The notes under the pieces: model-generated
Databases searched by the model: none
What the model was told of the DNA's origin: nothing
Seen by the model: the letters and a program-made list of their open reading frames with translations, nothing else
NCBI GenBank assembly: GCA_029573495.1
Contig: JAKQEI010000104.1
Span: 1 to 64,000 of the forward strand
Reading direction: 5' to 3'
DNA length: 64,000 nucleotides
Origin: Bacteroidota bacterium
GTDB taxonomy: Bacteria > Bacteroidota > Bacteroidia > Flavobacteriales_F > PHOS-HE28
Position numbers and translations under genes: made by a program
Shown: positions 1 to 64,000 of the stretch, piece after piece
How positions within the stretch are numbered: the first letter of the stretch is position 1
Layout: every line of letters starts with the position of its first letter

Positions 1-17
1 ATACCGTATCGACCCGC

Positions 18-614
18 TCAGCTCCGCTCGAAGGCCTGGTAGGCATGCACGTCGATGGTGCTGAAGAAGCTGCCCATCTCCGGCGCCTGGCCGAGCACGC
101 CCAACGCCTGCATGAACACGTTGCGGTCCTTCCAGCCGATCTGCACAGCGCGCACAGGCCCTTCCGCAGCGAGTAACTCCTGCTCGAACACGAAGCCAGG
201 CTGCTGACGCACAACGTTGAAGAAACGCTCCCACTCCCGCAGGAATGCTTCGTCCTGTCCGGCCTGAGGTGTGCGTAGGGCCACTTCCATGGCGCTCGAA
301 CGCTGGACAAGCTGCAGAAGTGCCGGCGCATCCGCGTCGCTCAGCGTAAAGGAACCTTTCGCCTTCAACGTGACGCCACCTGGCAGTGCCTGATCGAACG
401 ATCGGAGCGTTGCCGGGGCCGAGCCATTCCATCCCACGATGCTCACGAGCACGCGCTGGGTGTCCGGTGCGGGCATGGTGAAGAACGACGCACCCTGCAC
501 CAGGAGCTTCATGTCGGCATGGCTCTTCAGTTGGTGCGCGAGCGCTTCCAACGCCTGGTCCAGTTGCGCCTCGCTGCCTTGCGCGGCCGTGTGGATGCGG
601 ATGTCGATGGTCAT
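18..614 (-). CDS. Hypothetical protein, two tandem antibiotic-biosynthesis-monooxygenase-like (ABM, ferredoxin-like) domains
   Basis: Full ORF of 198 aa; internal pattern resembles the neighbouring 249-aa protein (VLVSIVGW / AVQIGWKD segments). Confidence 0.55.
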   Translation of the reverse strand: MTIDIRIHTAAQGSEAQLDQALEALAHQLKSHADMKLLVQGASFFTMPAPDTQRVLVSIVGWNGSAPATLRSFDQALPGGVTLKAKGSFTLSDADAPALLQLVQRSSAMEVALRTPQAGQDEAFLREWERFFNVVRQQPGFVFEQELLAAEGPVRAVQIGWKDRNVFMQALGVLGQAPEMGSFFSTIDVHAYQAFERS

Positions 615-623
615 CGTTCCGCC

Positions 624-1373
624 TTACTTGATCGATGTGGCGAACTGCGAAGCGACCACATCGAAGGTGCCGAAGTAGGCCTGTGTCTCGGGCAGCTGCA
701 TCAGCGCACCGGCGATGGCATTGAACGCCTGCTGGTCGCGATACACCGTCATGCCCACGCTCATGCGCTCCGTTTCCGGTCCGCCCACCACCGCGAACTC
801 ATAGCTCTCGAGTACGCCATCGCGGCCGTCCAACATGCTCACGAAGGCTTTACGGGTGCGGTCGAACTCGGCTTCCTGACCCGCATGGGTGCGGCGCACG
901 GCCACTTCCAGCACCTGGCCTTCGCCACGCATCACCGTGCCGAGGTCGAAGGGCTTGCCCTCGGTCTGTTGCAGAAAGGCATAGGCCTTCAGGTCCATCG
1001 TCGCGGCGAAGGCACCGAACGCCTGCTGCACCGCTGGCACGGACTGGATCTCGCCCACACGCGCCATGGACGGATATTGGGTCATCCCGATGTAGACCGG
1101 TCGGGGATCCGGCGTGGGCAGGGAATAGAAGGAGGCGAACTCCCGGTCGTTCCGTACGCCATCCTGCTTGGTCAGGACATGAATGAAGGCACTGCGGGCC
1201 TGTTCAAAGGACTCCTGTTGTCCATCCTTCACCATACGGACGGCAAGCTCGAAGATGGGTTTCTCGTTCATGGTCGATGTGGGTGTTGAGCTGGTGGAAT
1301 TTGCGGGCTCCACGGCGGGGCTGCAGGCGAGGAGGACAGCTGTGGCCACGCCAGCGATGAATGGTTGGTACAT
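624..1373 (-). CDS. Putative lipoprotein with ABM-like domains
   Basis: ORF of 249 aa; N-terminal hydrophobic stretch with lipobox-like VLLAC; paralogue-like to preceding ORF. Confidence 0.55.
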   Translation of the reverse strand: MYQPFIAGVATAVLLACSPAVEPANSTSSTPTSTMNEKPIFELAVRMVKDGQQESFEQARSAFIHVLTKQDGVRNDREFASFYSLPTPDPRPVYIGMTQYPSMARVGEIQSVPAVQQAFGAFAATMDLKAYAFLQQTEGKPFDLGTVMRGEGQVLEVAVRRTHAGQEAEFDRTRKAFVSMLDGRDGVLESYEFAVVGGPETERMSVGMTVYRDQQAFNAIAGALMQLPETQAYFGTFDVVASQFATSIK

Positions 1374-1446
1374 GGTGTTTCCGGTTAGGCCGACAAAGCA
1401 AGAGACACCACCAGGGCCGCCTCAGGTCGATCCGAAGGAATGCTGG

Positions 1447-2295
1447 TCAATATGTCGCCTTGGCCCGGTAAGCTACAGGTGCGAGTCCCATGTGCCGGCG
1501 GAACGAACGGGCGAAATTGCTCGGGTCCGTGTAGCCCAGGTCGAAGGCGATGGTGGCCACATCGGCGTCCGTGAACAACAGGGCCCGGCGCGCTTGCAGC
1601 ATGCGATGATCCTCGATCAGCAGCTTGGCAGAACGTCCGAAGTGCCGTTGCGCCAGTTTGTGCAGATGGCCGCGACTGATGCCCAATTCCTCGGCGATGG
1701 TCTCCACCGTGCGCAGTTCGGTCAATTTGTTGGCCAGCAGATAACGAAGCCGTTGGATACGCGCGTCGTTGAAGACACCAACGTCGTGCTTCCCGTCTAC
1801 CGCATGCGCTCGCTGAAGGCGCACCAACAACAGCGGGAGCGCGGCACGCAGGAAGGATTCGCTGTCCCCCGAAGGCTTGCGCAATTCCCCGTGTATCTCT
1901 CGTGCCAGATCATTGCATGCCTGGAATGACCGCTTTACGGGACGCATGGCAGGAGCGGCTTCCAGATCATGGAAGAAGCTGAACTTATAGGTGAAGTGCG
2001 CCTCTTCGTACAGGATGTCCAGGAAACCGGCCTCGAAGAAGATCCACGTGGCACGGTCCATCGAACAGCCGCTCAGGTCCACCGGCAGGCCGGGGCTGAT
2101 GGTGATGATCGTGCCGGGCCTGACCTTGACCCGATGCTCACCGATCAAGAGGGTTCCGTTGCCCGCCTCAATGATGCCGATCACGTGGAAATCCGGCACC
2201 GCTTCCACGATGCTGCCATCGAAGGTGGACATGTCGGCCGAATCGATCAACAGACCATTGCTGTATCGGTTGCGGTCGAACTTCAGTTTGCGCAT
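1447..2295 (-). CDS. AraC family transcriptional regulator
   Basis: C-terminal double HTH: TVETIAEELGISRGHLHKLAQRHFGRS...DVATIAFDLGYTDPSNFARSFRRHMGLAPVAYR. Confidence 0.9.
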   Translation of the reverse strand: MRKLKFDRNRYSNGLLIDSADMSTFDGSIVEAVPDFHVIGIIEAGNGTLLIGEHRVKVRPGTIITISPGLPVDLSGCSMDRATWIFFEAGFLDILYEEAHFTYKFSFFHDLEAAPAMRPVKRSFQACNDLAREIHGELRKPSGDSESFLRAALPLLLVRLQRAHAVDGKHDVGVFNDARIQRLRYLLANKLTELRTVETIAEELGISRGHLHKLAQRHFGRSAKLLIEDHRMLQARRALLFTDADVATIAFDLGYTDPSNFARSFRRHMGLAPVAYRAKATY

Positions 2296-2451
2296 GGGAT
2301 CAGCAGCGAGCTGGTTGCGGACAAGTGTAGCGCATTCGCGCGGCGCAGACCGTGGTGCACGAAGGGCGCACGCTGGATGCCCTCCGCACGTGTGATCCCA
2401 CTTTCGGCTACTGGATCCCCTTCTCCGTCACCACGAGCGGTACGATGTGGT

Positions 2452-2564
2452 TGCTCCCGCCATCGCCTCGAACAGGGCCTTGAAATTGCTGTTCCCGAGG
2501 GACTTCGAGCCCTTGCGCCGAATGAACTTGAGCTGATCGCGGGGCGGTCCAGCACCAGTCCTTA
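2452..2564 (-). pseudogene. Decayed 3'-end fragment of 4-hydroxyphenylpyruvate dioxygenase (hpd)
   Basis: Frames read LDRPAIS (one frame) then LKFIRRKGSKSLGNSNFKALFEAM (another), matching VLDRPTMFFEIIQRKGAKSFGKGNFKALFEAI of the intact hpd at 3831-4976; a 1-nt difference explains the frame change. Confidence 0.8.
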
Positions 2565-2582
2565 ACGCACCAACGTGCCGGA

Positions 2583-3191
2583 TCAGGCAGATGATGAAGG
2601 TCGGTAGGTTCCGACGATCATGCGCAGCATTCCCAGATAGTGGGGGATGCGGTCCGCTGGATCGTAGCCGGAAGCCACGGCTTCCACCACCCATCCCCGC
2701 GAGATCAGGCTGCAACAGGCGACCAGGTGATCCTCCTCTGCCCTGGTCAGCCGGCGCAGCTCGCCGGCGGCGACCAGGGATCGGAAGCAGGCGCGCAGGT
2801 CGTTCATCCGTCGCACCTGCCGTGCGGCATAGCCCCGGCGCATCTGCGGATCGCGCTCCAGCGCACGGGTGATGCTGGTGAGCAGGCAGCGGTACCGCAC
2901 GTGGTTGGAAAGGAGCGCTTTGAAACGCCGGAAGAACTCCGCCAGTGAGCGCACCTCGCCGTTCGGGTAGATGGCATCATTGGCGGCGCCGAGGCCCTGC
3001 CCGATCGCAAGTACGATGCGCTCCTTGTCCGGGAAGTAGTAGGTGAGGTGGCCCGGTCGCATGTGCAGGGCCTTCGCGATCTCCCGGACACCCACGTATT
3101 CGATACCGTACCCGTTGAACAGTTCCAGGGCTGTGGCCAGGATCCGCGCGCGTTTCTCCTGCCCCTTGTCCGTGATCTTGCGTTCCACCAT
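2583..3191 (-). CDS. TetR family transcriptional regulator
   Basis: N-terminal HTH: KRARILATALELFNGYGIEYVGVREIAKALHMRPGHLTYYFPDKERIV. Confidence 0.9.
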   Translation of the reverse strand: MVERKITDKGQEKRARILATALELFNGYGIEYVGVREIAKALHMRPGHLTYYFPDKERIVLAIGQGLGAANDAIYPNGEVRSLAEFFRRFKALLSNHVRYRCLLTSITRALERDPQMRRGYAARQVRRMNDLRACFRSLVAAGELRRLTRAEEDHLVACCSLISRGWVVEAVASGYDPADRIPHYLGMLRMIVGTYRPSSSA

Positions 3192-3194
3192 ATA

Positions 3195-3211
3195 TTTGGA
3201 CAACGTCCAAA
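3195..3211. promoter_or_regulatory. Candidate operator: perfect inverted repeat TTTGGAC-AAC-GTCCAAA
   Basis: 7-bp arms, 3-nt spacer, between divergent tetR and cupin start codons; overlaps the tetR -7 element CAAATGTA (3208-3215, minus). Confidence 0.65.
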
Positions 3212-3220
3212 TGTAAGCAC

Positions 3221-3772
3221 ATGAACTACGAACGCCCTCATGTGATCGAAAGCGGTGCAGGTGAGCAGCTCACCTTCGTCCGCGTCGAGAAGGACCCTAA
3301 AGGGGACAAGCTCATCGTGGAGAACCTGGTACAGCCTGGGTCCGGTCCGCCGATGCACGTCCACCACCGGCAGTCAGAATCGCTCACGGTGGTCAGCGGT
3401 CGGATCGGCGTGCAGGTGCTGGGACAGGAGCCCAGCGAGCATGGATCCGGCGAGACCGTGACGTTCGCCGCGGGTGTTCCCCACAAGTTCTGGGCGGTCG
3501 GGAGCGAACCCCTGCGTTGCACCGGATGGATCCAGCCAGCCGACAACGTGGAGTACTTCCTCACGGAGCTCTATCGCAGCACCCGCGAGAATGGCGGCAA
3601 GCGGCCAAAGGATTTCGACGGCGCCTACCTGGGCATGCGCTACGCCCGTGAGTTCGACATCCTGGAGGTGCCGGGCTTCGTGATGAAGGTGATCTGGCCC
3701 CTCACGGTGTTCTTCGGTAGGCTGGCGGGGAAGCACAAGCGATACGCGGACGCGCCGGAGCCCGTGATGTGA
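3221..3772 (+). CDS. Cupin domain-containing protein
   Basis: PPMHVHHRQSESLTVVSGRIGVQV...GETVTFAAGVPHKFWAVG cupin motifs. Confidence 0.8.
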   Translation: MNYERPHVIESGAGEQLTFVRVEKDPKGDKLIVENLVQPGSGPPMHVHHRQSESLTVVSGRIGVQVLGQEPSEHGSGETVTFAAGVPHKFWAVGSEPLRCTGWIQPADNVEYFLTELYRSTRENGGKRPKDFDGAYLGMRYAREFDILEVPGFVMKVIWPLTVFFGRLAGKHKRYADAPEPVM

Positions 3773-3830
3773 ATGAGGAGGGGCGTTCACCGTGCGGTGG
3801 ACACCCTTCGCTTCAGGCCGATGAAGGCCC

Positions 3831-4976
3831 CTACAACGTCCCCCTGTTCTCCTGCTCCCGTTCGATCGCCTCGAATAGCGCTTTGAAGTTGCCCTTGCCG
3901 AAGCTCTTCGCGCCCTTGCGCTGGATGATCTCGAAGAACATCGTGGGGCGGTCCAGCACCGGCTTGGTGAAGAGTTGCAAGAGGTAGCCCTCGTCGTCGC
4001 GGTCCACCAGCACACCGTGCTCCTTCAGCACCGCCAGGTCCTCGTCGATCTCGCCTACGCGGTCCAGCACGTCATCGTAGTAGGTGGGCGGCACGTACAG
4101 GAACTCCACGCCGCGGTCCTTCAGCGCGCTCACCGTTTCGATGATGTTGTTAGTGGCCACCGCGATGTGCTGCACGCCGGCGCCGTTGTAGAACTCGATG
4201 TACTCCTCGATCTGGCTCTTCTTCTTGCCCTCGGCCGGCTCGTTGATCGGGAATTTGATGCGGCCATTGCCATTGCTCATCACCTTGCTCATCAGCGCGG
4301 TGTACTCCGTGCTGATGTCCTTGTCATCGAAGCTCACCAGCTGCGCGAAGCCCATCACCTTGGCGTAGAACTCCACCCATTTGTTCATCTCGCCCCAGCC
4401 CACGTTGCCCACCATGTGGTCGATGAACTTCAGGCCGGTAGGCGGCGGGTTGTAGTGGCTCTTCCAGGGCTTGAAGCCTGGCATGAACGCGCCTTTATAG
4501 TTGTCGCGCTCCACGAAGATGTGCACCGTCTCCCCGTAGGTATGGATGCCGCTCTTCACCACGTAGCCGTGCTCATCCTCCTCGCGCACGGGCTCCATGA
4601 AGCTCTTCGCGCCGCGCTTGGTGGTCTCCTCCCAGGCCTTCTTCGCATCGGGCACCCACAGGGCGATCACCTTCACGCCATCGCCGTGCTTGCGGATGTG
4701 CTCGTTGATCGGGCTATCCGGCGTCATCGGCGTGGTGAGCACCAAACGGATCTTGTCCTGCACCAGCACGTAGCTCGTGCGGTCCTTCACGCCCGTTTCC
4801 AGGCCGGCGTAGGCCAGGCTCTGGAAGCCCCAGGCGGTCTTGTAGTAGTGCGCGCTCTGCTTGGCATTGCCCACGTAAAGTTCCACGTAGTCCGTACCCA
4901 GCAAGGGCAGGAAGTCCTGTGCATCGGCCATGATCTTCTCCAGGCCGTAGTCGACGTCTTTCAATCCGGTTGCCAT
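3831..4976 (-). CDS. hpd: 4-hydroxyphenylpyruvate dioxygenase
   Basis: HPPD motifs: IDHMVGNV, GVQHIAVATNNI, LLQLFTKPVLDRPTMFFEIIQRKGAKSFGKGNFKALFEAIEREQENRGTL. Confidence 0.96.
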   Translation of the reverse strand: MATGLKDVDYGLEKIMADAQDFLPLLGTDYVELYVGNAKQSAHYYKTAWGFQSLAYAGLETGVKDRTSYVLVQDKIRLVLTTPMTPDSPINEHIRKHGDGVKVIALWVPDAKKAWEETTKRGAKSFMEPVREEDEHGYVVKSGIHTYGETVHIFVERDNYKGAFMPGFKPWKSHYNPPPTGLKFIDHMVGNVGWGEMNKWVEFYAKVMGFAQLVSFDDKDISTEYTALMSKVMSNGNGRIKFPINEPAEGKKKSQIEEYIEFYNGAGVQHIAVATNNIIETVSALKDRGVEFLYVPPTYYDDVLDRVGEIDEDLAVLKEHGVLVDRDDEGYLLQLFTKPVLDRPTMFFEIIQRKGAKSFGKGNFKALFEAIEREQENRGTL

Positions 4977-4985
4977 GTTCTTGGG

Positions 4986-5021
4986 GATCAGAAGATCAGA
5001 AGATCAGACGATCAGACGATC
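4986..5021. repeat. 8-bp tandem array GATCAGAA x2, GATCAGAC x2, GATC
   Basis: Direct reading: GATCAGAAGATCAGAAGATCAGACGATCAGACGATC; inverted relative to 5513-5544. Confidence 0.95.
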
Positions 5022-5041
5022 GCCCGAGCCACCGACCCGCG

Positions 5042-5497
5042 TTAGTGTTTCAGTTTCTCGTTGTTGGTGGAAATGATCTTGTTCAACACCCGGACTATCG
5101 GAATCAGCCTGTCGAGGCAGGTCCTAGCGTTCTGGATGTTCCGTTCGATGCACAGGAGCAACCAATACTCCGTCTCATCAGCCTCCTTCAATGCGATCTT
5201 CGTCTTGTGGATGAAGTCCTTCAAGCTCTCGCCGTTCTGTGCTTCACGTACCAATGCGCCAATAGCAGTACCGCTTCGGAAAAGCTGGTCGGACACGGCG
5301 TATTTCTTCGCCTCTTGAAGCTCCTCCGCCAGATCCCAGACCGCAAGAGCGAACTGGAAGGTCATCGATACGATCGCATTGTCCTTGTACCGCGCATTGT
5401 ATGAGGCAGGTGGCTCCGAAACGATGCCGTAACCAACAAGCTCATCCCGCACCAGCGCGTTCTGCCACTCCTTGATATCAATGCTCCTCAGGTCCAT
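5042..5497 (-). CDS. Four-helix-bundle protein (S23 ribosomal / 23S rRNA IVS-encoded family)
   Basis: Family-like segments FQFALAVWDLAEEL...SDQLFRSGTAIGALVREAQNGESLKDFIHKTKIALKEADETEYWLLL. Confidence 0.88.
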   Translation of the reverse strand: MDLRSIDIKEWQNALVRDELVGYGIVSEPPASYNARYKDNAIVSMTFQFALAVWDLAEELQEAKKYAVSDQLFRSGTAIGALVREAQNGESLKDFIHKTKIALKEADETEYWLLLCIERNIQNARTCLDRLIPIVRVLNKIISTNNEKLKH

Positions 5498-5512
5498 GGG
5501 CCGCTCCCAATT

Positions 5513-5544
5513 TTCTGATCGTCTGATCTTCTAATTGTCTGATC
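5513..5544. repeat. 8-bp array TTCTGATC GTCTGATC TTCTAATT GTCTGATC (inverted partner of 4986-5021)
   Basis: Reverse complement GATCAGAC AATTAGAA GATCAGAC GATCAGAA; matches the left array at 28 of 32 positions when aligned. Confidence 0.93.
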
Positions 5545-5546
5545 GG

Positions 5547-6704
5547 CTATTCCAACCAGCTCTTCCAGTACTTCCCGTCGTCGATCTTCAGCGCCTCCTC
5601 CGTCACCATCAGCGGCTTGAAGGTGTCCACCATCACGGCCAGCTCATCGGTCACTTTTTTGCCGATGCTGCGCTCCATGGCGCCGGGGTGCGGACCGTGC
5701 GGGATGCCAGCGGGGTGCAGGCTGATGTGGCCTGGGCCGATGTCGTTGCGGCTCATGAAGTCGCCATCGACGTAGTAGAGCACCTCGTCGCTGTCGATGT
5801 TGCTGTGGTTGTAGGGCGCGGGGATGGCCTGCGGGTGGTAGTCGTAGAGTCGCGGCACGAAGCTGCATACCACGAAGGCGTCGGTCTCGAAGGTCTGGTG
5901 GACGGGTGGCGGCTGGTGCACGCGACCGGTGATGGGCTCGAAGTCGTGGATGCTGAAGGCGTAGGGGTAGTTGTAGCCGTCCCAGCCCACCACATCGAAG
6001 GGGTGCGAGGCATACACCAGCTCGTGCAGCATGTTCTGCTTCTTCACCTTGATCACGAAGCTGCCCTTCTCGTCGTGGGTCTCCAGTTTCTTGGGACGGC
6101 GGATGTCGCGCTCGCAGAAGGGGCTGTGCTCCAGCAGCTGGCCGAACCAGTTGCGGTAGCGCTTCGGCGTGTACATGGGGCGGTGGCTCTCCACGATGAA
6201 GAGGCGGTTGTCCGCGTCCTTGAACTCCATGGTGTAGATCATCCCGCGGGGGATCATCAGGTAATCGCCGTACTTGAAGTCGATGTTGCCCAGGAAGGTG
6301 CGCAGGGTGCCGCTGCCCTTATGCACGAAGATCATCTCATCGCAGTCGGCGTTCTTGTAGAAGTAGTCCACGCTCTTCGCCTGGGGAGCGGCGAGCACGA
6401 TGGCGCAATCGCTGTTCACCAGGATGGGCTTGCGGGCGGCCAGGTGGTCCTTCGCGGGAGTTGCCTTGAATCCGTGCAGCCGGAGCGAACGCATGTTCTT
6501 TTCAATGGCGATCTTCGGGGTGACGTCCTTGGGCTTGCGCAGCTCCTTCACCATGGTGGGCCGGTGCACGTGGTAGCTCAGGGTGCTCATGCCATCGAAG
6601 CCGACGGTGCCGAAGAGCTGCTCGTAGTAGTAGCGGTCCTTGCCGTTCTTGAAGACGGTGTGGCGCTTGTGGGGGATCTTGCCGAGGGAGTGGTAGATGG
6701 GCAT
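5547..6704 (-). CDS. hmgA: Homogentisate 1,2-dioxygenase
   Basis: Start MPIYHSLGKIPHKRHTVFKNG...; GDYLMIPRGMIYTMEF, SLHPAGIPHGPHPGAMERSIG motifs. Confidence 0.93.
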   Translation of the reverse strand: MPIYHSLGKIPHKRHTVFKNGKDRYYYEQLFGTVGFDGMSTLSYHVHRPTMVKELRKPKDVTPKIAIEKNMRSLRLHGFKATPAKDHLAARKPILVNSDCAIVLAAPQAKSVDYFYKNADCDEMIFVHKGSGTLRTFLGNIDFKYGDYLMIPRGMIYTMEFKDADNRLFIVESHRPMYTPKRYRNWFGQLLEHSPFCERDIRRPKKLETHDEKGSFVIKVKKQNMLHELVYASHPFDVVGWDGYNYPYAFSIHDFEPITGRVHQPPPVHQTFETDAFVVCSFVPRLYDYHPQAIPAPYNHSNIDSDEVLYYVDGDFMSRNDIGPGHISLHPAGIPHGPHPGAMERSIGKKVTDELAVMVDTFKPLMVTEEALKIDDGKYWKSWLE

Positions 6705-6709
6705 TTCCG

Positions 6710-6742
6710 GTTGCGTGTTGGCGCGTTGCGTGTTGCGGGTTG
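6710..6742. repeat. 7-8 bp phased GTTG array upstream of hmgA start
   Basis: GTTG at 6710, 6717, 6725, 6732, 6739 in ggttgcgtgttggcgcgttgcgtgttgcgggttg. Confidence 0.7.
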
Positions 6743-6757
6743 TCCGTTCGCACAAGC

Positions 6758-7879
6758 CTACGCGCTGGTCTTTTCTTGGATGGTGACGGAAGTCAGCTCC
6801 GGGTGCAACGTGCCGTTGAGCGCCAGTAGTTCCTCCTCTTCACGGATGCGGCGGCGCAGGCCTTCGGGGTCGTTGATGGCCTTGGTCCTGGTGCTGCGCG
6901 TGCTGCGACCTTTGCGCCAGGCGCGTTGGGCTTCGATTGGCAATTGATGGATCTCGCTGCAGCTCGGTGAGCAGCAGTTGGCGTACTTGGTGGCGCACGC
7001 CTCGCACTGCACCAGCAGCATGTTGCAGGTGACCTCGTTGCAGTTGGTGATGCGGTCGCACTTGGTGCCGCATTGCATGCAGGTGCTCACCACATCGTCG
7101 GTGATGCGTTCGGCGAGGCGTTCATCGAACACGAAGTTCTGACCCTTGTACTTGCTCTCCAGCCTTTGCGCCTTGATCTGCCGCGCATAGTCGATGATAC
7201 CGCCATGCAACTGGGCCACCTTGGTGAAGCCCTGGTGCTTGAGGTAGGCGCTGGCCTTCTCGCAGCGGATGCCGCCCGTGCAATACATCAGCACTTCCGC
7301 ATCCTTCTTCTCCTTGAACGCATCCACCACTTCCTCGATGGCCCCGCGGAAGGTGTCGGCCTTGGGCAGATAGGCGCCCTCGAAATGCCCGATCAGGCAT
7401 TCGTAGTTGTTGCGCATGTCGATCACCAGGGCGCCCTGCTCCATCTTCCGGTTGAAGGCCGCGGCGTCGAGGTGCTCGCCTACGTTCGTCACGTCGAAGG
7501 CATCGTCAGCCAATCCATCGGCTACGATCTTCTTCTTCACCTTGATGGCAAGCTTGAGGAAGCTCTTGCCGTCATCCTCCACGGCGATCTTCCACGGCAC
7601 GTCAGCGAAGGCTTCGCGGGTGTTCAACGCAGCACGGAACGCTTCCAGATGCACCGTGGGCAGGCTTACCTGTGCATTGATGCCTTCCTGAGAGAGATAT
7701 ATCCGGCCAAGGACGCCCAGCGACCCCCATTCCTGGTAGAGTTCGTGGCGCAGGGCCTCGACCTCGGTCAGCCGCACGTAGCGGTAGAAGGAAAGGGTGG
7801 TGCGCTCCACGCCCTCGCGCTCCAGTTTGGCCCGGAGGATGTCCGGCCGGTCGAGGTTGCGCAGGCGGTGGATGTCCAT
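6758..7879 (-). CDS. trhO: tRNA uridine(34) hydroxylase / rhodanese-related sulfurtransferase
   Basis: LGRIYLSQEGINAQVSLP, VIDMRNNYECLIGHFEGA, EVLMYCTGGIRCEKASAYLKHQGF, Cys-rich C-terminus CMQCGTKCDRITNCNEVTCNMLLVQCEAC. Confidence 0.93.
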   Translation of the reverse strand: MDIHRLRNLDRPDILRAKLEREGVERTTLSFYRYVRLTEVEALRHELYQEWGSLGVLGRIYLSQEGINAQVSLPTVHLEAFRAALNTREAFADVPWKIAVEDDGKSFLKLAIKVKKKIVADGLADDAFDVTNVGEHLDAAAFNRKMEQGALVIDMRNNYECLIGHFEGAYLPKADTFRGAIEEVVDAFKEKKDAEVLMYCTGGIRCEKASAYLKHQGFTKVAQLHGGIIDYARQIKAQRLESKYKGQNFVFDERLAERITDDVVSTCMQCGTKCDRITNCNEVTCNMLLVQCEACATKYANCCSPSCSEIHQLPIEAQRAWRKGRSTRSTRTKAINDPEGLRRRIREEEELLALNGTLHPELTSVTIQEKTSA

Positions 7880-7883
7880 GCTG

Positions 7884-7891
7884 CGAAAGTA
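7884..7891 (-). promoter_or_regulatory. -7 element TACTTTCG for trhO
   Basis: Plus strand CGAAAGTA; ends 5 nt from the ATG at 7879. Confidence 0.65.
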
Positions 7892-7923
7892 CGGAGGACC
7901 AGCGGCCCTAGCGATCGGCCGAG

Positions 7924-7931
7924 TAGCTTCG
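7924..7931 (+). promoter_or_regulatory. -7 element TAGCTTCG for the epimerase gene
   Basis: Ends 5 nt before the ATG at 7936. Confidence 0.6.
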
Positions 7932-7935
7932 CCGC

Positions 7936-8919
7936 ATGTCCAAGCCCACCTCCGCTACCGCTTCGGCGGGTGAAAAGAAGATCCTCGTCATCGGCTCCAG
8001 CGGCCAGATCGGTACCGAGCTCGTGGAAGGGCTTCGCGTGCGTTTCGGCGACGCGAACGTGGTGGCCAGCGATATCAAGGAACCCCAGGTGAAGCAGGAA
8101 GGTCCCTTCGCCATGGTGAACGCCATGGACCGCCGTGGGATCGAACGGGTCATCGACAAGCACGGGATCACGGAGGTGTACCTGCTCGCAGCCCTGCTGA
8201 GCGCCACGGCCGAGAAGGACCCTGCCTTCGCCTGGCAGCTGAACATGGAGAGCCTCTTCATCGTGCTGGAGCTGGCGCGGGAGGGGCGCATCAAGAAGGT
8301 CTATTGGCCGAGCAGCATCGCCGTTTTCGGACCAACGACCCCCAAGGATGGGACGCCACAGCACACGATCGCGGAACCTACCACGGTCTATGGGATCAGC
8401 AAGCAGGCTGGAGAACGGTGGTGTGCGTACTACCACCAGCGCTATGGGGTCGATGTGCGGAGCATCCGCTATCCGGGGCTCATCGGTTGGAAGAGCGCCC
8501 CGGGAGGCGGGACGACGGACTACGCGGTCCATATCTTCCACGAGGCGCTCAAGCTAGGCCGTTACACCTGCTTCCTGGGGCCAAGGACCACCCTGCCGAT
8601 GATGTACATGCCCGACGCTATCCGCGCGACCATCGATCTGATGGAAACGCCAGCCGAGCGGGTCAAGGAACGCGGAGGGTACAACCTGGCCGGCTTCAGC
8701 TTCGATCCCGAGGAGATCGCGGCGGAGGTGCGCCGGCATATCCCGGAGTTCGCCATCGATTACGCTCCGGACCAGCGCCAGGCCATCGCAGACAGCTGGC
8801 CGCGCAGCATCGACGATAGCGCCGCCCGAGCCGATTGGGGCTGGGAACCGCGGTACGACCTGACCGCCATGGTGGATGACATGATGCACCATCTCAAGAC
8901 ACGGGTCGGGAAGGGTTGA
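7936..8919 (+). CDS. NAD-dependent epimerase/dehydratase family, likely SDR-type L-threonine 3-dehydrogenase
   Basis: ILVIGSSGQIGTELVEGL, YGISKQAGERWCAYY, VRSIRYPGLIGWKSAPGGGTTDYAVHIFHEAL. Confidence 0.85.
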   Translation: MSKPTSATASAGEKKILVIGSSGQIGTELVEGLRVRFGDANVVASDIKEPQVKQEGPFAMVNAMDRRGIERVIDKHGITEVYLLAALLSATAEKDPAFAWQLNMESLFIVLELAREGRIKKVYWPSSIAVFGPTTPKDGTPQHTIAEPTTVYGISKQAGERWCAYYHQRYGVDVRSIRYPGLIGWKSAPGGGTTDYAVHIFHEALKLGRYTCFLGPRTTLPMMYMPDAIRATIDLMETPAERVKERGGYNLAGFSFDPEEIAAEVRRHIPEFAIDYAPDQRQAIADSWPRSIDDSAARADWGWEPRYDLTAMVDDMMHHLKTRVGKG

Positions 8920-8972
8920 AACTTTCTCACCCTATCCCACGTATCGCGTGCGTCGAACCAGGAAACGCTCGC

Positions 8973-9875
8973 ATGTCATTCTTGAATCGTCCGGTCCTCC
9001 TCATTGTTCCAGCCCTCTTGGTGATCTCCTTGCAATGCTCCTTCGCTCAGGCGGGGACCATGGCACAGGACACCCTGAACCGCGTGGATGAGATGGGCCG
9101 CAAGCAGGGTTTCTGGAAGGTGACCGCCCCCAGCGCGGACAAGCCGGGCTATTCCGATGGTCAGTTGATCGAGGAGGGCCGGTACACGAACAGCAAGCGG
9201 ATCGGTCTGTGGAAGCGCTACTGGCCCAACGGGAAGGTGATGAGCGAGATCACCTACCAGATGGGCCGTCCGCGCGGCGCCTACAAGACCTATTACCCGA
9301 ACGGACGCACCGAGGAGCAGGGCAATTGGGACCTGGACCGCAACACGGGCAGGTTCCAGCGCTATCACCCCAACGGCCAGCTGGCACAGGACTTCGTCTT
9401 CACATCGGATGGGGTGCGTGATGGGGAACAGAAGTACTACCACGAGAATGGTCAGCTGGCCGTGCAGGTGACCGTGGAACAGGGCAAAGAGGATGGCACC
9501 TTGAAGCGCTACACCCCGGATGGACAGCTGCAGCAGGTGGCCGAGTTCAACGACGGGGTGATCAATGCCGCGAACAGCAGGTACCTCAAGCCGGCCCCCA
9601 AGGCCGAGGAGGTGAAGGTGGACCCCAAGGCCGCCCCTGCACCAGCGGTGACCGCTGAGGAGACCACCAACGCCGTCACCTTCCGTGAGAACGGCTACAA
9701 CACCTTGTATGACCGGCAGCTGCGCATCTCCCAACAAGGCGAGTTCAAGCAGGGCCGCCTCTATGACGGGCGCCGCTACTCCTACGACAAGGATGGCATC
9801 CTGCAGCGGATCCAGGTCTTCAAGCAGGGGCGGTACAGCGGCGATGCCGTTATCACGGAAGAGGATCGGCAGTAG
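8973..9875 (+). CDS. Secreted MORN-repeat (YwqK-like) protein
   Basis: Repeated G.W.RYWPNGKVMSE / GAYKTYYPNGRTEEQGNW / YHPNGQLAQ / YYHENGQLAVQ units after signal peptide. Confidence 0.75.
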   Translation: MSFLNRPVLLIVPALLVISLQCSFAQAGTMAQDTLNRVDEMGRKQGFWKVTAPSADKPGYSDGQLIEEGRYTNSKRIGLWKRYWPNGKVMSEITYQMGRPRGAYKTYYPNGRTEEQGNWDLDRNTGRFQRYHPNGQLAQDFVFTSDGVRDGEQKYYHENGQLAVQVTVEQGKEDGTLKRYTPDGQLQQVAEFNDGVINAANSRYLKPAPKAEEVKVDPKAAPAPAVTAEETTNAVTFRENGYNTLYDRQLRISQQGEFKQGRLYDGRRYSYDKDGILQRIQVFKQGRYSGDAVITEEDRQ

Positions 9876-9926
9876 TTCGGGGAGGGTCGGCGCCGGCCTG
9901 TACCTTCGCGGGCCTTACCGTTGATT

Positions 9927-11408
9927 ATGTCCGAGCCGAAGCATGGCCCCCTGTACGTCACGAACACCCTCACCCGCAGGAAGGAGGAGTTCGTCCCCCT
10001 GGACCCACCTCGCGTTGGACTGTACGTATGTGGCCCTACCGTGTACAGCGATGTCCACCTGGGCAATGTCCGCACGTTCCTCAGCTTCGATACGCTCTAC
10101 CGCTGGCTCACCTTCATCGGCTACAAGGTGCGCTACGTGCGGAACATCACCGACGTGGGTCATTTGTTGGGGGATGCTGCCGATGGTGAGGACAGGATCT
10201 CCAAGGGGGCGCGAGCTGAACAGTTGGAGCCCATGGAGATCGTGCAGAAGTACACCAACGGCTTCCACGATGTCATGCGGCTCTTCAACATCCTCCCGCC
10301 CAGCATCGAACCTACGGCCACCGGGCATTTGATCGAGCAGATCGCCATGGTGGACCGGATCCTGGAAAGTGGCTATGGCTATGAAGCGAACGGGAGCGTG
10401 TATTTCGATGTGCCGGGCTTTGCGGCGAAGCATGCGTACGGTGAGCTGAGCGGACGCAGGATCGATGAACTGCTGACCAACACGCGCGACACCGAGGGCA
10501 TGGACGAGAAGCGCAGCCCACTCGATTTCGCGATCTGGAAGAAGGCCGAGCCGGAGCACTTGATGAAGTGGCCTAGTCCTTGGGGCGTGGGCTTCCCTGG
10601 CTGGCATTTGGAGTGCAGCGTCATGAGCACCAAGTACCTGGGACGCACTTTCGATATCCACGGTGGTGGCATGGACCTGAAGTTCCCACACCATGAATGC
10701 GAGATCGCGCAGAGCGTGGCGGCTGATGGACAAGTGCCCGTGCGCTACTGGATGCACACCAACATGCTTACCGTGAACGGACGGAAGATGTCCAAGAGCG
10801 AGGGCAACGGATTCACCCCCGAGGAACTGGTCACCGGGAACCACAAGCTGCTGGACAAGGGCTACGGTCCCATGACCGTTCGCTTCTTCATGCTGCAGAG
10901 CCATTATGCGAGCACGCTCGACTTCAGCAACGCGGCCCTGCAGGCGGCGGAGAAAGGCTTGGAACGGCTCATGGCCGCGATGGATCTCCTTCCTGGATTG
11001 AAGCCCGGGACTTCCGATGGAGCGGACATCCCCGCGCTCGAGGCCCGCTGTTACTCGGCCATGAACGACGACCTCAACACCCCGGTGATGATCGGCGAGC
11101 TGTTCGAGGGCGTACGCATCATCAATTCGGTGAACGATGGCCGACTGACATTGACCCCGGCTTCCATCGACAGGCTGGGGACCTTGATGCAACAGATGGT
11201 CCAGGAGGTGCTCGGATTGACACGTGGGCGTGAGACCGCGGCGGACGACCGCACGTTGAACGGACTGGTCGAGGCCTTCATCCGGATGCGTGCCGAGGCC
11301 AAGGCGAAGAAGGATTTCGCCGCGAGCGATGCGATCCGCGATCGCCTGCTCGAGTTGGGGATCACCTTGAAGGACACCAAGGAAGGCACGACATGGTCAC
11401 GCAGTTGA
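9927..11408 (+). CDS. cysS: Cysteinyl-tRNA synthetase
   Basis: [50 protein letters not shown]. Confidence 0.97.
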
Positions 11409-12409
11409 ACGCACGGCGGCCTGGGTCGACGATCCTGCCATTCATCCTTTTGCTATCAGCTTGTGGGACCGAGGCGCCGGACACCCCGCCGGAGATCCAC
11501 GCGCCGGTCGTTCAAGAGCTTCCGCCCACGCCGGTGTTCAACGCCGACAGCGCCTATGCCTTTGTGGCGGAGCAGGTGGCCTTCGGCCCCCGTGTTCCGG
11601 GGACCCGGTCGCACCAGGCTTGTGGGGATCGTTTGGTGCTACGACTGAAGGCTTCGGGTGCGGAGGTCGTCGAGCAGACGGGTACGGTCATCAGCTACAA
11701 CAACGAGCGCCTCCCGCTGCGGAACATCATCGGCCGCTTCCACCCGGAGCGTCAGGAACGGATCCTGCTGCTGGCCCACTGGGACACCCGGCCGTTCGCG
11801 GACAAGGACGACCAGCGCACCAATGAGCCGATCGACGGGGCCAATGATGGCGGAAGCGGGGTGGCAGTGCTACTGGAGATCGCCCGCCACCTGGCCACCA
11901 AGGAGCACGGTCCGGGTGTGGACATCCTCTTCACCGATGTCGAGGACCATGGCCAGCCCAGTGGAGCGATGACCATGGATGAACGCAGCATTGATACCTG
12001 GTGCCTTGGTTCGCAATACTGGGTGAAGAACCCGCATGTGCCCGGCTACAAGGCCCGCTTCGGGATCCTGCTGGACATGGTCGGTGCACGGGACGCCCTC
12101 TTCTACCAGGAGGCGTTGAGCATGCAATTCGCTCCGGCCATCGTGCGCAAGGTCTGGAAGACGGCCGCTTCGCTCGGACTTGGCGACCGCTTCGTGCAGG
12201 AAACGAAGTACTTCGTGGGGATCGATGACCATGTTCCGGTGAACAAGGTCTTGCGCATCCCGACGATCGACATCATCGAGTATGATCCGACCACCCAGGC
12301 CTTCGGGCCTTATTGGCACACGCACGACGATTCCATGGAAGTGATGGACCGCGGCAGTCTTGATGCGGTGGGCCGCACGGTGCTGGAGGTGGTCTGGAAG
12401 GAACGATAG
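11393..12409 (+). CDS. M28 family peptidase / glutaminyl-peptide cyclotransferase-like lipoprotein
   Basis: LLLSACG lipobox; LLLAHWDTRPFADKD, GANDGGSGVAVLLEIAR, ILFTDVEDHGQ. Confidence 0.85.
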   Translation: MVTQLNARRPGSTILPFILLLSACGTEAPDTPPEIHAPVVQELPPTPVFNADSAYAFVAEQVAFGPRVPGTRSHQACGDRLVLRLKASGAEVVEQTGTVISYNNERLPLRNIIGRFHPERQERILLLAHWDTRPFADKDDQRTNEPIDGANDGGSGVAVLLEIARHLATKEHGPGVDILFTDVEDHGQPSGAMTMDERSIDTWCLGSQYWVKNPHVPGYKARFGILLDMVGARDALFYQEALSMQFAPAIVRKVWKTAASLGLGDRFVQETKYFVGIDDHVPVNKVLRIPTIDIIEYDPTTQAFGPYWHTHDDSMEVMDRGSLDAVGRTVLEVVWKER

Positions 12410-12438
12410 GCCTTGCCCGGTCGAGTCGTCACCAGTGA

Positions 12439-12486
12439 AAATGGAAGGGGGCGTCCGATCGGATGATCGGACGCCCCCTTCCATTT
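12439..12486. terminator. Bidirectional intrinsic terminator-like hairpin
   Basis: Perfect 22-bp inverted repeat AAATGGAAGGGGGCGTCCGATC-GGAT-GATCGGACGCCCCCTTCCATTT between convergent genes. Confidence 0.85.
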
Positions 12487-12491
12487 CAGGA

Positions 12492-14483
12492 TCACTCCTT
12501 CGTGAAACGGGCGGTGCGCTCTCCGTCATCACCCGTGAGGCGGATCGTGTACATGCCCGGTGCCAGCGCGCTGATGTCGATGCCCATGTTGACCGTACGA
12601 CCCTGCAGGACGACCCGTCCCATCGCATCGAGCACCGTGTGGTCCACGACCTCCTGCGCGTTGATGGCAAGCGACAGGCGGTCCGTGGCGGGATTCGGAT
12701 GAACGGAGAACAGACGGTCCGAGGCGACGTCCGTGGTGGCGGTGGTGATGCTCTCGACCACCGTGATGGTGCTGTTCACCTCCACGTCGGTCAGTACGGT
12801 CGTGAGTCCCGAAGGCCAGAGCAGGCGCACTTCACTGATCTCGGTATCCTGGGCAAGGCCGAAGTGGGCCATCAAGCTGCTCATGTAGCGGAAGCCATCG
12901 CCGCTGCGGATCTCCCGGATCTGCTGTCCCAGCGGTGTGGTGACGATGATGCGGGTGCCGATCGCGTTCCCATTGCTCACCGTGCCCACCGGGTTGATCC
13001 GCAGCCAGTTGTTCGGACCACCGTTGTTGAATCGAACAGCATTGGTGGAAAGTAGGTCCAGGTAGCCATCGTTGTTCAGGTCGCCAACGGAGTGATTGCC
13101 TGCGCTCGTGGCCCATTCGAAGGTCAACGGTCCGGTGCCCATGAAGATGGAACCGCCACCAAGGATGTCCAGCCAGCCGTCGTTGTTGAAATCATGGGTG
13201 GTCCATTCCGTGCTCGTGCCGGTGTTGTTCTCCATCCCCGAGCCTTCGGTCACATCCGTGAAGATGCCGTCATCGTTCCGGAAGACCTTGTGGCTGCCGA
13301 AGCTGGTGGAACTCGCACCCACCACCACATCCAGGTCACCATCATGGTCGTAGTCGCCCCAGGCGCTGGACCAGCTCTGGTGAAAGCCGTTCGCCAGCCC
13401 GATCGAGGCGGCGATCTCCGTGAACGTACCATCACCGTTGTTGCGGTGCATCTGGTCGATGGCCGCAAGCGACTCGCCACCGCGGCACTTCGCGATGAAA
13501 AGGTCCATGTCACGGTCGTTGTCGAAGTCGATCCAGATGGAGCCATAATTGCCGCCGTCCGGGTTGTCGCCAAGGCCGCCCTGGTTGTACGACAGCGTCC
13601 CGTCCCCGTTGTTGATGTAGAACACATTGGGATCCACGTCATGGCAGACGAAGGCGTCCAACAGGCCGTCGTTGTTGATGTCGATCATGTTCGAGCGCTG
13701 GCTGAACACGTACTCGGGATAGGACACCTCGTTGAAGGCGGTACCATCGCTGTTCGTCAACATCATGGTCACCCCCTGGCCACCGCCGTACAGCAGGTCG
13801 TTGTGCCCATCGTCGTTCAGGTCCCCCGCGCAAAGGCTCCAACTCGGCGAGTTCTCCACGGTCGTGGTCAGGATGGTGTTCACCACGAAGCCACCACCCG
13901 GTTGCTGATAGTGGAGGTGGATGCGGTCGTCCTGGACGGTAACGATGTCATCCAGTTGGTCATCGTTCATGTCCACCGCGGCCAGCACGCTGCCCTGCGT
14001 AGGATTCGAGGTGGACGTGAAGCTGATGCTCGGCACGACCACGGGTCCTTCGTTCAGCTGGAAGATGAACCCGGCATCGGTCCAACGGTCATCCCAGGCG
14101 ATGTAATACGTGGTTCCGGCCACCGCATTGAAACTGCAAATGGACAAGTAGCCATTGCCGATGAAACCACCATCGTCATCCCATGCGTAGCATGAAAGGT
14201 TGGAGCAACCACCTATGAACACGCTCACCCGGGTATCGCCGCCTGTGTTCTCAACGAGATCGCTCGTGATGGTGACCCCGGTGTTCGAGGTCGGGGTGTA
14301 GGAGAACCAGATGGCGCCACTGGCCACCTGTCCGCCGTTGCAGTTCAGGGCCGGTGGTGTTCCGATGACGGTGGCCACGGTATGCGCACCAGCGGTGATC
14401 GGAATAGCCGTTGAACATTGGTCCTGGGCTTGTGTCCAGGTCGCGACGCTCATGAGCGCGCAAGCGAGTACGTGTTTCTTCAT
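12492..14483 (-). CDS. FG-GAP/VCBS repeat protein with ASPIC/UnbV domain and T9SS C-terminal sorting domain
   Basis: Repeated D.N.DG..D segments; GNAIGTRIIVTTPLGQQIREIRSGDGFRYMSS; C-term HPNPATDRLSL...LAPGMYTIRL. Confidence 0.88.
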   Translation of the reverse strand: MKKHVLACALMSVATWTQAQDQCSTAIPITAGAHTVATVIGTPPALNCNGGQVASGAIWFSYTPTSNTGVTITSDLVENTGGDTRVSVFIGGCSNLSCYAWDDDGGFIGNGYLSICSFNAVAGTTYYIAWDDRWTDAGFIFQLNEGPVVVPSISFTSTSNPTQGSVLAAVDMNDDQLDDIVTVQDDRIHLHYQQPGGGFVVNTILTTTVENSPSWSLCAGDLNDDGHNDLLYGGGQGVTMMLTNSDGTAFNEVSYPEYVFSQRSNMIDINNDGLLDAFVCHDVDPNVFYINNGDGTLSYNQGGLGDNPDGGNYGSIWIDFDNDRDMDLFIAKCRGGESLAAIDQMHRNNGDGTFTEIAASIGLANGFHQSWSSAWGDYDHDGDLDVVVGASSTSFGSHKVFRNDDGIFTDVTEGSGMENNTGTSTEWTTHDFNNDGWLDILGGGSIFMGTGPLTFEWATSAGNHSVGDLNNDGYLDLLSTNAVRFNNGGPNNWLRINPVGTVSNGNAIGTRIIVTTPLGQQIREIRSGDGFRYMSSLMAHFGLAQDTEISEVRLLWPSGLTTVLTDVEVNSTITVVESITTATTDVASDRLFSVHPNPATDRLSLAINAQEVVDHTVLDAMGRVVLQGRTVNMGIDISALAPGMYTIRLTGDDGERTARFTKE

Positions 14484-14654
14484 GGTCTATCCATTGTTCG
14501 TTGCAGGTGGATCAAATATAGAGGATGTGCAAGGCCGGCTCGGCCACATGCCAGCCATGGAACGGGCTCGCTTGGAACGCTGAAGAGCGGCGGTGCCACC
14601 CAACCCTATCACCTCAGTGCGCGTATGCCGGACCGGTCTGCACATTCGGCTGGC

Positions 14655-14662
14655 TACCTTGC
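14655..14662 (+). promoter_or_regulatory. -7 element TACCTTGC for polA
   Basis: Ends 5 nt before ATG 14667. Confidence 0.5.
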
Positions 14663-14666
14663 CACC

Positions 14667-17519
14667 ATGTCCGGATCACCGACCGACGATCGCCGTCTGT
14701 TCCTGCTCGACGCCTTCGCACTGATCTACCGCGCCTATTTCAGTTTCATCCGGGCTCCACGGGTGAACAGCAAGGGCCTCAACACGAGCGCCGCGTTCGG
14801 TTTCACCACCACCCTGCTCGATCTCATCAAGCGGGAGAAGCCCACGCACCTCGCTGTGGTGTTCGACACGGCCGCCCCCACCGAGCGCCATGAGACCCTA
14901 CTCGACTACAAGGCGAACCGCGAGGAGATGCCGGACGATATCCGCAGCAATCTGCCTTACATCCGCCGCATCATCGAGGCGCTCAACATCCCCATCCTGG
15001 AGAGTGACGGGTACGAGGCCGATGATGTGATCGGAACGCTCGCCAAGAAGGCGGAGCTGGAGGGCTATACGACCTTCATGGTCACCCCGGACAAGGACTT
15101 CGGCCAGTTGGTGAGCGACCGCATCATCATGTACAAGCCCGGTCGCGGAGGCGATCCACCCGAGAAGCTCGGCCCCAAGGAGGTCTGTGAACGCTGGGGC
15201 GGGCTCACCAGTCCGGAACAGGTCAAGGACATTCTCGGCCTCATGGGAGATGCGGTGGACAACATCCCGGGCATCCCTGGCATCGGGGAGAAGACCGCGA
15301 TGAAGCTCGTCGCGACGTTCGGTTCCTTGGAAGCGGTGATCGAGGGCGTGGACCAGCTCAAGGGCAAACAGAGGGAGAATGTGATCCAGTTCGCGGAGCA
15401 GGGCCGCATGAGCAAGTTGCTCGCGACCATCAACATCAACGCTCCGGTGGAACTCGACCATGATGCGCTACACCTGGACCCGCCCGACAAGGACAAGGTG
15501 ATGGAGGTGTTCAGTGAACTGGAGTTCAAGACACTGGCAGCGCGGGTGCTCGCTCCCGTCGATCCGGGTGGCGCGGTTAACGGGAATGGACCGGCGCGAT
15601 CACGGAAAGGCCCTCCTTCCAGCGCGCCTGCGCAAGTCGACCTCTTTGGCACCACCACGGATGACAACGGCAACGTGGAGATGAAGGTGTTCGCCACCAT
15701 CGATACGGTGAAGCACCGTTACCTGCTCGAGGACACGGATGAGAAGATGTACATGCTGGCGGCGCAATTGAAGAAGCAGCAGCGCTTCGCCTTTGATACC
15801 GAGACCACGGGTACCGATGAGCGGACCGCGGAGCTCGTGGGCCTCTCATTCTGCTTCAAGCCTCATGAGGCGTACTATGTCCCCGTTCCCGAACAACGCG
15901 AAGAGGCCCAGCGCATTGTCGACATCTTCAAGCCGGTGCTGGAGAACGAGGCCATCGGCAAGGTGGCACAGAACGCCAAGTACGACATCCGCGTGCTGAA
16001 GAACTACGGCGTGGAGGTGAAGGGTCCCTTGTTCGATACGATGGTGGCCCACTTCCTGCTCAAGCCCGATCAGCAGAAGCACGGCATGGACTTCCTGGCG
16101 GAGTCCTACCTCGAGTACCGCCCGGTGAGCATCGGAACGCTCATCGGTGAGAAGGGCAGGGGCAGGGTTCAGAAGAGCATGCGCGATGTGCCTGTGGTCG
16201 AGGTGAAGGAATATGCGGCCGAGGATGCCGATATCACCTGGCAACTCGCCGGTAAGTTCGAACCCCTGCTGGCGGCGGATGAGGTGACGGACCTCTTCAA
16301 TACGGTGGAGATGCCCCTGGTGCATGTGCTCGCCGACATGGAGACGGAGGGCATCCGGATCGATATTCCGGCGTTGAAGCAGTTCAGCGAAGAGCTGGGC
16401 ACCGACCTTACGCGTCTGCAGGAGGAGATCCATGCGGCGTCCGGGGTGACCTTCAACATCGACAGCCCGAAGCAGCTCGGTGATGTCCTGTTCGAGACCC
16501 TCAAGCTGGGTGGTGACAAGGTGAAGAAAACGGCGAAGACAGGCCAGTACCAGACCAGTGAGGACATCCTGCAGGCGATGAGCAGCGCCCATCCCGTGAT
16601 CCCGCTGATCCTGGACTATCGCAGCCTGCGCAAGCTGAAGGGTACCTATGTGGATACCCTTCCCGAGGCGGCCGATCCGAGGACCCATCGGGTGCATACC
16701 AGCTACCTGCAGACGGTGGCGGCCACGGGCCGGCTCGCCAGCAACGACCCCAACCTCCAGAACATCCCCATCCGCACCGAGAAGGGCCGTGAGATCCGCA
16801 AGGCCTTCGTGCCAAGGGACGAGCACTACCAGCTGCTCAGCGCCGACTATTCGCAGATCGAACTGCGGATCATCGCGCACATGAGCGGCGACACGAACAT
16901 GCAGGAGGCGTTCAGGCACGGACTGGACATCCACGCGGCCACGGCGGCCAAGGTCTTCAATGTGGACATCGCCGCGGTCACGCGCGAACAGCGGAGCCGT
17001 GCGAAAGCGGTGAACTTCGGCATCGCATACGGGCAGGGTGCCTTCGGCCTCAGCCAGACCTTGGCCATCCCCCGCGCCGAAGCAAAGCAGATCATCGACG
17101 ACTATTTCGCCCAGTTCCCAGGTGTCCGCAATTACATGGACGAGACCATCGGCTTCTGCCGCACCCATGGGTACATCAAGACGCTCATGGGGCGCCGCCG
17201 CTACCTGCCGGATATCACCAGTGGCAACAACACGGTGCGGGCCCAGGCCGAGCGCATCGCCATCAATGCGCCCATGCAGGGCACGGCCGCGGACATCATC
17301 AAGGTGGCCATGGTCAACCTGCATGCGGACCTCCGCCGGAATGGCTTGCGCAGCAAGCTGTTGCTGCAGGTGCATGATGAGCTCGTGTTCGATGCGCACA
17401 ACGAGGAGCTCGAAGAGCTGAAAGGCATCGTGCGTGATCGCATGCAGGGCGCAATGGAGCTCGCGGTGCCGTTGGTTGTTGACATGGGCGTGGGGAAAAA
17501 CTGGCTGCAGGCGCACTGA
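14667..17519 (+). CDS. polA: DNA polymerase I
   Basis: 5'-exo LFLLDAFALIYRAYF; 3'-exo FAFDTETTGTDE; pol LLSADYSQIELRIIAHMSGD, RSRAKAVNFGIAYGQGAFGLSQ, LLLQVHDELVFD. Confidence 0.97.
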   Translation: MSGSPTDDRRLFLLDAFALIYRAYFSFIRAPRVNSKGLNTSAAFGFTTTLLDLIKREKPTHLAVVFDTAAPTERHETLLDYKANREEMPDDIRSNLPYIRRIIEALNIPILESDGYEADDVIGTLAKKAELEGYTTFMVTPDKDFGQLVSDRIIMYKPGRGGDPPEKLGPKEVCERWGGLTSPEQVKDILGLMGDAVDNIPGIPGIGEKTAMKLVATFGSLEAVIEGVDQLKGKQRENVIQFAEQGRMSKLLATININAPVELDHDALHLDPPDKDKVMEVFSELEFKTLAARVLAPVDPGGAVNGNGPARSRKGPPSSAPAQVDLFGTTTDDNGNVEMKVFATIDTVKHRYLLEDTDEKMYMLAAQLKKQQRFAFDTETTGTDERTAELVGLSFCFKPHEAYYVPVPEQREEAQRIVDIFKPVLENEAIGKVAQNAKYDIRVLKNYGVEVKGPLFDTMVAHFLLKPDQQKHGMDFLAESYLEYRPVSIGTLIGEKGRGRVQKSMRDVPVVEVKEYAAEDADITWQLAGKFEPLLAADEVTDLFNTVEMPLVHVLADMETEGIRIDIPALKQFSEELGTDLTRLQEEIHAASGVTFNIDSPKQLGDVLFETLKLGGDKVKKTAKTGQYQTSEDILQAMSSAHPVIPLILDYRSLRKLKGTYVDTLPEAADPRTHRVHTSYLQTVAATGRLASNDPNLQNIPIRTEKGREIRKAFVPRDEHYQLLSADYSQIELRIIAHMSGDTNMQEAFRHGLDIHAATAAKVFNVDIAAVTREQRSRAKAVNFGIAYGQGAFGLSQTLAIPRAEAKQIIDDYFAQFPGVRNYMDETIGFCRTHGYIKTLMGRRRYLPDITSGNNTVRAQAERIAINAPMQGTAADIIKVAMVNLHADLRRNGLRSKLLLQVHDELVFDAHNEELEELKGIVRDRMQGAMELAVPLVVDMGVGKNWLQAH

Positions 17520-17567
17520 TCGCCCCATCCGCTATCGGGACCTTTACAGCCGACTCTCCATCAACCC

Positions 17568-18464
17568 ATGAGCGTGATGCGCAAGTACCTATGGCCGGCC
17601 GCTTTCATCGTGGCCGCTTCCCTTGCCGGCTGCGGCGGTGAACCTGCCGCACCTGACCAGTTGACCGTTGACACCGCGGCGGACAGCACCAAGGAGGAAC
17701 GGATGGCCAAGACGAAGAAGATCTTCTACAACATCCCGTCCCCCATGGAGACGGCGGCGCTGCTGAAGAAGGCCGGGGCCCAGTACAACAGCAAGATCCT
17801 CAACGACGTGAAGAACGTCGACAAGTACACCGCGGCTAGCCAGCAGGCGCTGAACCTGGGCGTGTACGGTGCGGACCTGAGCTATGCCAGTGTCTTCAAC
17901 CACACACAGGAGAGCATGTTCTACACCTCCTGCTCGCGCAAACTGGCCGATCGCCTCGGGGTGACGAACGCGTTCAACGACAGCACCCTGGAACTGATGC
18001 AATCCAAGATGAACGACCGCGACGCGCTGTTGGACATCATCAGCACCACCTATTGGGATGTGGATGCCTACCTGAAGGAGAACGGCCGCGACAACATCAG
18101 CGCCTTGATGATCGCAGGTGGCTGGGTGGAGGGGCTCTACGTCGCCACCCAGGTGACCACCACGAACGATACCCCGGATCTCCGGCGTCGCATCGCCGAA
18201 CAGAAGCACTCCCTGGATGACCTCGTAGCCCTGGTCAGCTCCTATGGTGTCGAGGATGCCAGATTGGATGGGGTCAAAGGGGATCTGGCCGCCCTCCAGG
18301 AATTGTTCAAGGGGATCAAGACCCCTGAGCCAGGTGCCACGACCACCGAGGAGAACGGAGTAACGGTCATCGGTGGCAACGAGCCTCCGGCCACCCTGAC
18401 CGATGAGCAACTCACCGCGATCCGCGACAAGGCCGCCTCCATCCGCAATTCCTACATCAACTGA
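17568..18464 (+). CDS. Hypothetical lipoprotein
   Basis: Signal peptide with lipobox ASLAGCGG; no domain recognised. Confidence 0.7.
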   Translation: MSVMRKYLWPAAFIVAASLAGCGGEPAAPDQLTVDTAADSTKEERMAKTKKIFYNIPSPMETAALLKKAGAQYNSKILNDVKNVDKYTAASQQALNLGVYGADLSYASVFNHTQESMFYTSCSRKLADRLGVTNAFNDSTLELMQSKMNDRDALLDIISTTYWDVDAYLKENGRDNISALMIAGGWVEGLYVATQVTTTNDTPDLRRRIAEQKHSLDDLVALVSSYGVEDARLDGVKGDLAALQELFKGIKTPEPGATTTEENGVTVIGGNEPPATLTDEQLTAIRDKAASIRNSYIN

Positions 18465-18472
18465 TCCGTAAC

Positions 18473-18913
18473 ATGCGACCCCAAAGCCTGTTCGTTCGTT
18501 CGGCCCTGCTGGTATGCGCTGTTGCAGGAGGCCTCTCCGCCTCGGCCCAATGCCGGAGCTTCGCCAAGAACAAGTGTGTACCAGAGCTCGCGCCGTACAA
18601 GTTCAATGAGACCTTCAACGCCGCCCAGCTCGCCCCCGGTGAGGAAGCTGAGGTGAACCTGACCTTCTACAGCGGCCAGGAATACCGGGTGATGGTCTGC
18701 ACCCACCCGATCCTCGGGGAGGTGAATTGGAAGCTCGTGGACGAGAACAACAAGATCGTGTTCGAGAGCCTGGCGGATGAACCGAAGAAGTTCTTCGACC
18801 TGAAGGCGGGCAGCACCGTTCCCATGAAAGTGGTGGTCTGGGTGCCCAACAAGGGTTCCTCCTCCATGGTGCACGTCGGTTGTGTGGCCATCATGGTCGG
18901 CTTCAAGGAGTGA
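18473..18913 (+). CDS. Hypothetical secreted protein
   Basis: N-terminal signal peptide ALLVCAVAGGLSASAQC; 146 aa. Confidence 0.7.
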   Translation: MRPQSLFVRSALLVCAVAGGLSASAQCRSFAKNKCVPELAPYKFNETFNAAQLAPGEEAEVNLTFYSGQEYRVMVCTHPILGEVNWKLVDENNKIVFESLADEPKKFFDLKAGSTVPMKVVVWVPNKGSSSMVHVGCVAIMVGFKE

Positions 18914-18926
18914 GCGTGACCGCCTC

Positions 18927-18967
18927 GAACGAGCGAGCCCCGGGCACATCCCGGGGCTCGCTCGTTC
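18927..18967. terminator. Terminator-like hairpin
   Basis: Perfect 18-bp inverted repeat GAACGAGCGAGCCCCGGG-CACAT-CCCGGGGCTCGCTCGTTC between convergent genes. Confidence 0.82.
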
Positions 18968-18985
18968 AACGGGTCATGGTCCGTG

Positions 18986-21061
18986 CTACTCCTTCACCAC
19001 CTGGAGGGTGCGGATGCCACCGGAGGTGGTGATGCGCACGATGTAGATCCCGCTGGCACGTTCGCCCACAGGTATCGCGATGCGCTGGTCCCCAGCGGCC
19101 AGGGTCCCATCCTGGAAGGTGGACAAAATCCGGCCCGTCATGTCGAGGAGCTCGAGCCGAACGCGATCGGCCGCCGCAAGCCGCAGACGCAGATCGGCGT
19201 TCGAGGCGGTGGGATTCGGCATCACCACTGCGTCGCCAGCATCCTCACCCAGTTCCACCAGGCTCACGTTCACCGCTGTTCCGTTCAGATTGATGTCGTC
19301 CAGGTACAGGTTGTTCCCACCGTCGCTGAAGAAGTCGAACCGGATGCGCATATCGCTCACCTGGAAGGTGCTGTTGATGGTGAGGATCTCCTTGTACCCC
19401 CATTGCGCGGGTCCGTTCGGTATGAAATTACCCGTGACGATGCCTCCGGTGTTCAGGTCGCTCGTTCCGAAGAGCTGGCCACGAAGGCTCCAGTTCTCTC
19501 CGCAATTGCTGCTCACGAAGATGCGCAGCTGATCGGCGCTCATGTTGGTCCGGCGCGCGTAGGCATAACGGAAGCTCAGTACGATGTCGGAGACCCCGCT
19601 CATGTCATAGGTGGGGGTGATCAGCTGGTCCAGCCTACCGGCCATGCTCGAGTTGTTCAGGATACGCAGGCTCTTCGAGCCCGTATAGGCGGCGGTGTTC
19701 GTGATCGTGTATCCGTTGTCCCCATCGGCGTTCACCACGGTCCATCCCAGATCGCCTGGTTGGGAGGCTGATTCAAAGCTCTCGACCAGCGGAGGAGCCT
19801 CGCCGGGGTTGTTCAGCACCGTGACCACGTTCTGTTCCGTGGTCGACACCAGGCTCGAACCATCCGTGGCCGTGAGGGTCACAGCATAGGTGCCGCCTTC
19901 GGGGTAGAACACGGAAACGGATGCTGCGTCACTGGTCGCCGGGTCACCGCCCGGGAAGGTCCAGGTGCGCGACGTGATGTTGTGATAGCTCTCATCCGTG
20001 TACACGACCGAGCTACCGGCACAGATCTCCCGACGGTTGACCGAGAACCGTGCTGCGCACAACGTCGCATTGCCGTTCACCCCTGAATTGATCAGGGTGC
20101 TCGTCTGCCACAGCTGGTTGCGTTGGGCCGTGTTCGAGTTCAGTGCCGCGATCATGCGCGTCTTCTGCCCCTCGGTGAACATCTTGGAGCAGTACGAATA
20201 CTCCATGTAGTTCTCCACGTTGTCAAGGGTCGATCCACAGCTGGCCCCGCTCAGGGTGCAACTCGTCCAGCCTCGTGTGTTCGGGGTGTCAGCGACCCCG
20301 TCGTCGTCACTGCAATTGGCATCCAGTCCGGGGTTGTTGCTGTTGCCCCAGGTGTGTGCCAGGTTCAACCAGTGCCCCACTTCATGGGTCAGCGCACGGG
20401 AACGACCGGCTGTGGAAGTACCAATGGCTCCAACGTAGGTGTGCTGGATCACGATCCCATCCTCCTCCGGTATCCAATCCGCGGTGCCCGGTCTGAAGGT
20501 GTAGCCGGCGGCACCATCTGCCGAAGCCGCCACCCACACTTGCATGTAGCGGTTCCGTGGCCAGGAGATCAACGCCTTCATCTGGTCATCGCCGGCGTTC
20601 GTCAGCGTCGATACCGTGCGCGTGATCCCGTTGGTGCAGTTCCCCTGTGGGTCCTTCGTGGCGAGGCGGAACTCGATGCCGATATCGGCCACGATATCCT
20701 GGAATTGCGGCCTGACGTTGTCCCAGTCCGCGTTCAACCGGTTGAAGTCGTTGTTCAGGATCCGCACGGCATCCTGGATCTGCGCATCGGTGATGTTCTC
20801 CGGTCCGTTGTTGTGGATGATGTGGAAGACGACCGGGATCACGTATCCGCCACCCCCACCGCGCTCCCCTTCCTCCTGGAAGTTCCGGGTGAAGGTCTCC
20901 AGTTCCTCGGTGCGTTGGGCCACACGCGCAGCGAAGTCGGGTGCGTGGGCGATGGGCGCTCCGATGCGGTGGATCTCATCATTTCCGCAGTGGAAGGACT
21001 CCTGAGCGGAGAGCCCGCCTATCGGCAAGGCGATCGCCAGGAACAACAAGGTTCGGATCAT
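18986..21061 (-). CDS. M43 (pregnancy-associated plasma protein A/cytophagalysin-like) metalloprotease with PKD and T9SS sorting domain
   Basis: Zn motif ALTHEVGHWLNLAHTWG; PKD-like WTFPGGDPATSD...GTYAVTLTATDGS; C-term VVMPNPTASNADLRLRL...ASGIYIVRI. Confidence 0.9.
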   Translation of the reverse strand: MIRTLLFLAIALPIGGLSAQESFHCGNDEIHRIGAPIAHAPDFAARVAQRTEELETFTRNFQEEGERGGGGGYVIPVVFHIIHNNGPENITDAQIQDAVRILNNDFNRLNADWDNVRPQFQDIVADIGIEFRLATKDPQGNCTNGITRTVSTLTNAGDDQMKALISWPRNRYMQVWVAASADGAAGYTFRPGTADWIPEEDGIVIQHTYVGAIGTSTAGRSRALTHEVGHWLNLAHTWGNSNNPGLDANCSDDDGVADTPNTRGWTSCTLSGASCGSTLDNVENYMEYSYCSKMFTEGQKTRMIAALNSNTAQRNQLWQTSTLINSGVNGNATLCAARFSVNRREICAGSSVVYTDESYHNITSRTWTFPGGDPATSDAASVSVFYPEGGTYAVTLTATDGSSLVSTTEQNVVTVLNNPGEAPPLVESFESASQPGDLGWTVVNADGDNGYTITNTAAYTGSKSLRILNNSSMAGRLDQLITPTYDMSGVSDIVLSFRYAYARRTNMSADQLRIFVSSNCGENWSLRGQLFGTSDLNTGGIVTGNFIPNGPAQWGYKEILTINSTFQVSDMRIRFDFFSDGGNNLYLDDINLNGTAVNVSLVELGEDAGDAVVMPNPTASNADLRLRLAAADRVRLELLDMTGRILSTFQDGTLAAGDQRIAIPVGERASGIYIVRITTSGGIRTLQVVKE

Positions 21062-21351
21062 CTGTTGGGAAGGGTCGGTACATGAATGCACCGTCGGTGT
21101 AAAAATACGGAGCCATGGGCCCGCCATTGGACCCTAGGTGCGCCATCCGGCCCGATGGAAGCGGGTTCCCAAGGCGGTATTGCCATCCTGAAGAACAGGT
21201 GGAAAGGGTGCGTCCGTTCGGTCGGAAGCCCGGTTTTACCCGGCGGAAGCCCTTTCCTGTCGGGTTGAAGACCGATGCTCAAAGGGCCACGCTTGGACCA
21301 TGGTAGGGGCAATCGTGGGATCCTGACCCCAGCGTCAAGGTGTCAAGCCCG

Positions 21352-22491
21352 TCAGCCCAGGGCTTGTTCGAGGTCCTCGATGAGGTCCTGTACGTCCTCC
21401 ACGCCAACGCTCAATCGGATGAGGGTATCCGCCAGACCGTTCGCCAACCGTTCCTCACGCGGTATGCTGGCATGTGTCATGCTCGCCGGGTGACCCAGCA
21501 GCGACTCCACGCCACCAAGTGATTCGGCCAGCGTAAAGAGCTTGGTGCTGCTCAATACACGGGTGGCATCCGCCATGTCGTCGCCCTTCAGGGTAAAGCT
21601 GATCATGCCACCGAAGCCACGCATCTGCTTCGCCGCGATGGCGTGGTTGACATGGGTCTTCAAGCCGGGCCAGTACACCTTGTCCACCTTCGGATGCTCC
21701 ACAAGCCAACGGGCGATGGACTCACCGTTCTCGCAATGCCGTTGCATGCGGAGGTGGAGCGTCTTCAAGCCGCGCAGGACGAGGAAACAGTCCTGTGGAC
21801 CGGGTGTTGCGCCGCTACTGTTCTGGATGAAGGCCAGTCGTTCCGCCAACCCATCGTCCTTCATGATCAACGCACCCATGACCACGTCGCTGTGGCCGCC
21901 GAGGTATTTGGTCACACTGTGCATCACCAGGTCGGCGCCCAGGTCCAACGGGTTCTGGAGGTAGGGCGTGGCGAAGGTGTTGTCCACTCCGAGGAGGCAC
22001 CCCTGCTTCTTGGCGATGGAAGCCAGGCCCGCGATGTCGATGATGCGCAGGAGCGGATTGGTCGGCGTTTCGGCCCAGATGAGCTTGGTGTTCACATTCA
22101 CCTTCGCCTGCACCTGGCCGAGGTCGCTCATGTCCACGAAATGGAAGGTGATCCCGAAGCCCGCGAAGATCTTCGTGAACAGACGGTATGTGCCACCGTA
22201 AAGGTCGTTGGTGCTCACCACCTCATCGCCCGGCTTCAGCAACTTGATCACCGCGTCGATGCTGGCCATGCCCGTGGCGAAACAGAGGCCATGCTTCCCG
22301 TTCTCCAGCGCCGCCAACGCGTTCTGCAACGCCGTGCGCGTGGGGTTGTGCGTCCTGCTGTATTCGTAGCCCTTGTGATCACCGGGTGAAGCCTGCACAT
22401 AGGTGCTGGTCTGGTAGATGGGCGTCATGATCGCCCCCGTCGCAGGGTCCGGTTCAACGCCGGCGTGGATCGCTTTGGTGCCGAATTTCAT
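21352..22491 (-). CDS. Cystathionine gamma-synthase/lyase family PLP enzyme
   Basis: TKAIHAGVEPDPATGAIMTPIYQTSTY, EYSRTHNPTRTALQNALAALE, HSVTKYLGGHSDVVMG. Confidence 0.92.
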   Translation of the reverse strand: MKFGTKAIHAGVEPDPATGAIMTPIYQTSTYVQASPGDHKGYEYSRTHNPTRTALQNALAALENGKHGLCFATGMASIDAVIKLLKPGDEVVSTNDLYGGTYRLFTKIFAGFGITFHFVDMSDLGQVQAKVNVNTKLIWAETPTNPLLRIIDIAGLASIAKKQGCLLGVDNTFATPYLQNPLDLGADLVMHSVTKYLGGHSDVVMGALIMKDDGLAERLAFIQNSSGATPGPQDCFLVLRGLKTLHLRMQRHCENGESIARWLVEHPKVDKVYWPGLKTHVNHAIAAKQMRGFGGMISFTLKGDDMADATRVLSSTKLFTLAESLGGVESLLGHPASMTHASIPREERLANGLADTLIRLSVGVEDVQDLIEDLEQALG

Positions 22492-22551
22492 CGTGGTCGC
22501 TGGTTGACGGTCGCGAAGGTAGGATCCCCGAAGCACCTGCTCCTGTCCATG

Positions 22552-22559
22552 TATTTTCG
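22552..22559 (+). promoter_or_regulatory. -7 element TATTTTCG
   Basis: Ends 8 nt before ATG 22567. Confidence 0.6.
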
Positions 22560-22566
22560 CAACCCG

Positions 22567-23490
22567 ATGCCCGCCTCCCGCCAAGCGTGGGCGCACCTCG
22601 CGCTCTTCACGGTCAACTTCATCTACGGCGTCAATTACGTCGTTGCCAAAGGACTCATGCCCGTGGTGATCGGACCATCCGGTTTCATCCTCCTCCGCGT
22701 TCTGGGCGCGGGAAGCTTGTTCTGGGTGCTGCGCGCTATCCGGCCGGAGCCGGTGGCCCCCGCGGACCTGATCCGCCTCCTGCTATGCGCCGTCACTGGC
22801 GTCGCGCTCAATCAACTGATGTTCTTCCACGGCCTCATGCGCACCACGCCGCTCAACGCGAGCATCATCATGGTGGTGACGCCCATCCTCGTCCTCGTGC
22901 TGGCCGGCGTGCTCTTGAGGGAACGGATCACATGGACCAAGGCCATGGGGGTGCTGCTCGGGGCTGCCGGCGCCCTGGTCCTGGTGCTCGTGAAGCCATC
23001 GACCACTGCTGCAGGCCCCTCCACGGTGGGCGACCTGTTCATCCTGATCAATGCCTCCTCCTACGGCCTGTTCCTCGTTCTGGTGAAGCCATTGATGCGC
23101 AGGTATAGTGCGGTCACCATCATGGCCTGGTCCTTCTTGTTCGGACTTTTCCTGGTCCTGCCCTTCGGCTGGCAGGAGCTCGGAGCGGTACAGTGGCAGA
23201 CGCTATCCACCGCACATATCCTTGCGCTGGCCTTCGTCGTGGTCATGGTCACCTTCGTGTCCTACCTGATGAACACCTGGGCCATGGCCTATGTGAATCC
23301 GACGGTCGTTGGAGCATACATCTATATGCAGCCCGTACTGGCAGCTCTTTTCACCTGGATCTTCGTCAGGATCGGTCCGGAGCGGCTGGGTATCCCAGGT
23401 TCCTACTCCACGGACATCGGGATCGTGCAGGCGCTGTGTGCACTTTGCATCTTCGGCGGTGTCTACCTCGTGGGCAGGGCTGATCGGTGA
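22567..23490 (+). CDS. EamA/DMT family transporter
   Basis: NFIYGVNYVVAKGLMPVVIGPSGFILLR; repeated hydrophobic segments. Confidence 0.88.
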   Translation: MPASRQAWAHLALFTVNFIYGVNYVVAKGLMPVVIGPSGFILLRVLGAGSLFWVLRAIRPEPVAPADLIRLLLCAVTGVALNQLMFFHGLMRTTPLNASIIMVVTPILVLVLAGVLLRERITWTKAMGVLLGAAGALVLVLVKPSTTAAGPSTVGDLFILINASSYGLFLVLVKPLMRRYSAVTIMAWSFLFGLFLVLPFGWQELGAVQWQTLSTAHILALAFVVVMVTFVSYLMNTWAMAYVNPTVVGAYIYMQPVLAALFTWIFVRIGPERLGIPGSYSTDIGIVQALCALCIFGGVYLVGRADR

Positions 23491-23497
23491 GGCGGCC

Positions 23498-23505
23498 TAC
23501 ATTTG
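23498..23505 (+). promoter_or_regulatory. -7 element TACATTTG for yicC homologue
   Basis: Ends 7 nt before ATG 23512. Confidence 0.65.
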
Positions 23506-23511
23506 GCCGGC

Positions 23512-24381
23512 ATGATCCGTTCCATGACCGGCTTCGGCCGCGCAGAAGGCCAGGTGGGCGACCGTAATCTGACGGTGGAGGTCCGTTCGCTGAACAGCAA
23601 GCAGCTTGACCTGTTCCTGAAGTTGCCGGCCGCGCTGAAGGATCGTGAGAACGAAGTACGTCAGCGGGTGGGCGAGATGGTGTTAAGGGGCAAGGTCGAA
23701 CTGTTCATCGGTTCGGAAGGTGCACAGGTCACCAAACGGACCACCTTCGACAAGGACCTCGTGCAGGCCTATTACAGTGAATTGCGCGCGATCCGCGACC
23801 AGGTCGACCCGACCGCCACGACCGACCTGTTCGCACTCGTGCTGCGGCTTCCCGATGTGACCAGTACCTCGAACGAGCGCATCACCGATGAGGATTGGAA
23901 CGCCGCGCTCGCTCTGATCGATGAAGCGCTGATGGGCTTCAATGCGTTCCGTGCGGCGGAGGGTGGCCGATTGCTCACGGAGATCGAAGCTCGCGTGCAC
24001 GCCATCGGCCGGTTGTTGAACGAGGTCCAGGCGGCGGACCAGGGCCGTGCCGATCGCATGCGTGAACGCTTGCGCGCGAAGCTGACCGAGCTCGGCACCA
24101 AGGTGGACCAGGACCGCTTCGAACAGGAGCTCATCTTCTACCTCGAGAAGATGGACATGACGGAGGAGATGGTGCGGCTCAGGTCCCACTGCACCTATTT
24201 CCTGGAGACCATGGGCGGATCCGAAGCCCAGGGACGCAAGCTCGGCTTCATCGCCCAGGAGATGGGTCGTGAGATCAATACCCTCGGTTCGAAGGCCAAC
24301 GATGCCGCCATACAGCAGGTCGTGGTGATGATGAAGGATGAGCTGGAGAAGGTGAAGGAGCAGGTGTTGAACGTGTTGTAG
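23512..24381 (+). CDS. YicC family protein (endoribonuclease)
   Basis: MIRSMTGFGRAEGQ...GSEAQGRKLGFIAQEMGREINTLGSKANDAAIQ. Confidence 0.95.
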   Translation: MIRSMTGFGRAEGQVGDRNLTVEVRSLNSKQLDLFLKLPAALKDRENEVRQRVGEMVLRGKVELFIGSEGAQVTKRTTFDKDLVQAYYSELRAIRDQVDPTATTDLFALVLRLPDVTSTSNERITDEDWNAALALIDEALMGFNAFRAAEGGRLLTEIEARVHAIGRLLNEVQAADQGRADRMRERLRAKLTELGTKVDQDRFEQELIFYLEKMDMTEEMVRLRSHCTYFLETMGGSEAQGRKLGFIAQEMGREINTLGSKANDAAIQQVVVMMKDELEKVKEQVLNVL

Positions 24382-24383
24382 AC

Positions 24384-24956
24384 ATGGCGACCCAGGGGAA
24401 GTGCATCATCATATCGGCGCCCAGCGGGGCCGGCAAGACCACCATCGTACGCAGCTTGTTGAAGCAAGGCCTGCGTCTGGCCTTCTCGGTCAGCGCCACC
24501 AGCCGTGCCAAGCGCAGCTACGAAGTGGACGGTCAGGATTACTTCTTCATCAGCGCCGACGAGTTCCGCCGCCGGATCGAGCGCGATGCGTTCATCGAGT
24601 GGGAGGAGGTGTATCCGGGCCAGTACTACGGCACCCTGCGCAGCGAGATCGACCGGATCTGGAGCAATGGAAGCAGCGCCATCTTCGATGTGGATGTCAT
24701 CGGTGGCATCGACCTGAAACAACACTTCGGTGATCGCGCCCTGTCCATCTTCATCAGTCCGCCCAGTGTCGCCGCCCTGGAGGAGCGGCTGCGTGCGCGC
24801 GGTACGGAGAGCGAGGAGAGCCTGCGCAGGCGCGTGGACAAGGCCGCTCAGGAAATGACCTACGCACCGCGGTTCGATGCCGTGGTGGTGAACGATACCC
24901 TGGAACACGCCTGCGCGGAGGCGCACGCCCTCGTTGCACGATTCCTCGAAGCATGA
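24384..24956 (+). CDS. gmk: Guanylate kinase
   Basis: IISAPSGAGKTTIVRSLL P-loop; FSVSATSRAKRSYEVDGQDYFFIS; FIEWEEVYPGQYYGT. Confidence 0.96.
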   Translation: MATQGKCIIISAPSGAGKTTIVRSLLKQGLRLAFSVSATSRAKRSYEVDGQDYFFISADEFRRRIERDAFIEWEEVYPGQYYGTLRSEIDRIWSNGSSAIFDVDVIGGIDLKQHFGDRALSIFISPPSVAALEERLRARGTESEESLRRRVDKAAQEMTYAPRFDAVVVNDTLEHACAEAHALVARFLEA

Positions 24957-25549
24957 CCATGCGGATCGGCTGCCTCTTCGGGACCTTCGACCCGCCACAC
25001 TTCGGCCATGTGGCCCTGGCCCGTCATATGCTCAACGCCTGCGGACTGGACCAGGTCTGGCTGGTGGTCACACCACAGAACCCGTTCAAGACCGATCGTC
25101 AGTTGAGCCCCGACGAACATCGGCTGGCCATGACGCGCCTGGCGGTCCGGGGAGTGGACGGGTTGGTCGCCAGTGGCTTCGAGATCGATCTGCCCAGGCC
25201 GAGCTACACGGTGGACAGTCTGCGTTTCATGCGGCACCGCTGGCCGGACCACGACTTCGCGCTCATCATCGGCAGCGATAACCTGGCCGGCTTCCATCGT
25301 TGGAAGGAAGCTGAGGATATCCTCGAACATCATGAGCTCCTGGTGTATCCGCGGGAGGATTTCCAGGATCACCTCGCCACCTCGGCGTTCCATGGACATC
25401 CTGGCCTGCGCATTGTTGCCGACGCTCCGATGCTGCCCGTATCATCCACGGAGATCCGGCGACGCATCAAGGCATGGGAGCCCGTGGACGATCTGCTGTC
25501 GCCTGCCGTGCTCAGCTACATCCGCCAGCACCGCCTCTACAACCCCTGA
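24953..25549 (+). CDS. nadD: Nicotinate-nucleotide adenylyltransferase
   Basis: IGCLFGTFDPPHFGHVALA, DFALIIGSDNLAGFHRWKEAEDIL, SSTEIRRRI. Confidence 0.95.
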   Translation: MTMRIGCLFGTFDPPHFGHVALARHMLNACGLDQVWLVVTPQNPFKTDRQLSPDEHRLAMTRLAVRGVDGLVASGFEIDLPRPSYTVDSLRFMRHRWPDHDFALIIGSDNLAGFHRWKEAEDILEHHELLVYPREDFQDHLATSAFHGHPGLRIVADAPMLPVSSTEIRRRIKAWEPVDDLLSPAVLSYIRQHRLYNP

Positions 25550-26187
25550 AGGTCGATCGGCTCCACGATGCCCGCGCTTTGGATCAGGTGATCGCGAAGG
25601 ACCGTCACCGCCCGGGCATGTCCGCTTTCGTTCACCACATGCAGGTCGCACAAATGCCTGTAGGGGAGAAGGTAGTTGCGGTAGGCGGGAAGGACATGAT
25701 GCTCCCATTGATAGAGCACATCCTCCGCACCATAGCCCCGTTCCTGCGCATCCCGCTTGAGCCGACGCTCCAATTGAGCTCCCTCACTGGCATCGATGAA
25801 GATGCGCAGGTCGAACAGTTCCCGAACGGGCTCGTGGTGCAGCACGAAGAGCCCCTCGACCAGGATGACCGGTGAGGGACGGAGCTCGATCAACTTCGGT
25901 TCCTTGTCCGTCTGATTGAAGGTGTACTCCTTGCGGAAGATCGGATCACCAGCGACCAACGATCGCAGGTCCCTGGCCAGGGCGTCCATGTCCACCCCCT
26001 CAGGTAGGTCGAAGTTCACCTTGCCGTTCCGATCGAGCTTCTGGGACTCGATCGGCAGGTAGTAGTCGTCCTGGGAGATGAGGCACGCCAGGCCTTCGGG
26101 CAGGGCTTTCTGAAGCGCACGTACCAGCGTGGTCTTGCCAGACCCGCTCCCTCCGGCAACGCCGACGAGGTACGCTCCACGGTGCAT
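25537..26187 (-). CDS. udk: Uridine kinase
   Basis: VGVAGGSGSGKTTLVRAL, ISQDDYYLPIESQ, VILVEGLFVLHHEPVRELFDLRIFIDA. Confidence 0.92.
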   Translation of the reverse strand: MHRGAYLVGVAGGSGSGKTTLVRALQKALPEGLACLISQDDYYLPIESQKLDRNGKVNFDLPEGVDMDALARDLRSLVAGDPIFRKEYTFNQTDKEPKLIELRPSPVILVEGLFVLHHEPVRELFDLRIFIDASEGAQLERRLKRDAQERGYGAEDVLYQWEHHVLPAYRNYLLPYRHLCDLHVVNESGHARAVTVLRDHLIQSAGIVEPIDLQGL

Positions 26188-26193
26188 CGGTGG

Positions 26194-26201
26194 CGAAAAT
26201 A
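26194..26201 (-). promoter_or_regulatory. -7 element TATTTTCG for udk
   Basis: Plus strand CGAAAATA; ends 7 nt from the ATG at 26187. Confidence 0.6.
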
Positions 26202-26347
26202 GGGCATCGGCGTGTGGAGGTGGTGCTCCCCCTTCCATGGCAGGGTGACATCGTCGTAATAGTTTGAAAGCCAACCATCCATGCCTGCTGAAATGGCTTT
26301 GGCACGCCGTTTGGCAGAAGTTCTTCGACCAACGAACACCAACTACC

Positions 26348-26485
26348 ATGAAGACCACCATCCAACCTTACCTGCGCCTCAAACGTGAAGCGATGCGGCA
26401 GATGCTCACCGGTGACGTCGAACGGTACATGCGCACGCTCCGTCTCCTGAACGACCTGCGTGGTCGTTCACGCGCCATTGCTTAG
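26348..26485 (+). CDS. Small protein, 45 aa, unknown function
   Basis: MKTTIQPYLRLKREAMRQMLTGDVERYMRTLRLLNDLRGRSRAIA; basic amphipathic helix-like; own intergenic region and downstream hairpin. Confidence 0.5.
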   Translation: MKTTIQPYLRLKREAMRQMLTGDVERYMRTLRLLNDLRGRSRAIA

Positions 26486-26502
26486 AAGGATCCAGCCCCC
26501 CG

Positions 26503-26559
26503 AGGACCGGTGTCGAACGGGTCCCGCCCCTCCAGGAGCGGCCCCTCGCCACCGGTCCT
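26503..26559 (+). terminator. Possible hairpin AGGACCGGTG...CACCGGTCCT after the small ORF
   Basis: 10-bp perfect arms, long loop, followed by gttatt. Confidence 0.35.
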
Positions 26560-26647
26560 GTTATTCCGGAACCGCCCGCCAGCAGAGCCATATGAGCCAA
26601 AATCACATGCGAGGGATCTTTTTTCCGGGGCCCGCGTAGAAGGGTGC

Positions 26648-26824
26648 ATGACGAAGAAGGACAAGATAGCCTTCATCAAAAGCAGCAAGCGGAAAACGCA
26701 CGTGTACAACAACCTGGACCGCTACACGGACCAGCAGTTGAACGACGTGATCCGGGAGATCGTGCAGGGGCTGATCCGCGAAAGCGAGATCATCGCCAAT
26801 GCATACATCAACGGATACCGATAG
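26648..26824 (+). CDS. Small protein, 58 aa, unknown function
   Basis: MTKKDKIAFIKSSKRKTHVYNNLDRYTDQQLNDVIREIVQGLIRESEIIANAYINGYR; followed by terminator-like hairpin. Confidence 0.5.
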   Translation: MTKKDKIAFIKSSKRKTHVYNNLDRYTDQQLNDVIREIVQGLIRESEIIANAYINGYR

Positions 26825-26867
26825 GACAACTGTCGCGTTCGCCCTGCTTGAAGGCTGAAGCCTCAGG

Positions 26868-26908
26868 TAACGGAGCCCCCCCACCGAACGGTGGGCGGGG
26901 CTTCGTTA
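26868..26908. terminator. Terminator-like hairpin
   Basis: TAACGGAGCCCCCCCACCG-AA-CGGTGGGCGGGGCTTCGTTA imperfect inverted repeat. Confidence 0.65.
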
Positions 26909-26968
26909 CGTTCGGGACCTGCACGTAGTGATCACGCATCCTCACAACGGGTAACTTGCCGTGAACGA

Positions 26969-27856
26969 ATGAACATGTACGAGCGCATCGACCTTGATGT
27001 CTGCCGGGTGGATGGTACCCGCATCATCGACCTAAAGGATTTCCCGACGGATCTGCCTGACCAGCATGCGAAGAAGGTGTTGAAGGATTCCGTGGCGGCG
27101 GATAGTGCCCGGATCGCCGAACTGCAGGAGACCCTCCATGCTCAGTCCTCCCACGCCCTGTTGCTGATCTTCCAGGCCATGGACGCGGCAGGGAAGGACA
27201 GCTGCATCCGCCATGTCCTCAGCGGCGTGAACCCGCAAGGGTGCCAGGTCACCTCGTTCAAGGCACCGAGCGCCGAGGAACTGGGGCACGATTTCCTGTG
27301 GCGCCATGCGAAGGCGGTACCAGCGCGGGGCATGATCGGGGTGCACAACCGCAGTCATTACGAGGAGGTGCTCGTGGTGAAGGTGCACCCGGCCTACCTC
27401 TCCGCGCAACGCCTGCCAGGCATCGATCCGGCGGACCTCCCCGGGTACTTCTGGGAACAGCGGTATGCATCCATCCGTGGCTTCGAGGCCCATCTGGCCG
27501 GCCAGGGGGTCACCATCATGAAGTTCTTCCTGCACATGGACAAGGCCGCGCAGAAGGAGCGATTCCTCGAACGGATCGAGGACCCAAAGAAGAACTGGAA
27601 ATTCAGTCCGGGGGACGTGACCGAGCGGGGCTTCTGGGATGACTACCAGAAGGCGTACGCCCAGGCCATCGGAGCGACCGCTGCACCGCACGCCCCCTGG
27701 TTCATCGTACCGGCGGACGACCAATGGGAAACGCGCGCCATCGTGGGGCGGTTGGTCCGGGAGCAACTCGAAGCCCTCGACCTGCGGACGCCCGAGCTCG
27801 ATGCCCGAGCCACGGAGGCGATCGCCGTGGCGCGCATGCGGTTGCGCAAGGAGTGA
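26969..27856 (+). CDS. Polyphosphate kinase 2 family protein
   Basis: LLIFQAMDAAGKDSCIRHVLSGVNPQGCQVTSFKAPSAEELGHDFLWR; WFIVPADDQWETRAIVGRLV. Confidence 0.93.
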   Translation: MNMYERIDLDVCRVDGTRIIDLKDFPTDLPDQHAKKVLKDSVAADSARIAELQETLHAQSSHALLLIFQAMDAAGKDSCIRHVLSGVNPQGCQVTSFKAPSAEELGHDFLWRHAKAVPARGMIGVHNRSHYEEVLVVKVHPAYLSAQRLPGIDPADLPGYFWEQRYASIRGFEAHLAGQGVTIMKFFLHMDKAAQKERFLERIEDPKKNWKFSPGDVTERGFWDDYQKAYAQAIGATAAPHAPWFIVPADDQWETRAIVGRLVREQLEALDLRTPELDARATEAIAVARMRLRKE

Positions 27857-27869
27857 TCCAGTGCGATCG

Positions 27870-27877
27870 TACCTTCA
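27870..27877 (+). promoter_or_regulatory. -7 element TACCTTCA for recJ
   Basis: Ends 5 nt before ATG 27882. Confidence 0.5.
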
Positions 27878-27881
27878 CACC

Positions 27882-29648
27882 ATGCGTACGCACCGACAGA
27901 AGCGCTGGCGCCTGAAGCGACCGGCAGATCCCGGGATCGTGGCCCGATTGTTGAATGAACGGTGCCCACCCGTAGCCGCTGCGCTGCTGGCGCAGCGTGG
28001 CCTGGAGGACCCGGCTTCCGCCTCGGTCTTCTTCCGTCCCACGTTGGAACGATTGCACGATCCCTTCCTTATGGCGGACATGCTGGCGGCCGTGGAACGC
28101 ATCGAACGGGCCCTGGGTGACAATGAACGGATCATGGTCTACGGGGATTATGATGTGGACGGTACCACCGCCGTTGCCCTCGTCTATTCCTTCCTTTCAC
28201 GATTCACCGGGAACCTCTCGTTCTATATCCCGGACAGGTACACCGAAGGCTACGGCATCTCGTTCCAAGGCATCGACAGTGCAGTGAGCGAAGGAGCCGG
28301 AGTGATCATCGCGCTCGATTGTGGCATCAAAGCGGTGGACAAGGTGGCCTATGCCGCGGAACGGGGTGTGGACATGATCATATGCGATCACCACAGGCCG
28401 GGTGATGAGCTGCCGAAAGCGGTGGCGGTTCTCGATCCCAAGCGGACGGACTGCGCCTATCCGTACAAGGAACTGAGCGGATGTGGCATCGGGTTCAAAC
28501 TGGTCCAGGGTCTCGCGCAACGAAACGGGATCCCTCAGAGCGAGATCGAGACCCTTCTGGACCTGGTGGCCGTGAGCACCGCATGCGACATCGTGCCGGT
28601 GACCGGTGAGAACAGGGTGCTCACCCACTTCGGCTTGAAACAGGTGAACCACGACCCTCGACCCGGCATCAAGGCGATGATGCAGATGGCCAACGTGAAG
28701 CGGCGACTTGGCGTATCCGAACTGGTCTTCACCATCGGGCCGCGGATCAATGCGGCCGGACGGATCGAACATGGAAGACAGGCCGTTGAGCTGCTGTTGG
28801 CGAAGGATCAGGAACAGGCCGATCAGATCGGTCTGCGCGTGGACGGGAATAACACGGCAAGACAGGAACTGGACAAGAACATCACGGAGTCCGCCCTGGA
28901 GCGCATCGCCGGTGATGAGGGTCTGCGCGAAGCGTGGAGCACGGTGGTGTTCGATGCGAGCTGGCACAAGGGTGTGATCGGGATCGTCGCCTCACGCCTG
29001 ATCGAACGGTACTACCGGCCGACCGTGGTGCTCACCGAAAGCCAGGGGAAGGCGGTCGGGAGCGCGCGCAGCGTCAAAGGGTTCGATGTGTACGAAGCGA
29101 TCAATGCATGCAGTGACCTGCTGGACCAGTTCGGCGGTCACATGTACGCTGCCGGTCTCACGATGCCGTTGAGCAATGTGGATGCCTTCCGTGCACGCTT
29201 CGATGAGGTGGTGCGCACGACGATGGATCCGGCATTGCGTGTGCCCGAGGAGGAGGTGGACGCCGAAGTGGTGCTCAGGGACCTGGACGATCCGTTAGCG
29301 CGTATCCTGCATCACATGGAACCCTTCGGGCCTGGGAACATGAAGCCGCTCCTGATGACAAGGGGGGTGGTGGATACCGGCCAGGCCCGGATCGTGGGAG
29401 AGGATCATCTGAAGTGCGCTGTTCGCATGGCCGGTGGCGAGGGTCCGGTCTTCGATGCCATCGGTTTCCGACTCGGCGGGCACTTGGACCTGGTGAAGAG
29501 CGGCGCGCCGTTCAGCTTGATCTACACGTTGGAGGAGAATGAATGGAATGGCCGCCGAAGCCTGCAGCTGAACATCAAAGACCTGAAACCGGAGGTGCAG
29601 GGTGTGCTCGTGAACGAACCCGGCCTTCGGGCAGAGGCAACGGCATGA
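27882..29648 (+). CDS. recJ: Single-stranded-DNA-specific exonuclease RecJ
   Basis: IMVYGDYDVDGTTAVALVYSFL; MIICDHHRPGDELPKAVAVLDPKR; VIGIVASRLIERYYRPTVVL. Confidence 0.95.
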   Translation: MRTHRQKRWRLKRPADPGIVARLLNERCPPVAAALLAQRGLEDPASASVFFRPTLERLHDPFLMADMLAAVERIERALGDNERIMVYGDYDVDGTTAVALVYSFLSRFTGNLSFYIPDRYTEGYGISFQGIDSAVSEGAGVIIALDCGIKAVDKVAYAAERGVDMIICDHHRPGDELPKAVAVLDPKRTDCAYPYKELSGCGIGFKLVQGLAQRNGIPQSEIETLLDLVAVSTACDIVPVTGENRVLTHFGLKQVNHDPRPGIKAMMQMANVKRRLGVSELVFTIGPRINAAGRIEHGRQAVELLLAKDQEQADQIGLRVDGNNTARQELDKNITESALERIAGDEGLREAWSTVVFDASWHKGVIGIVASRLIERYYRPTVVLTESQGKAVGSARSVKGFDVYEAINACSDLLDQFGGHMYAAGLTMPLSNVDAFRARFDEVVRTTMDPALRVPEEEVDAEVVLRDLDDPLARILHHMEPFGPGNMKPLLMTRGVVDTGQARIVGEDHLKCAVRMAGGEGPVFDAIGFRLGGHLDLVKSGAPFSLIYTLEENEWNGRRSLQLNIKDLKPEVQGVLVNEPGLRAEATA

Positions 29649-30094
29649 TCGTACAGACCTCGGACGAACACTACATGCGCCAAGCCTTGAAGGAGGCCGA
29701 ACTAGCGTTCAAGGCGGATGAAGTGCCTGTTGGCGTGGTGGTCGTATGGCAGGACCGCATCGTAGCTCGTGGGCACAACCTCACTGAACGACTCAACGAT
29801 GTGACTGCCCACGCGGAGATGCAGGCTATCACAGCAGCGGCGGAGCATGTCGGGGGCAAGTACCTGAAGGAGTGCACCCTCTTCGTGACCTTGGAGCCTT
29901 GTGTGATGTGTGCTGGAGCGATGCATTGGGCGCAGTTGGGGCGCGTGGTGTTCGGTGCCTTCGACGAGAAGGCCGGATACCGACGTTTCGGGGGTGCACT
30001 GCTGCATCCGAAGACCCAGGTGACCGGCGGGGTGCTCGAAGCGGAGTGTGCGGACCTGTTGAAGGCGTTCTTCAAGCGGAAGCGGGCGTTGTAG
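29645..30094 (+). CDS. tadA: tRNA adenosine(34) deaminase / nucleoside deaminase
   Basis: HAEMQAITAAAEHVGGKYLKECTLFVTLEPCVMCAGAMHWAQLGRVVFGAFDEKAG. Confidence 0.92.
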   Translation: MIVQTSDEHYMRQALKEAELAFKADEVPVGVVVVWQDRIVARGHNLTERLNDVTAHAEMQAITAAAEHVGGKYLKECTLFVTLEPCVMCAGAMHWAQLGRVVFGAFDEKAGYRRFGGALLHPKTQVTGGVLEAECADLLKAFFKRKRAL

Positions 30095-30198
30095 GGCCAA
30101 CTGGTCGTCGTACCACGATGGTCCTTCCTTATTCCTCTCCATGGGAAGTATCTTTGTACCAGCCAGCGGCCACAACTCAATGACGCTGGCATTGAACC

Positions 30199-30609
30199 AT
30201 GTATCCTCCAGAGCTCGTTGCGCCCATGAAGACCGACCTGGTCTCCGTCGGTTTCGAACAATTGCAGACCCCCGACCAAGTAGATAAGGCCCTGACACAG
30301 CCAGGTACCGTCCTGTGCGTGGTGAACAGCGTATGCGGCTGTGCGGCCGGTGCCGCCCGCCCAGGCGCCAAGCAAAGTCTGACCGGCGGTAAACGACCGG
30401 ATCATCTCGTGACTGTTTTCGCTGGCGTTGATACCGATGCCACGAACCAGGCCCGCAAACACTTCCTCCCATACCCGCCGAGCAGCCCGGCCATGGCGCT
30501 GTTCAAGGATGGCAAATTGGTGCACTTCCTCGAGCGCCATCACATCGAAGGCCGTAGTGCCGAGATGATCGCCGACAACCTGAAGATGGCCTACGAAGAG
30601 TTCTGCTGA
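30199..30609 (+). CDS. BrxA/BrxB family bacilliredoxin
   Basis: MYPPELVAPMKTDLVSVGFEQLQTPDQVD...VVNSVCGCAAGAARPGA CGC active site. Confidence 0.93.
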   Translation: MYPPELVAPMKTDLVSVGFEQLQTPDQVDKALTQPGTVLCVVNSVCGCAAGAARPGAKQSLTGGKRPDHLVTVFAGVDTDATNQARKHFLPYPPSSPAMALFKDGKLVHFLERHHIEGRSAEMIADNLKMAYEEFC

Positions 30610-30630
30610 CCGGGTCCCGCTCCGAATAAA

Positions 30631-30663
30631 GAGGCCCCGGTCAAGGACCGGGGCCTTTCTTTT
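30631..30663 (+). terminator. Rho-independent terminator
   Basis: GGCCCCGGTC-AAG-GACCGGGGCC followed by TTTCTTTT. Confidence 0.92.
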
Positions 30664-30685
30664 CCCACCTGATCCATCGCCGACA

Positions 30686-31726
30686 ATGATGAATACGCTT
30701 CCACTCCTCTTCACGACCGCCCTGTTGATCCCCGGTGCCTCGAGTGCACAGACCCTGGTCTCCACGGAACCGCAGCAGCGAACGGCGTTGCTGGAGTTGT
30801 TCACTGCGATCAACTGTGGGAATTGCCCAGCAGCGCATACGGTTGCCAACGGGCTTACTGCAGCCCACCCGGATGATCTCGTGCTCGTGGAGGTGCACGG
30901 TGGCTCCCTCTCGGTGCCGCAGGGCTCCCAGCCGGACTTCCGCACCGATGATGGTGCCGCGTTATGGTCTGCCTGGGGCGTAGCGTTCCAGCCGCAAGGA
31001 CTGGTGAACCGCTCCCAGTTATCATCCGCCAATTCGTGGTCCTCGCAGGTTCCGGTGGTCCTGTCCGCACCTTCTCCGGTCAATGTGGGTCTCGCCAGTG
31101 CATATGATGCCAGCTCCCAACATGTGAGCATCACGGTCGAGGTGTACTACACTGGGACAAGCCTCACCTCCACTGATCAGCTGTACGTTCTGCTCACCGA
31201 GGACCATGTGATCGGCTACCAGCAGGATTACGTGAATGGCGCACACGCAGCCTATGACCATCGCCATGTGTTGCGTGGCTACGTCACATCCGTGGATGGA
31301 GAGGACATCGCGATGCCGACCACAGGGGAATTCGTTCAGCGCAGTTATACCTACACCATGCCTTCTGCGTGGAATGTGGAAGAACTGCATGTGGTCGCGT
31401 TCGTTCAAGCGGACCAGGGACCGGTGTATCAGGTGCAGCGCGTGGCGGCAATGGATGGCTCGACCTCGATCAATGAGTCGTCGGGTGGTACGTTCATTGG
31501 GGACGCCTTCCCGGTGCCAGCCTCACAACTGGTGCACATCCCCATGGAGCCGGGCCACAACGGTGGGCTGTTGGTCGTGACCGATGTACAAGGGCGTACG
31601 GTGCGGTCCTTGAACGTCAATGCAGGGAGCACGATGCTGACCATGCCGGTCGCTGACCTGGCGGATGGCATCTATACATATGGTCTTGCTGGAGCTGATC
31701 GGAAGCGGATGGTGGTGAAGCATTGA
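30686..31726 (+). CDS. Omp28-related outer membrane protein with T9SS C-terminal sorting domain
   Basis: TALLELFTAINCGNCPAAHTVANGL; C-term DAFPVPASQLVHIPM...LADGIYTYGL. Confidence 0.85.
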   Translation: MMNTLPLLFTTALLIPGASSAQTLVSTEPQQRTALLELFTAINCGNCPAAHTVANGLTAAHPDDLVLVEVHGGSLSVPQGSQPDFRTDDGAALWSAWGVAFQPQGLVNRSQLSSANSWSSQVPVVLSAPSPVNVGLASAYDASSQHVSITVEVYYTGTSLTSTDQLYVLLTEDHVIGYQQDYVNGAHAAYDHRHVLRGYVTSVDGEDIAMPTTGEFVQRSYTYTMPSAWNVEELHVVAFVQADQGPVYQVQRVAAMDGSTSINESSGGTFIGDAFPVPASQLVHIPMEPGHNGGLLVVTDVQGRTVRSLNVNAGSTMLTMPVADLADGIYTYGLAGADRKRMVVKH

Positions 31727-31752
31727 TGGCTCCGGCAGCAGCTCCCAAAATG

Positions 31753-31784
31753 ACGAAAGCCCCCGGAGATCCGGGGGCTTTCGT
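31753..31784. terminator. Bidirectional terminator hairpin
   Basis: ACGAAAGCCCCCGGA-GA-TCCGGGGGCTTTCGT between convergent genes. Confidence 0.88.
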
Positions 31785-31806
31785 ATGGTGATCCCTGGGG
31801 GTCCGC

Positions 31807-33189
<1,383 letters not shown>

Positions 33190-33261
33190 TTAAGCGGGGG
33201 CAAAGGTAGATGGGCCGTTCCGTCGCGCAAATGGGAAGCGGTGTTGACCGGTCGGTGCGCT

Positions 33262-34404
33262 TTAATTCAACTGATACACCTTCCCCGGCAAACTACGCAC
33301 CACCCCGTTGAACTCCATGTTCAACAGGAGCCCGGCCACCTTGCCCTGCGCCCATTTGCTCCGAACACAGAGATCGTCGATGTGAGCGCTGCCCTGTGCC
33401 TTGATGATGTCCACGAGCGTTTGCTCATCGGGCATCAACTCGGCGAATAGCGCGGCCTGAACCGGCGCTTTCTTCTTCTTCGGCATCCACTCCATCATCG
33501 TGATCACGTCCTGTGCATTGGTGATGAGCGCTGCCTTGTTCTGCTGGATCAGTTTGTTGCACCCCTCGCTGCGTGGATCGGTCGGCCTGCCTGGAAAGGC
33601 GAAGACCTCGCGGTCGTAGCTGCTGGCGATGTCGGCCGTGATCAAACTGCCGCCCTTCGGCCCGCTCTCCACCACGATGGTGCAGTCACTCAAGCCCGCG
33701 ATCACGCGATTGCGCGCGGGGAAGTTCCCGGGTGCGAAGCTGGAGCCGCTCGGTAGTTCACTGACCAGGGCCCCGTGCTTCACCATCTCTTTAGCGGTGC
33801 CCGCGTGGTCGCCGGGATAGAGCTTGTCCAGGCCGTGCGCCACACAGCCGATGGTCGGCAGGCCGTTCCTCAGTGCATGCCTGTGCGCCACGATGTCGAT
33901 GCCGTAAGCGAGACCGCTGACAATGGTCGCGTTGCATTCCTTCAAGCCTTGCACGAGTTCCACGCACAGGCGTTTGCCTTCCTCGGTCGGGGTGCGCGTG
34001 CCCACGATGCTCACCATGTGCTCCGCCTCGAAGTCGGCATTGCCGTCCGCGAAGAGGATCACCGGTGCGTCCTCTGCCTGTTTCAAGCGACGCGGGAAGT
34101 CCGCGTCGAGATAGAAGTGCATCCGCAGCTTGTGCTTCCGCACATAGACCAGCTCCTTTTCCGCTGCGGCCAGCACCTTCTTGTCCGTGATGCTGGCGAT
34201 CAACTTCGGTCCGATGCCGGGCACCTTGGCCAGGGTGTTCTTCAACTTGCGATCCGAGAAGATCGGTTCCACCCCACCGCAATAGGCCACCAGGTTGCGC
34301 GCGTTCACCGGGCCGATACCCTTGAGCATGGACAGGGCGATGCGGTATATCCACTGCTGTTCCTCCACGTGCGCGTATGGCCCTTTCGCTACATTTAGCC
34401 GCAT
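33262..34404 (-). CDS. dprA: DNA-processing protein DprA
   Basis: MVSIVGTRTPTEEGKRLCVELVQGL; GLAYGIDIVAHRHALRNGLPTIGCVAHGLDKLYPGDHAG; Rossmann fold plus C-terminal winged helix. Confidence 0.93.
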   Translation of the reverse strand: MRLNVAKGPYAHVEEQQWIYRIALSMLKGIGPVNARNLVAYCGGVEPIFSDRKLKNTLAKVPGIGPKLIASITDKKVLAAAEKELVYVRKHKLRMHFYLDADFPRRLKQAEDAPVILFADGNADFEAEHMVSIVGTRTPTEEGKRLCVELVQGLKECNATIVSGLAYGIDIVAHRHALRNGLPTIGCVAHGLDKLYPGDHAGTAKEMVKHGALVSELPSGSSFAPGNFPARNRVIAGLSDCTIVVESGPKGGSLITADIASSYDREVFAFPGRPTDPRSEGCNKLIQQNKAALITNAQDVITMMEWMPKKKKAPVQAALFAELMPDEQTLVDIIKAQGSAHIDDLCVRSKWAQGKVAGLLLNMEFNGVVRSLPGKVYQLN

Positions 34405-34459
34405 CGCCGACGGACCTGCCCGTGAGGTACGGCGGTGGTCCCACAAATGTAGCTGCCGC

Positions 34460-36841
34460 ATGATGAGGTCGACCGTCGCGCTGTGCGCCCTGGCCGGAGC
34501 GCTCTGCTCCCACGCTCAGGATGTGGTGTTGAAGGGGAAGGTGACCGATGAACAGAGCGGCGAACCGCTCATCGGGGTGAACGTGACCTATGCACCGGGG
34601 AAGGGCGGGGCCACCGATGTGAACGGGGATTATTCCTTCCCGGTCCCGACCGGTCCGCAGACCATCACGTACTCGTTCGTGGGTTATGTCACCGTCACAC
34701 GGGCCCTGGACCTTCCGGTCGCCGCCTCCGTGACGAACGATGTGCGGATGAGCCCATCGGCCATGCAGCTGGACATGGTGGTGATCAGCGCAGGCAAGTT
34801 CGAGCAGCGCGTTGGGGAAGTGACGCAGTCGTTGAGCGTGATCAAGCCGGACCTCATCCGCAACAAGAACATCGTTTCGCTGAGCGATGCCCTGGATCAG
34901 GTGCCCGGTGTGGTGATCGTGGACGAGGAGCCGCAGATCCGCGCCGGCAGCGGGTTCAGCTATGGTGCTGGCAGCCGTGTGCAGGTGCTGGTGGATGGCG
35001 TGCCGATCCTGAGCGGCGACATCGGAAGGCCGAACTGGAGCTTCCTGCCGATCGAGAACCTGGAACAGGTGGAGGTGATCAAGGGTGCGAGCAGTGTGCT
35101 CTATGGCAGTGCGGCCTTGAGCGGCGTGATCAACGTGCGGACGGCCTATCCGCGCGAGACACCGAGCACGAAGGCCACGGTCTTCTCCGGCCTGTACGAC
35201 GCCCCGGCCAATGCATCGGCCCGCTGGTGGGGAGACAATAACCCGGGCCTCTCCGGAGCCAGCTTCAGCCACGCCCGTCGCATCGGGAAATTCGACCTGG
35301 TGCTCGGGGGCAATGCCTTCTCGGACAACGGATACATCGGGCCGGAGCCCCTTCCGCCGGACACCATCGCCGCCGATCCGCTGCGCACCGGACCGGGGGG
35401 GTACGACAACCGTGTGCGCTTCAACATCGGTACGCGCTGGCGGAACGGAAAGGTGAAGGGCTTGAGCTACGGCATCAATGCCAATGCCATGAAGAGCCGC
35501 AGCACGAGCGTCTTCATCTGGAACGACATCACGGATGGACTTTACCGGCCCAAGCCCGGCACCGTGACCCGTACGCGTGGCACCCAGTACTACGTGGATC
35601 CCTTCATCGACTACTTGTCCCAACAGGGTACGCGCCACACGCTGCGCACGCGCATGCACCGGCAGGAGTTCGACAACGACAACGGCCAGGGCAACAGCAA
35701 TACCACCATGCACGCGGAGTACCAGGTGCAGCAGCGTTTCCGCTTCTTTGGAGAGACGGTGGCCACGGCCGGTGTGCTCTGGCGGAGGGTGCGCTCCACG
35801 GCCGAGCTCTACGCGGGCAATGCGGATGGCGATGGCGCGAACGAAGCGCTGAACACCGCCGCCTACCTCCAGATGGACAAGAAACTGTTCGAGAAGGTGG
35901 CCTTGAGCGCTGGAGTGCGTTACGAGCGATTCGAGGTGGACGGTCTGGAGGCGGAACAACCGGTGTTCCGCGCCGGTGCCACCTACCAGGTCCTGCGCGC
36001 CACCTACCTGCGGGCGAGCTACGGACAGGGCTTCCGCTTCCCCACCATCGGCGAACGCTTCATTTCCACAAGCTTGGGTGCCCTGTTCATCCATCCGAAC
36101 CCGGACCTCAAGCCGGAGAAGAGCTGGAACCTGGAAGGCGGGGTGAAGCAGGGCTTCAAGGTGGGCGGGTTCATGGGCTACGTGGATGCGGTTGTCTTCC
36201 AGCAGGACTTCGAGCAGTTCGTGGAGTTCACGTTCGGGCACTGGGCCCCCGGTTCCACCTTCAGCTCGTATGGGTTCAAGAGCGTGAACACCGGCGGGGC
36301 GCGTGTGACGGGCTACGAGTTCGAGATGGCTGGCAAGGGAAGCATCGGCGCGGTGGAGCTCACCACCTTGATGGGCTATACGCAGACCCTTCCCATCAGT
36401 ACCACCCCCTCCGAACAGTACGCGGCCTCTCCGAACCCCGGCAGTGCCTTCCCCCCGAGCACCTACCTCAACTCGAGCTTCGACACCACGGACCATATCC
36501 TGAAGTTCAGGATCCAGCAATTGTTCCGGTTCGACATGCAGGCGCAGTACAAGCGGGTCTTCCTGGGCGGAAGTATGCGCTACAACAGCCATATCCGGAA
36601 TATCGACAAGGCCTTCATCGACCTCGATGACAACGGTCTGCTGGAGACGGGGGTGCGCGAGTGGATGGAGGCGCACCGCTCCGGCGACCTGATCGTGGAC
36701 GCCCGCGTGGGAGTGGACCTCACGAATGGTCTTCGTGCGGCGTTCATCGTGAACAACCTGACCAATCGCAGCTATTCCTTGCGGCCGCTCTCGGTAGAGG
36801 CGCCCCGGAGCATGCAGGTGCAGCTCAGTTTGAACCTGTGA
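34460..36841 (+). CDS. TonB-dependent receptor with carboxypeptidase-like N-terminal domain
   Basis: GKVTDEQSGEPLIGVNVTYAPGKGGATDVNGDYSF; VQVLVDGVPILSGD...NLEQVEVIKGASSVLYGSAALSGVINVRT; terminal beta-barrel. Confidence 0.94.
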   Translation: MMRSTVALCALAGALCSHAQDVVLKGKVTDEQSGEPLIGVNVTYAPGKGGATDVNGDYSFPVPTGPQTITYSFVGYVTVTRALDLPVAASVTNDVRMSPSAMQLDMVVISAGKFEQRVGEVTQSLSVIKPDLIRNKNIVSLSDALDQVPGVVIVDEEPQIRAGSGFSYGAGSRVQVLVDGVPILSGDIGRPNWSFLPIENLEQVEVIKGASSVLYGSAALSGVINVRTAYPRETPSTKATVFSGLYDAPANASARWWGDNNPGLSGASFSHARRIGKFDLVLGGNAFSDNGYIGPEPLPPDTIAADPLRTGPGGYDNRVRFNIGTRWRNGKVKGLSYGINANAMKSRSTSVFIWNDITDGLYRPKPGTVTRTRGTQYYVDPFIDYLSQQGTRHTLRTRMHRQEFDNDNGQGNSNTTMHAEYQVQQRFRFFGETVATAGVLWRRVRSTAELYAGNADGDGANEALNTAAYLQMDKKLFEKVALSAGVRYERFEVDGLEAEQPVFRAGATYQVLRATYLRASYGQGFRFPTIGERFISTSLGALFIHPNPDLKPEKSWNLEGGVKQGFKVGGFMGYVDAVVFQQDFEQFVEFTFGHWAPGSTFSSYGFKSVNTGGARVTGYEFEMAGKGSIGAVELTTLMGYTQTLPISTTPSEQYAASPNPGSAFPPSTYLNSSFDTTDHILKFRIQQLFRFDMQAQYKRVFLGGSMRYNSHIRNIDKAFIDLDDNGLLETGVREWMEAHRSGDLIVDARVGVDLTNGLRAAFIVNNLTNRSYSLRPLSVEAPRSMQVQLSLNL

Positions 36842-36845
36842 TCCC

Positions 36846-37604
36846 ATGAGCGCACGTATCCTCGGGGTGATACCGGCTCGCTTCGCAAGCAGCCGTCTTC
36901 CCGGCAAACCGTTGGCCGAGATCGGCGGAAAGTCCATGATCCAGCGTGTGCTGGAGCAGGCATCCAAGGCCGGTGCCTTGAGCGAGGTCGTGGTTGCCAC
37001 TGATGATCGACGCATCCTCGATCACGTGGTGGCGTCCGGAGGTCGCGCCGTGATGACCGGTACGGAGCATCCGAGCGGGACGGACCGATGTCACGAGGCG
37101 CTTGCCCTGGTCGGGGCGGATCGCTTCGATGCCGTCGTGAACATCCAGGGTGATGAGCCCTTCCTTGTTCCCGCGCAGATCGACGAGCTCTGTTCGACCC
37201 TGGCGTCAGCGTCCGGAGGTCTGGCGACCCTGGCCCATCTCGTGAACGATGACAGCGATCTCGACGATCCCGGCAAGGTGAAGATCACCACCGACCGCGA
37301 CGGGAATGCCTTGTACTTCAGTCGAGCCTGCATCCCTGTACTTCGGAACCATGTAGGCGGGGAGCGCCATCAGGCGTTCCGATACTTGAAGCACATCGGC
37401 CTCTATGCGTACCGTACCGAGGTATTGGCCCGGATCGTCCAGTTGCCGCCGTCCCTCTTGGAGCTGGCCGAATCCCTTGAGCAATTGCGGTGGTTGGAGA
37501 ACGGCTTCCGGGTCCGGGTCGGGTTGACGGAACACCCTTCGTTCTGTGTGGACACCCCCGCCGACCTGGAGGAGGCCAGGCGTCTCGTGGCTGGTCAGCG
37601 TTGA
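36846..37604 (+). CDS. kdsB: 3-deoxy-manno-octulosonate cytidylyltransferase
   Basis: ILGVIPARFASSRLPGKPLAEIGGKSMIQRV; TGTEHPSGTDRCHEA; VVNIQGDEPFL. Confidence 0.97.
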   Translation: MSARILGVIPARFASSRLPGKPLAEIGGKSMIQRVLEQASKAGALSEVVVATDDRRILDHVVASGGRAVMTGTEHPSGTDRCHEALALVGADRFDAVVNIQGDEPFLVPAQIDELCSTLASASGGLATLAHLVNDDSDLDDPGKVKITTDRDGNALYFSRACIPVLRNHVGGERHQAFRYLKHIGLYAYRTEVLARIVQLPPSLLELAESLEQLRWLENGFRVRVGLTEHPSFCVDTPADLEEARRLVAGQR

Positions 37605-37634
37605 TCCGGGCACCGCTATCTTGCACGCCGTATC

Positions 37635-38654
37635 ATGAGCCTCGCCAGGGAACTACATCTGTTACTCTTCGAGCACGATTGTGTGATCGTGCCCGGATGG
37701 GGAGGCTTCCTAGCGCAATACCGACCGGCCAGGTTGGACAAGGTGCGTCAGTTGATCCATCCACCGAGCAAAGAGGTCGGATTCAACCGCCACCTGCTCC
37801 GGAACGATGGCCTGCTCTCGGATCACATCGCAGAGCGTAATGGCATTGGATTCGCAGCTGCCAACGCGCTGATCGAGAGGGAGGTGGCCGAATGGCGGGC
37901 ACGGTTGGAAGCGAATGGTCGTTTGGAAGTGCCACGCATCGGCATCTTCTATCGCGACCAGCAACGGAACCTGCAGTTCGACCCGGATGACCGGGCGAAC
38001 TTCCTGAAGGAAGCCTTCGGCCTTGCACCGGTGGTGGCCACCCCGGTGGTGCGGAGAACGGAAGAGCCTCGGGTGATCCCCATGGCAACTGAGACCGCGA
38101 TCACTGCGCCTGTCCATGCGTCCAAGCGCCCCTGGTCCGCCGCGGCGGCCGTGGCCTTGTTGCTGCTCGGTGGCGCGGCCGCAACCTACGTCGGGATGAC
38201 CAGGTATGGTAACCTGGCGCTCGGGCCTCGATCGGATGCGACCTATGAACCAGGCACCACCCCTGTGCCATCGTTGAAGGCGAATTCCGCGTCCTTCTCA
38301 TTGCCGGAGGACGTGTTCGGCGTGCATACCATGCCCCTGAGCGACAACGACAGCGTCTCCCTCACCGTGGACATGGGAAGCGCACCGGCCGATACCACCG
38401 CGGTGGCCATCGCACCGCGCACCGCCATGCGCCTGCGCTTCCACGTGATCGGTGGCTGCTTCGCACAACCCGAGAACGCCGACCGATTGTTGAAGGAATT
38501 GCAGGACAAGGGATACAAGGCCAGCCGTCTCTCACGCTATGGCGAATTGCATCCGGTGGCCTTCGGGAGTTTCGCCGATAAGCAGGAGGCCCTGGACCTG
38601 CTGGCGTCCATCCGGCGCGAAGGCACCGGGCAGGCCTGGTTACTGGTCCGTTAA
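37635..38654 (+). CDS. HU-CCDC81-type / SPOR domain protein, single TM
   Basis: ELHLLLFEHDCVIVPGWGGFLAQYRPA...; TM AAAVALLLLGGAAATYVGM; C-term SPOR-like FHVIGGCFAQPENADRLLKELQDKGY. Confidence 0.8.
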   Translation: MSLARELHLLLFEHDCVIVPGWGGFLAQYRPARLDKVRQLIHPPSKEVGFNRHLLRNDGLLSDHIAERNGIGFAAANALIEREVAEWRARLEANGRLEVPRIGIFYRDQQRNLQFDPDDRANFLKEAFGLAPVVATPVVRRTEEPRVIPMATETAITAPVHASKRPWSAAAAVALLLLGGAAATYVGMTRYGNLALGPRSDATYEPGTTPVPSLKANSASFSLPEDVFGVHTMPLSDNDSVSLTVDMGSAPADTTAVAIAPRTAMRLRFHVIGGCFAQPENADRLLKELQDKGYKASRLSRYGELHPVAFGSFADKQEALDLLASIRREGTGQAWLLVR

Positions 38655-38709
38655 GGGACACCGGTGACCGGACCGCCTCCATGAGGTCGTAACTTCGTAC
38701 CTCGAAACG

Positions 38710-39114
38710 ATGGAGACGATGCATGTCGTGGAGCTTGAGGCCTGTACCGTGGCCTTCCTGGATGGGGATATCGTACACACGCATTTCAAGGACAAGCACC
38801 TGGTGCAGCCCGAAGAAGTGCAGGCCATGTTCGAGGTCATCGAGCAGGAACGGAAGGGAAGAAAGGCCCTGCTGATGGTCTCCGTGGGCGAAGGGACCAC
38901 CATGACCGGTGAGGCGCGTGCACATGCCTCATCCGAAGCATCCTGCCGCTACATCGCTGCTGACGCCATCGTGGTGCGGGATTTCGGACACCAGCTCGCG
39001 GCCAACGTCTTCGTTCGGCACAACAAGCCGCATCGCCCCATCCAGATGTTCCCGGACCAGGAGAAGGCCCTTGCCTGGTTGAAGGAGCAACATCACCTCG
39101 TGGAAGAAGCCTGA
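38710..39114 (+). CDS. STAS/SpoIIAA-like hypothetical protein
   Basis: 134-aa ORF; ...RKALLMVSVGEGTTMTGEARAHASSEASCRYIAADAIVVRDFGHQLAANVFVRHNKPHRPIQMFPDQEKALAWL. Confidence 0.6.
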   Translation: METMHVVELEACTVAFLDGDIVHTHFKDKHLVQPEEVQAMFEVIEQERKGRKALLMVSVGEGTTMTGEARAHASSEASCRYIAADAIVVRDFGHQLAANVFVRHNKPHRPIQMFPDQEKALAWLKEQHHLVEEA

Positions 39115-39116
39115 TC

Positions 39117-39761
39117 ATGATCCTGCGTTCGTTCCTGCCGGTCCTCATGGCCGGTCTCGTCATTCCCGTGTTCGCACAGACCGTTGCCGATACGCCTTCA
39201 CGCACCATCAAAGCGGGGAAGGCCGAGGTCACCGCGCTGGCCATCGCGCCGAAGGGTGACCGCGTGCTGATAGGCACCAACAGCGGTGCCGTGCTGTGTG
39301 CGATCGAGAGCGGCAAGAAGTTGCATGCCTTCGCCTACGGGGAGGATGGTGCCACTGCGGTGTACCATGTGGGCTTCAACGACAACGGTGAATTCGTGGT
39401 ATTGATAGGTCCGAGCGGGAAGCGTACGGTATGGAGCGCTGCCGATGGCCATCAGGAGAAGGTGATCACCCCGCACCGCTGGATACCCGACCCCAGGCAG
39501 GTGAAGGCGATGGGCCTGGAGATGTCCAATTCAGCCTTCGACCGTTTCTATCAACAGCAGGAGGTGAAGGTGGGTGAAATGACCCTGCGTGCCGTGAAGG
39601 ACGGCAAGGTGGACTTCATCGGACCCGATGGGAAGGTGCAGCGGACCATGAGCTTTCCCGAGAACAAGGACCAACACCACCGCGCCCCCCTGCTCCTTTG
39701 GGAAGACCAGTTGCTCGTAGGCACCGATGATGGCCGCGTGCTCTTCTACGAAGTGCGCTGA
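39117..39761 (+). CDS. Secreted beta-propeller-like (WD40-type) hypothetical protein
   Basis: Signal peptide then VTALAIAPKGDRVLIGTNSGAVLCAI repeats. Confidence 0.5.
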   Translation: MILRSFLPVLMAGLVIPVFAQTVADTPSRTIKAGKAEVTALAIAPKGDRVLIGTNSGAVLCAIESGKKLHAFAYGEDGATAVYHVGFNDNGEFVVLIGPSGKRTVWSAADGHQEKVITPHRWIPDPRQVKAMGLEMSNSAFDRFYQQQEVKVGEMTLRAVKDGKVDFIGPDGKVQRTMSFPENKDQHHRAPLLLWEDQLLVGTDDGRVLFYEVR

Positions 39762-40204
39762 GCCTTCAACGTCCGTAGCGCCGAACGAACATGGTGGGAG
39801 GCCCGCAAGGGGTCGTTCAATGCCGTGCGGATGATGCCTTGCTTGTCGATGACATAGGTCACCCGGCCGGGGAACAATCCGAAGGTCTTCGGGATGTCAT
39901 AGGCCTTGCGTACCATGCTGTCCTTGTCGGCCAGCAGGCGGTACGGCAGTTTCCAACGCTCTGCGAAGTGGAGGTGCGAATCCACCGGGTCACTGCTGAT
40001 CCCTAGCACCACCGCATCCTCTTCAAGGAGCTCATCGTGCGCATCGCGGAAGGCGCACACCTCCAGGGTGCACACCATCGTGTTGTCCTTCGGGTAGAAG
40101 AAGAGCACCACATGGCTCCTACCAAGCAGGTCGCTCAGTGAGACCATCTCTCCGTTCTGGTCAGGGAGTTCGAAGGCTGGGGCTATCGTGCCTGGTTCAA
40201 GCAT
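39746..40204 (-). CDS. Peroxiredoxin (BCP/AhpC-TSA family)
   Basis: APAFELPDQNGEMVSLSDLLGRSHVVLFFYPKDNTMVCTLEVCAFRD. Confidence 0.93.
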   Translation of the reverse strand: MLEPGTIAPAFELPDQNGEMVSLSDLLGRSHVVLFFYPKDNTMVCTLEVCAFRDAHDELLEEDAVVLGISSDPVDSHLHFAERWKLPYRLLADKDSMVRKAYDIPKTFGLFPGRVTYVIDKQGIIRTALNDPLRASHHVRSALRTLKAQRTS

Positions 40205-40763
40205 CCTTTGGCGTACCCGGGGTGGAACTCCGCAGCCGGCTGCCCACGAGCATCACAACGGCGCCGACGATGAGCAGGCCGGCCGAACCCCATATCCAAC
40301 CCATGTGATCACGGAAGATGAGCAGGACGATCAGTATGAAGAGCAGGAGCGTGGCCCCTTGGCCCCACAACCCGATGAGCCATGCGGACCACTTCACTTC
40401 GCCGCGTTGAAGCCGGCGTTGAAGCCGGTGGACGGAAAGGTGGTACGCGAACACCAGTGCCATGTAGCCCATCAGGATGTGCATGAACGGCTCCTTCAGC
40501 AGAGCGGGTCGCAGGTAGAGGACCCATCCTCCCATGATCAGGAAGGCGATCAGGGCCGGCCAGTTCGTGTAATAGAGGGCACGACGTTCCAACACACAGA
40601 ACTGGTCGAGGAGGATCTTCCGGTCGGGTTCCCATTTGGCCATGGCCGTTCGATGCGCCACGAACAAGCGGACGATGTGGAAGGTGCCGGCGAAGAAGAC
40701 CACCAGGGCGAACAGATGTAGGGCCTTCAATAGGGCAGGGATCTCCGTGGTGGTCGGTTCCAT
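40197..40763 (-). CDS. CopD/HemJ-like integral membrane protein
   Basis: KALHLFALVVFFAGTFHIVRLFVAHR...ALYYTNWPALIAFLIMGGWVL. Confidence 0.7.
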   Translation of the reverse strand: MEPTTTEIPALLKALHLFALVVFFAGTFHIVRLFVAHRTAMAKWEPDRKILLDQFCVLERRALYYTNWPALIAFLIMGGWVLYLRPALLKEPFMHILMGYMALVFAYHLSVHRLQRRLQRGEVKWSAWLIGLWGQGATLLLFILIVLLIFRDHMGWIWGSAGLLIVGAVVMLVGSRLRSSTPGTPKDA

Positions 40764-40773
40764 GGTCTTCGAC

Positions 40774-40781
40774 CAAAGGTA
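40774..40781 (-). promoter_or_regulatory. -7 element TACCTTTG for the CopD/HemJ-like gene
   Basis: Plus strand CAAAGGTA; ends 11 nt from the ATG at 40763. Confidence 0.6.
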
Positions 40782-40797
40782 GCGGTGGTCGGCGCTC

Positions 40798-40805
40798 TAC
40801 CTTCG
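40798..40805 (+). promoter_or_regulatory. -7 element TACCTTCG for the thioesterase gene
   Basis: Ends 8 nt before ATG 40813. Confidence 0.65.
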
Positions 40806-40812
40806 CGCCGCG

Positions 40813-41340
40813 ATGATCCGAGCCCCACGACCCACGACTGAAAGCTACGCGGAGACCACCCACCTCGTGCTACCCAATGACACCAATACCCTGGGCAATC
40901 TTTTCGGGGGGCAATTGCTCAAGTGGCTTGATATCAACTGCGCGATCAGTGCGCACCGTCATTGTAAACGGCTGGCGGTCACAGTGGCCGTCAACCACGT
41001 CGGATTCGATCGGCCGATCAAATTGGGCGACTTCGTCACGATCAAGAGCCATGTGAGCCGTGGATTCAGCACGAGCATGGAGGTGTGGGCGGATGTATGG
41101 GTGGAGGACCAGCAGACCGGCGAGAAGATCATGGTGACCAGCGCCATCTACACCTTCGTCGCGATCGACCAAGCCGGCCGTTCCTGCACGGTTCCTGATG
41201 TCATCCCGCAGAACGACGAGGAGCAACGGCGCTACGATGGAGCCTTGAGACGGCGCCAGCTACGGCTGATCCTGAGCGGCAAGATGAAGGCCGAGGATGC
41301 GAATGAGCTGAAAGCGCTCTTCGCCGATAACAAGTCCTAA
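40813..41340 (+). CDS. Acyl-CoA thioesterase (hotdog fold)
   Basis: THLVLPNDTNTLGNLFGGQLLKWLDINCAISAHRH. Confidence 0.92.
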   Translation: MIRAPRPTTESYAETTHLVLPNDTNTLGNLFGGQLLKWLDINCAISAHRHCKRLAVTVAVNHVGFDRPIKLGDFVTIKSHVSRGFSTSMEVWADVWVEDQQTGEKIMVTSAIYTFVAIDQAGRSCTVPDVIPQNDEEQRRYDGALRRRQLRLILSGKMKAEDANELKALFADNKS

Positions 41341-41699
41341 AGGCTCTCGTCCAGGCTGTTGCCGTCGAAGAGCTCGCCGGTCTCCGTGTCGTGTGCGCGA
41401 AGGTCCAGCGCACGCAGGATGGCGGCTACGCACACCGCGCTCTGATCGCCTCCGTGCACATGAGCCACGATGTAGCGCACCGTGTCCCGGTCCTCCATGT
41501 GCAACTGCAGGCTGAGGTCGTAGCCGGGCTGCCGGATGAAGAGCCAGTCCTGGTCCTGTTCCTCGGCGAACGGTACGGCTTCCTTGATCTTCCGGATGAT
41601 GCCAGTCCGATCTCCGATCGGACGTGGTCGATGGGAGGCCGGGACATCGTTGATCGACGGGACGTCCGGCAGGTCCTGGATGAAGATGTCCCAGCTCAT
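41337..41699 (-). CDS. Hypothetical protein
   Basis: MSWDIFIQDLPDVPSINDVP...; overlaps flanking coding regions by 4 bp on each side. Confidence 0.6.
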   Translation of the reverse strand: MSWDIFIQDLPDVPSINDVPASHRPRPIGDRTGIIRKIKEAVPFAEEQDQDWLFIRQPGYDLSLQLHMEDRDTVRYIVAHVHGGDQSAVCVAAILRALDLRAHDTETGELFDGNSLDESL

Positions 41700-42670
41700 T
41701 CGGCGGCGAAGGTCGCGATGGCATTGAGATCCTGATCCTCCATGCACCGGAAATGGCCCTCAGGGCAACGTTCGTAACCGATCTTGGAGCAGGGTCGGCA
41801 TGGGAGTTCCACCTGTGCGACCCTTGCACGTTGAGGATGGGTCGGCATGTAAGGGCCCATGCCGAATTCCGGGATGGTGTTCCCCCAAATGCTCATCACG
41901 GGCCGCTTGAAGGCCGCTGCGATGTGCATGGCGCCGCTGTCGTGTGCGATCACGCGTGATGCCTGCCTGATCAGGGAGGCGCTGCCCAGGATGTCGTACC
42001 GTCCTGTGGCATCGAACACCCTGCCGCCAACGGTCGAGGCGATGCTCCGTGCAACCTCCTGATCCTCCTTGCCTCCGATCAATATCACCGGCCCTGCGAC
42101 CGATCGGGCGAGTTCGATGAGCTTATGGGGTGGAAGCCGTTTGGTGGCATGAGCAGCGCCGATGGCCAGCGCGGTGTAGCCCTGTCGATGCGCTTCGGGC
42201 AGGGCTCGCATATCGATCTCGCGTTCGGGTGGAACGAAGAGATCCAGCCCGGCCATGTCGTTGTGGACACCCAGGTCCTCCACCGCACGGAAGTAGCGGT
42301 CCACGATGTGCTCCTTCGGCAGACGGTCCAGTTTGAAGTTCACCATCAACCACTTCTCGATGTTCAGTTTCGGGAAGCTGCTCGAACGAACGCCCAGTGC
42401 CCTTTTGACCCGTGTGGTGCGCAGGTTATGGTGGAGGTCGACAACGGCATCGAAGCCTTCCTTCTTCAACGAACGGATCAGCTCGCCGAGGTCGTCCTTC
42501 AGCTCATGCACCTTGTCCACGTGCGGGTTGAAGCGCACCAGATCGGCGAAAACGGCCTTGGTCGCCACGTGCACTTCCGCTCCTTGCAGTTGCTGCTTCA
42601 CACACCGCAGTACCGGGCTCGTGAGCACGATGTCGCCGATGGACGAGAAACGGAGGACGAGGACCTTCAT
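41696..42670 (-). CDS. Glycosyltransferase family 9 (heptosyltransferase-like)
   Basis: MKVLVLRFSSIGDIVLTSPVLRCVKQQL; VIAHDSGAMHIAAAFKRPVMSIWGNTIPEFGMGPY. Confidence 0.9.
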   Translation of the reverse strand: MKVLVLRFSSIGDIVLTSPVLRCVKQQLQGAEVHVATKAVFADLVRFNPHVDKVHELKDDLGELIRSLKKEGFDAVVDLHHNLRTTRVKRALGVRSSSFPKLNIEKWLMVNFKLDRLPKEHIVDRYFRAVEDLGVHNDMAGLDLFVPPEREIDMRALPEAHRQGYTALAIGAAHATKRLPPHKLIELARSVAGPVILIGGKEDQEVARSIASTVGGRVFDATGRYDILGSASLIRQASRVIAHDSGAMHIAAAFKRPVMSIWGNTIPEFGMGPYMPTHPQRARVAQVELPCRPCSKIGYERCPEGHFRCMEDQDLNAIATFAAE

Positions 42671-42707
42671 GCGTGCATGTGACCATGAGGGCATGTGGAC
42701 ATGGACC
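42668..42707. repeat. 8-bp phased CATG array (5 units) including the GT9 start codon
   Basis: CATGCGTG CATGTGAC CATGAGGG CATGTGGA CATGGACC; CAT at 42668, 42676, 42684, 42692, 42700. Confidence 0.93.
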
Positions 42708-42790
42708 CCCACTGCTGCTCATGGCCGCGCCCAAAAGTAGCCGAGGATGCGTGCGGCGATCGTCTTCATGGCCACTTGATCGAATACCCG

Positions 42791-42806
42791 CATGGGCACA
42801 TGTTCC
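42791..42806. repeat. Two further 8-bp phased units CATGGGCA CATGTTCC
   Basis: CAT at 42791 and 42799. Confidence 0.5.
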
Positions 42807-42812
42807 CTCCGG

Positions 42813-42820
42813 TATCTTCG
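42813..42820 (+). promoter_or_regulatory. -7 element TATCTTCG for tatD
   Basis: Ends 6 nt before GTG 42826. Confidence 0.55.
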
Positions 42821-42825
42821 CCGAT

Positions 42826-43593
42826 GTGTTCATCGATACCCACGCCCACCTCTACCACCAGCAGTTCGCGGGCGACCGTGAGGCCATGTTGGCACGCGCG
42901 GTCGATGTGGGGGTCACGAAGTTCTTCCTGCCGAACGTGGACCATGGAAGCATCGAAGGCATGGATGCCATGGCGGCCGCTCATCCCGCCACTTGCTTCG
43001 CCATGATGGGTCTTCACCCATGTTCCGTCGGGGAGGTGAACGATGAGGCGTTGGATGAGGTGGAGCGTCTTCTTCGGACCGGACGTTATTGTGGGGTGGG
43101 GGAGGTCGGCATCGACCTCTACTGGGACAAGACCTGGATCACCCAGCAGCAGGAGGCCTTCCGTCAGCAGGTGCGCTGGGCGAAGGAATTGGACCTGCCG
43201 GTCGTGATCCACTGTCGGAACAGCTTCGCCGAGACGATCGCCGTGGTGGAGGAGGAGAACGGGGACGACCTTCGCGGCGTGTTCCACTGCTTCACGGGTT
43301 CTCCGGAAGAAGCGCGACGCATCATCGCATTGGACGGCTTCATGCTGGGCATCGGAGGGGTGATCACCTACCCGAGGGGAGGCCTGTACGAGACGATGCA
43401 GGTGGTCGGTGCGGAGCAATGCGTGTTGGAGACCGACGCACCCTATCTCGCTCCGGTACCGTTCCGCGGCAAGCGCAACGAGAGCGCCTACATCCCGCAC
43501 ATTGCGGAGAAGCTCGCCCTGGCCACCGGGCGCACCGTGGCCGAGATCGCCTCGATCACCACCACCAACGCAGAACGCCTCTTCCGCCGATGA
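42826..43593 (+). CDS. tatD: TatD family hydrolase (GTG start proposed)
   Basis: VFIDTHAHLYHQQF; GEVGIDLYWDKTWITQQQEAFRQQVRWAKELDLPVVIHCRNS; GVFHCFTGSPEEA; LETDAPYLAPVPFRGKRNE. Confidence 0.94.
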   Translation: MFIDTHAHLYHQQFAGDREAMLARAVDVGVTKFFLPNVDHGSIEGMDAMAAAHPATCFAMMGLHPCSVGEVNDEALDEVERLLRTGRYCGVGEVGIDLYWDKTWITQQQEAFRQQVRWAKELDLPVVIHCRNSFAETIAVVEEENGDDLRGVFHCFTGSPEEARRIIALDGFMLGIGGVITYPRGGLYETMQVVGAEQCVLETDAPYLAPVPFRGKRNESAYIPHIAEKLALATGRTVAEIASITTTNAERLFRR

Positions 43594-44618
43594 ACCAGCG
43601 CTCCGTCCTGATCATTTACACCGGCGGGACCATCGGCATGGTCGCCGACCCACGGAGCGGCGCCCTGCACCCCATGGACCTTTCCCACCTGGAGGAGCAG
43701 GTCCCCGAGCTCGACCGGATGAAGGTGCGTCTCGGCGCAGTGTCCTTCGACCAGCCGATCGACAGCAGCGACATGCGACCCGCGGACTGGGTGCGTATCG
43801 CACGGATCATCGGTGAACACTACGACGCATATGATGGATTCGTCGTGCTGCACGGTAGCGACACGATGGCCTACACTGCCAGCGCGCTCAGCTTCCTGCT
43901 GGAAGGCTTGAACAAGCCGGTGGTCCTCACAGGCTCGCAACTTCCAATCGGCACCATCCGGACCGATGCGAAGGAGAATCTCATCACCGCGATCGAAGTG
44001 GCAGCAGCTTGTGATCAGCACGGTCGCGCCGTGGTACCGGAGGTGGCCGTGTATTTCGAGTACAGCCTGTATCGGGGCAATCGCACGGTCAAGGTGCATG
44101 CCGAGCGGTTCGAGGCCTTCCGATCACCGAACCATCCGCGGCTGGCCGAGGCGGGTGTTCACCTCAAGTATGACCTCGCTGCGATACTCACCCACCGGAC
44201 CACTGGCTTGAAGGTGCATGACCGGATGGACGATAACGTTGGCGTTCTGCGGTTGTTCCCGGGCATCCGTGCGGAATGGGTGCGCCATGCGCTGGCCACA
44301 CCGGGCCTGCGAGCCGTGGTGCTGACCACCTTCGGGAGCGGCAATGGTCCTACGGATAGTGGGTTCATTGAGGCACTGCGAACCGCCAGGGAGCGGGGCA
44401 TCACCGTGGTGAACGTGACCCAATGCTTCGGTGGCCGGGTTGAACAAGGACGTTATGTGACAAGCCAGGCCTTTGTGGAACTCGGGGTGCTGAGCGGTGG
44501 GGATATGACCGTGGAGGCGGCTGTGGCGAAGCTGATGTTCCTGTTAGGGGAAGGACTGGATGGCCCTGCTTTGGCGCGTGCTTTCGGAACCTCTTTGTGT
44601 GGAGAGGTCAGCGGTTGA
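43590..44618 (+). CDS. ansA: Type I asparaginase
   Basis: VLIIYTGGTIGMVADPRSGALHPM; FVVLHGSDTMAYTASALSFLLEGLNKPVVLTGSQLPIGTIRTDAKENLI. Confidence 0.95.
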   Translation: MNQRSVLIIYTGGTIGMVADPRSGALHPMDLSHLEEQVPELDRMKVRLGAVSFDQPIDSSDMRPADWVRIARIIGEHYDAYDGFVVLHGSDTMAYTASALSFLLEGLNKPVVLTGSQLPIGTIRTDAKENLITAIEVAAACDQHGRAVVPEVAVYFEYSLYRGNRTVKVHAERFEAFRSPNHPRLAEAGVHLKYDLAAILTHRTTGLKVHDRMDDNVGVLRLFPGIRAEWVRHALATPGLRAVVLTTFGSGNGPTDSGFIEALRTARERGITVVNVTQCFGGRVEQGRYVTSQAFVELGVLSGGDMTVEAAVAKLMFLLGEGLDGPALARAFGTSLCGEVSG

Positions 44619-44667
44619 ACGGCAATATTCCTGATGCGGGGATCACCGGGAGTAGGATCGCTAGGAA

Positions 44668-44830
44668 CGGGCTTTCCCTTTCGGGGAGGGCTTCGACCAG
44701 AAGCCTATCGCTTCGCGATCACCTTCATCCGTTCCTTCATTTCGCCCAAGCTTCGCTTGGCTCATTCGCAAACGAATGAAGCCGCTTTGCAGCGGCTTCT
44801 GGTCGGCGGAGAGAGAGGGATTGCCCGAGA
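44668..44830. repeat. 163-bp tandem repeat, unit 1 (contains a 16-nt copy of the tRNA-Ser 3' end at 44807-44822)
   Basis: Near-identical to unit 2; begins cgggctttccc. Confidence 0.95.
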
Positions 44831-44985
44831 CGGGCTTTCCCATTGGGGGAGGGTTTCGACCAGAAGCCTATCGCTTCGCGATCACCTTCATCCGTTCCTT
44901 CATTTCGCCCAAGCTTCGCTTGGCTCATTCGGAAACGAATGAAGCCGCTTTGCAGCGGCTTCTGGTCGGCGGAGAGAGAGGGATT
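44831..44985. repeat. 163-bp-period tandem repeat, unit 2 (runs into the tRNA-Ser 3' end)
   Basis: Four hairpins: ATCGC-TTC-GCGAT, CCAAGC-TTC-GCTTGG, TCATTCG-GAAA-CGAATGA, GAAGCCGCT-TTGC-AGCGGCTTC; outer arms GACCAGAAGCC/GGCTTCTGGTC. Confidence 0.95.
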
Positions 44986-45056
44986 CGAACCCCCGTTACC
45001 CTTTCAGGTAAACACACTTTCCAGGCGTGCGCCTTAAACCACTCGGCCATCTCTCC
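44970..45056 (-). tRNA. tRNA-Ser (anticodon GGA)
   Basis: Reverse complement GGAGAGATGGCCGAGTGGTTTAAGGCGCACGCCTGGAAAGTGTGTTTACCTGAAAGGGTAACGGGGGTTCGAATCCCTCTCTCTCCG; long variable arm; 7-bp acceptor; CCA not encoded. Confidence 0.96.
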
Positions 45057-45066
45057 AGTGGGGCCG

Positions 45067-45074
45067 CGAAAATA
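45067..45074 (-). promoter_or_regulatory. -7 element TATTTTCG upstream of tRNA-Ser
   Basis: Plus strand CGAAAATA 11 nt from the tRNA 5' end. Confidence 0.6.
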
Positions 45075-45135
45075 GCGAAAGGCGCCGCTTCCCAACGCCT
45101 GCGACCCACTTGCCTACCTTTGCGAGCCTTTCGCC

Positions 45136-46128
45136 ATGGTCCGGATAGGTCCCATCGAACTCCCGGAGTTCCCACTCCTGCTCGCACCCATGGAAGATGT
45201 GAGCGATCCGCCTTTCCGGGCCTTGTGCAAGAAGCATGGAGCCGACCTGATGTTCACCGAGTTCATCAGCAGTGAGGGGCTCATCCGCCAGGCCGTCAAG
45301 GGCCTCAAGAAACTGGACATCTTCGAGGCGGAGCGTCCCATCGGTATCCAGCTCTTCGGCGGTAGCGAGGATGCCATGGAGGAGGCTGCGCGCATCGCCG
45401 AAGCAGCGCGGCCGGACCTCATCGATATCAACTACGGCTGCCCGGTACACAAGGTGGTTAGCAAGGGTGCCGGGGCCTGCCTGCTTCAGGATGTGGACAA
45501 GATGGTGCGCTTGACGGAGAAGGTGGTGAAGGCGGTTAAGTTGCCGGTCACTGTGAAGACGCGCCTGGGCTGGAACGAGGCGACCAAGAACATCATGGAA
45601 GTGGCAGAGCGCCTGCAGGATGTGGGGATCAAGGCATTGAGCATCCATGGACGTACGAGGGCCCAGCTCTACAAAGGACCTGCTGATTGGACCTTGATCG
45701 GTGAGGTCAAGAACAATCCACGCATCCGCATACCCATCTTCGGTAACGGCGATATCGATTCACCGGAGAAGGCCGTGGAGTATCGGGACCGCTATGGTGT
45801 GGACGGCGTGATGATCGGACGTGCGACCATCGGCCATCCGTTCATATTCAACGAGATCAAGCACTTCATCCGCTCCGGCCAGCGCCTGCCGCAGCCTTCG
45901 ATAACCGACCGCGTGGAAGCGGCACGTGAACACCTCCGCAGTTCCCTGGCTTGGAAGGGCCCTTGGGAAGGGGTGGTGGAGATGCGCAGGCATTATGGCA
46001 ATTACCTGAAGGGTCTCCCGAACGTGAAGGATGTTCGCCTCCGCCTCTGCACGGAACGGGAACCCGCGATCCTGGAAGAGATCCTGGACGAAGTAAAAGC
46101 GACCTACGAACTGGCTTCGGTGGCCTGA
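45136..46128 (+). CDS. tRNA-dihydrouridine synthase
   Basis: LLAPMEDVSDPPFRALCKKHGADLMFTEFISSEGL; DINYGCPVHKVVSKGAGACLL; LSIHGRTRAQLYKGPADW. Confidence 0.95.
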   Translation: MVRIGPIELPEFPLLLAPMEDVSDPPFRALCKKHGADLMFTEFISSEGLIRQAVKGLKKLDIFEAERPIGIQLFGGSEDAMEEAARIAEAARPDLIDINYGCPVHKVVSKGAGACLLQDVDKMVRLTEKVVKAVKLPVTVKTRLGWNEATKNIMEVAERLQDVGIKALSIHGRTRAQLYKGPADWTLIGEVKNNPRIRIPIFGNGDIDSPEKAVEYRDRYGVDGVMIGRATIGHPFIFNEIKHFIRSGQRLPQPSITDRVEAAREHLRSSLAWKGPWEGVVEMRRHYGNYLKGLPNVKDVRLRLCTEREPAILEEILDEVKATYELASVA

Positions 46129-46138
46129 ACTGCACCGG

Positions 46139-47389
46139 CTAAGGTCCGGTGGTCGTCTTCGCGCTTTCCAGGAAGCGCTTGCTGAGCGCCCGTAGCGGGA
46201 TCCAAGCCGCCACAAGACCAATGGCCAGGACCATGAGCGCGATCAACACCAGGTCGGTTCCAAGGACGTTCACGGGATAGGCTTCCACGACCGAATCGCT
46301 GAGCTGAACGAAGCCGAAGTGCTCCTGCGCCAGGCAGATGCCCAGTCCGAGCAACAGCCCGATGATGACCCCGACCACGACGATCAGCAGTCCTTCATGG
46401 AAGAAGATGCGCCGGATCATCGCCGGGGTGGCACCCATGGCGGCGAGCGTGCCCATGTCGCGGCGCTTCTCGATCATCATCATGGTGAGCGAGGCGATGA
46501 TGTTGAACGCACCGATGAGGCCGATGAAACTGAGCACCACGAACGTGAAGAGCTTCTCGCTCGCGTTGGTCTGGTACATCAGCGCATTCTTCTGGTGGCG
46601 CGTCTTCACGGTGAATGCCGGACCGAGCTGCGCGCGCAGCCCATCGGCCACGCGGTCCATCTGCTTCTTGTCGTCCAGCTCGATCTCCAGCGCCGTTACC
46701 GCACTGTCGTAATTCAGTAGTTCCGCAGCGGTGTTCAGCGGCACCAGCATGTACTTCGAATCGAAATCGAGGTTGATGGTGAACGCCCCGCGCACGGCCA
46801 TGGCCACCGTCTCGAAGGCCCGCTGCTGGTACTTGCTCAGTTTGCGGCCGCGGATCGGCGCACTGATCTCCAGGGCTTGGAACACACCATCGTCCAGCGG
46901 CACACCGAGGTCCACCTTCAGGCCGATGCCCAGCAGCACGGCGGGGCCGGAGAGGCCCGTGAACGTGGGCTTGCCGCTGTACATGTACTGCTGCATCCGG
47001 CTCATGTGCAGGTACTGCGGCTCCACGCCCTTCATGGTGGCCACCCGCCGCTGGTCACCGCTGCGCAGCAGCACGTTCTCCTCGATCACCCAGCTCGTGT
47101 TGCGCACGCCCGGCTGTGCGAGGATGTGGTCAAGGTCCACCGATCCGCGCTCGAAGGTCTTGCCCTCCGCAGCGGTGATGGTGATGTCCTGATCGAACGG
47201 GCTGTAGATGGAATCCACCAGGTCCGAGATCCCGTTCAGCGTGCTCAACACCACCACCATCGCCGCCGTCACCACCGCGATCACCACGATGCTGATGGCC
47301 GTGATGATATTGATGGCGTTGGTACTCCGCCCCGCCGTGTTGCGGCGCGCGAAGAGGTAGCGGCGGGCGAAGAGGAGCGGGAGGTTCAT
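46139..47389 (-). CDS. FtsX/LolC-type ABC transporter permease
   Basis: MNLPLLFARRYLFARRNTAGRSTNAINIITAISIVVIAVVTAAMVVVLSTLNGI; FNIIASLTMMMIEKRRDMGTLAAMGATPAMIRRIFFHEGLLIVVVG. Confidence 0.92.
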   Translation of the reverse strand: MNLPLLFARRYLFARRNTAGRSTNAINIITAISIVVIAVVTAAMVVVLSTLNGISDLVDSIYSPFDQDITITAAEGKTFERGSVDLDHILAQPGVRNTSWVIEENVLLRSGDQRRVATMKGVEPQYLHMSRMQQYMYSGKPTFTGLSGPAVLLGIGLKVDLGVPLDDGVFQALEISAPIRGRKLSKYQQRAFETVAMAVRGAFTINLDFDSKYMLVPLNTAAELLNYDSAVTALEIELDDKKQMDRVADGLRAQLGPAFTVKTRHQKNALMYQTNASEKLFTFVVLSFIGLIGAFNIIASLTMMMIEKRRDMGTLAAMGATPAMIRRIFFHEGLLIVVVGVIIGLLLGLGICLAQEHFGFVQLSDSVVEAYPVNVLGTDLVLIALMVLAIGLVAAWIPLRALSKRFLESAKTTTGP

Positions 47390-47399
47390 GGCGGGTGCC

Positions 47400-47439
47400 C
47401 ATGTGACCATGTGCGCATGTGTTCATGTGCCCATGGTCG
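47400..47439. repeat. 8-bp phased array CATGTGAC CATGTGCG CATGTGTT CATGTGCC CATGGTCG
   Basis: CAT at 47400, 47408, 47416, 47424, 47432; lies 10 bp upstream of the minus-strand permease start. Confidence 0.95.
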
Positions 47440-47550
47440 CGGGTACGAAGATCCGCTTTCCAAGGGATGCCCTGACGATACCTCGGATACGATGCCCTGC
47501 CCTGCTGCACAGTCGGATCCATGCCTTTCCGTATCCTCGCATGATCCTTC

Positions 47551-48852
47551 ATGCCGGTGATGAAGGATGCCGTTGCTGCCATGGACATCCAGATCGTTCT
47601 TCGGATCGTGCTGCCGCTCGCGTTCCTATTGGCTGCGCTCACCCTCCTCGTTGTGATGCACGCCGATTGCCGATGGGCTGTGAGCGTCGGCACCGGACCA
47701 TTCATGCGTCGCACCGCCGCAGCCATGGATGCCGCTGACGCGCTGCTGGAACGTTGGTACGCACGGGTGGGCGGGTGGATGGGTTCGCTCATCATCGCGC
47801 TGCTCCTGCTCCTGATCGCATTCGTTCATGTGAAGGGTGGTTTTCGGATGCAGCATTATGGCGAAGAGTATGGCTACCTGTCCATGGCCCCGTTCGATCT
47901 TGGAACGCCCAGTTTGGTCCGAAACCGGATCCTCGCCCCCCTCATCGGCTGGCTGCTGCACCTGCGCGGCCCGCTCTTTATCTGGGTCCCCTGGCTGTTC
48001 CTGCTCGGCTTCCTGGCCATGGTGAATGTGTGGCTCCGAAGGGCCGGGGCCTCCTCACTCCTGGCGTTCGCGGGCATGCTGGCCGTGGCGTTCTCGTCGG
48101 TCACGCTGCACTCGCTGGTGGCCCCCGGCTTCGTGGATGCGGTCAGTTACTTCTTGATCGGCATGGCCTTCACGCACATCCGGCGCACGTTCCCATCGTG
48201 CCTGTGCATGGCGCTGGCACTGACCGCACACGAGGTCGCGATCTTCTTAGTGCCCGCCTGGCTGCTGGCCTCGACATCTGCGGCCACCGACTGGCGGCCT
48301 GTTCTAAAGCGGGTGGCCGTGCTAGCGGGGCTGTTGCTGCCCTACGCCGGTTACCGCTGGTGGGTGGCCCAGCATGATGACACCCTGCTGTCCGTGGCGT
48401 TCTATTTCAGCCCACGGAACCTGCTCGCCTGCCGCGAGGTGGGCCTGTTGGCTACGGCTGCGGGCACTTTTGCGGTCTTCCGCCTTCACTGGGTGTTGCT
48501 GGCCGTGCTATTGGTCATGGGCGGGCTGCGCGACAAGCACCTCCAGTGGGTACTGTTCCTCACGGCCACGGTCTGCCTCAGCCTGTTCATCGCATGGGAT
48601 ACCACCCGCATGGTCTGCTGGGCATTCCCCTTCATGGTCATCGGCGTAGTGGTGCTGGGCGAACGCGTGGGACAGAAGCGGGCTGCGGCGCTGCTGCTCC
48701 TGGCCTGGTCGCTGAACTTCGCGATACCACCATACACCACCACGGGTGCGGAGTCGTACCGGCTGCGCGAGATACGCGACTTCCTGGATGCGGCTGCGGC
48801 TGCCGGAGAGCCGATCATCGATGAGCGGAACGGGATGTACGAGGAGCGTTGA
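47551..48852 (+). CDS. Multi-pass membrane protein of unknown function
   Basis: Roughly ten hydrophobic segments; 433 aa; no confident family. Confidence 0.7.
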   Translation: MPVMKDAVAAMDIQIVLRIVLPLAFLLAALTLLVVMHADCRWAVSVGTGPFMRRTAAAMDAADALLERWYARVGGWMGSLIIALLLLLIAFVHVKGGFRMQHYGEEYGYLSMAPFDLGTPSLVRNRILAPLIGWLLHLRGPLFIWVPWLFLLGFLAMVNVWLRRAGASSLLAFAGMLAVAFSSVTLHSLVAPGFVDAVSYFLIGMAFTHIRRTFPSCLCMALALTAHEVAIFLVPAWLLASTSAATDWRPVLKRVAVLAGLLLPYAGYRWWVAQHDDTLLSVAFYFSPRNLLACREVGLLATAAGTFAVFRLHWVLLAVLLVMGGLRDKHLQWVLFLTATVCLSLFIAWDTTRMVCWAFPFMVIGVVVLGERVGQKRAAALLLLAWSLNFAIPPYTTTGAESYRLREIRDFLDAAAAAGEPIIDERNGMYEER

Positions 48853-48879
48853 AGGGATCCGGGGTGCCTCTGCGCGCCT

Positions 48880-49233
48880 TCACTCGCAATGCTCCATCTC
48901 CAGCACGAAGTACCCCTGTTCACGGATGTCCTTCTCCCACCTCGGTTGCAGGGCGCGCACGTGGCAGAAGCGGCACTCCTTCGCGGTGAGGGGCTGGCCC
49001 GCCTCGCCCTTGGTGGCCAGGTAGGCGCGGCCGTAGCCGTGGATCACGGCCGTATCGCGCATACTGCTGGGGGCGATGATGTCGAAGTGCATCACCCGGC
49101 CGTCCTTGCGGGGTACGTAGGTGTCCCATACGGCCACTTCCATGGTATTCTTGGTGTCGGTCATGATGCGTTGCTGGGCTTGGCCTGCCGATGCGACCAG
49201 CAGGGCGGTAGTGAGGATGAGGGGGCGGAGCAT
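48880..49233 (-). CDS. Secreted DUF2024-like protein
   Basis: Signal peptide MLRPLILTTALLVASAGQAQ; MEVAVWDTYVPRKDGRVMHFDIIAPSS...LTAKECRFCHV. Confidence 0.7.
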   Translation of the reverse strand: MLRPLILTTALLVASAGQAQQRIMTDTKNTMEVAVWDTYVPRKDGRVMHFDIIAPSSMRDTAVIHGYGRAYLATKGEAGQPLTAKECRFCHVRALQPRWEKDIREQGYFVLEMEHCE

Positions 49234-49319
49234 GGGCAGGGGTTGCGAGGGAACAAAGTTAGGAAGCCGAACTATATGGGACAAGCCGCTCCTTGGCTTG
49301 CGGCCGGTAGCACAGGCCC

Positions 49320-50138
49320 TCACCTCCACGCCTTCACCACCAACCCCGTCCCGGTCTTGTGCATCATCCGCACATCGGCCATGTTCAGCACAAAGGCGAT
49401 GGGATAGGCGATCAGGTAGTAGAACGGCAGCACGATGAAGAACAGCTTGCTGGCCTGAAGCATCAGCAGCGGCCACTTCATGCTGAGTTTCCAGCTGATC
49501 TTGCCGGGCGCGCCATAGCTGTATCGCGCTTCCACTTTGCTGAAGCCGTTGCGCAGGCACTTCGTGCGGATGTCGTCGATGTTGTAACCGTCGCGCACGT
49601 GTTCCTCGATGAAGGAACCCTCGCCCTGTTCATGCACGTCGCTGCCGCCCTGATCGCTCGGCGTGCTGATGATGAGCATACCACCTTCCTTCAGCGATGT
49701 GCTGTAACAACGCAGGGCGGCTTCATCTTCAAGGATGTGCTCCATCACGTCCACGCACACCACCAGGTCGAAGGCGCCGGGCCGCTGGAACTTGGTCACG
49801 TCGCCCACCTCGAACTTCACCTGCGGACGGCCGATGCGTTGGAAGAAGGCATTGCAGTCGGCCACCTGTTCATCCTTCACGTCGATGGCGGTGATGCTGG
49901 CCTGTGGCAGTTTGCCGCTGAGCCAGTAGGTGTACTGCCCGAAGCCCGCACCGGCATCGTAGATGGCCTGCACAGGACGGCCGGAAGCCTGGCGTTCGCC
50001 GATCCACTTCCGCAGTTCGCGCTGGATGTGCCAGCAGCGCAGCAGCAGCAGGTCCAGCAGCTTGTAGAACAGCTTGCGCAGGAACGGCGTGCGGTTGAAT
50101 ACCACGCCTAACCGGCGTTTCACGGGATCGTATTGCAT
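49320..50138 (-). CDS. Class I SAM-dependent methyltransferase
   Basis: AIYDAGAGFGQYTYWLSGKLPQASITAIDVKDEQV; FDLVVCVDVMEHILEDEAALRCYSTSLKEGGMLIISTPS. Confidence 0.9.
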   Translation of the reverse strand: MQYDPVKRRLGVVFNRTPFLRKLFYKLLDLLLLRCWHIQRELRKWIGERQASGRPVQAIYDAGAGFGQYTYWLSGKLPQASITAIDVKDEQVADCNAFFQRIGRPQVKFEVGDVTKFQRPGAFDLVVCVDVMEHILEDEAALRCYSTSLKEGGMLIISTPSDQGGSDVHEQGEGSFIEEHVRDGYNIDDIRTKCLRNGFSKVEARYSYGAPGKISWKLSMKWPLLMLQASKLFFIVLPFYYLIAYPIAFVLNMADVRMMHKTGTGLVVKAWR

Positions 50139-50159
50139 ACTACTGATCTGGTATCATTG

Positions 50160-50199
50160 GTCGACCCTCCCGGCTCATGGCCGGGATGACAGGGTCGAC
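50160..50199. repeat. Compound palindrome (REP-like?) between rbfA and the methyltransferase gene
   Basis: GTCGACCCT-[CCCGGC-tcatg-GCCGGG]-atgac-AGGGTCGAC. Confidence 0.7.
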
Positions 50200-50243
50200 G
50201 CTACGGGTGCCATTCACGGATGTTCCAGTTGTTCACACACCGA

Positions 50244-50585
50244 TCACGCCCCTTTCAATAGTTTGTCGATCTCCTCCGCCCGGTCCAGCGAATCGTCCAC
50301 GTAGAACAGCAGTTCGGGCACCACGCGCATCTGTTTGCCGATGCGCGTGCCTAACTGCCCGCGCAGCCGGTGCGACTGGGTCTTGATCACGTCCATCACG
50401 GCCTGCTTGTCCTTCACCGGGAACAGGCTAAGGAAGACCTTGGCGATGCCGAGGTCGGGGCTTACCCGCACGGCCGATACGGTGATGAGGCCGCCGGGCA
50501 GGAAGTTCCGGCCTTCGGTGAGGAAGATGCCGGCCAGCTCCTTCTGCAGCAGGCTGTTCACCTTGTTCTGTCTTACGCTATCCAT
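50244..50585 (-). CDS. rbfA: Ribosome-binding factor A
   Basis: MDSVRQNKVNSLLQKELAGIFLTEGRNFLPGGLITVSAVRVSPDLGIAKVFLSLF. Confidence 0.93.
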   Translation of the reverse strand: MDSVRQNKVNSLLQKELAGIFLTEGRNFLPGGLITVSAVRVSPDLGIAKVFLSLFPVKDKQAVMDVIKTQSHRLRGQLGTRIGKQMRVVPELLFYVDDSLDRAEEIDKLLKGA

Positions 50586-50592
50586 CGGGCAG

Positions 50593-50600
50593 CGAAGGTA
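50593..50600 (-). promoter_or_regulatory. -7 element TACCTTCG for rbfA
   Basis: Plus strand CGAAGGTA; ends 8 nt from the ATG at 50585. Confidence 0.65.
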
Positions 50601-50622
50601 GGGGGATGAAATTCCACGCACC

Positions 50623-50630
50623 TACCTTCG
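50623..50630 (+). promoter_or_regulatory. -7 element TACCTTCG for the ABC transporter
   Basis: Ends 8 nt before ATG 50638. Confidence 0.65.
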
Positions 50631-50637
50631 CCCTCCG

Positions 50638-52488
50638 ATGCGCAACTTCTTCCGCATTCTCCGCTATGGCAGGGCCTACCGGCGTTATGCGGTGCTCAAT
50701 GTGGTCTTCAACCTGCTGGCCACGGTCTTCCACCTGATCTCGCTGCTGCTGTTCATCCCCTTCCTGCGGCTGCTGCTGGGGCAGGTGAAACCGGTACTCG
50801 TGCGCCCCACGGAGCTCTGGACCCGCGAGGGCCTCGAAGGCACGTTCAACTGGGGCCTTACCCGCCTGATCGAGCAGAACGGCGAGATGGGGGCGTTGCT
50901 CACCATCAGCATCGCCGTGGTGGTGATCTTCCTCTTCAAGAACCTGTTCCGCTACCTCGCCGTGGTGGCCATCTGCAACTTCCGCAACTACATCGTGCGG
51001 GATATCCGTGCTGCGGTTTACGACAAGATGCTGGAGCTTCCACTGCGCTACCACAGTGGCGAGCGCAAGGGTGACCTGCTCGCGCTGATCACCAGCGACA
51101 TGCACGTGATGGAGTACAGCGTGATGTTCTATATCGAGATGGTCTTCCGCGAACCGATCGCCATCCTGCTCTTCCTGGGCACCATGATCACGATCGCTCC
51201 GCAGCTCACCTTGATCGCCTTGCTGTTGCTTCCGATCAGTGGCTTGCTCATCGGGCGCATCAGCAAGAGCCTGAAGCGCAAGAGCACCCGCGTCCAGGAG
51301 AAGAACGCCGACCTGCTGGCACGAGTGGAGGAGACCCTGACCGGCATCCGGGTGATCAAGGCCTTCAACGGCGAAGGGGATATGCGCAGGCGGTTCGCAC
51401 GTGAGAACGAGATGCTCACCCGGAGCAGCATCGCGATGTTGAACCGGCAGGATATCGCCTCTCCGCTGAGCGAGACATTGGGTGCGGCCGTGATGGCCAC
51501 GATCGCCTACCTGGGCGGTTCCTATGTGCTCGGTGCCGAGCCCACGCTAACCGGCGACAGCTTCCTCGGCTTCATCATCATCTTCTCCCAGCTGCTACCG
51601 CCGATCAAGGGCTTCTCGCAGGGCTATTCGGCGATCGTGCGGGGATCGGCGAGCGGCCAGCGGCTCTTCGATCTGCTCGCGGTGGAGAATACGGTGAAGG
51701 AACGTCCGGATGCCATGTCCATCAACGCGTTCAACGACCGCGTCGAATTCCAGGGGGTGACCTTCGCGTACGAAGCACCACCCCGATCGGGGACAGATCA
51801 TGAGCGCAGGGCGGTGCTGCAGGATATCGAACTGACCATCCCGAAGGGGAAGAGCGTGGCCCTGGTGGGAACGAGCGGCAGCGGCAAGACCACCCTCGCC
51901 GGTCTGTTGCCCCGCTTCTTCGACGTGACGGAAGGGCGGGTCCTGCTCGATGGCAACGACCTGCGCGATCTGCGGATCAATGACATCAGGGCCTTGATGG
52001 GCATCGTGACGCAGGACAGCATCCTCTTCAACGACACGGTGGCCAACAACATCGCCTTCGGCACGCCGGGCGTTGCACAGGCCGATATCGAGCGTGCAGC
52101 GCGCATCGCCAACGCGCACGGCTTCATTGAGCAGCTGGAGGAGGGCTACCAGACCAACATCGGCGATGGCGGGAACAGGCTGAGCGGTGGGCAGAAACAA
52201 CGGCTCGCCATCGCGCGTGCGGTACTGAAGAACCCACCCATCCTCATCCTCGACGAGGCCACGAGCGCGCTGGACACCGAAAGCGAACGCCTGGTGCAGG
52301 AGGCGCTCTTCAAGATGCTGGAAGGTCGAACTAGCCTGGTGATCGCCCACCGGTTGAGCACGATCCAGCACTGCGACGAGATCTGCGTGATGCAGCAGGG
52401 TCGCATCATCGAACGCGGCACCCACCAGCAGTTATACGACGCGGGCGGCCAGTACCGCAAGCTCTGCGACATGCAGGCCTTCGGCTGA
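50638..52488 (+). CDS. ABC transporter, ATP-binding/permease (MsbA-like)
   Basis: Walker A VALVGTSGSGKTTLAGLL; signature RLSGGQKQRLAIARAVLKNPPILILDEATSALD. Confidence 0.95.
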   Translation: MRNFFRILRYGRAYRRYAVLNVVFNLLATVFHLISLLLFIPFLRLLLGQVKPVLVRPTELWTREGLEGTFNWGLTRLIEQNGEMGALLTISIAVVVIFLFKNLFRYLAVVAICNFRNYIVRDIRAAVYDKMLELPLRYHSGERKGDLLALITSDMHVMEYSVMFYIEMVFREPIAILLFLGTMITIAPQLTLIALLLLPISGLLIGRISKSLKRKSTRVQEKNADLLARVEETLTGIRVIKAFNGEGDMRRRFARENEMLTRSSIAMLNRQDIASPLSETLGAAVMATIAYLGGSYVLGAEPTLTGDSFLGFIIIFSQLLPPIKGFSQGYSAIVRGSASGQRLFDLLAVENTVKERPDAMSINAFNDRVEFQGVTFAYEAPPRSGTDHERRAVLQDIELTIPKGKSVALVGTSGSGKTTLAGLLPRFFDVTEGRVLLDGNDLRDLRINDIRALMGIVTQDSILFNDTVANNIAFGTPGVAQADIERAARIANAHGFIEQLEEGYQTNIGDGGNRLSGGQKQRLAIARAVLKNPPILILDEATSALDTESERLVQEALFKMLEGRTSLVIAHRLSTIQHCDEICVMQQGRIIERGTHQQLYDAGGQYRKLCDMQAFG

Positions 52489-52494
52489 GGCGGC

Positions 52495-52502
52495 TACATT
52501 CA
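52495..52502 (+). promoter_or_regulatory. -7 element TACATTCA for the acyltransferase gene
   Basis: Ends 6 nt before ATG 52508. Confidence 0.45.
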
Positions 52503-52507
52503 CCGCG

Positions 52508-53614
52508 ATGTCCTCCGGAACACACCCGCGGATCTTCGGGCTCGACCTCGTGCGCGCCCTCGCTGCGGTGATCGTGGTCTATTCCCATGCCGACGACCTG
52601 CTGGACGCGCACTGGCCACGGAACCCCGGCGCCTCCGCCATGGACGGTGTCGACCTCTTCTTCGTACTCAGCGGCTTCCTCATCGGCAACATTCTTATCC
52701 GGATGTCCCATGCGACCGAGGTGCCCTGGTGGCGTCGCCTGCTGGACTTCTGGCAACGACGCTGGTTGCGCACCCTGCCCAACTACTACCTCTTCCTGCT
52801 GATCAACATCGGCATGGTGCACCTGGGCTGGTCCATGGGCTTGTTGAACGTGAACACCTTGGCTTACTTCGTCTTCCTGCAGAATTTCATCATCCCGCTG
52901 GACCTCTTCTTCTGGGAGTCATGGTCATTGGCGGTGGAGGAGTGGTTCTACCTCCTGTTCCCGCTGTTGCTCGTAGTGCTTGCCTGGAGGCGGTCACCGA
53001 AGTGGGGCTTCCTCGTCTGCACCGGGATCATGATCATGGTCCCCATCCTGTTGCGCTATCCTGCGATGGACGGGGTCGGTACGCCGTTCATGCTCGACCT
53101 GCTCGTCCGGAAGATCGTGGTGCTCCGCTTCGATACGATCGGCTACGGCGTGCTGGTGGCCTGGCTCGTATTCCACGTGCCGAAGATCTTCTCCACACGC
53201 CGTGTGGAACTGTTCGTGCTCGGCGCACTGTTGCTTGCCATCGCCATCCTCCTGCGCGGAGAGAACAACCTGCTGTACATGGGCACCCTGTTCCTCGTGC
53301 TTTCCGGCTCCGGTATGGCGCTCATGCTACCCTTCATGGCAGGCTGGCACAAGGTTGGACGTTGGGGAACGTTCATCACTTTCCTGAGCCGGATATCCTA
53401 TGCGCTCTACCTCGTGCATATGCCGGTTCGTTCGCTCTATCTCGAGTTGATGCCCGGTCGGTCGCTTGCGGTGAGCCTGATCCTGTACGCGGGGTATTGG
53501 ATCATCAGCATCGCCCTCGCGGCAGTGGTCTACCGCTATTGGGAGCGCCCGTTCATGGCGCTGCGTGATGGCCTGTCCGAACGGATCCTGGAACCTGTCA
53601 GTCGCGCTTCTTGA
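52508..53614 (+). CDS. Acyltransferase family 3 membrane protein
   Basis: RIFGLDLVRALAAVIVVYSHADDLL; GVDLFFVLSGFLIGNIL; SLAVEEWFYLLFPLLL. Confidence 0.93.
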   Translation: MSSGTHPRIFGLDLVRALAAVIVVYSHADDLLDAHWPRNPGASAMDGVDLFFVLSGFLIGNILIRMSHATEVPWWRRLLDFWQRRWLRTLPNYYLFLLINIGMVHLGWSMGLLNVNTLAYFVFLQNFIIPLDLFFWESWSLAVEEWFYLLFPLLLVVLAWRRSPKWGFLVCTGIMIMVPILLRYPAMDGVGTPFMLDLLVRKIVVLRFDTIGYGVLVAWLVFHVPKIFSTRRVELFVLGALLLAIAILLRGENNLLYMGTLFLVLSGSGMALMLPFMAGWHKVGRWGTFITFLSRISYALYLVHMPVRSLYLELMPGRSLAVSLILYAGYWIISIALAAVVYRYWERPFMALRDGLSERILEPVSRAS

Positions 53615-55862
53615 ACAACCGATCGAAGATGTTGCGCCGTTCGGGATCATCCTGATCCCCCTCCTTTCGCTCCGGACGCCCGAATGCCTCCTGGATCAAG
53701 CGTTCGAGGAAGTCCGGATACCGCTGTGGTTCGCAGTCCAGGTCGGGCTCGTGATCAGCCGGCCAGGAAAAGGGGAGGAGGTAGCGCTTCCGAAGGTCGG
53801 GTGCGCGTTCGATCCGCGCGAGCACCTTGCCGGCGATCGGCAGGGCCAGTTGTCCCCCCGTGCCGTTGGCGCTGCGGAAATGCACCGATGGGTCGAACGC
53901 GCCCACCCAGGTACCGATGACGAGTCCCGGTGTGTACGCGACGAACCAGGCATCTCCATAATCCTGCGAGGTCCCGGTCTTCCCCGCAAGTGGAGCTTTG
54001 ATACCGAAGCGTGACCGCAACGCCGCTCCCGTACCCTGATCCACCGCCCGCTGCAACATGGCCGTGATGTCCGCGGCGACATCCGGCGAAAGGGCCCGTG
54101 TGGACTTCGGCTCCCTGGCGCGGTACAATTCACGGCCTTGGGCGTCGGTGATACGAGTGATGAACTGTGGCACCGTGATCCTTCCTTGTTGAGCGAACGC
54201 ACCAAAGGCCGGAACGATCTCACGCAAGGCGATGTCGACAGCGCCAAGTGCCATGGCGGGCTTGTCCACTTCCGAGGTCGGGAGCCCGAGCGCCGCCATC
54301 GTGCGGGCAAGGGTGTCCGTACCGGTCCGGAAGTAGAGGTCCACGGTGGGTCGGTTCATGCTCCTGGCAAGGGCGTACCACATGGCCACCTGGCCACCCG
54401 TGGTGTCCTTGTCGAAGTTGTCCGGTGCCCAGTCATCGAATTCCGTGTAGGTCTTCCGGTCGTTGTCCAGGTAGGTGCAGGGATCTAGGCCACGCTCCAA
54501 GGCGGCGGCATACACCACCGGTTTGATCGTACTCGCAATGGGCCGCCGTGCGGTCACCAGGTCATAGGGGAGGTAACGGTGGTCATTGCCACCCACCCAC
54601 ACGCGCACCGCTCCGCTGCCAGGCTCCATCATCAGCACGGCACCGTTCAGCAGCTTGTGATAGTGCCAGAGGCTGTCGCGGTAGCTGAGCGTATCGATGC
54701 GCCGCGCCTGGTGGTCGTACACCTCACATACGATGCGTTCCTTGCTTCGCCAGCGCGCACCCCCCCGCTTCGCCATGCCCTTTTCCCAGCGGGTGCGTGC
54801 CTTGACCGCACGCAGTTCAGCATCCAGCTTCGGTTGCATGGTGGTCAGGTGCTGGTGCACCGCGATGTGGGCCATGCGTTGCAGATCCGCGTCCAGGGTG
54901 GTGGTGATCCGCAGGCCGTCCTTGCGGATGTCGTAGTCCCCGCCACCGGCTTTGGCCAGGCCCTTGAGGATGGACCGTGCTTCCCGTTCAACGTGCTTCA
55001 CGAAATAACCATGGATGTCCAGGGCGTCGCCACCTGTGTAGTTCAAGGTGAGCGGCAGGGCTCGTAAACTGTCCACCATGCGTCGATCCAGGTCGCCGTG
55101 CTTGAGCATCTGTTCGAAGACCTGGTCGCGCCGGCCTTTCGAATCCTGTGGATGCAATCGTGGGTTGTACTTCGTGTTGGCCTTCAGCATGCCCACGAGC
55201 ACAGCGCTTTCCTGCACCAGCAGCTTGCGCGCCGATTTCCCGAAGTAGCGTTGTGCGGCCGCCTCCACACCGAAGGTGTTCTCCCCGAAGGGAACGGAGT
55301 TCAGGTAGAGCAGGAGCACATCCTCCTTCTTCAACACCCGCTCCAGGCGTTGTGCCACGAGCGCCTCCTTCATCTTGTTCACCGGTATGGTGAGCAGCCC
55401 ATGACGTTCGCGCCCGTAGAGGTTCTTGATGATCTGCTGGGAGATGGTGCTACCCCCGCCACCGCTCCGATCGCGGCCAAGCAGTGTGCGGAAGAAGACC
55501 CGGATGTAGCTGCGCCCGTCCACTCCCTGGTGACTGAAGAAACGGGCATCCTCCGTGGCGACCAGTGCGTTCACCAGATGCTTCGGAAGGTCCTTGTAGG
55601 TCACGTTGGTCCTGTCCTCGGCGAACAGTTTGCCAATGAGCTCCCCGTCCCTGTCCAGTACCAGCGTCGCCTGCTCATGCTGGATGGAGGAAAGCTCCTC
55701 TTCCGTTGGCAGGTCGCCGAAGATCCCGCTGCGGACCAGCTGCATCAAGCCGAAGAAGGCGACCAACATGAGCGCAAGCAGCGTCAGCAATAGCCTTCCC
55801 CATGGGACCCCTTGCCGGGACCTGGCTCCTTTCTTCTTCGCCGGTCTTCGTTTCGCCGCCAT
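53598..55862 (-). CDS. Penicillin-binding protein 1A-like transglycosylase/transpeptidase
   Basis: LVATEDARFFSHQGVD; GGGSTISQQIIKNLY; RRPIASTIKPVVYAAALE; APLAGKTGTSQDYGDAWFVAYTP. Confidence 0.95.
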   Translation of the reverse strand: MAAKRRPAKKKGARSRQGVPWGRLLLTLLALMLVAFFGLMQLVRSGIFGDLPTEEELSSIQHEQATLVLDRDGELIGKLFAEDRTNVTYKDLPKHLVNALVATEDARFFSHQGVDGRSYIRVFFRTLLGRDRSGGGGSTISQQIIKNLYGRERHGLLTIPVNKMKEALVAQRLERVLKKEDVLLLYLNSVPFGENTFGVEAAAQRYFGKSARKLLVQESAVLVGMLKANTKYNPRLHPQDSKGRRDQVFEQMLKHGDLDRRMVDSLRALPLTLNYTGGDALDIHGYFVKHVEREARSILKGLAKAGGGDYDIRKDGLRITTTLDADLQRMAHIAVHQHLTTMQPKLDAELRAVKARTRWEKGMAKRGGARWRSKERIVCEVYDHQARRIDTLSYRDSLWHYHKLLNGAVLMMEPGSGAVRVWVGGNDHRYLPYDLVTARRPIASTIKPVVYAAALERGLDPCTYLDNDRKTYTEFDDWAPDNFDKDTTGGQVAMWYALARSMNRPTVDLYFRTGTDTLARTMAALGLPTSEVDKPAMALGAVDIALREIVPAFGAFAQQGRITVPQFITRITDAQGRELYRAREPKSTRALSPDVAADITAMLQRAVDQGTGAALRSRFGIKAPLAGKTGTSQDYGDAWFVAYTPGLVIGTWVGAFDPSVHFRSANGTGGQLALPIAGKVLARIERAPDLRKRYLLPFSWPADHEPDLDCEPQRYPDFLERLIQEAFGRPERKEGDQDDPERRNIFDRLFKKRD

Positions 55863-55909
55863 CCGATGCTCCTAACGCACGGACCAACGGGATCCGTTCA
55901 GGTCCGCGC

Positions 55910-57133
55910 TCATTCCTCCTCGTAGCTGTCCTTGAACAACAGGTCGCTCTCGTACGGATAACGCGCTGTGTGAATGGCCTTCACCCGTTCATAGAGGAGT
56001 TTGCGCAAGCCATCGATGTTGATACGCTCCGCCGCACTGATGAAGATGACGTCCTCGCCGTTCATCCTTGCCATCCAGGTGGCCTTCAGTTCCTCCAGGG
56101 AATATTGGTCCTCACGTTTCGGCGCCAGGTCATCCGGGTCGTGCTCCGCCGGGCGGTACGCATCGATCTTATTGAAGACAAGGATCACCGGCTTGCCCCC
56201 TGCGCCGATCTCATTCAGCGTCTGGCGTACGGTCTCGTATTGTTCCTCGAAGTTGTGATGGCTGATGTCAACCACGTGCAGCAACAGGTCCGCCTCACGG
56301 GTCTCATCAAGCGTGCTCTTGAAGCTCTCGATGAGCTGCGTGGGCAGCTTGCGGATGAAGCCCACCGTATCGCTCATCAGGAAGGGCAGGTTGCCCAGTA
56401 CGATCTTGCGCACGGTGGTGTCCAAGGTGGCGAAGAGCTTGTTCTCCGCGAACACCTCTGTCTTGCTCATCAACGTCATGAGCGTGCTCTTGCCCACGTT
56501 GGTGTAACCCACCACCGCCACGCGCACCAGCTTGCCGCGGTTGCCGCGTTGGGTGGCCATCTGCTTGTCGATCTGTTTGAGCTGTCCCTTCAACAGGGCG
56601 ATGCGGTCGCGGATCAACCGTCTGTCGGTCTCGATCTCCTTCTCACCCGCTCCACCACGTGTGCCGGTACCTCCGCGCTGGCGCTCCAAGTGGGTCCAGA
56701 GCTTGGTAAGGCGGGGGAGCATGTACTCGTACTGGGCGAGTTCCACTTGCGTCTTGGCATGGGCGGTGCGCGCCCGTCGTGCGAAGATGTCCAGGATCAG
56801 CCGGGGCCTGTCCAGGACCGGTGTGCCCAGCTCCTTCTCCAGGTTGCGCTGTTGGGCCGGGGTCAGTTCATCGTCGAAGATGACCGAATCAGCGCCGTTC
56901 TCCTGCATCCAGGATCTCACCTCGGCAAGCTTGCCGCTGCCGATATAGGTGCGGCCGTCAGGCTTGTGCAGCTTCTGGGTGAAACGCTTCAAGGTGCTGA
57001 TGTCCGCCGTGGTGGCCAGGAACTCCAATTCGTCCAGGTACTCCTTCACCTGGTCCGCATCCTGCTGGTCGGTGATCAAGCCGATCAGGACGGCGCTCTC
57101 CGCCTTGTTCCTGAGTTCCGCCGGGTCGATCAT
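55910..57133 (-). CDS. hflX: GTPase HflX
   Basis: DELTPAQQRNLEKELGTPVLDRPRLILDIFARRARTAHAKTQVELAQYEYMLPRL; VAVVGYTNVGKSTLM. Confidence 0.96.
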   Translation of the reverse strand: MIDPAELRNKAESAVLIGLITDQQDADQVKEYLDELEFLATTADISTLKRFTQKLHKPDGRTYIGSGKLAEVRSWMQENGADSVIFDDELTPAQQRNLEKELGTPVLDRPRLILDIFARRARTAHAKTQVELAQYEYMLPRLTKLWTHLERQRGGTGTRGGAGEKEIETDRRLIRDRIALLKGQLKQIDKQMATQRGNRGKLVRVAVVGYTNVGKSTLMTLMSKTEVFAENKLFATLDTTVRKIVLGNLPFLMSDTVGFIRKLPTQLIESFKSTLDETREADLLLHVVDISHHNFEEQYETVRQTLNEIGAGGKPVILVFNKIDAYRPAEHDPDDLAPKREDQYSLEELKATWMARMNGEDVIFISAAERINIDGLRKLLYERVKAIHTARYPYESDLLFKDSYEEE

Positions 57134-57459
57134 TTCGCACCGCCCAACGTGCGGATGTAGGCCACCACCGCCTCGATCTCCTTGGCGGAAAGCACCTGCT
57201 TGTACGGAGCCATGGCCCCCTTCCCGTTCTTGACGATGGCCATCATCTCCTCTGCCGTCAACGTGGATACGGTCAGGTCCTTCGCACCATTGAGGCCAGC
57301 CTTCCCATCCCGGCCGTGGCACAGGGTGCAGTTCATGTTGAAGACGGCCTTGCCGGGTGAACCCTTCACGGCCATGCGGTCCTCACCTGTTCCACTCGCG
57401 CTGCCGCAGGCGAGCATGAGCAGGGCGATGCCCCAGGGAAGGATGAACGAACGTCTCAT
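57130..57459 (-). CDS. c-type cytochrome, lipoprotein-like
   Basis: LLMLACG lipobox; MNCTLCHGRDGKAG (CxxCH); AYIRTLGG. Confidence 0.9.
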   Translation of the reverse strand: MRRSFILPWGIALLMLACGSASGTGEDRMAVKGSPGKAVFNMNCTLCHGRDGKAGLNGAKDLTVSTLTAEEMMAIVKNGKGAMAPYKQVLSAKEIEAVVAYIRTLGGAK

Positions 57460-57896
57460 AGCCAGGAACGACCATGACCAAGCTCGGTGAACGGCCAGGG
57501 TATGGCCCAGAGCATCAATGCCAGGGCGATGAGGTAGAAGATGGCGATGCGCTTCTGCTTCACTTGTTCATCCTGCGCACGTTTGGCCGTGGAGCGACCG
57601 ATCGTGACGAGGGCGATGGCGATGACCATGGTCCCGATGTGCTCCATCTTCCAAAAGCGGCCCTCCGGACCCTGCATCATCGCGTAAAGCTTGAAGTTCA
57701 TCAGGTAGAGGATGAGCCCGATCACCAGTTGAACATGGCTGAGGACCATCGCCACGATGGACAGCGCACGCTCATACGTCAGTATCGGCCGTTTGAATAG
57801 GAGCCCACGGAGATGCGCCAGCCCCGCCCAGGCCACGGTAATGAGCACTCCGTAGCGGATGAGGCTGTGTGCGAAGACGAGGAACGGATTATCCAT
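57456..57896 (-). CDS. Small integral membrane protein (cytochrome b561-like)
   Basis: MDNPFLVFAHSLIRYGVLITVAWAGLAHL; four hydrophobic segments; 4-bp overlap with the cytochrome c gene. Confidence 0.7.
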   Translation of the reverse strand: MDNPFLVFAHSLIRYGVLITVAWAGLAHLRGLLFKRPILTYERALSIVAMVLSHVQLVIGLILYLMNFKLYAMMQGPEGRFWKMEHIGTMVIAIALVTIGRSTAKRAQDEQVKQKRIAIFYLIALALMLWAIPWPFTELGHGRSWL

Positions 57897-57936
57897 AGGA
57901 GCAGGGAGAATGGACGCCAAATGTAGGCGCCTTGCC

Positions 57937-58914
57937 TCATGCCGGGCCATAGCCCAGGCGTGCCCGCACCCGATCAAGGACCGCGGTGGCCACCGCCGTG
58001 GCCTTTTCAGCACCGATACGCAACTGCGCGTCCAGCTCCCCGCGATCAGCCATGAGCTCAGCGAACCGGGCGCGCTGTGTGGAATAGCCGTCGAGCAGGG
58101 CTGAGAGTAGCTCCTTCTTGGCGTGTCCGTAACCGTACCCACCGCGCTCGTAGTTCTCGCGCATGCGCTGCGCGGCTTCCGGTGGTGCCACCAGCTTGTA
58201 GATGGCGAAGATCTTGTCCTTGTCCGGGTCCTTCGGTGACTCCAGCGGGGTGCTGTCGGTAACGATGCCCATCACCTGCTGCTTCAATTCCTTCTCCGGT
58301 GCGAAGAGCTGGATCGTGTTCCCCCGGCTCTTGCTCATCTTCTCGCCATCCGTGCCCGGTACGATCATCACCTCCTGGTCCACCCTTGCCGTGGGTACCA
58401 CGAAGGTCTCGCCCATGTGATGGTTGAAGCGCTCGGCCACATCCCGAGCCATCTCCAGGTGTTGCAACTGGTCCTTGCCCACCGGTACCTGGTGTACATC
58501 GTAGAGCAGGATGTCCGCAGCCATGAGCATGGGGTAGACGAAGAGCCCCCCATTGACGTCCTCGAGCCGATCGGCCTTGTCCTTGAAGCTGTGTGCCAGG
58601 GCCAGTCTGGAATACGGGAAGAAGCAGCTCAGATACCAGGTCAGCTCAGTCACCATGGGCACATCGCTCTGGCGGTAGAACACGGTGCGGGCAGGGTCCA
58701 GTCCGCAAGCCAGCCAGGCCGCCGCCACGCCATAGGTGTTCTCGCGCAGCACCGCCGGATCCTTGATCTGCGTGAGGCTGTGGAGGTCGGCGATGAAGAG
58801 GTAGGATTCGTTCCGGTCGTCGCGGCTCAGGGCGATGGCCGGCGCGATGGCTCCCAGTATGTTGCCGAGGTGCGGGACCCCGGTGCTCTGGATGCCGGTG
58901 AGGATGCGTGCCAT
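57937..58914 (-). CDS. trpS: Tryptophanyl-tRNA synthetase
   Basis: ILTGIQSTGVPHLGNILGAI; VPVGKDQLQHLEMARDVAERFN; KMSKSRGN. Confidence 0.97.
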   Translation of the reverse strand: MARILTGIQSTGVPHLGNILGAIAPAIALSRDDRNESYLFIADLHSLTQIKDPAVLRENTYGVAAAWLACGLDPARTVFYRQSDVPMVTELTWYLSCFFPYSRLALAHSFKDKADRLEDVNGGLFVYPMLMAADILLYDVHQVPVGKDQLQHLEMARDVAERFNHHMGETFVVPTARVDQEVMIVPGTDGEKMSKSRGNTIQLFAPEKELKQQVMGIVTDSTPLESPKDPDKDKIFAIYKLVAPPEAAQRMRENYERGGYGYGHAKKELLSALLDGYSTQRARFAELMADRGELDAQLRIGAEKATAVATAVLDRVRARLGYGPA

Positions 58915-58921
58915 GGGGCCG

Positions 58922-58929
58922 CGAAGTTA
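58922..58929 (-). promoter_or_regulatory. -7 element TAACTTCG for trpS
   Basis: Plus strand CGAAGTTA; ends 8 nt from the ATG at 58914. Confidence 0.6.
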
Positions 58930-58987
58930 GCCGGACCCGCTCCTCCCGCCGGGCGGCCTCCTCGCGAGTAAATTCGCCCCCCTTTCC

Positions 58988-59797
58988 ATGGCCGGAGCTG
59001 AAGCCACGATCACCGAACGTACACGCGTTGTCCCAGGCGAGGACCGGCGCTCGGTCGTGCTCAAGTGGCTCTTCCTGCCGTTGCGCTGGCTCTACAAGCT
59101 CTACTTCGCGGTTGTCTTCTTCGGCTCCCTGGTGCTGCTGTACATCCCATTCCGCGTACTGCTCTTCCGACCGCATCGTTACCAGCGTGCCTTCCGGTTG
59201 AAAAGGGCATGGGCCTTCTTCCTGCAATGTGCGTTGGGCATCCCCCTTCGGGTCGAACGGAAGGGAAGGCTTCCGGTTGCACCCTATATCATCTGCTGCA
59301 ACCACAGCAGCTACCTGGACATCATCCAGATGTACAACGTGGTGCCGACCTATTTCCTGTTCATGGGCAAGTACGAACTGCTACGCTGGCCGCTGTTCAA
59401 CATCTTCTTCAAGGGGATGAACATCGCTGTGAACAGGGGGGATCGTGTCGAAGCCGCCAAAGCCTTTCGCAAGGCGGCAGAGACCCTGGACCGTGGGGTG
59501 AGCCTTGCGCTCTTCCCGGAAGGGACCATCCCGAACTACACCCCGCGCATGAAGCCCTTCAAGGATGGCGCGTTCAGGCTGGCCATTGAGAAGCAGGTGC
59601 CCATCGTGCCGATCACATTCCTGGATCATTGGCGGCTGTTCGGAGAGCCGGCCGAGCTTTTGAGCCGCGCCAGGCCGGGTCTCGCCCGCGCCGTGTTGCA
59701 CGACGCCGTCCCCACGGCCGGTCTCACCATGGATGATCTGGTAGCTTTGCGGGATCGCGTCTACCGCACCATCGAAGAACCGCTGCTTCGAACATGA
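58988..59797 (+). CDS. 1-acyl-sn-glycerol-3-phosphate acyltransferase (PlsC family)
   Basis: IICCNHSSYLDI; LALFPEGTIPNYTPRMKPFKDGAFRLAIEKQVPIVPITF. Confidence 0.92.
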   Translation: MAGAEATITERTRVVPGEDRRSVVLKWLFLPLRWLYKLYFAVVFFGSLVLLYIPFRVLLFRPHRYQRAFRLKRAWAFFLQCALGIPLRVERKGRLPVAPYIICCNHSSYLDIIQMYNVVPTYFLFMGKYELLRWPLFNIFFKGMNIAVNRGDRVEAAKAFRKAAETLDRGVSLALFPEGTIPNYTPRMKPFKDGAFRLAIEKQVPIVPITFLDHWRLFGEPAELLSRARPGLARAVLHDAVPTAGLTMDDLVALRDRVYRTIEEPLLRT

Positions 59798-60090
59798 GGA
59801 TCACCGAAGAGACACTCGACCGCATCGCGGAGCTGGCCCGCCTGGACGTGAGCGACCCGGCGACCCGGGCCAACCTGCTCGCTGATATGCAACGCGTGTT
59901 CGACTTCGTGGAGAAGCTGAACGAGGTGGACACGAAAGGAGTGGAGCCCCTGATCTTCATGACGGATGAGGCCGACGTGCTCCGTGAGGACGTGGCCTCC
60001 GTGGAGATCACCAAGCAGGAGGCCCTGGCCAATGCACCGGTGAAGGACAGTGACTACTTCAAGGTGCCACGCGTGGTGGACAAGGGCTGA
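59794..60090 (+). CDS. gatC: Asp-tRNA(Asn)/Glu-tRNA(Gln) amidotransferase subunit GatC
   Basis: MRITEETLDRIAELARLDV...VFDFVEKLNEVDTKGVEPL...DYFKVPRVVDKG. Confidence 0.93.
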   Translation: MRITEETLDRIAELARLDVSDPATRANLLADMQRVFDFVEKLNEVDTKGVEPLIFMTDEADVLREDVASVEITKQEALANAPVKDSDYFKVPRVVDKG

Positions 60091-60207
60091 GCCTGCGGAT
60101 CCCCCGACCCAATGTTGACGAACTTTCATCCGGAAGGAGCGTAGAACGCCATCGCGAGCACAATTTCGTCGCTCCGGACCCGGAACGTAAACAGGCGATC
60201 ACATCCC

Positions 60208-61137
60208 ATGCGATCCTTCATCTCCCGCTATCCCGTTCTCACACTGGCCGTGATCGTGCTGTCCATCCAATTCGGCATCGTTCTTATAGCTGCATCGCTC
60301 ATGCCTGAGGGCAAGCGTCTGCATGAATCCCCTGAAGCCCACATGATCTTCCGCTTCCGGGTGTTCTGGCCCTTGGTGTTCGCTGTGCTGATCACCTATT
60401 ACCTGGAAGGTAAACAAGGTCTGTACAAGCTGTTCGGTGCCTACCGCATCTGGCGTGTGCCGGGTAAGTGGTGGGCTTTCGCCGCATCCTGGAAATTCCT
60501 TTTCTGCTACCTCGGCTGGGCCATCGCTGATCTTGCCGGCTGGCTGCCCTGGCCAGGCGCCGCACAGCCCATGTTCTCCGAAGGACCGAACGGCGAGCGC
60601 ATGCACATCATCAACCTCCTGTTCGGCATGCCCTTCATCATCGGTATCGCACTGGTGGAGGAGACCACCTGGATGAAATATTGCGCCACCCGTTTGCAGG
60701 ACAAGTACAGTGCGTTCGTCTCATGCACCCTCACCGGTGTGATCTGGGGCCTGTGGTACCTGCCCATGCTGCTTCTCGGCGAAGGCGTTCCCGATGGCAT
60801 CCCCTGGTACTTCTTCCTGCTCAGCATGATCGGCCTGGCCATCCTGCTGGGTTGGGTGTACAACATGACCCATAGTGGATTGATCCTTCTGATCATGCAG
60901 TTGGTGAGCAACATCGCCTTCTACATCATGCCAGCCCTGCCCGTAGCCCATGATGGGGACCCCAGTTGGGTGATGGTCTTCGTGTGGGTGGAGGTGGCCA
61001 TCGCCGCTTTCGTGGTGATACGATACGGTCCCAAGGACATGGGCCTGGGACCACGTCCCACCTGGACGGACCCCAAGATCCCGGACTGGAACCCCTCGCG
61101 GAAGAAGCAGGGTGACCAACAGCTGGCTGCGGCCTGA
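60208..61137 (+). CDS. CPBP family intramembrane metalloprotease
   Basis: IALVEETTWMKYCATRLQDKYSAFVSCTLTGVIWGLWYLPMLL; MTHSGLILLIMQLVSN. Confidence 0.85.
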   Translation: MRSFISRYPVLTLAVIVLSIQFGIVLIAASLMPEGKRLHESPEAHMIFRFRVFWPLVFAVLITYYLEGKQGLYKLFGAYRIWRVPGKWWAFAASWKFLFCYLGWAIADLAGWLPWPGAAQPMFSEGPNGERMHIINLLFGMPFIIGIALVEETTWMKYCATRLQDKYSAFVSCTLTGVIWGLWYLPMLLLGEGVPDGIPWYFFLLSMIGLAILLGWVYNMTHSGLILLIMQLVSNIAFYIMPALPVAHDGDPSWVMVFVWVEVAIAAFVVIRYGPKDMGLGPRPTWTDPKIPDWNPSRKKQGDQQLAAA

Positions 61138-61149
61138 TCCAACGATCCT

Positions 61150-61893
61150 ATGGACAACGCTTTCATCGCCACCACCTTCGACTGGGACCATCGCACGCCG
61201 AAGGACTGGCAGCGGTTCACCAACAAGCTGCTGCGCAAGCTCCGGATAGGCGCGCAACTGACGCCGGTACCCGGGAACATGGCCAACGTGGAGGCCCGGA
61301 TGAACCTCTTCCACCTCCTGGAACAGACCGTGGCCAACAAAGTGCCCGGCGATGTGGTGGACGTGGGTTGCAACGCGGGGGACAGCACCATCGTCATGCA
61401 ACGGGTGATCTCCGAACTCGCCCCGGAGAAACAGGTGCACGCCTACGACAGCTTCGAGGGCCTGCCCGAACTGACCGCGAACGACAGCAAGGACGGCGTA
61501 TACGAGAAGGGATACATGGCGGCGGGCCTCGAGCTGTTCACGAAGAAGTTCAATGCGCTCGGCCTGAAGCTGCCTCATACGCACAAGGGCTGGTTCGAGG
61601 CTACGATCCCATCCCAGCTGCCCGATCGCATCAGCTTCGCGCTGATCGATGGCGACCTCTACGAATCCACGAAACATGTCCTGCCCCACCTCTATGAGCG
61701 CATGGCCCCGGGTGCCATCGGGATGATCGCGGTGTACTACGATGAGGCGATCTACCAGCGCAAGGGACTTCCCGGTGGGTACAGGTCACCCGGCGTGAAG
61801 CGTGCAACCGACGAGTTCTTCCGGGACAAGCCGGAAAAGGTGTCGCTGCTATACGCCAACGAGTATTCGAACGGGTACTTCCGGAAGCTGTAG
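61150..61893 (+). CDS. TylF/MycF-like methyltransferase
   Basis: [62 protein letters not shown]. Confidence 0.85.
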
Positions 61894-61958
61894 CCCACCC
61901 CTTGCGTTGTCCTCCGGTCAGCGGCCACGGCTCGTTCCTGCTTCGCACCTTTGCCTCC

Positions 61959-63152
61959 ATGTACGGAAGCATCAAGGAGCACCTGGGCAATGAACTGAAG
62001 TCCATCGAAGAGGCGGGCCTCTTCAAACGTGAACGCATCATCACCAGCGAGCAGGGCGCGGAGATCACCGTGAACGGCCGGAAGGTGTTGAACTTCTGCG
62101 CCAACAATTACCTCGGCCTGTCCTCACACCCCGAGGTGATCAGAGCCGCGCATGCCACGCTCGATTCCCATGGCTACGGGATGAGCAGTGTACGCTTCAT
62201 CTGCGGCACCCAGGACATCCACAAGGAGCTCGAGGCGAAGCTCTCCGCGTTCCACTCCCTGGATGATACCATCCTGTACGCGGCCTGTTTCGATGCCAAT
62301 GGAGGTGTGTTCGAGCCACTGCTGACCGAGCTGGACGCCATCATCAGCGACTCGCTGAACCATGCGAGCATCATTGACGGGGTCCGCCTGTGCAAGGCCA
62401 TGCGCTACCGCTATGCGAACAACGACATGGCCGATCTGGAACTACAGCTCCAGACCGCACACAAGGATGGCGCCCGCCACATCCTCATCGTCACCGACGG
62501 TGTCTTCAGCATGGACGGCATCGTGGCCGACCTCAAGGGGGTCTGCGACCTGGCTGACAAGTATGAAGCCCTTGTGATGGTGGACGAATGCCATGCCGCC
62601 GGTTTCATCGGGAAGACCGGTCGTGGCAGTGTGGAGCATTGCGGGGTCACCGGAAGGGTGGATATCATCACCGGCACCCTGGGCAAGGCGTTGGGCGGAG
62701 CTATGGGGGGCTACACCAGCGCCCGCAAGGAGATCGTGGAATTGTTGCGCCAACGCAGCCGTCCTTATCTCTTCAGTAATTCGCTCGCACCTTCCATCGT
62801 GGGTGCTTCCATCCGCGTGATCGACCTGTTGAGCAGCACGACCGAACTCCGCGATCGATTGGAGGCGAACGTTGATCGTTTCCGCACCGGGATCGAAGCC
62901 CTCGGTTTCAAGACGCGTGGGGCCGGAGCCGCCATCGTGCCGGTGATGCTGGGTGATGCGCGCATGAGCCAGGTGATGGCCGATCGGTTGCTGGAGGAGG
63001 GCATCTACGTCATCGGCTTCTTCTATCCAGTGGTGCCCAAGGACACGGCGCGCATCCGGGTCCAGCTCAGCGCAGCCCACACCGATGCCCACATCGATCA
63101 CGCGCTGGCCGCGTTCGGGAAGGTGGGCAGGGAGCTGGGTGTGATCCCTTGA
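61959..63152 (+). CDS. kbl: Glycine C-acetyltransferase (2-amino-3-ketobutyrate CoA ligase)
   Basis: [69 protein letters not shown]. Confidence 0.95.
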
Positions 63153-63239
63153 ACCCGCGCAACCCGTGCATTCGCGTCCGGGCGGGCGGGTCGTGTTGCG
63201 GTCATCTGCCGACCTTTTGTTTCCTTCGTGCAGGATCCT

Positions 63240-63290
63240 CCAGTGAACACTGGCTCTCCCCCTAGGGATCCACATCTATCGGTGAACACC
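63240..63290. promoter_or_regulatory. Two palindromes CCAGTG-AA-CACTGG and GGTG-AA-CACC, 39 bp centre to centre
   Basis: 63240-63253 and 63281-63290; second ends 12 nt before ATG 63303. Confidence 0.5.
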
Positions 63291-63302
63291 AGATGAACGG
63301 GG

Positions 63303-64000
63303 AATGGATCCAGTCGAGGGCGGGGAACAAGGGACGATCGAAAGTGGAACGGCTTCCTGCTCGGTCACGGCGCAGGCACTTCTTCAAGCGTTCAGGAACG
63401 ACCGGTTCGTTTTCGGATACAGCGGTCACTTCGGCGATGACCTGACAGCACGCTTGCTGGACCTGAGCGACCGGATGATCGCGGCCATGAGTGGTGCCTC
63501 CATCCATCGGAAACGGTCGGCCTTTCTTCTCGTGGAGGCCTATCAGAACATCATCCGCCACCGGGCCGACCTCCCGCCGCACATCGACAGCGGCGAAGGA
63601 CGCAGTTTCTTCTGCTGCCGGGCGAACCCGTCCGGACAGGACCTGGTGGCCATCAACGGGGTGGCGAGGTGGCGCGTGGATGCCCTCGCGCGTCAACTGG
63701 AGGCCATCCGCGGGATGGACCAGATGGCGCTCAAGGACCTTTCCATGCGCATGCTCCAGGTCCCATCCGAAGGTCGTGGGGCCGGGGTGGGCTTCATCGA
63801 GATGGCACGCCGGTCGGGGAATGAGCTCGGTCATATGTTGCGTGGCCTGGGTGAGGACCATGCGCTCTTCGCTCTCGCAGTGCGCACCGGTGACGCCCAT
63901 CCGCACGAGAAGATCATCCGTGAAGCAGCGATCCTCCATGGCACCGTGGTGATGAACGATATCCTGCTTTACCAGGCTGGTCATTGCTTGCCGGGCATGT
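63303..64000 (+). CDS. SiaB-family protein kinase (DUF6272-like), 3' truncated by window edge
   Basis: Open frame to the window end, absent from the ORF track because it has no stop: MDPVEGGEQG...RNDRFVFGYSGHFGDDLTARLLDLSDRMI...SAFLLVEAYQNIIRHRADLP...SGQDLVAINGVARWRVDALARQLEAI...GVGFIEMARRSGNELGHML. Confidence 0.75.

Follow-up and report, generated by a model that had tools for sequence, protein, structure and literature searches.

The window analysed here, a stretch of 64,000 nucleotides from a Bacteroidota bacterium, carries an hmgA-like and an hpd-like gene that are separated by a compact block consisting of one small gene bounded on either side by an array of a short tandem repeat. The two arrays are inverted with respect to each other. 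The features at the locus, all of them on the minus strand, are as follows.

3831..4976, minus strand: hpd-like 4-hydroxyphenylpyruvate dioxygenase, the downstream host gene (Pfam Glyoxalase 3.9e-23, HPPD N-terminal 2.8e-6).
4986..5544, minus strand: the whole S23 cassette, 559 bp, a sense insertion between hmgA and hpd.
4986..5021, minus strand: 3' arm, the inverted copy of the array (GATCAGAA twice, GATCAGAC twice and GATC on the plus strand), from sequence and Tandem Repeats Finder (TRF).
5042..5497, minus strand: S23 (23S_rRNA_IVP) four-helix-bundle protein, 151 aa (Pfam PF05635, E=1.7e-19).
5513..5544, minus strand: 5' arm, in transcript order GATCAGAC.AATTAGAA.GATCAGAC.GATCAGAA, from sequence and TRF, pairing with the 3' arm when the transcript is folded.
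5547..6704, minus strand: hmgA-like homogentisate dioxygenase, the upstream host gene (Pfam HgmA_N 1.1e-12, HgmA_C 4.8e-5; ATG start inferred).

Direct reading of the plus strand gives GATCAGAA.GATCAGAA.GATCAGAC.GATCAGAC.GATC at 4986-5021 and the inverted array TTCTGATC.GTCTGATC.TTCTAATT.GTCTGATC at 5513-5544. Each arm has four 8-bp units, and 28 of 32 positions match when the arms are folded onto each other. TRF detects both arrays with a period of 8 (scores 58 and 43/50), the one at 4986-5021 as 4.5 copies with 96% match. The gene enclosed by them belongs to the S23 family, its product scoring 70.5 bits against PF05635 where the cut-off is 33.8. The first-pass annotation, made from the letters of the window, had described a 151-aa S23 gene between inverted arrays of GATCAGAM, and sequence, TRF and Pfam all confirm it. 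It had also noted that the block fills the gap between hmgA and hpd, and this too is correct: the left array lies 9 bases from the hpd start codon (4976) and the right array 2 bases from the hmgA stop codon (5547). The hmgA gene most likely starts with the ATG at 6704 rather than the TTG at 6755. Just 5' of this probable start there is a degenerate heptamer array (GTTGCGT, 4.6 copies, 6710-6742) with no adjoining S23 gene. Elsewhere in the window, an octamer array of about 5 copies of GTGCCCAT lies at 47395-47435, and a 163-bp unit present twice with 97% match (44667-44985) adjoins a tRNA gene (44970-45056, minus strand).

S23-family proteins were first described in the intervening sequences (IVSs) of 23S rRNA, for example in Leptospira and Coxiella, where the ORF is flanked by inverted repeats that form a stem. 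The element in the window likewise has complementary ends enclosing an S23 ORF. The predicted fold of the transcript has an energy of -211.9 kcal/mol (z=-4.0) with the arms paired over 7+22 bp around the ORF. Its location is between hmgA and hpd and not inside a 23S or 16S rRNA gene, and a search of Rfam gave no family matching it.

The structural model of the S23 protein (pLDDT 81) is a four-helix bundle. Foldseek places 2rld first (TM 0.84-0.90, of the target), followed by 2gsc (0.80-0.84) and the Avd protein 4dwl, and finds a likeness to the ribonucleoprotein of a diversity-generating retroelement (DGR), 8ube, as well. Both 2rld and 2gsc are S23 proteins and were deposited with five chains. 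Of the sequence matches in the PDB, only 2rld was retained, all others having E values above 0.03. The protein is under purifying selection, with a dN/dS between orthologue copies of 0.05-0.15 in all pairs with a defined ratio but one; the exception is the closest pair of genomes, G020/G033, with 0.51 at low divergence.

In the sampled groups, S23 genes as a rule have inverted arrays. The arms were judged against shuffles, mismatched arm pairs, window genes and cleaned neighbour genes. Within the genus, the inverted repeat formed by the two flanks scores higher than the 99th percentile of shuffles at 89 of 113 S23 loci, and mismatched arm pairs pass the threshold in 39 of 339 cases. A period of 7 is found in 70 upstream and 68 downstream flanks of these loci and a period of 8 in 24 and 14, respectively. 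An independent set of 80 S23 loci, 75 of them usable, was taken from Bacteroidota, Geobacter, Vreelandella, Nitrospirae, Cloacimonadota, Calditrichaceae and others. Inverted arms are present at 57 of the 75, and own arm pairs score above mismatched pairs (median 15 versus 8). Lag-7 periodicity is seen in 51/75 upstream and 53/75 downstream flanks of this set, and lags 4-6, 10 and 13 give 0-1. When S23 genes from other species are compared with control genes from the same loci, inverted arms are found at 88/118 of the former versus 0/29 of the latter (Fisher p=1e-14). Heptamer arrays in a single flank also occur at nine of the 29 controls, so one-sided arrays do not discriminate, but inverted arms do. 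The architecture extends to cyanobacterial plasmids, where inverted arms beat all shuffles by a margin of at least 1.0 at 8/13 S23 loci and period-7 arrays lie in at least one flank of 12/13 genes; the arm units there include GGGAGTA, AAAGCTA, GGTGACA and GGGAACA. About a quarter of S23 genes have no significant arms.

The units are mostly degenerate 7-mers and otherwise 8-mers, and their sequence varies between loci. A search for octamer arrays at the other four S23 genes of the same genome, as proposed in the first-pass annotation, found none with GATCAGA arms. Three of the four have inverted tandem arms all the same, with different units that are mostly heptamers. An octamer-only search would therefore miss them. 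A cassette specific to the octamer was rejected in favour of locus-specific units, as GATCAGA arms are limited to one subfamily.

The length of the unit goes with the protein. Throughout the phylum, relatives with about 47% identity or more to the window protein have octamer arms and more distant ones heptamer arms, with one exception (L344, 40% identity). On a tree of 151 S23 proteins, 117 tips of which were scored, the period changes between 7 and 8 three times, whereas shuffled labels require 14.3 changes on average and never fewer than 11. The octamer clade occupies many different host loci, so the link between period and phylogeny is not due to shared locus history alone. This tracking of the S23 tree by unit length is the strongest hint that protein and repeats work together.

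The host sites are functionally unrelated and include hmgA-hpd, scoA-scoB, recN, hypC, MraY, cas6-cas4, cmr2-cmr3 and nrdB-nrdA, the names of the non-plasmid host genes having been assigned by eye from short translated stretches. On cyanobacterial plasmids an S23 gene lies between cas6 and cas4 at two loci from two genera (L375, L376) and between cmr2 and cmr3 at another (L383). Repeat arms are clear in L375 and L376 and weaker in L383, and these copies are therefore more plausibly insertions than cas genes.

For the junction between hmgA and hpd, the hmgA regions of 30 genomes were compared. The genome of the window (G000) and G010, G016, G020, G002 and G033 have an S23 gene there whose inverted arms consist of GATCAGA arrays. 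The site is empty in G005, G007 and G015, which have bare spacers of about 30 bp, and in G011; a single-unit remnant is found in G013 and arrays plus another gene in G023. In G057, from another family, the S23 gene has AT-rich octamer arms. Presence is thus sporadic, as for IVSs, and the search for empty sites in relatives urged by the first-pass annotation was successful. Its cassette idea was to fail if all relatives were filled and no other S23 gene had arrays, and this is not what was found. Filled and empty states are intermixed on the hmgA tree. Between G020 and G033, hmgA is 79% identical and the cassette plus hpd 93% identical, which means that cassette and hpd were transferred together from one lineage to another, the boundary of the transferred segment lying at the array. 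A simple history of horizontal insertion was rejected because the states are intermixed and cassette and hpd were transferred together at least once. Presence and absence at the site can also be explained by vertical descent with loss plus homologous recombination. A second cassette in G016, at an unrelated locus, has the same GATCAGA arms and an S23 gene of the same subfamily with 69-77% identity to the hmgA-hpd copies. The spacers of the empty alleles are too short and diverged to define a target-site duplication, and the loci compared gave no instance of transposition, target duplication or an excision product.

A dispersed repeat of a different kind, ..CACCCTGAGCGGAGTCGAAGGGTGGGCGTGCC..TCCGC..CCTCGCT..GGGCTTTCCGC..AATCGCTCACGCG, lies 3' of hmgA in L018, L020, L021, L027 and L038. 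In relatives that lack the S23 cassette, this CACCCTGAGCGGAGTCGAAGGGTGGGCGTGCC-AATCGCTCACGCG repeat, for which there is no Rfam family, occupies the position 3' of hmgA together with the toxin-antitoxin- or transposase-like genes that follow it.

Arrays of the octamer are not confined to S23 genes: the genus has an interspersed family of such arrays, (RATYAGNN)n. The exact doubled octamer GATCAGAMGATCAGAM occurs nine times in the 4.07-Mb genome and the reversed-pattern control not at all. Allowing one mismatch, there are up to 67 matches per genome within the genus (33 in G000), at most three in other families and none for the controls. Taken singly, the octamer shows no enrichment in the window (eight seen versus 5.3 expected), so the non-random part is the tandem arrangement. 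Octamer arrays lie at three other places in the genome of the window without S23, those in G010, G002 and G033 mostly do not adjoin any S23 gene, and GATCAGA arrays are abundant in G013, G022 and G023, which have no matching S23 gene. As in the short tandem repeats known as STRR and heptamer arrays, a short unit in tandem has dispersed intergenic copies, both for GATCAGAN (8 bp) and for AGTTGTC (7 bp). The latter also serves as arm unit in a different S23 lineage; a genome can contain as many as 275 dispersed copies, and those listed lie in convergent pairs. The unit GGCTACG, which belongs to an S23 gene in G010, is found only at that gene among four genomes. Close pairs of GATCAGA arrays with opposite orientation are convergent (+,-) in 13 cases and (-,+) in none; consecutive opposite arrays are always convergent and so form hairpins. 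One GATCAGA array (3215-3254 of L108, G010:C1:1924000-1930500) lies within a 2055-aa open frame and is apparently read through in frame. At L352, L355, L356 and L370 a Y1 (RAYT-type) gene lies near a GATCAGA array, above the expectation from array density.

We consider it probable that the block represents a mobile, IVS-like S23 cassette which resides in an operon instead of in rRNA. In such a cassette, a single S23 gene would be enclosed by inverted arrays that form the ends of the element; their short unit has 8 bp in this instance. In the hmgA-hpd transcript the arms would pair into a stem of roughly 30 bp closing on the S23 ORF and, by analogy with rRNA IVSs, a host double-strand nuclease such as RNase III may cut this stem. 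The S23 protein, whose solved relatives are pentameric with the Avd fold, may bind its own repeat stem as RNA or as folded DNA; for the window protein the predicted stem is (GAUCAGAC)n/(GUCUGAUC)n. The arrays presumably expand or shrink by slippage and recombine. More speculatively, arrays without S23 could be non-autonomous derivatives, and the cassette might have spread at least partly via recombination through the arrays.

The cassette interpretation, first put forward in the first-pass annotation, is largely supported and general beyond the window locus, given the empty alleles in G005, G007 and G015, the second copy in G016 and the arms on most S23 genes of the genus. The accompanying comparison with IVSs has gained strength, because the Coxiella IVS also has paired ends and tandem heptamers before its S23p ORF (PMC4990558). 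In that IVS two to three copies of GACAGAT, variable in number between strains, lie just before the ORF, and RNase III cuts in a 28-bp stem (PMC4990558). A bolder reading, offered tentatively and with some doubt, is that S23 proteins are the autonomous partners of dispersed 7/8-mer arrays (STRR, TAACTGA) across Bacteria, each lineage recognizing its own unit length, and that solo and hairpin arrays are their non-autonomous offspring, comparable with MITEs and their transposons. It is supported by the greater number of GATCAGA arrays in genomes that have a GATCAGA-type S23 gene, 14-56 versus a median of 8 (p=0.0012; 0.004 among near-complete genomes). Across genomes, the association between the number of AGTTGTC arrays and a matching S23 gene is not significant (p=0.14).

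Other origins for the block have been considered. The inverted arrays could be selfish hairpins of the REP/BIME or MITE kind, mobilized by a transposase acting in trans (RAYT/Y1 or a different one), with the S23 gene trapped as a passenger between a pair of them. The convergent orientation of opposite arrays and the predominance of GATCAGA arrays without S23 agree with this, Y1 transposases are present in 30 of 39 genomes of the genus, and an array lies within about 1.5 kb of 4/20 strong Y1 loci, three of them independent. A passenger, however, explains neither the arms with different units around S23 genes of many phyla nor the tracking of the S23 tree by unit length, and the genome of the window, with its 33 array matches, has 0 matches to Y1_Tnp and hence no cognate transposase of that type. 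RAYT was rejected as the mover on account of its absence from this genome and weak proximity elsewhere, and we regard the passenger explanation as a whole as unlikely. The retroelement explanation is very improbable. It would have S23, as a relative of Avd, copy the cassette via RNA with a reverse transcriptase supplied in trans, and it draws on the likeness of the model to Avd 4dwl and the DGR ribonucleoprotein 8ube and on the sense orientation in operons. Against it, RVT_1 is found in just 4/39 genomes of the genus and in none of the cassette carriers G000, G010 (a single contig), G016 and G033. A reverse transcriptase in trans was rejected because so few genomes of the genus have one, and current mobility by this route is unlikely.

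There is also little probability that S23 is an ordinary small operon gene, a resident regulator of its host operon with the arrays as translational or attenuation elements. Purifying selection and orientation agree with such a role: in the Bacteroidota-rich sets the gene is co-directional with both neighbours in 97/114 cases and opposite to both in 1/114. Control genes from the same loci are similarly co-directional (111/149, with 5/149 opposite to both), however, so much of this bias reflects operon structure, and on cyanobacterial plasmids three of the 13 S23 genes run antisense to the genes on either side, so the orientation is not absolute. TAACTGA arrays were proposed by MacGregor as translational or attenuation elements, and for Beggiatoaceae it was suggested that heptamer arrays located immediately 5' of start codons serve as sites for a regulator (PMC4679880). 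The GATCAGA arrays adjoin start codons in 19/79 cases versus 24% for random positions, which is not above chance, and a rule that arrays lie flush with start codons was rejected. The operon-gene explanation also meets host genes as unrelated as hmgA-hpd, scoA-scoB, recN, cas6-cas4, cmr2-cmr3 and nrdB-nrdA, and sites that are empty in relatives.

The mobile cassette, our preferred reading, bears on two long-standing puzzles. To our knowledge, no function has been found for S23/IVS proteins since 1993, and we know of no origin for the heptamer arrays of cyanobacteria and other bacteria. The packaging of most S23 genes between inverted arrays, together with the tracking of phylogeny by unit length, ties the two puzzles together and suggests that the S23 family and bacterial short-repeat arrays belong to a single type of mobile element. 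S23 genes located between cas or metabolic genes should not be taken as members of those operons.

Several known systems resemble the element in part. With the IVSs of 23S rRNA in Leptospira, Coxiella and CPR bacteria, the last of which have S23 genes in their rRNA insertions (PMC11270868), it shares an S23 ORF inside inverted, stem-forming ends and a sporadic, horizontally acquired occurrence. It differs in having a protein operon as host, explicit inverted arrays as arms and an architecture repeated at many unrelated sites. The cyanobacterial STRR and TAACTGA-type arrays, with 7-bp units scattered among Cyanobacteria, Bacteroidetes and Gammaproteobacteria (PMC4679880, PMC4692102), are also intergenic tandem short units with many copies per genome, for which no transfer mechanism was evident in the case of TAACTGA (PMC4679880). 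Unlike them, the arrays described here occur as inverted pairs linked to S23 genes, with a unit of 8 bp in the window. S23 is mentioned nowhere in the texts of PMC4679880 and PMC4692102, and in the open-licence literature the link between S23 and arrays is confined to the upstream heptamers of Coxiella, though earlier reports may exist. Avd of the Bordetella phage DGR (4dwl, 8ube) has the S23 fold, but its identity to the window protein is about 14%, and the window element has no template repeat, variable repeat or reverse transcriptase (no RVT_1 match in G000). REP/BIME sequences with RAYT are likewise dispersed as convergent hairpins between genes, whereas the arms here are tandem arrays of variable length with an S23 gene inside and no Y1 transposase in the genome. 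The 23S_rRNA_IVP genes in cas loci have been listed as CRISPR-associated (PMC3936711) and, like some copies described here, lie between cas6 and cas4 or cmr2 and cmr3; the copies examined here carry repeat arms (L375 and L376, more weakly L383). What is new is the general rule of arrays and the link between period and phylogeny; the element itself is a variant of the S23/IVS elements.

Follow-up and report, generated by a model that had tools for sequence, protein, structure and literature searches.

A tRNA-tail unit of Bacteroidota, apparently an undescribed class of tRNA-attached RNA that spans the phylum, with a layout similar to Escherichia coli rtT

Introduction

The closest described counterpart of the DNA studied here is rtT/RttR of the E. 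coli tyrTV locus (RF00391), a stable RNA that stands as an isolated oddity of the tyrT locus and whose gene, rttR, is annotated as a small RNA in the K-12 record. Its units of 178 bp lie in tandem directly behind a tRNA-Tyr gene, the single tRNA locus at which it is annotated, and each includes the tRNA 3' end, beginning in the T-loop (AATCC... in K-12). The T-loop is also a classical integrase site, and tRNA-targeting genomic islands and integrons likewise feature a tRNA 3'-end copy that starts in the T-loop and mosaic arrays with newer units beside the tRNA. REP/BIME palindromes, which are mobilised by RAYT (Y1) transposases, are, like the units described below, short extragenic palindromic elements (PMC3733652).

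Here, we compare these systems with an array behind tRNA-Ser(GGA) of a Bacteroidota genome, located in the window, by which we mean the whole 64,000-nucleotide stretch of DNA that was analyzed. Its units of 163 bp share with rtT the tandem arrangement directly behind a tRNA and the T-loop start of the copied end. Unlike genomic islands and integrons, they measure only about 160 bp and come without integrase or cargo; unlike REP/BIME elements, they are not dispersed. The tRNA-tail unit appears to represent a class of tRNA-attached RNA that spans the phylum and has not been described, with a layout resembling that of E. coli rtT. A literature search returned no description of it, which is weak evidence of novelty because subscription papers were mostly out of reach.

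The array in the window

The encoded 3' end of tRNA-Ser(GGA) stops at ...CCGCC, with no encoded A76. Behind it, a repeat search detected one direct-repeat family of two copies, each 163 nt long, spaced by 163 nt and 93% identical, in agreement with the near-identical tandem units that a sequence-only reading of this DNA had described. The parts of the array are as follows.

44968-45056, minus: tRNA-Ser(GGA), host gene of the array (ARAGORN; Rfam RF00005)
44858-44967, minus: unit 2 (tRNA-proximal), predicted four-way-junction block directly after the tRNA ...CC (fold; R2 match)
44957-44967, minus: unit 2, 5' strand of P1, GACCAGAAGCC, with its partner at 44858-44868 (inverted repeat I4)
44858-44868, minus: unit 2, 3' strand of P1, GGCTTCTGGTC (inverted-repeat search)
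44941-44962, minus: unit 2, hairpin A, GAAGCCGCTGCAAAGCGGCTTC, then ATTCGTTTCC; terminator-like (terminator scan)
44886-44944, minus: unit 2, arm B, with apex GAGCCAAGCGAAGCTTGGGCGA (fold; covariation at orthologous loci; apex pattern)
44870-44882, minus: unit 2, hairpin C, ATCGC-GAA-GCGAT (sequence; fold)
44842-44857, minus: linker GAAACCCTCCCCCAAT, consensus GAAGCC-CCCCC (sequence; comparison of tails)
44817-44841, minus: hairpin D, GGGAAAGCCCGTCTCGGGCAATCCC (sequence; comparison of tails)
44805-44822, minus: tRNA 3'-end copy, AATCCCTCTCTCTCCGCC (sequence)
44695-44804, minus: unit 1 (distal), predicted four-way-junction block, one substitution relative to unit 2 (repeat search; R2 match)
44778-44799, minus: unit 1, hairpin A, terminator-like (terminator scan)
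44655-44694, minus: unit 1, linker and decayed D (GGGAAAGCCCGTTCCTAGCGATCC), end of the array (sequence)

Both units are predicted to fold into a four-way junction made of the closing stem P1, hairpin A, the long arm B, and hairpin C. The genus covariance model R2 matches unit 2 (G000:C144:44852-44967, E=1.2e-15) and unit 1 (44689-44804, E=1.3e-15) about equally well. P1, an inverted repeat of 11-12 bp (CGACCAGAAGCC/GGCTTCTGGTCG), corresponds to the 11-bp closing stem of the sequence-only reading. Of the four hairpins in that reading, A, C, and the apex of B are as it described them, although the comparative structure joins them in a single closed four-way junction rather than leaving them as free hairpins. 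The proposed hairpin TCATTCG-NAAA-CGAATGA becomes a local alternative to arm B, and the lone substitution assigned to its loop would sit at the distal end of arm B in the junction structure.

The base of hairpin A in unit 2 competes both with P1 and with the base of arm B, and in the two units alike a T-rich tract follows hairpin A, giving it the appearance of a terminator in the terminator scan. The outer stem of hairpin D draws on the T-stem 3' strand within the copied tRNA end, whose 16-nt core, AATCCCTCTCTCTCCG, lies at 44822-44807 on the minus strand, as previously noticed, and is followed by CC. A decayed D at 44678-44655 in the tail of unit 1 extends the array to about 44655. Folded as RNA, the minus strand is more stable than its shuffles (z = -3.6, with 0/200 shuffles as good); the same strand folded as single-stranded DNA gives z = -3.9, and the plus strand folds more weakly (z = -2.1). 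No promoter-like sites were detected in 44500-45200. In the apex of arm B (e.g., 44923-44909 and flanks), GA/GA stand opposed and an A is bulged out next to a short hairpin (GAGC-CAAGC-GNA-GCTTG-A-GCGAG); by its sequence, the apex looks like a protein-binding motif.

The resemblance to rtT concerns layout. Tandem units, the tRNA 3' end, and T-stem-matching sequence recur in both, and the design of hairpin D is comparable, with the T-stem 5' strand repeated beside the copy (GAAGGAT...GTAATCCTTC in E. coli versus GGGA...AATCCC here, and GGGATCACG..GTAATCCC elsewhere in Bacteroidota). In contrast, a four-way junction that closes at the tRNA end is absent from the E. coli unit. The RF00391 model returned nothing over its cut-off in 44 genus genomes or in the window, with a positive E. 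coli control, and R2 had no match at the E. coli rtT locus. The parallel drawn from the sequence alone thus stands for the arrangement and finds no support as regards family membership, and we regard the unit as rtT-like in layout, which is less than a member of rtT. Above the gathering score, Rfam identified only the tRNA in the window, and on units at the loci in relatives nothing exceeded the cut-off except tRNA or tmRNA; a known RNA family was rejected at gathering and relaxed thresholds alike.

Distribution

The sequence-only reading had suggested checking other tRNA genes for the unit, and it is present behind further Ser, Pro, and Leu tRNAs of the same genome. Units of the same plan and different sequence follow tRNA-Ser(TGA) and tRNA-Pro(CGG), and behind tRNA-Ser(CGA) and tRNA-Leu(GAG) the units are single or decayed. 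The Pro(CGG) array of about four units is split over contigs C294 and C55 (L004 and L003) and ends in a tRNA-end copy; its copy number has probably collapsed in the assembly. A search of this 4.07-Mb genome for the B apex, allowing up to three mismatches, produced nine matches, all nine at tRNA-associated arrays, and a reversed control produced none. As the genome also holds no Y1 transposase, a dispersed REP-like element was rejected.

R2, which was built from ten units, matches 94 loci in 39 of the 45 genus genomes at E <= 0.01. Most of these genomes are metagenome assemblies, in which tandem arrays have probably collapsed in places. Eighty-seven of the 94 loci are directly 3' of a same-strand tRNA, from a few to 25 nt beyond its end, and the remaining seven are contig ends or later array units. 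The host tRNAs are Leu(GAG) (25 loci), Pro(CGG) (21), Ser(GCT) (13), Ser(TGA) (11), Ser(CGA) (11), and, more rarely, Ser(GGA) (4), Pro(TGG) (1), and Arg(TCT) (1). A second subtype (model R1), with apex CCGAGCTTGCTCGAAGC, is found behind Ser(GGA). Genus-wide, units occur regularly only at four Ser tRNAs, Leu(GAG), and Pro(CGG), out of about 42 tRNA genes.

Within the class (395 genomes), 14 matching genomes outside the genus represent seven other families (E <= 1e-7), and a phylum search added an eighth other family from outside the class; both searches underestimate the true frequency, as they relied on strict filters and a single model trained on one lineage. Every inspected class locus with a recognizable gene has a tRNA (Ser, Pro, Arg, Asp, or Met) or a tmRNA immediately upstream. 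Overall, the hosts comprise Ser, Leu, Pro, Arg, Asp, Met, and Gln tRNAs and tmRNA, across at least eight other Bacteroidota families, unlike the single tRNA-Tyr locus of rtT. The tmRNA gene (ssrA) is the host at L185, L222, and probably L190, and the tails of L185 and L222 carry a copy of the tmRNA 3' end.

The exact 19-base apex pattern GAGCCAAGCNNNGCTTGAGCGA has 36 matches in 31 stretches among GTDB genomes (264 Gb), where about two would be expected by chance for 19 fixed bases on both strands. Twenty-five of the 36 lie 43-53 nt behind a tRNA or tmRNA and five lie in arrays; four more are at contig starts or behind a truncated tRNA end, and two are elsewhere, in non-Bacteroidota. Nonlabens xiamenensis 1Q3, an isolate with a unit behind tRNA-Ser(TGA), provides a cultured carrier for comparative study.

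Conservation of the stems

The sequence-only reading had named the absence of homologous units and compensatory changes in relatives as grounds for rejecting a structured RNA, and covariance modelling found both to be present. Among 23 sequences from orthologous Leu(GAG) loci, 14 pairs changed on both sides, in 62 cells versus a shuffled mean of 16.5; the corresponding values are 17 pairs and 57 cells versus 16.1 for 20 sequences from orthologous Pro(CGG) loci, and 27 pairs and 102 cells versus 32.5 for the subtype II alignment. The observed covariation score was reached by 0/500 shuffles in each of the three alignments, values that are no probabilities, as the shuffles disregard relatedness, and slid controls scored far lower. 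For helix C, pairing is fair among the Leu sequences (79%) and poor among the Pro sequences (56%).

Mismatches within the stems are unevenly distributed between the strands. Read on the tRNA-sense strand, the ratio of G-U to A-C is 43:6 in Leu, 37:15 in Pro, and 7:1 in subtype II, and 96:59 in the wide, machine-made alignment A5. The cells of this test share ancestry, and the covariance model that retrieved the units in A6 and A7 itself gives G-U a higher score than A-C; the subtype II units in A3 were collected without such a model. Mutational bias was rejected as the source of G-U, since unpaired columns trend in the opposite direction, with more G-to-A than C-to-T (63:20 in stems versus 44:81 in unpaired columns; Fisher p = 9e-9, with non-independent cells). 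The asymmetry points to a structure selected on the tRNA strand, with the sense strand acting as RNA. An alternative to RNA is sense single-stranded DNA, in which G-T would likewise be tolerated over A-C.

A model for the unit

Covariation and the strand asymmetry of wobble pairs support the structured noncoding RNA that had been among the proposed explanations. Together with the observed architecture, location, copied tRNA ends, and array mosaicism, the covariation and the sense-strand bias in the stems lead us to favor, at about even odds (roughly 0.5), a structured RNA in the 3' trailer of Bacteroidota tRNA and tmRNA genes, arranged like rtT, transcribed by read-through, released by processing, and carried in recombining arrays. 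The unit would be transcribed with the tRNA through read-through of hairpin A, which may be the tRNA's own terminator built into the unit. The trailer would then fold into the four-way junction, with P1 starting at the first nucleotide past the tRNA ...CC and hairpin D next. The base of hairpin A (AGCCC/GGGCT in many units) could either pair as a terminator or be split between P1 and B, and the junction could branch-migrate between a terminating form and a read-through form. Cleavage at the tRNA 3' end would free the unit as a small RNA. With the host tRNA 3' end copied at the end of each unit, recombination between tail copies and tRNA 3' ends could duplicate, delete, and swap units, mostly among the four serine tRNAs. 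Two considerations bear on this model: several genus genomes have only a simple terminator at these same host tRNAs, which counts against it, and hairpin A is such a good-looking terminator that the rest of the unit is perhaps rarely transcribed.

Array growth

The tail of a unit copies its host tRNA's own 3' end. Requiring the last 14 nt of the host tRNA with at most two mismatches, and taking the expectation from shuffled ends, we found a copy at 19/25 Leu(GAG) loci (0.3 expected), 10/21 Pro(CGG) loci (0.05 expected), and 3/4 Ser(GGA) loci (0.05 expected). Hairpin D varies with the host: GGGA/TCCC for Ser, AGGA/TCCT or TGGA/TCCA in two Pro variants, CTGG/CCAG for Leu, and GAGA/TCTC behind one tmRNA. 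The Pro(CGG) array of the same genome and the Ser(TGA) array of G085 are bordered on both sides by a direct repeat of the tRNA 3' end; in the window, the repeat has decayed at the distal border.

In a rival explanation, the unit is a non-autonomous mobile cassette that inserts at tRNA or tmRNA 3' ends, beside the gene, rebuilds the end, and leaves a copy, with arrays arising by successive insertions like those of cassette arrays and a recombinase supplied in trans. The arrays of G027 and G007 are mosaics that fit it: newer units, 84-89% alike and also present at Ser(TGA) of G007, lie between tRNA-Ser(GGA) and an older distal unit that is common to G013 (79-86%). In G085, Ser(TGA) and Ser(GGA) are followed by nearly identical units that carry the 3' ends of their respective tRNAs; L014 has an ordinary terminator after the copied tRNA end, as is found behind the unoccupied tRNA of L015; and the copied core begins in the T-loop, the integrase site noted above. 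Other findings count against it. The genome of the window encodes only two tyrosine recombinases, both on other contigs and, from their number and size, probably XerC and XerD, and it lacks a Y1 transposase; no integrase adjoins the window array, whose neighbors are TatD, asparaginase, Dus, and FtsX-type genes; and 2.9 million viral contigs contain no exact match. These results led us to reject an integrase-driven island and carriage by phage, and they lend no support to the self-integrating element proposed from the sequence alone.

Inheritance also weighs against the cassette. The nearest relative of a first unit is at the same tRNA in another genome for 65/91 units and at another tRNA for 26/91, and the cross-tRNA pairs of high identity are all between serine tRNAs, a confinement that follows from homologous recombination acting on their common 3' ends. 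Recombination at copied tRNA ends explains the exchange without a dedicated enzyme, and we consider the cassette unlikely, if still a serious candidate. A bolder combination with our preferred structured RNA would describe phylum-wide, tRNA- and tmRNA-tethered cassettes, each a small RNA gene with a branch-migrating four-way junction that adds itself beside a tRNA, rebuilds its 3' end, and is freed by the tRNA-processing machinery. This is a speculation that we would not expect to hold in full; if true, it would link tRNA supply to a regulatory RNA.

Other explanations

The unit might instead be an elaborate terminator or insulator, in which hairpin A ends tRNA transcription, a mirrored half (C and an A-tract) blocks the opposite side, and P1 and B are mere by-products of the palindrome. 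Hairpin A and its T-rich tract look the part in both window units, and in many units hairpin A is followed by GGGCTTTTT, with the mirror AAAAAGCCC. We nevertheless judge this improbable. The strand asymmetry is unexpected if both strands function as RNA, hairpin D and the tRNA-end copy are left unexplained, and most other tRNAs manage with simple terminators. Convergent neighbors are not in excess (15 convergent, 24 co-directional, and 40 unclear in a crude ORF-length test), and a bidirectional terminator between convergent genes was rejected on this basis.

Least of all do we credit neutral palindromic debris, left by tandem duplication at the tRNA end and made complementary by template switching rather than selection: palindromes can be self-correcting, many unit tails decay, and copy number varies, yet DNA self-correction is blind to G-U tolerance and would not yield a one-strand preference for G-U over A-C, and the same fold and B apex are found at many tRNAs throughout the phylum. 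Of the recombination debris suggested earlier, the plain form is contradicted because the stems persist through compensatory change across species, and the recombination itself is retained, as it explains array growth and exchange among serine tRNAs.

The favored structured trailer RNA combines the layout of rtT with a different, strongly covarying fold at many tRNAs and tmRNA across Bacteroidota, so that rtT can now be approached comparatively, through parts that are defined. The findings suggest that a conserved class of RNA can reside in tRNA 3' trailers and that cassette-like arrays can grow at tRNA 3' ends without an obvious integrase.

Partial and degenerate copies

Several loci display fragments of the arrangement. 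L029, L020, L187, and L192 have distal tandem repeats of the 3' half of the unit (B apex, C, and tail) or of the tail alone, without the P1-A part. Short copies of the tRNA 3' end lie 100-140 nt downstream of tRNA-Gln(TTG) (GTGGTCGGTCAAC; L059, G000:C177) and tRNA-Lys(TTT) (CACAGCGGGATCAC; L046, G000:C284), where a second terminator-like hairpin is present and the four-way junction is absent. Behind tRNA-Gly(CCC), L004:216-400 (G000:C294) contains a degenerate copy of the part of that tRNA from the anticodon to the 3' end.
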